A stretch of DNA of 13,920 nt from Candidatus Poseidoniales archaeon. Lineage in GTDB: Archaea; Thermoplasmatota; Poseidoniia; MGIII; CG-Epi1. The stretch covers positions 1 to 13,920 of the forward strand of contig DQOP01000126.1 of NCBI GenBank assembly GCA_015658585.1, given 5' to 3'. Under the pieces are notes generated by a model that had not been told where the DNA came from, searched no databases, and worked only from the letters and a program-made list of their open reading frames with translations. Shown piece by piece: positions 1-13,920 of the stretch; position 1 is the stretch's first letter, and every line of letters begins with the position of its first letter. Both the position numbers and the translations under genes were made by a program.

Positions 1-192
1 ATGGACAACGGTCGAGTTTATCACTTTTCCATTACCCTTGAATTGGTAATCTTCCATATTTCCTATTGATTCCCTTCCAGCCTCCGGATTAAAACTTCTC
101 TTGGGGTAGTGGTAGGTATTTGTTATCTTACAATGGGATCCTACCAGGTTGTAGCGTGATTCTATCTCTCTCCAGAATCTTGGTACCGACAT
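1..192 (-). CDS. DUF35 (rubredoxin-like zinc ribbon + OB-fold) protein, N-terminal part, cut by window edge
   Basis: The first 64 residues are present; the rest lies beyond position 1. The ATG overlaps the thiolase stop by one base (TAATG), with a GAGGCGG purine run just upstream. The N-terminus (MSVPRFWREIESRYNLVGSHC) has the aromatic helix and the 'L(V/I)GSKC' entry typical of archaeal DUF35 proteins. The segment ending FKGNGKVINSTVVH resembles the first OB-fold strands. In archaea this protein sits between thiolase and HMG-CoA synthase in one complex and helps hold the CoA moiety during acetoacetyl-CoA transfer; its position after those two genes fits. Oddly, only the first Cys of the usual CxxC...CxxC ribbon is seen (Cys21). 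The other three positions read Thr, Asn and Ala by eye, so zinc binding is probably lost. Family identity is fairly safe; OB-fold completeness cannot be judged. Confidence 0.8.
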   Translation of the reverse strand, partial: MSVPRFWREIESRYNLVGSHCKITNTYHYPKRSFNPEAGRESIGNMEDYQFKGNGKVINSTVVH

Positions 193-1358
193 TAATCCGC
201 CTCTAGTATGTGTACTACGGCAGTTGCCGCTGTACCGCCATGATTTTCCGCCAGTCCTATTTTGGCACCTTTGATTTGTCTTTTTCCTGCTTCACCTCTA
301 AGTTGCTGAACTATCTCTACCACTTGAGCGATTCCAGTAGCACCTGGGGCATGGCCACGGGCCTTCAATCCACCACTTGTGTTTACAGCAATCTTCCCAC
401 CTAATCTGGTCTCACCTTTGAACCCCATAGAAGCAGCCTTGCCTCGTTTAAATATTCCAATTTCTTCCAAGGCTATTATCTCAGTGATTGTAAAGTTGTC
501 ATGAACTTCAACCAGATCTAAATCCTTAGTCTTTTTCCCACAACTTTTGAATGCTCTTTTGGCTGCAATACCTATTGCAGGCAGTCGATTCAAATATTTA
601 CGGTGGTGCAAACTCAATGTGTCAGATGCCTGCCCTGATCCGATAATCCTAATTGATTCTTTTTTGAATTTTTTGGCTTTATCGGTTGCGCAAAGAACCA
701 CAGCCGCAGCTCCATCGCTATTTGGTGCACAGTCCAACATCCGTAAAGGACTGGAAACCATTCCTGAATTAGAGACAGCCTCTCCAGAGACTTGAAATGG
801 GAATTGAGCCATAGGATTCAGTGATGCGTGATAATGATTCTTCTCAGAAACCGCGGAAAGTTCCTCTCGACTGGTTCCATATTCATTCATGTGGCTTTGC
901 GCAATCATTGCATGCAATGAGGCAAAAGTAGCACCAGCCTGGGATTCCCATTGTTCATCAGACCCCATACTTACAGTGTATGAAGATTCCGAATCACTAA
1001 CATCCGTCATCTTCTCCGCGCCTCCTACAACTGCAATGTCAATGAATCCACCAGCAATGGCCATGTACGCCTGTCTGATTGCTAACCCACCAGAAGCTGA
1101 TGCAGCTTCGACCCTGGTTGCCGGCACGTTCAGATTGGTCAAACCACAATAGTCAGCTATCAGGGCGCTTACATGTTCTTGTTGTAGAGTGGATCCTGCA
1201 GCCATGTTTCCAATATACAACGCGTCAATGTCTTTGCTTGTTATTCCAGCATCACTTATCGCCGCGAGTCCTGTTTCTAGACCTAATTCCCGAAGCGATT
1301 TCTCCCACAACTCACCGAATTTAGTTATCCCTATTCCAATTACGCTAACATCCCTCAA
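192..1358 (-). CDS. Archaeal SCP-x-type acetyl-CoA acetyltransferase (thiolase) with Ser at the nucleophile position
   Basis: Expected role: condensation of two acetyl-CoA to acetoacetyl-CoA, the first mevalonate-pathway step, in a cytosolic complex with HMG-CoA synthase and DUF35. The 388-residue length and the N-terminus MRDVSVIGIGITKFGELW match archaeal thiolases, supporting a TTG start that overlaps the synthase stop by 4 nt (TTGA); a GGGGGG purine run lies just upstream. Conserved pieces include EKMTDVSD, the LDCAPNSDGAAA segment, the HDNF motif and NTSGGLKARGHAPGATG with the active-site His. However, the nucleophile motif VEAACASGG reads VEAASASGG: codon 87 (1098-1100) is TCA, Ser. The C-terminal HN(V/I)GG motif reads ENHGG. 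The enzyme may therefore be inactive or altered, while the frame is intact and the fold well preserved. Identity as a thiolase homologue is sure; activity is doubtful. Confidence 0.93.
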   Translation of the reverse strand: MRDVSVIGIGITKFGELWEKSLRELGLETGLAAISDAGITSKDIDALYIGNMAAGSTLQQEHVSALIADYCGLTNLNVPATRVEAASASGGLAIRQAYMAIAGGFIDIAVVGGAEKMTDVSDSESSYTVSMGSDEQWESQAGATFASLHAMIAQSHMNEYGTSREELSAVSEKNHYHASLNPMAQFPFQVSGEAVSNSGMVSSPLRMLDCAPNSDGAAAVVLCATDKAKKFKKESIRIIGSGQASDTLSLHHRKYLNRLPAIGIAAKRAFKSCGKKTKDLDLVEVHDNFTITEIIALEEIGIFKRGKAASMGFKGETRLGGKIAVNTSGGLKARGHAPGATGIAQVVEIVQQLRGEAGKRQIKGAKIGLAENHGGTAATAVVHILEAD

Positions 1359-2401
1359 TTCGAACCCCCCATTCTCAATTTTCCTCTATATTTTGCATAT
1401 GTGGCATAGTTTACAATCTTCATCCTTGAGATCATGTCTTCTACGGTCTCACTGCGGTCCATTTTTTCTATGTTCTCTGTTACAGTGATGTCAAAACCAT
1501 CGCTTCCCGCTCCAGACCCGTATGCCACCGCTAAAATCCTATCACCTGGTTTTGCGATGTCCAGAATAGCTGCAAGACCTAAGAAAATAGCACCAGAATA
1601 AGTATTTCCGATTCTGGGAGTGAGTAATCCGGTTTCAAATTGTTCTGCAGTGAAACCCAATGCTTTTGCAGCCCTAATTGGAAATTTACCATTAGGTTGA
1701 TGGGTTACAATATAATCATAGTCTTTTGCTTCTGTACCTGCCATTTCCATGGTCTTCAGACCACAACTCATAACATGTTTGAAGAAGGCTGGTTTACCAG
1801 TAAAACGTCCACCATGCCTTGGATATTTCTGACCCTCTCTCCTCCAGAAATCCGGTGTATCTGTTGTATAAGAAGTGGTATGGTTTATATCAGCAATCAC
1901 TTTCTTGCTACCGATTATGAGTGCCCCTCCACCGGCTGAAGCGCTGTATTCCAAGGCATCACCTGGAGCACCTTGGGAGGTATCAACCCCAATTGCAATT
2001 CCATTCTCCACCTGTTTGTCACCGACCATTCCCATACATGTTTGGATTGCCGCTGTACCAGCTTTACATGCAAATTCAAAGTCAGCTGCAGTTAGATGTG
2101 GTGTTGCTCTTATTGCTTGAGCAACGATGGTGGATGTAGGTTTCACAGCATATGGGTGCGATTCCGAACCTGTGTAAATAGCTCCAATGTTGTCCCCATT
2201 CAATTTTGCTCTTTTCATAGCTTGTCGCGTCGCCTCGACAGAGATGGTTATCACGTCCTCATCAGGGCCTGGCACGGATTTTGAGTAGACATTCAAATTT
2301 TTAGCCCAAGCACTACCATCTGCGCCCCATACAGACGCGATCTCTCCAGTTTCGATTTTATGGCAGGGTATATACGCCCCATAGCTTACTATTCCACTCA
2401 T
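1355..2401 (-). CDS. Hydroxymethylglutaryl-CoA synthase, archaeal type
   Basis: Condenses acetyl-CoA with acetoacetyl-CoA to HMG-CoA, the second step of the mevalonate route to archaeal isoprenoid lipids. The 348-residue length is normal for the archaeal family. Catalytic residues are visible: Glu80 in YTGSESHPYA, nucleophile Cys112 in DFEFACKAGT and His234 in THQPNGKFP. The family motif SVPGPDEDV is at 42-50 and the C-terminal AYGSGAGSDGF loop at 293-303. The ATG has a clear Shine-Dalgarno, AGGAG (2407-2411), which overlaps the regulator stop codon; the gap to the regulator is 8 nt. The stop overlaps the thiolase start by 4 nt, so translation is probably coupled. Unlike its thiolase and DUF35 neighbours, every key residue is retained. 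Confidence 0.96.
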   Translation of the reverse strand: MSGIVSYGAYIPCHKIETGEIASVWGADGSAWAKNLNVYSKSVPGPDEDVITISVEATRQAMKRAKLNGDNIGAIYTGSESHPYAVKPTSTIVAQAIRATPHLTAADFEFACKAGTAAIQTCMGMVGDKQVENGIAIGVDTSQGAPGDALEYSASAGGGALIIGSKKVIADINHTTSYTTDTPDFWRREGQKYPRHGGRFTGKPAFFKHVMSCGLKTMEMAGTEAKDYDYIVTHQPNGKFPIRAAKALGFTAEQFETGLLTPRIGNTYSGAIFLGLAAILDIAKPGDRILAVAYGSGAGSDGFDITVTENIEKMDRSETVEDMISRMKIVNYATYAKYRGKLRMGGSN

Positions 2402-2409
2402 TTTTTCTC

Positions 2410-3090
2410 CTATTTAAGATACCTCAGTCTTTCTACAATCGTGCTTTCATCAAGGTCCGTTTTGACCAAGACCACTTTTTCCATATCAGCCAGTTTGAGT
2501 GCTAACGGGTCTACTGCCTTTGGTTTGACATAAACCACCATCCTAGGTTTGACAGGATGGGCCCTAACTGCGATCATAGGTGATCTGCCGTAGTGCACAC
2601 CAGAGAAGAATAGAGCTCTTTCATTTGACCAACCATACATTTCACCAAACGCATTGAAAGTAGTGATGGCCTTCAGTGAATCAACTATAGTATATCCATA
2701 GATGGGCCTTTCAATTATCTCCTCACTACCTGCCAGTACTTCTCCTTCTATCTTTTCAATGATAGATTCTATTGAGATTCCACTAGTGAATTCCCTTATG
2801 TCAACTATAGCTTTGTTGGTACGTGTACCTGCCATGGTGTTTACTACTTTTCCACCATGTGATGAGTCATAGTCGACCATCGCTTCTACAAATTTTCTCA
2901 CAGTTACAATGCCTGGTGATGCTCTGCGTCCCTTCTCGAAATCACAAACTACAGAAGGATTCACTTCGAGTAATGTCGCAAGCTCCTTCTGTGATAATTG
3001 AAATATTTCCCTCCACTTCCTCAGAGTCTCACCTGGCTTTTCCGAAACAACGATTTCTCCAGCCATCCGGCGAGTTAGTTGTTCTTGCAC
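2410..3090 (-). CDS. XRE-family (COG1709-like) archaeal transcriptional regulator, probable mevalonate operon regulator
   Basis: A DNA-binding protein of about 226 residues. A Cro/CI-type helix-turn-helix lies at roughly residues 20-60 (KWREIFQLSQKELATLLEVN, then PSVVCDFEKGRR). An alpha/beta C-terminal region follows that could sense a ligand or another protein. Archaeal regulators of this type are commonly found directly upstream of HMG-CoA synthase, so control of this operon, including its own gene, is likely but inferred. Start choice: an upstream GTG at 3108 is in frame, but the TATA-like box at 3111-3120 would leave it outside the transcript. The GTG at 3090 lies about 26 nt from the box, fitting a leaderless mRNA. 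An ATG at 3066 (MAGEIVV) is a third option, since recognisable homology begins near it. The stop is TAG. Confidence 0.85.
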   Translation of the reverse strand: MQEQLTRRMAGEIVVSEKPGETLRKWREIFQLSQKELATLLEVNPSVVCDFEKGRRASPGIVTVRKFVEAMVDYDSSHGGKVVNTMAGTRTNKAIVDIREFTSGISIESIIEKIEGEVLAGSEEIIERPIYGYTIVDSLKAITTFNAFGEMYGWSNERALFFSGVHYGRSPMIAVRAHPVKPRMVVYVKPKAVDPLALKLADMEKVVLVKTDLDESTIVERLRYLK

Positions 3091-3110
3091 ATGGTTCGAT
3101 TTCGACACAC

Positions 3111-3120
3111 TATTTAATTA
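3111..3120 (-). promoter_or_regulatory. TATA-like box of the regulator-mevalonate operon
   Basis: On the minus strand this reads TAATTAAATA, centred about 26 nt before the GTG at 3090. It is flanked by short inverted arms ACAC (3107-3110) and GTGT (3124-3127), which might serve as an operator, though 4-bp arms are weak evidence. A second small palindromic element, TCGA-TT-TCGA, covers 3096-3105 between the box and the proposed start. Confidence 0.5.
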
Positions 3121-3170
3121 TATGTGTATCTGACTTCGTCAATCAGCTTACTTTATGTCCTTGAAATGCA

Positions 3171-3181
3171 ATTATTATATA
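3171..3181 (+). promoter_or_regulatory. TATA-like box of the arginine decarboxylase gene
   Basis: ATTATTATATA is centred about 24 nt upstream of the ATG at 3200, giving a predicted transcription start at or next to the start codon. A GAGGT run at 3190-3194 could also act as a Shine-Dalgarno if the transcript starts further upstream. This box and the minus-strand box at 3111-3120 lie about 60 bp apart in the divergent spacer. Confidence 0.5.
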
Positions 3182-3199
3182 GGCAACAAGAGGTTGAAA

Positions 3200-3760
3200 A
3201 TGGTGAACTCAACAAATTGGATTCCCAAAAACATATTTTTAACCAAAGGCACTGGTGTTCATAATGAGAAACTCGCGTCCTTTGAACTTGCTTTGAGATC
3301 TGCTGGTATTGCTAGCTATAACCTGATTTCCGTTTCTTCAATCCTGCCACCACATTGTTCAATTATTGATTCTGAGAAAGGAAATCGAATGCTCAATTCT
3401 GGCCAGGTGGTTCCTGTTGTTCTGGCACGCTCAGAGAGTAATAAAGCAGATACACTGGTAAGTTCTGGAGTCGGCATCGCAATACCAAGAAACCAGGATG
3501 ATTATGGATATCTTTCCGAGCATCATGCGACAGGTATGGATGCACGTCAGGTAGAGGATTATGTCGAGGACCTTGCGGCTGAGATGCTGGCAACTACCTA
3601 TGGCCTCCAATTCGATCCTGACGCTTCGTGGGACAAGAAGCGTGAATTGTGGACGATTGATAACCGAATAGTAGAGACCAAGAGCATTGTTGCAGTTTCC
3701 CCCTCAGATTCTTCTGGAAAATGGACAACTGTTGTTTGTGCCGCAGTTTTGATTATCTAA
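3200..3760 (+). CDS. pdaD: Pyruvoyl-dependent arginine decarboxylase (proenzyme)
   Basis: Decarboxylates arginine to agmatine, the first step of archaeal polyamine synthesis. The 186-residue proenzyme should cleave itself between Ser46 and Ser47 in SVSSILPP, turning Ser47 into the pyruvoyl cofactor. Other family marks are the N-terminal KNIFLTKGTGVHNEKLASFE, the GIAIPRNQDDYGYLSEHHA segment with the catalytic-region Glu, EDLAAEMLATTYGLQFDPD, and the C-terminal KWTTVVCAAV strand. The frame is open 45 nt further upstream, but the start at 3200 was chosen because family homology begins a few residues after it, a GAGGT precedes it and a TATA-like box lies 24 nt upstream. It is transcribed divergently from the mevalonate operon; no functional tie is evident. 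Confidence 0.95.
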   Translation: MVNSTNWIPKNIFLTKGTGVHNEKLASFELALRSAGIASYNLISVSSILPPHCSIIDSEKGNRMLNSGQVVPVVLARSESNKADTLVSSGVGIAIPRNQDDYGYLSEHHATGMDARQVEDYVEDLAAEMLATTYGLQFDPDASWDKKRELWTIDNRIVETKSIVAVSPSDSSGKWTTVVCAAVLII

Positions 3761-3879
3761 GTTCCCAATCAAATAAGAATAGATTTGAATCAGAGTATTT
3801 TCCCTATTGTAAAAATATAGCACCTTATAAAATACTTTTTAAACAGGATTTAGATAGACAAGAATATTCAAGATTGGGG

Positions 3880-3894
3880 TTTTTCTTCATTTTT
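3880..3894 (+). terminator. T-rich tract, possible archaeal terminator
   Basis: TTTTTCTTCATTTTT follows the decarboxylase stop by about 120 nt. Archaeal RNA polymerase often terminates at such T runs without a hairpin. A shorter T5 run at 3836-3840 is an alternative. The region is generally AT-rich, so this is tentative. Confidence 0.35.
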
Positions 3895-3916
3895 ACAGAT
3901 AATTACAGAGGATAGG

Positions 3917-3966
3917 TATATAAACTTTATATCTGAGAACATTTTGCAATTTTACCGACTTATATA
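3917..3966 (+). promoter_or_regulatory. Two TATA-like boxes upstream of the propeller-SHOCT gene
   Basis: TATATAAA (3917-3924) and CTTATATA (3959-3966) are the best promoter candidates. They predict leaders of roughly 100 and 60 nt before the ATG at 4050, so this gene, unlike most here, would be leadered. No Shine-Dalgarno is seen before 4050, and no TATA-like box stands at the 24-28 nt distance. Confidence 0.4.
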
Positions 3967-4049
3967 GGGCTCTAATCAGGAATTAGCGAAAATCTCGGAC
4001 ATAGGACAAGTATTAAACAACCAGACACATTGTATGTAAGTATCCTCAC

Positions 4050-5282
4050 ATGCGCGAGAGCACACCACTATGGTCATTTCGAAAGGGAGTAACCCCTTCT
4101 GCTTTATCGATAAGTTTGGATGGCAAATTTGCAGGAGTAGGCCACAAAGGTGGGCTTTTTCTTCTTAATAATGCAGGTGGTCTCACATGGGCAACCAAAA
4201 AGATAAGGCGCGTGCGTGACATCTCGATATCCACCCGCACAGGTAAGATGTCGATTGCTAGTGGCCAGAAAGTTGTTTACTTGATAGATCGTAAGGGAGC
4301 TATTATTTGGCATCGTGAGCTTCAGAGTTCAGCAGTATCAACTAGTATCTCCTCCGATGGGAATGTTATTGTGGTTGGGACTAATTTGGGGCGTCTGGTT
4401 GTATTTAATGGTAAAGGAAAGATTCTTTGGGAAACACATTTGAGCAACTCAGATTTTCCGGTAAACTCGGTTGATATCTCCTCGGATGGAAAATTTATTG
4501 TGGCTGGTACTGACTATTCACACATCTATCTGTACGACACAAAGGGGAAGATACTCTGGGCCAAGGAAACTACTGGCGTGGTTCTCCAGACCTGTATAAA
4601 CTCAAACGGTGATTATTTAGGATATCTTACTAGCGATCGCAAGTTTTCGTTTGGGGTAAAGAGTTCAAGGATTCTTTGGGAACAGGTATTTGCTAAACAG
4701 CCAGTTTGGGTTGATATGACACAGACTGCGGATTTTATGACAGTTGGAGAATCAGCTACTAAGGTTACGTTGTTTAGCAAGACTGGACGTAAGGTTTGGG
4801 GTTTTAAACCTCGTTCTGCACCCCAGGGAGTTATGGCTAGTGGAGGAGGTTACGTTTTTGTGGGAGGGCCCACAGAGATCTGCAAGTACAGTCTCGAGCC
4901 TTATCTCAAACGCCTTCTAGTGCATTGCAAAAAGATGATTAAAAAAGCAAACTCAGAAAATTTAGATACCACCACTGCCAATAAGTATCTTGCCACTGCC
5001 GTGTCCAGTCTTCAGAGTTCAAATCATCTAGAATTTCTGGTAAATGTTCAACAGGCACGGCGTTCAGCCCGTGAGGCTCGTGTAATAGATAGTGATATGA
5101 CTCCCAATGAAAGAAGGCTTGAACGGAATGAGATGGAGGGGTTGTCAAGACTGAAAACTAGTTCGGATTCCTCTGGGGAAGAAATGCTTCCTAAATTAGT
5201 TCAGTTGGCCGAGATGAGGGAAAGTGGAATCCTGAGTGAAGAAGAATTTGTTATAGCTAAGGCTAAACTTTTGAAACTCTAA
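4050..5282 (+). CDS. PQQ/WD-like seven-bladed beta-propeller protein with C-terminal SHOCT motif
   Basis: A 410-residue protein without signal peptide or membrane segment, so probably cytosolic. Residues 1-285 form about 40-residue repeats, each ending in a hydrophobic-x-W strand: Trp 8, 47, 87, 127, 170, 210 and 250. Recurrent S-x-DG turns (SLDGKF, SSDGNV, SSDGKF) and G-K-I-L-W strands recur in the middle blades. The N-terminal PLWSF strand probably closes the last blade with residues 251-281. Residues 283-345 look helical, 346-378 a polar linker, and 380-410 (LVQLAEMRESGILSEEEF, then KAKLLKL) match the SHOCT motif, often found at protein ends and thought to mediate oligomerisation or binding. 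The ATG is the first in-frame start after an upstream stop. A scaffold or sensor role is plausible; the precise function is unknown. Confidence 0.85.
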   Translation: MRESTPLWSFRKGVTPSALSISLDGKFAGVGHKGGLFLLNNAGGLTWATKKIRRVRDISISTRTGKMSIASGQKVVYLIDRKGAIIWHRELQSSAVSTSISSDGNVIVVGTNLGRLVVFNGKGKILWETHLSNSDFPVNSVDISSDGKFIVAGTDYSHIYLYDTKGKILWAKETTGVVLQTCINSNGDYLGYLTSDRKFSFGVKSSRILWEQVFAKQPVWVDMTQTADFMTVGESATKVTLFSKTGRKVWGFKPRSAPQGVMASGGGYVFVGGPTEICKYSLEPYLKRLLVHCKKMIKKANSENLDTTTANKYLATAVSSLQSSNHLEFLVNVQQARRSAREARVIDSDMTPNERRLERNEMEGLSRLKTSSDSSGEEMLPKLVQLAEMRESGILSEEEFVIAKAKLLKL

Positions 5283-5288
5283 CTTAAA

Positions 5289-5298
5289 CTTAATATAA
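5289..5298 (+). promoter_or_regulatory. TATA-like box of the acyl-CoA synthetase operon
   Basis: CTTAATATAA is centred about 26 nt before the ATG at 5320, within the 37-nt gap after the propeller gene. This predicts a leaderless transcript for the synthetase and the genes that follow it. Confidence 0.55.
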
Positions 5299-5319
5299 TC
5301 TGGGTATATTAAGAAGATT

Positions 5320-7110
5320 ATGTCTACACCAACCACTCCTGAATACCTGATTTCAAATGCTGAAAAGTATGCAAATGAACCAGCATTATCCTCCAAGAAC
5401 GATGCTGGGGAATGGGATACGACAACTTGGTCTGATTTTCTTGACCAGACAATGGGTGTGGCCAAGGCCCTTACAGCCATGGGTTTTGGTAAGGACGATA
5501 AGCTCAGTATCTATTCCTATAATCGTAAAGAATGGTATACGGCCTACGCAGCAGCAAATTTCTGTAATGGGGCGGCTGTTGGTGTTTACCACACCTGCTC
5601 TCCTAACGAAGTTGAATGGGTAGTCGGTAATTCAGATTCTAGGTTCGTATTTGTAGGACATAATCCGATGGATGGAGGAGACACTGGAAAGATGTGCTCC
5701 TATCGCCTTCATGAGGCCATGGATTCACTTGAAAAGGTCGAAGTGATTGTTGTAATGGATGGAGTTGATATGCCAGATCATCCAAAAGCCATCTCCTGGT
5801 CAGAGTTTGTTTCCAAAGGGGAGGGCGTTGATGATTCACGAATTCGAGACATCATTGCTGGAATTGATCCCTATGATACAGCCACTCTGATTTACACTTC
5901 AGGTACGACTGGAAATCCTAAGGGTGTTGAACTTACCTATGACAATATGGAGTATGAGATTGAAAAAGTATTGGAGATTCAGAGTTATGAACAAGGAAAT
6001 AAATACGTTTCATGGTTACCTTGTGCCCATGTATTTGGGCAATTGCTTGATAATCATGTATGGATTAGAGAAGCAATTCATATGTACGTAGCGGATAATC
6101 CTCTGCACGCAATTGATTACTGTAAAGAGGTTCAACCTCACCTTTTCATTGGTGTTCCAAGAATTTATGAGAAGGTTTATTCAAATCTGGTTGCAGGTTT
6201 AGGCGGAAAAGTCAAACTTCTCAAGGTCCCAATTTTAGGGGGCATTATCAAGAAGAAGGCAAAGCAGAAGATTGGTATGTCAAATTGTATTTATGCGATT
6301 ACCGGGGCAGCACCAATAAATCCAGATATCCTCAAACTCTTTCATTCCTTGGGTGTTCCCCTATTCGAAGGATATGGTATGACTGAGACCACAGCAGGCG
6401 CAACAATAGGTCACAAAGGAGCGAATAAGTTCGGTTCAGTTGGCAAGCTATTTGCAGGCGAGATTCGAATTGATAAACCTAATGATAAGGGAGACGGTGA
6501 GATCCAATTCCGTGGTAGACATGTAATGAAAGGTTATTACAAGAATCCCGAAGCGACAGCAGAGACAATGGACGGAGACTGGCTAAAATCTGGTGATTTA
6601 GGCCGTGTTGATAAAGATGGTTTTGTCTATGTCACTGGGCGTTTGAAAGAAATATATGTAAGTTCAGCTGGAAAGAACATAGCACCTCTTGTCATAGAGG
6701 AAACAATGAAGTCAATTCCCATTATTTCTCAATGTATGCTTGTAGGAGATAACCGAAATTTCTGCAGTGCGCTTTTCACACTTGATGTTGGTGCTATTCT
6801 CAGAGATAAACATGGCCTAGATGGTGCTACCGAGGTACCTAAGGATCCTAATGAACAAATTGCCAAACTAGAATCGCTTGGCTCGAAACTATCAGACTAT
6901 ACTGCGAGTCCTAAAATAAGGGCTGAATTAGATGCTCAGGTTCAGAAATTGAACCAAAGATTCAGCAATCCTGAGCAAGTTAAGAAGTTCACAATTCTCC
7001 CTCGAGATCTGAATGTGGATGAGGGTGAACTAACTCCAACTCTCAAGATACGCCGAAAACAAATTAATGAGAATTGGGCTAAAGAAATAGAAGCAATGTA
7101 CTCTGAATAG
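5320..7110 (+). CDS. Long-chain fatty acid-CoA ligase (AMP-forming acyl-CoA synthetase)
   Basis: Activates a fatty acid with ATP and CoA through an acyl-adenylate. The 596 residues follow the ANL-family plan: the ATP P-loop YTSGTTGNPKGV (192-203), the A5 motif EGYGMTET (350-357), the adenylate-binding Asp426 in SGDLGRVD, the hinge region GRLKEIYVSSAGKNIAP (440-456), and the C-terminal catalytic Lys576 in LTPTLKIRRK. The substitution-rich loop around 500-550 and the overall length resemble FAA1/bubblegum-type long-chain synthetases rather than acetyl-CoA synthetases. Chain-length specificity cannot be read from sequence. It opens a probable operon: the next gene starts 4 nt after its stop. In an archaeon with ether lipids it would serve fatty-acid breakdown or lipid remodelling, and exogenous fatty acids are the likely substrate. 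Confidence 0.95.
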   Translation: MSTPTTPEYLISNAEKYANEPALSSKNDAGEWDTTTWSDFLDQTMGVAKALTAMGFGKDDKLSIYSYNRKEWYTAYAAANFCNGAAVGVYHTCSPNEVEWVVGNSDSRFVFVGHNPMDGGDTGKMCSYRLHEAMDSLEKVEVIVVMDGVDMPDHPKAISWSEFVSKGEGVDDSRIRDIIAGIDPYDTATLIYTSGTTGNPKGVELTYDNMEYEIEKVLEIQSYEQGNKYVSWLPCAHVFGQLLDNHVWIREAIHMYVADNPLHAIDYCKEVQPHLFIGVPRIYEKVYSNLVAGLGGKVKLLKVPILGGIIKKKAKQKIGMSNCIYAITGAAPINPDILKLFHSLGVPLFEGYGMTETTAGATIGHKGANKFGSVGKLFAGEIRIDKPNDKGDGEIQFRGRHVMKGYYKNPEATAETMDGDWLKSGDLGRVDKDGFVYVTGRLKEIYVSSAGKNIAPLVIEETMKSIPIISQCMLVGDNRNFCSALFTLDVGAILRDKHGLDGATEVPKDPNEQIAKLESLGSKLSDYTASPKIRAELDAQVQKLNQRFSNPEQVKKFTILPRDLNVDEGELTPTLKIRRKQINENWAKEIEAMYSE

Positions 7111-7114
7111 ATTA

Positions 7115-7390
7115 ATGTTAAGATTAACATTCTTTCTAGCAGGATTTTTGGCAGTCTTGGATTTTTATTTAGCTGAATCAACACCAGTTCAGGTTGTTTC
7201 AGTTCTCTGTGTAATTGTCACCCTCGGAGTGGCTCTTCTCTGGCCTGATCCTTTGCCACTTCCACCTTCATTAGATTTGTGGTCCGAGGCTCCAGAGACA
7301 AAGGAGCGTGAGATGAAACACTGTCCTAATTGTGGCAAGACAGTTGACCAGAAATGGTCGATGTGCCCATATTGTTCGAAGAAGGTATGA
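7115..7390 (+). CDS. Small two-helix membrane protein with C-terminal zinc ribbon
   Basis: A 91-residue protein starting 4 nt after the acyl-CoA synthetase. Residues 3-20 and 25-43 are hydrophobic and probably form two membrane helices joined by a short AESTPVQ turn. A proline-rich linker (LLWPDPLPLPP) follows, then a charged stretch. The C-terminus carries a double-CxxC zinc ribbon, Cys70/Cys73 and Cys84/Cys87 (HCPNCGKTVDQKWSMCPYC), probably on the cytosolic side. Its stop overlaps the next gene's ATG by 4 nt (ATGA), so it is surely co-translated with the oxoprolinase. Similar zinc-ribbon tails are common in archaeal membrane proteins of unknown role. No function is assigned; the neighbours suggest some link to a membrane-associated metabolic step. 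Confidence 0.8.
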   Translation: MLRLTFFLAGFLAVLDFYLAESTPVQVVSVLCVIVTLGVALLWPDPLPLPPSLDLWSEAPETKEREMKHCPNCGKTVDQKWSMCPYCSKKV

Positions 7391-10300
7391 GCAAATGGTT
7401 TTTTGCAGTAGACAGAGGCGGGACTTTTACGGATATCATAGGAATCGATCCTTCAAACAACATTCATACCTCTAAAATTCTTTCGGAGTCTTCATCATAT
7501 TCTGACCCCGTAATTTCAGGCATACGTCAAATTCTGAATTTGCAATCAAGTGACAAAATACCTTCAGATAGAATAGAAAGAATACGTATTGGTACTACCG
7601 TAGCGACCAATGCTCTTCTTGAACGCAAAGGATCCAAGACAGCATTATTGATTACCTCTGGTTTTGTTGATCTTTTAGAAATAGGAAATCAGGCAAGACC
7701 TGAACTTTTTGATCTTTCAATAGTCAAACCGGAACAATTGTACCATTCAGTTTCCGAAGTTCATGAGCGCCTGGATGCTGAAGGCAACATAATTCTTGAA
7801 TTAGATGAAGAACGTTTAGGAAGAGATTTAAAAGATTTGTACAGTTCTGGAATTAAGTCTGTGGCAATTGTCCTGATGCATTCCTGGAAAAATCCGATGC
7901 ATGAAGAAAGGTGCTACGATGTAGCACACGAAATAGGATTCAAGAACATTTCGATTTCAAGTCGGATAATGCCAATAATCAAGATTGTTGGGCGGGGCCA
8001 AACAACAGTTGTTGACTCATATCTATATCCTATTCTTAGCCAATATATCTCGTCATTACGGAGTGAATTAGGAGAAATACCTATCGAGCTTATGCAAAGT
8101 TCAGGAGGATTAACAGATGATCTATCATTAACTGGTAAAGATGCAATACTGTCAGGTCCAGCAGGGGGAGTCATAGGTTCAGCGGCAGTTGGAAACGCAA
8201 ATAATCTTGATTGCATAATCGGCTTTGACATGGGAGGGACATCAACCGATGTTTCCAGGTATGATGGTAGTTTTACCAGAGTAACTGAACTAGAGGCTGG
8301 TGGAATAACTTTTCAAACTTCTAGTCTGGATATCAAAACCGTAGCTGCTGGTGGCGGATCTTTACTATGGTTTGATGGTCGAAAACTACAGGTTGGACCG
8401 GAGTCAGCCGGTGCCAATCCAGGGCCGGTTTGTTATGGTCTTGATGGGAAGTTAACGCTTACAGACGCCAATTTGCTTCTCGGGCGAATAAATCCTGATT
8501 TTTTCCCTCAAGTATTTGGTCCAGAGCAGAATCAGAAATTGAATACAAGCGAGTCTGAAGATAATTTTGAAAACTTGAGGTCCGAGGTCAATAAGAGTAC
8601 CTTATCATCCCTCTCATCAGAAGAGTTAGCCCTTGGTTTTGTCGATATAGCCAACGAGAAAATGGCAGGAGCAATTAAGGAAATATCTGTTTCTCGCGGT
8701 TATGATGTTAGGGAGCATGCACTTGTATGCTTTGGAGGAGCGGCCCCCCAGCATTGTTGTGGGATAGCTAGAATCCTTGGAATCAAGCGAATAGTAATTC
8801 ATCCACTTTCCAGCCTCCTTTCAGCTTATGGAATTGCGAATTCTAAGCAATTTAGATATGGTCTTAGATCCATGGTGCTGAAATTTGACTCACAATCACA
8901 TGCAGAAGCCTTGTCTGGGATTCAGTCATTGGAATCTCCCCTGATTGAGGAAATTCAGAAGCTTGGTGTATCTCCAGACAATATTACCAAGAAACATTTT
9001 ATGGATTTACGTGTTGCAGGCACAGATAGTACTATTACAATTCCATGTTCCAATTTTGACCAGATGGTTGGATCCTTTGAAGAGAGGCACAGAAACTTAT
9101 TTGGTTTTTCACCCTCCGGAGAGTTAGAAATTGCCAACATCCGAGTCGAAGTCTCCGGCAGCAGGACGGAAATTGAAGAGCAGAAACCTAATCCTGATTT
9201 ATCCAGACCAGCCACGATTGGTCAATCAGAGGTGTATTTCAACCATCAATTTATGAGCACTTCCATCTATTCAAGGGATTCCTTGCCCGAAGGATTTGAA
9301 TTGGCTGGACCTGCGATGATAACTGACCTCAATTCAACTATAGTAATTGAACCTGGATTTACAGCTGGTATCAATGGGTTTGGGCATATTGTCATTGATC
9401 AAAAGACGTTTCATAAATCACAGATCACAACAGAAAAGGACCCAGTTTCCTTGGAGATCTTCAATAATCTATTCATGAGTATAGCTGAGCAAATGGGTTT
9501 TACCCTGAAGAACACGGCCCATTCTGTCAATATTAAGGAGAGACTTGATTTTTCTTGCGCACTTTTTGACGACGAAGGTAATCTGGTCGCCAATGCACCC
9601 CATGTCCCTGTGCATCTGGGTGCTATGGGTGAATCTGTGAAATCAATTATTGCCTCTAATGAAGGTAGAATGAAAGATGGTGATTTCTATCTGATCAATA
9701 ATCCTCATAAGGGTGGTTCACACCTGCCCGATCTGACGGTTATCTCTCCAGTTTTCTCAGGTTCACAAGAACCAATATTCTATGCAGCAAGTAGAGGCCA
9801 TCATGCAGATATTGGAGGCATAACACCAGGTTCAATCCCCCCATTCTCGACCTCGATTCACGAGGAGGGAATCATAATAGATAATTTTCGGATTGTCGAG
9901 AACGGAATATTGAAGGAAAAAGAGTTTGAGGATTTGATGCGTTCTTCTGAAAATCCAGCTAGAAACATAGAAGAAAGAAAACATGACATCAATGCCCAGA
10001 TTGCCGCGGTCAGAAAGGGTATTTTGGAAATAGATGGTTTAATCGAAAAATATGGTCTACCAACAGTTCAAGCTTACATGGGATATATCCGGGAAAACTC
10101 GGCAGAAGCGATGAGCGATGCTTTGGAAGAATATCTTGGTGATGAGGGAAGCAAGGAAAGCAGTTTTGAGGATTTTCTGGATGATGGAGCAAAGATAGCG
10201 GTAAATATTAAGGTGATGAAGCGAGAAGACAGGGTTCCTTCTTTCCATGCAGTAGTTGATTTTAATGGTACCAGCCCTCAGATGGAGAACAATCTGAATG

Positions 10301-11010
10301 CTCCAATCGCAGTTACTAAAGCAGCAGTGTTGTACGTTTTTAGGCTTCTGATCAATAAGGATATTCCTCTTAATTCGGGATGTCTAGACCAAATTGAGAT
10401 AATCATCCCCGATGGTTCCTTGTTGAACCCAGATGATAACGCTGCCGTGGTTGGAGGTAATGTTGAGACCTCACAGCGCATTACCGATGTCTTGCTGGGT
10501 GCTCTGGGGATTGCAGCTGCTTCGCAGGGGACAATGAACAATTTTGTGTTCGGTCCCGCTGATGACTCCGGGAATCAGTATTACGAAACGATAGCTGGAG
10601 GTTCAGGAGCAACTGAAGGTAGTGACGGCGCCTCGGCCGTCCAAGTCCATATGACCAATACGAGATCTACAGATCCTGAAATTCTTGAGCATCGGTTTAG
10701 GGAGATCAGGCTTGAATCATTCAGAATTCGTCACGGTTCAGGCGGTGATGGAAAAAACAAGGGTGGTGATGGCGTCATACGCGAGATTAATTTTCTGGAA
10801 CCAAGAAAAGTATCAATAGTCTCGGAAAGACGCAAAATTCCTCCTTACGGTGTTTCTGGTGGTGAACCTGCTTCCTGTGGTTCCAACCTTCTTAGGAAAG
10901 TATCAGGTGAGGAGATTGATTTAGGAGGTAAGGTTGAGAGGATTATTGAGTCTGGGGAGACTGTGATTATCAACACCCCCGGTGGTGGAGGTTTTGGTTC
11001 CAAAATCTGA
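7387..11010 (+). CDS. Fused HyuA-HyuB protein, ATP-dependent 5-oxoprolinase-like
   Basis: A 1207-residue fusion of the hydantoinase/oxoprolinase A and B subunits, close to the length of single-chain 5-oxoprolinase. The likely reaction is ATP-driven opening of 5-oxoproline to glutamate; N-methylhydantoin or a related cyclic amide is the alternative. HyuA half (1 to about 680): GGTFTDI (11-17), [13 protein letters not shown], the actin-like ATPase loop [11 protein letters not shown] (279-289), [23 protein letters not shown] and CFGGAAPQH (about 448-456). HyuB half (about 685-1207): [44 protein letters not shown] (near 805), [11 protein letters not shown] and the Gly-rich end TPGGGGFGS. The frame is open 33 nt further upstream, but the ATG at 7387 is chosen: it overlaps the preceding stop as ATGA, follows a GAAGGT, and homology starts at once. 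No frame break is seen. Confidence 0.92.
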
Positions 11011-11016
11011 CCTCAA

Positions 11017-11026
11017 AACTTTTATG
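11017..11026 (+). promoter_or_regulatory. TATA-like box of the subtilase gene
   Basis: AACTTTTATG lies in the 35-nt gap after the oxoprolinase stop, centred about 24 nt before the ATG at 11046. It would let the subtilase be transcribed separately as a leaderless mRNA, while read-through from the upstream operon remains possible. Confidence 0.45.
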
Positions 11027-11045
11027 GTGAGCATGTTATCGTGAA

Positions 11046-13136
11046 ATGATGCGAAGACTGAATGTTGTTATGATTGTCGCCTTTTTTGTCTTTTCAACTC
11101 TTCCAACATCTGGCTCTAACTTGGAACCTGGATCAGAAGTTTATCTCTCTGAGATTCCCAAAGTCAAGACTAATGAATGGCGGGAATCCTCATGGTGGGA
11201 AACGACAATTCGAGATTTGAACCGTAATGGGATAGTAGATTGGCTCGAGCCTCTTGAAGACGAATATCAGGTTGGCGTATCTTTCGTTTCGCAACCAACT
11301 GATGAAGATCTGCAAGCTCTGGTCGACTTAGGCTTGGAAGTCAGATATCATCTGACTTCGGTAAATGCCCTTCTTCTGGGCTTTGTTGAACCAGATTTGT
11401 ACCCACAGATTTCTCAGCTTTCAGGTGTAGTAATGATTGAACCTTATGGAAGCGTGGTGTTCTATGGTGACGTCCAAACACCTGCTGTCAAGGCCAGTAA
11501 TTCCTCAGTTTATCCAGAAGGAGCCTGGGATCTCGGATTTACGGGTAAAGGAGTCAATATTGCTATTGTTGATACTGGAATTGACAATGAACATCCGGGA
11601 CTTGAAGGCAAATTTGTTGCAGGTTTTGATGCAGTCTGTACTGATGATCCACTTTGTTTGGCATCTCTTCAGGAGGATGACGGAAGTTTTGATCCGGATG
11701 ATCAGAATCAGCATGGAACTGCGTGTTCAGGCATGGCTACGAGTACAGGCCTTCTGTCCGGTGGTGAGAAAACCAATTTCACTGGAGCTGCACCGGATGC
11801 CAAGCTAGTTGATGTCAGAATCGGAACTGCATTCGGGGCTGGACCTTTTGAGAATTACATACTTGAGCAAGAATTTTACGAATCTGCTATGAATGGCATT
11901 CAGTGGGTAATTGATAACAAAGATACAGCATGGCCCGGAGCAGAAAACGAGAGTTATGGTATAGATGTAATTTCTTTATCCTGGGGAATCACCTCGCATG
12001 AGGATGGTGGTTCAGATGGAACAGACATGTTCTCAAGAATATTGGATGAGGCCACTTTGGCAGGCATTGCTGTTTCAGTGGCTGCAGGAAACAGTGGGTC
12101 TGATAATGATGGATTGTCTGGGATGGGTGCATCCAGTCTTTCGATTACGGTCGGAGCACTTGATGACAAGAATACAATAGATCGTGTTGATGATGGTATT
12201 GCTTCATATTCCAGTCGTGGCCCTCGCAAGGACAACAATGATGGCAACCCTTACGATGAGATGAAACCGGATATCTCAGCACCAGGAACAAATATAGTCC
12301 AGGCAGAGGCCTGCTATGCTAGTGGAAGTTGCTACAATAGGATCCCTGGTCAGGATGCCTCAGATAATGGATATAGTGGCCGAGGTAGTGGAACGTCCTA
12401 CGCAACCCCTTCAATTTCAGGAATAATTGCATTGGTACTAGAGGCCAATCCAGATTTGAATCCACTTGAGGTTCGGGAGATACTCCGCCTAACCGCAGAA
12501 AGAAAGGAAACACTTTCCTCTGCAGATGGAGAAGGTGTAGAGGATGGACCATGGGCAACGGAGCCAGATCTGGATCCCTACTGGAATCGCCATTTTGGGT
12601 GGGGTATGGTTGATGCCCATGCAGCCGTAAAAGCCGCGCTTGCGAATACTGACACTGAGAATCTTAACGTAGACTTACAGACCTATATCACTAATCAAGT
12701 AAGTGGCACTGAGTTTACAACATTTAGTGGAATCTCTTGGGCCAGAACTGATTCTATTGAGAAAGTGGAATACAGTTTGGATGGTAAGTCATGGAAAGAA
12801 GTTCAATACGAGAGCGGTTCTAATGCGTCCATATACCTTAATTGGGTCATTTCACTTGACACTGAAGAATTGGCATTTACTGGTGACCATGTCCTATTAG
12901 TGAGATCCGCTGGTGGAAATGGGACTCATTCCATTGCTGACCATTCAGAATTCTATGCTTATGGTGAATCGGCAGAAATGAAGAACGATCGGATGCTTGC
13001 GATTTTTGTTGTGGTTGGAACTCTAATCCTGTCTGTTGTTGGTGTTACAGCCTTCCGGAAGAAGTTATTCACCGAGAAAGCTGTGAAAACTAGTAAGGGA
13101 GCTATAAGAAAAGTAAAAGGGGGTTCATCTAAATGA
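11046..13136 (+). CDS. Exported, membrane-anchored subtilisin-like serine protease (S8)
   Basis: A 696-residue secreted endopeptidase. Residues 1-23 form a signal peptide (MMRR, hydrophobic core, TSGS). Residues about 25-150 are a prodomain with an I9-like segment (VSFVSQPTDEDLQALVDLGL). It includes an EF-hand/dockerin-like loop, DLNRNGIVDWLE (57-68), likely to bind calcium. The catalytic domain spans about 155-535: Asp176 (IVDTGID), His223 (NQHGTACSG), oxyanion Asn349 (AAGNSG) and Ser451 (GSGTSYATPS). Cys198/204 and Cys423/429 may pair as disulfides. Residues about 540-640 look like a beta-sandwich domain, and 650-669 form a C-terminal membrane anchor followed by a Lys-rich cytosolic tail. 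It is probably displayed on the cell surface to digest external protein. The reading frame is intact and all catalytic residues are present. Confidence 0.95.
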   Translation: MMRRLNVVMIVAFFVFSTLPTSGSNLEPGSEVYLSEIPKVKTNEWRESSWWETTIRDLNRNGIVDWLEPLEDEYQVGVSFVSQPTDEDLQALVDLGLEVRYHLTSVNALLLGFVEPDLYPQISQLSGVVMIEPYGSVVFYGDVQTPAVKASNSSVYPEGAWDLGFTGKGVNIAIVDTGIDNEHPGLEGKFVAGFDAVCTDDPLCLASLQEDDGSFDPDDQNQHGTACSGMATSTGLLSGGEKTNFTGAAPDAKLVDVRIGTAFGAGPFENYILEQEFYESAMNGIQWVIDNKDTAWPGAENESYGIDVISLSWGITSHEDGGSDGTDMFSRILDEATLAGIAVSVAAGNSGSDNDGLSGMGASSLSITVGALDDKNTIDRVDDGIASYSSRGPRKDNNDGNPYDEMKPDISAPGTNIVQAEACYASGSCYNRIPGQDASDNGYSGRGSGTSYATPSISGIIALVLEANPDLNPLEVREILRLTAERKETLSSADGEGVEDGPWATEPDLDPYWNRHFGWGMVDAHAAVKAALANTDTENLNVDLQTYITNQVSGTEFTTFSGISWARTDSIEKVEYSLDGKSWKEVQYESGSNASIYLNWVISLDTEELAFTGDHVLLVRSAGGNGTHSIADHSEFYAYGESAEMKNDRMLAIFVVVGTLILSVVGVTAFRKKLFTEKAVKTSKGAIRKVKGGSSK

Positions 13137-13598
13137 ATTTTTCTTCTCGTGCTCCAGTAGCCATTCCTTGGCTCCGGGATTACCAGACCAGCCGGTGACA
13201 TTGTTCTTGCCTACTACGCGGTGACAGGGGATGATTACAGGTATTTTATTTCTTGCACATGCACTTCCCACAGCCCGGTATGCCTTGGGTCTTCCAATCT
13301 CGAAAGCGATATCTGAGTAAGTCCTTGTCTCACCTAGAGGTATTCTCATTAGACTCTTCCATACGTTTTTCTGAAATTGGGTGCCCTGCATCTGGACTTT
13401 GATTCCCAGAGAGTTGGTTTTACCTGAGAAATAGTTATCCAATTGTTTGATGGTTTCATCTGCAAATGAATCAAGTTGAAACTTATCGGCTCCCTTCTTT
13501 GGAGAAGCTACAGTTGCCCACTTTATTCCGACAACTTTCTGGTTATGAATTGAGATTATCAAAGGACCAACTGGAGAGTTGTAAACCAATTCCGACAT
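13125..13598 (-). CDS. ogt: Methylated-DNA-[protein]-cysteine S-methyltransferase (O6-alkylguanine-DNA alkyltransferase)
   Basis: A suicide DNA-repair protein that takes the alkyl group from O6-alkylguanine onto its own cysteine. The 157 residues hold an N-terminal RNase-H-like part and the conserved C-terminal domain: Tyr94 (TYSDIA), Arg108 (arginine finger, RPKAYRAVG), the Asn117 hinge, the acceptor Cys125 in IIPCHRVVG, and Glu151 in WLLEHE. There is no AraC-type DNA-binding domain, so it is the stand-alone Ogt/MGMT form. The last four codons with the stop overlap the convergent subtilase by 12 bp (13125-13136). A TATA-like box 27 nt upstream of the ATG suggests a leaderless mRNA from a promoter region shared with the divergent gene. 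Confidence 0.96.
   Translation of the reverse strand: MSELVYNSPVGPLIISIHNQKVVGIKWATVASPKKGADKFQLDSFADETIKQLDNYFSGKTNSLGIKVQMQGTQFQKNVWKSLMRIPLGETRTYSDIAFEIGRPKAYRAVGSACARNKIPVIIPCHRVVGKNNVTGWSGNPGAKEWLLEHEKKNSFR
13137..13145 (+). terminator. T-rich tract after the subtilase
   Basis: AATTTTTCTT-like sequence directly after the subtilase stop is a candidate archaeal T-tract terminator. It lies inside the 3' end of the opposite-strand alkyltransferase gene. On the minus strand, TTTTACTTTTCTT just past that gene's stop could serve the same role in the other direction. Confidence 0.35.
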
Positions 13599-13609
13599 TA
13601 TAGGTAAGT

Positions 13610-13616
13610 CTTAAAT
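13610..13616 (+). promoter_or_regulatory. TATA-like box of the terminal membrane-protein gene
   Basis: CTTAAAT is centred about 26 nt before the GTG at 13639. It is one of two boxes packed into the 40-bp gap between divergent genes. Confidence 0.4.
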
Positions 13617-13620
13617 CAAT

Positions 13621-13630
13621 ACTTAATAAT
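13621..13630 (-). promoter_or_regulatory. TATA-like box of the alkyltransferase gene
   Basis: The minus strand reads ATTATTAAGT, centred about 27 nt before the ATG at 13598. It lies only 4 bp from the opposite-strand box, so binding of TBP/TFB for the two genes is probably mutually exclusive. Confidence 0.45.
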
Positions 13631-13638
13631 ATCTCCGA

Positions 13639-13920
13639 GTGCGCATTCCAATTATTGTTGTCATAGGTGTCGTTCTGGCAATTGTTGGCGTTATTGGTCT
13701 GACTGTTATTTTCCCGAATTTCATGGCGACAAATGGTCAGGATTTCGTTAATCAGATTGATACATCTTCGGGTCTCGAGAAATACCAAGATTATGAGGTT
13801 GGAGACACTGTGACCATAATAGACACCATAGCCCGAATGGAATTTAGTGATGGCCAGACCCAGATTTGGCTAGATACGATTGGAAAATCGCCAAGCGATC
13901 CTCCTTTCCGTTTCGGCTCA
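13639..13920 (+). CDS. Membrane-anchored extracytoplasmic protein, N-terminal part, cut by window edge
   Basis: 94 residues are present, open to the last base of the window. A GTG start is followed by a single hydrophobic segment (about residues 4-25: IPIIVVIGVVLAIVGVIGLTV) acting as signal anchor with the rest outside. The outer part contains YEVGDTVTIIDTIARMEF (near 52-69), a 'V-G-D-x-V-x-I-x-x-x-I' pattern common in small OB-fold or beta-barrel domains; this is only a hint. The GTG is preferred over the in-frame ATG at codon 29 because that would remove the membrane segment and because a TATA-like box lies about 26 nt upstream of the GTG. The function is not recognised. Confidence 0.7.
   Translation, partial: MRIPIIVVIGVVLAIVGVIGLTVIFPNFMATNGQDFVNQIDTSSGLEKYQDYEVGDTVTIIDTIARMEFSDGQTQIWLDTIGKSPSDPPFRFGS

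Follow-up and report, generated by a model that had tools for sequence, protein, structure and literature searches.

Whether an enzyme can keep its place in a pathway after losing the residue expected to do its chemistry is the question raised by the mevalonate-operon thiolase of a Marine Group III archaeon. The window, meaning the whole stretch of DNA analysed, comprises 13,920 nucleotides of a draft genome that is 55% complete, and its phylum is Thermoplasmatota by the names of relatives' records. Its thiolase passes the cut-off of NCBIfam PRK06064 (497 bits, cut-off 420), stays under that of the acetyl-CoA acetyltransferase model AcCoTHIOL_METTL (501 bits, cut-off 600), and has the Methanothermococcus thiolase 6ESQ as its closest solved structure by sequence (E 4.6e-100). 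Around residue 87 the open reading frame reads RVEAASASGGL, and in HMMER alignments Ser87 stands opposite the Cys of VEAACASG in 6ESQ and of IEAACASGG in 7yvy, so that the serine codon reported in the initial annotation is borne out. PMC6392133 gives the corresponding Cys85 of 6ESQ as the active Cys. The frame, described there as well kept, is indeed open over its full length, and the His of GHAPGATG is present as residue 336. The protein thus lacks the nucleophilic Cys in the CxS-type loop of a catalytic thiolase and also lacks the HDCF-loop Cys of SCP2-like thiolases (HDNF), while it retains the GHP-loop His. The HDCF-loop Cys matters for catalysis, to judge from a reference title in PMC6790690 and from excerpts of PMC12329534. 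The coordinates of these features are collected in the table.

Table. Features of the mevalonate operon and of its thiolase in the window.
Feature	Positions	Strand	Remarks
Mevalonate-operon thiolase, 388 aa, nucleophile lost	192..1358	minus	Matches to PRK06064, AcCoTHIOL_METTL and 6ESQ
Codon 87, TCA = Ser, at the nucleophile position (Cys85 of 6ESQ)	1098..1100	minus	
His336 of the GHP-type loop, kept	351..353	minus	Fixed in 68/68 MGIII-like proteins
Asn288, replacing the Cys of the HDCF loop (HDNF)	495..497	minus	
Glu371-Asn372-His373, beside the GG loop	240..248	minus	Glu371 and His373 MGIII-specific
Archaeal HMG-CoA synthase, catalytic Glu/Cys/His intact, overlapping the thiolase start by 4 bases	1355..2401	minus	TIGR00748, 526 bits, cut-off 353
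DUF35/OB-fold subunit, first 64 codons, running off the contig	1..192	minus	Continued on contig C48 as L002:147-599
HTH regulator-like gene heading the operon	2410..3108	minus	Weak HTH matches below curated cut-offs

The serine might owe its presence to sequencing error, a mixture of strains or gene decay, and the assembly is indeed fragmented here: positions 1-338 of the window match positions 338-1 of L002, on contig C48 of the same draft genome, at 96.7%, which suggests that strain variation broke the assembly at this overlap. Against such an origin, Ser87 is found in all 20 genomes of the window's family (f1) that have a match, its own included, one further member (G015) giving none; this was the check among relatives that the initial annotation had proposed. 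It is likewise present in all 68 Marine Group III-like (MGIII-like) proteins, that is, the window's and 67 others of at least 380 aa and 64% identity. Marine Group III records (L035, L036, L039) hold relatives of the window thiolase at 84-88% identity. Across 20 distinct genomes the codon is TCT in 7, TCC in 6, TCA in 5 and TCG in 2, and across 37 Marine Group III loci, duplicates included, it is TCT in 13, TCC in 11, TCA in 9 and TCG in 4. Because the codon turns over among all four TCN forms while the Ser stays, sequencing error cannot explain Ser87. The frames contain no stops, and the operon thiolase is under purifying selection: median NG86 dN/dS is 0.058 for the thiolase and 0.045 for HMG-CoA synthase (HMGS; 110 pairs each), 0.080 for DUF35 (82 pairs) and 0.085 for the regulator (106 pairs), values to be read with dS above 1 in many pairs and with duplicate genomes included. 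Error and decay were therefore rejected as explanations and retain only a negligible probability. A search for a phage origin gave no match.

The partners of this thiolase show no comparable loss of catalytic residues. It lies between HMGS and the DUF35 gene that starts at 192, and the adjacency of the three genes, seen in the window together with L002, is conserved in relatives; the regulator-like gene is kept beside HMGS in most of their loci. In the wider sample described below, the HMGS nucleophile Cys is present in 30/30 rows beside Cys-bearing thiolases and in 59/59 beside non-Cys ones, and the catalytic Glu and His, intact in the window's own HMGS, occur in every row with a letter at those columns. 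The PF01796 OB-fold domain of DUF35 was found in the part encoded on L002. At least four Cys occur in the DUF35 zinc-ribbon segment in 30/30 Cys rows and 57/60 non-Cys rows, and the three rows with fewer all come from the window's genus (G002, G012 and the window's own genome). One of the four zinc-binding Cys is left in 12/12 named loci of that genus, and the segment has four Cys in four loci of the sister genus. Elsewhere in the window, a pyruvoyl-dependent arginine decarboxylase gene (PvlArgDC, 183 bits; 3155-3760, plus strand) diverges from the mevalonate operon. Further along the same strand lie a gene for a single 1218-aa protein with hydantoinase/oxoprolinase A and B domains (7354-11010) and one for a subtilase-family protease with N-terminal signal-like and C-terminal hydrophobic stretches, read by eye (11046-13136).

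The initial annotation held that archaeal thiolases have Cys at this position, a generalization that fails, as many archaeal mevalonate-operon thiolases are without it. The search set comprised 150 Thermoplasmatota genomes, namely the window's draft and 149 that are at least 90% complete. Archaeal HMGS was found at 1e-40 in 109 of these. The operon thiolase was read in 89 of the 109 and also in G089, where the gene sits at a contig end, which makes 90 genomes in all. Family f18 accounts for 19 of the other 20 genomes with archaeal HMGS, and the last is the partial G141. Among the 90 operon thiolases 30 have Cys, and the remaining 60 carry Gly (34), Asp (13), Ser (6), Thr (5), Ala (1) or Glu (1); nine f2 rows and G039, in which the thiolase is not beside archaeal HMGS, are omitted from these residue tables. 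HMGS adjoins the thiolase in 89/90 loci and DUF35 does so in 90/90. In a second phylum, that of G082 and presumably Halobacteriota given its named members, 50 of 60 genomes were read, with Asp in 12 and Cys in 38, and the best matches in the other ten are at 37-40% identity. The 120 proteins nearest to the thiolase of Archaeoglobus veneficus, A. fulgidus included, all have Asp together with GH, and the named ones among them are mostly Archaeoglobales. Similarly, the 120 proteins nearest to an f18 sequence carry Thr (76) or Ser (44), and those inspected from Thermoplasma, Picrophilus, Ferroplasma, Acidiplasma and Thermogymnomonas have Thr. A peculiarity of this one genome was considered and given up once the operon thiolases of relatives had been read; nucleophile loss recurs in several archaeal lineages. 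Of 123 thiolase columns at least 95% conserved in the Cys set, 80 stay at least 90% conserved in the non-Cys set, and the 15 most eroded include 86, 87, 289, 336 and 371 near the catalytic loops, the other ten being scattered. A few thiolases keep the Cys with an altered HDCF loop (L286 of G223, L290 of G242, L291 of G230) or with the GHP His lost (L291 again, and L179 of G090); these are possible intermediates toward nucleophile loss.

The identity of the replacing residue bears on the two options that had been offered for this protein, a structural partner only or chemistry by serine, and the evidence leans toward the former. At position 87, relatives whose thiolase gene sits in the same operon setting carry Gly, Asp, Thr or Ala, and since Gly and Ala are unable to act as nucleophile, this range favors a structural partner. 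The loss of the HDCF Cys, together with other Cys-bearing thiolases in the genome and its relatives, points the same way. Serine chemistry nevertheless keeps some standing in Marine Group III, where neither Ser87 nor His336 varies. In such a scheme Ser87 would be the nucleophile, activated by His336, and the acetyl oxoester would be passed to a second acetyl-CoA. The use of all four TCN codons for an invariant Ser fits this, as does the existence of four genomes of family f16 with Cys and HDAF, which suggests that the HDCF Cys is perhaps not always needed. However, the Gly, Asp or Ala clades retain the same operon, and the corresponding substitution in human ACAT1, Cys126Ser, left 0% activity with expression similar to wild type (PMC6790690). 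Given that most of the Marine Group III genomes searched also hold other Cys thiolases, serine catalysis is considered improbable.

The pattern at His336 speaks to another possibility, namely that the emptied site has been repurposed, either for holding or gating acetoacetyl-CoA through residue 87 and His336 or for an aldol-type step. His336 is kept in 6/6 Ser and 11/13 Asp rows of the phylum table as against 10/34 Gly and 0/5 Thr rows, and Asp goes with His throughout the set nearest to the A. veneficus protein. Further, CtSal, a thiolase-like aldolase with Gly at the nucleophile position, is an example of such repurposing (PMC12329534). Yet the aldolases rely on the Tyr of YDxF, and the window has HDxF; residue 87, moreover, changes too often for a catalytic residue, at least 15 times on the tree among seven residues, Cys included. 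A new function of the site is about as unlikely as serine catalysis. The aligned sequences also leave room for relocation of the Cys elsewhere in the Marine Group III thiolase, for which Cys71 may be a candidate: it is fixed in the MGIII-like proteins and absent from that column in other rows. Glu371 and His373 are likewise fixed in this group and present in at most 10% of other rows.

If the operon thiolase is inactive, acetoacetyl-CoA would have to come from elsewhere, and a second Cys-containing thiolase, which the initial annotation had suggested looking for, is present in the window's genome. The only one seen in this draft is FadA-like, with CASS, GHP and CVGGG motifs, and adjoins a gene that, by reading of its sequence, is 3-hydroxyacyl-CoA dehydrogenase-like. 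Of 16 Marine Group III genomes searched, 15 hold at least one thiolase besides that of the operon and 13 have a strong classical thiolase (PF00108 E <1e-80), with complete motifs in the 6 of these 13 that were read. This strong type passes the TIGR01930 cut-off, reaches that of no narrower model, and is closest to 4o99 (E 9e-105); the classical thiolase of a Gly genome is closest to 4n44 (E 6e-137). In a set of 44 genomes, 40 have a non-Cys operon thiolase and 38 of these 40 have at least two PF00108 matches, the single-match genomes being G048 (0.9 Mb, Ser) and G079 (Gly). Across Thermoplasmatota a classical thiolase (PF00108 E <1e-50) occurs in 57/60 non-Cys genomes versus 8/30 Cys genomes, G089, G197 and G200 being the non-Cys ones without it. 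For any second PF00108 thiolase in both phyla the figures are 70/72 versus 14/66, a tally that omits G215 and G225 (no HMGS beside their thiolases) and whose exceptions are again G197 and G200. An assembly gap is likely in these two because they also lack a TiaS-like gene, which adjoins the classical thiolase in the three congeners opened. All 8 genomes used as controls, including the one that supplied the query, have this gene, never more than about 110 bases away from where the classical thiolase matches; its TiaS identity is presumed from its sequence. In the four f16 genomes read, which keep the Cys, no other PF00108 thiolase was found.

The association was set as a prediction on Thermoplasmatota before PF00108 was searched in the second phylum. 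Among the 30 best-matching genomes there, 29 have Cys and one has Asp, and a classical thiolase turned up in the Asp genome and in 0/29 Cys genomes; the operon protein of that Asp genome has the same sequence as one named Archaeoglobus veneficus. The next 20 genomes followed the prediction less closely: a classical thiolase was present in 8 and absent from 3 of the 11 with Asp, and present in 2 and absent from 7 of the 9 with Cys. The rule that a non-Cys residue requires a classical PF00108 thiolase thus failed in the Asp genomes G250, G266 and G214. In each of the three, a further thiolase-DUF35 pair is present that has Cys, HDCF and GHP, and the rule was broadened to any second thiolase after the data were seen.

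Shared ancestry limits how far such counts can be taken. A quick tree of 139 rows, built after the trait columns had been taken out, calls for five changes between Cys and non-Cys, at least three of them forced by well-supported branches; one supported set of 55 rows contains 54 non-Cys rows, Marine Group III among them, and one Cys row. The nucleophile has thus probably been lost about three to five times. With so few losses the association of a non-Cys residue with a second thiolase does not reach significance once phylogeny is taken into account (independent-pairs test, median p 0.5; other runs 1 and 0.5), and the genome counts overstate the evidence.

Joint absence provides a further view of the link between thiolase and HMGS. 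Families f2 (22 genomes) and f3 (14), of the window's class and taken here to be Marine Group II, have no archaeal HMGS at 1e-40. When 24 of their genomes were searched at 1e-10, 14 gave only weak HMGS matches (1e-11 to 1e-12), 13 of which lie in frames longer than 500 aa, and 10 gave none; the matches suggest that these families may use another type of HMGS. No thiolase match was found at 1e-30 in the 14 f3 genomes. A distant one (about 40%) is present in 20 of 22 f2 genomes, Cys-bearing and not beside HMGS in the nine of the 20 that were read. In this sample the operon thiolase thus goes with archaeal HMGS. Separately, three genomes of one genus in family f21 (G118, G132 and G207, 98-99% complete) have no archaeal HMGS at 1e-10; two of them have no operon thiolase at 1e-30 and G118 has one match at 1.3e-49, and their congeners G130 and G196 have both genes.

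The nucleophile residue has been lost in several lineages with partners intact and the operon kept, and other thiolases are present in most non-Cys genomes. These observations are best explained, with a probability of roughly 0.7, by a pseudo-thiolase that stays in the HMG-CoA synthase complex as a structural subunit and part of its CoA site, another thiolase making the acetoacetyl-CoA. In the archaeal thiolase/HMG-CoA synthase/DUF35 complex the thiolase normally makes acetoacetyl-CoA and hands it to HMG-CoA synthase. In an ancestor, supply of acetoacetyl-CoA would have shifted to a separate Cys-bearing enzyme, either an acetyl-CoA acetyltransferase-like thiolase or a second thiolase-DUF35 pair, and the operon thiolase would then have lost its nucleophile; the proposed order is that takeover preceded loss. 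The operon protein could not simply be dropped, as it would hold the complex together and form part of the shared CoA site needed by HMGS. In 6ESQ, CoA is bound where the three proteins meet (PMC6392133); a CoA site common to thiolase and HMGS lies at the contact between them (PMC12329534), DUF35 acts as a scaffold (PMC6996347), and PhlACB of Pseudomonas protegens is functional only if the whole operon is expressed, though its HMGS-like subunit has lost Cys and Glu (PMC6392133). From the 6ESQ site, PhlACB and the inactive ACAT1 variant we infer that the Marine Group III protein no longer has thiolase activity, does not make acetoacetyl-CoA, and remains because it helps to form the CoA site and the framework of HMGS, with the acetoacetyl-CoA coming from another thiolase.

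Several observations sit uneasily with the pseudo-thiolase reading. A mere scaffold would not require the fixation of Ser87 with His336 seen in Marine Group III, and the Asp forms nearest to A. veneficus also retain His336. The small number of changes on the tree leaves the association with a second thiolase without significance, and the rule for classical thiolases had to be widened after its failure in three Asp genomes. Further, only one PF00108 thiolase was seen in four non-Cys genomes (G197, G200, G048 and G079), the window's own draft shows none besides the operon enzyme other than the FadA-like one, and some Cys genomes also have a second thiolase. A broader version, put forward tentatively and rather doubtful at present, is that at least three times in archaea the first mevalonate enzyme may have been outsourced and the old thiolase turned into a permanent, non-catalytic docking subunit for acetoacetyl-CoA. 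Where residue 87 is Ser or Asp, as in Marine Group III and in Archaeoglobus and its relatives, this residue and His336 might bind the keto group of the arriving acetoacetyl-CoA until the substrate moves on to the HMGS site.

The implications reach beyond this operon. Such proteins are named thiolase, acetyl-CoA (C-)acetyltransferase, 3-ketoacyl-CoA thiolase or similar, and pathway reconstruction would assign to them the first step of isoprenoid lipid synthesis. If they are pseudo-enzymes, that step is performed in these archaea by a gene outside the operon, and they offer a case, provided by nature, of a substrate-channelling complex that has outlasted one of its catalysts. The question can be tested with proteins of named species, such as Archaeoglobus fulgidus, A. 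veneficus and Thermoplasma acidophilum. Among the titles and abstract openings listed in literature searches, none deals with missing nucleophiles in archaeal mevalonate thiolases, a point that the 2018 paper on the complex may mention.

Among known systems, the Methanothermococcus complex (6ESQ) is the most similar, with the same three genes together, a full-length match of the thiolase and intact catalytic residues in HMGS; it differs in that its Cys85 is Ser87 here and its HDCF is HDNF here, and in that DUF35 of the window's genus has one zinc-ribbon Cys. PDB 4yzo, a putative acyl-CoA acyltransferase, also has Ser at the aligned nucleophile position, but it is more distant from the window thiolase (E 8.5e-62) and was compared by sequence alone. 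The steroid aldolases Sal and Ltp2 (PMC12329534) share the thiolase fold and a DUF35 partner, and CtSal has Gly at the nucleophile position; they depend, however, on the Tyr of YDxF, which is absent from the HDNF loop of the window thiolase, and the gene here lies beside HMG-CoA synthase. A further parallel is PhlACB (PpATase, PDB 5M3K), a related thiolase/HMGS-like/DUF35 assembly (PMC6392133). It is the mirror image of the present case: there the HMGS-like PhlA is without its Cys (Gly115) and the thiolase-like PhlC keeps Cys88, whereas here the thiolase has lost its Cys and HMGS is intact.
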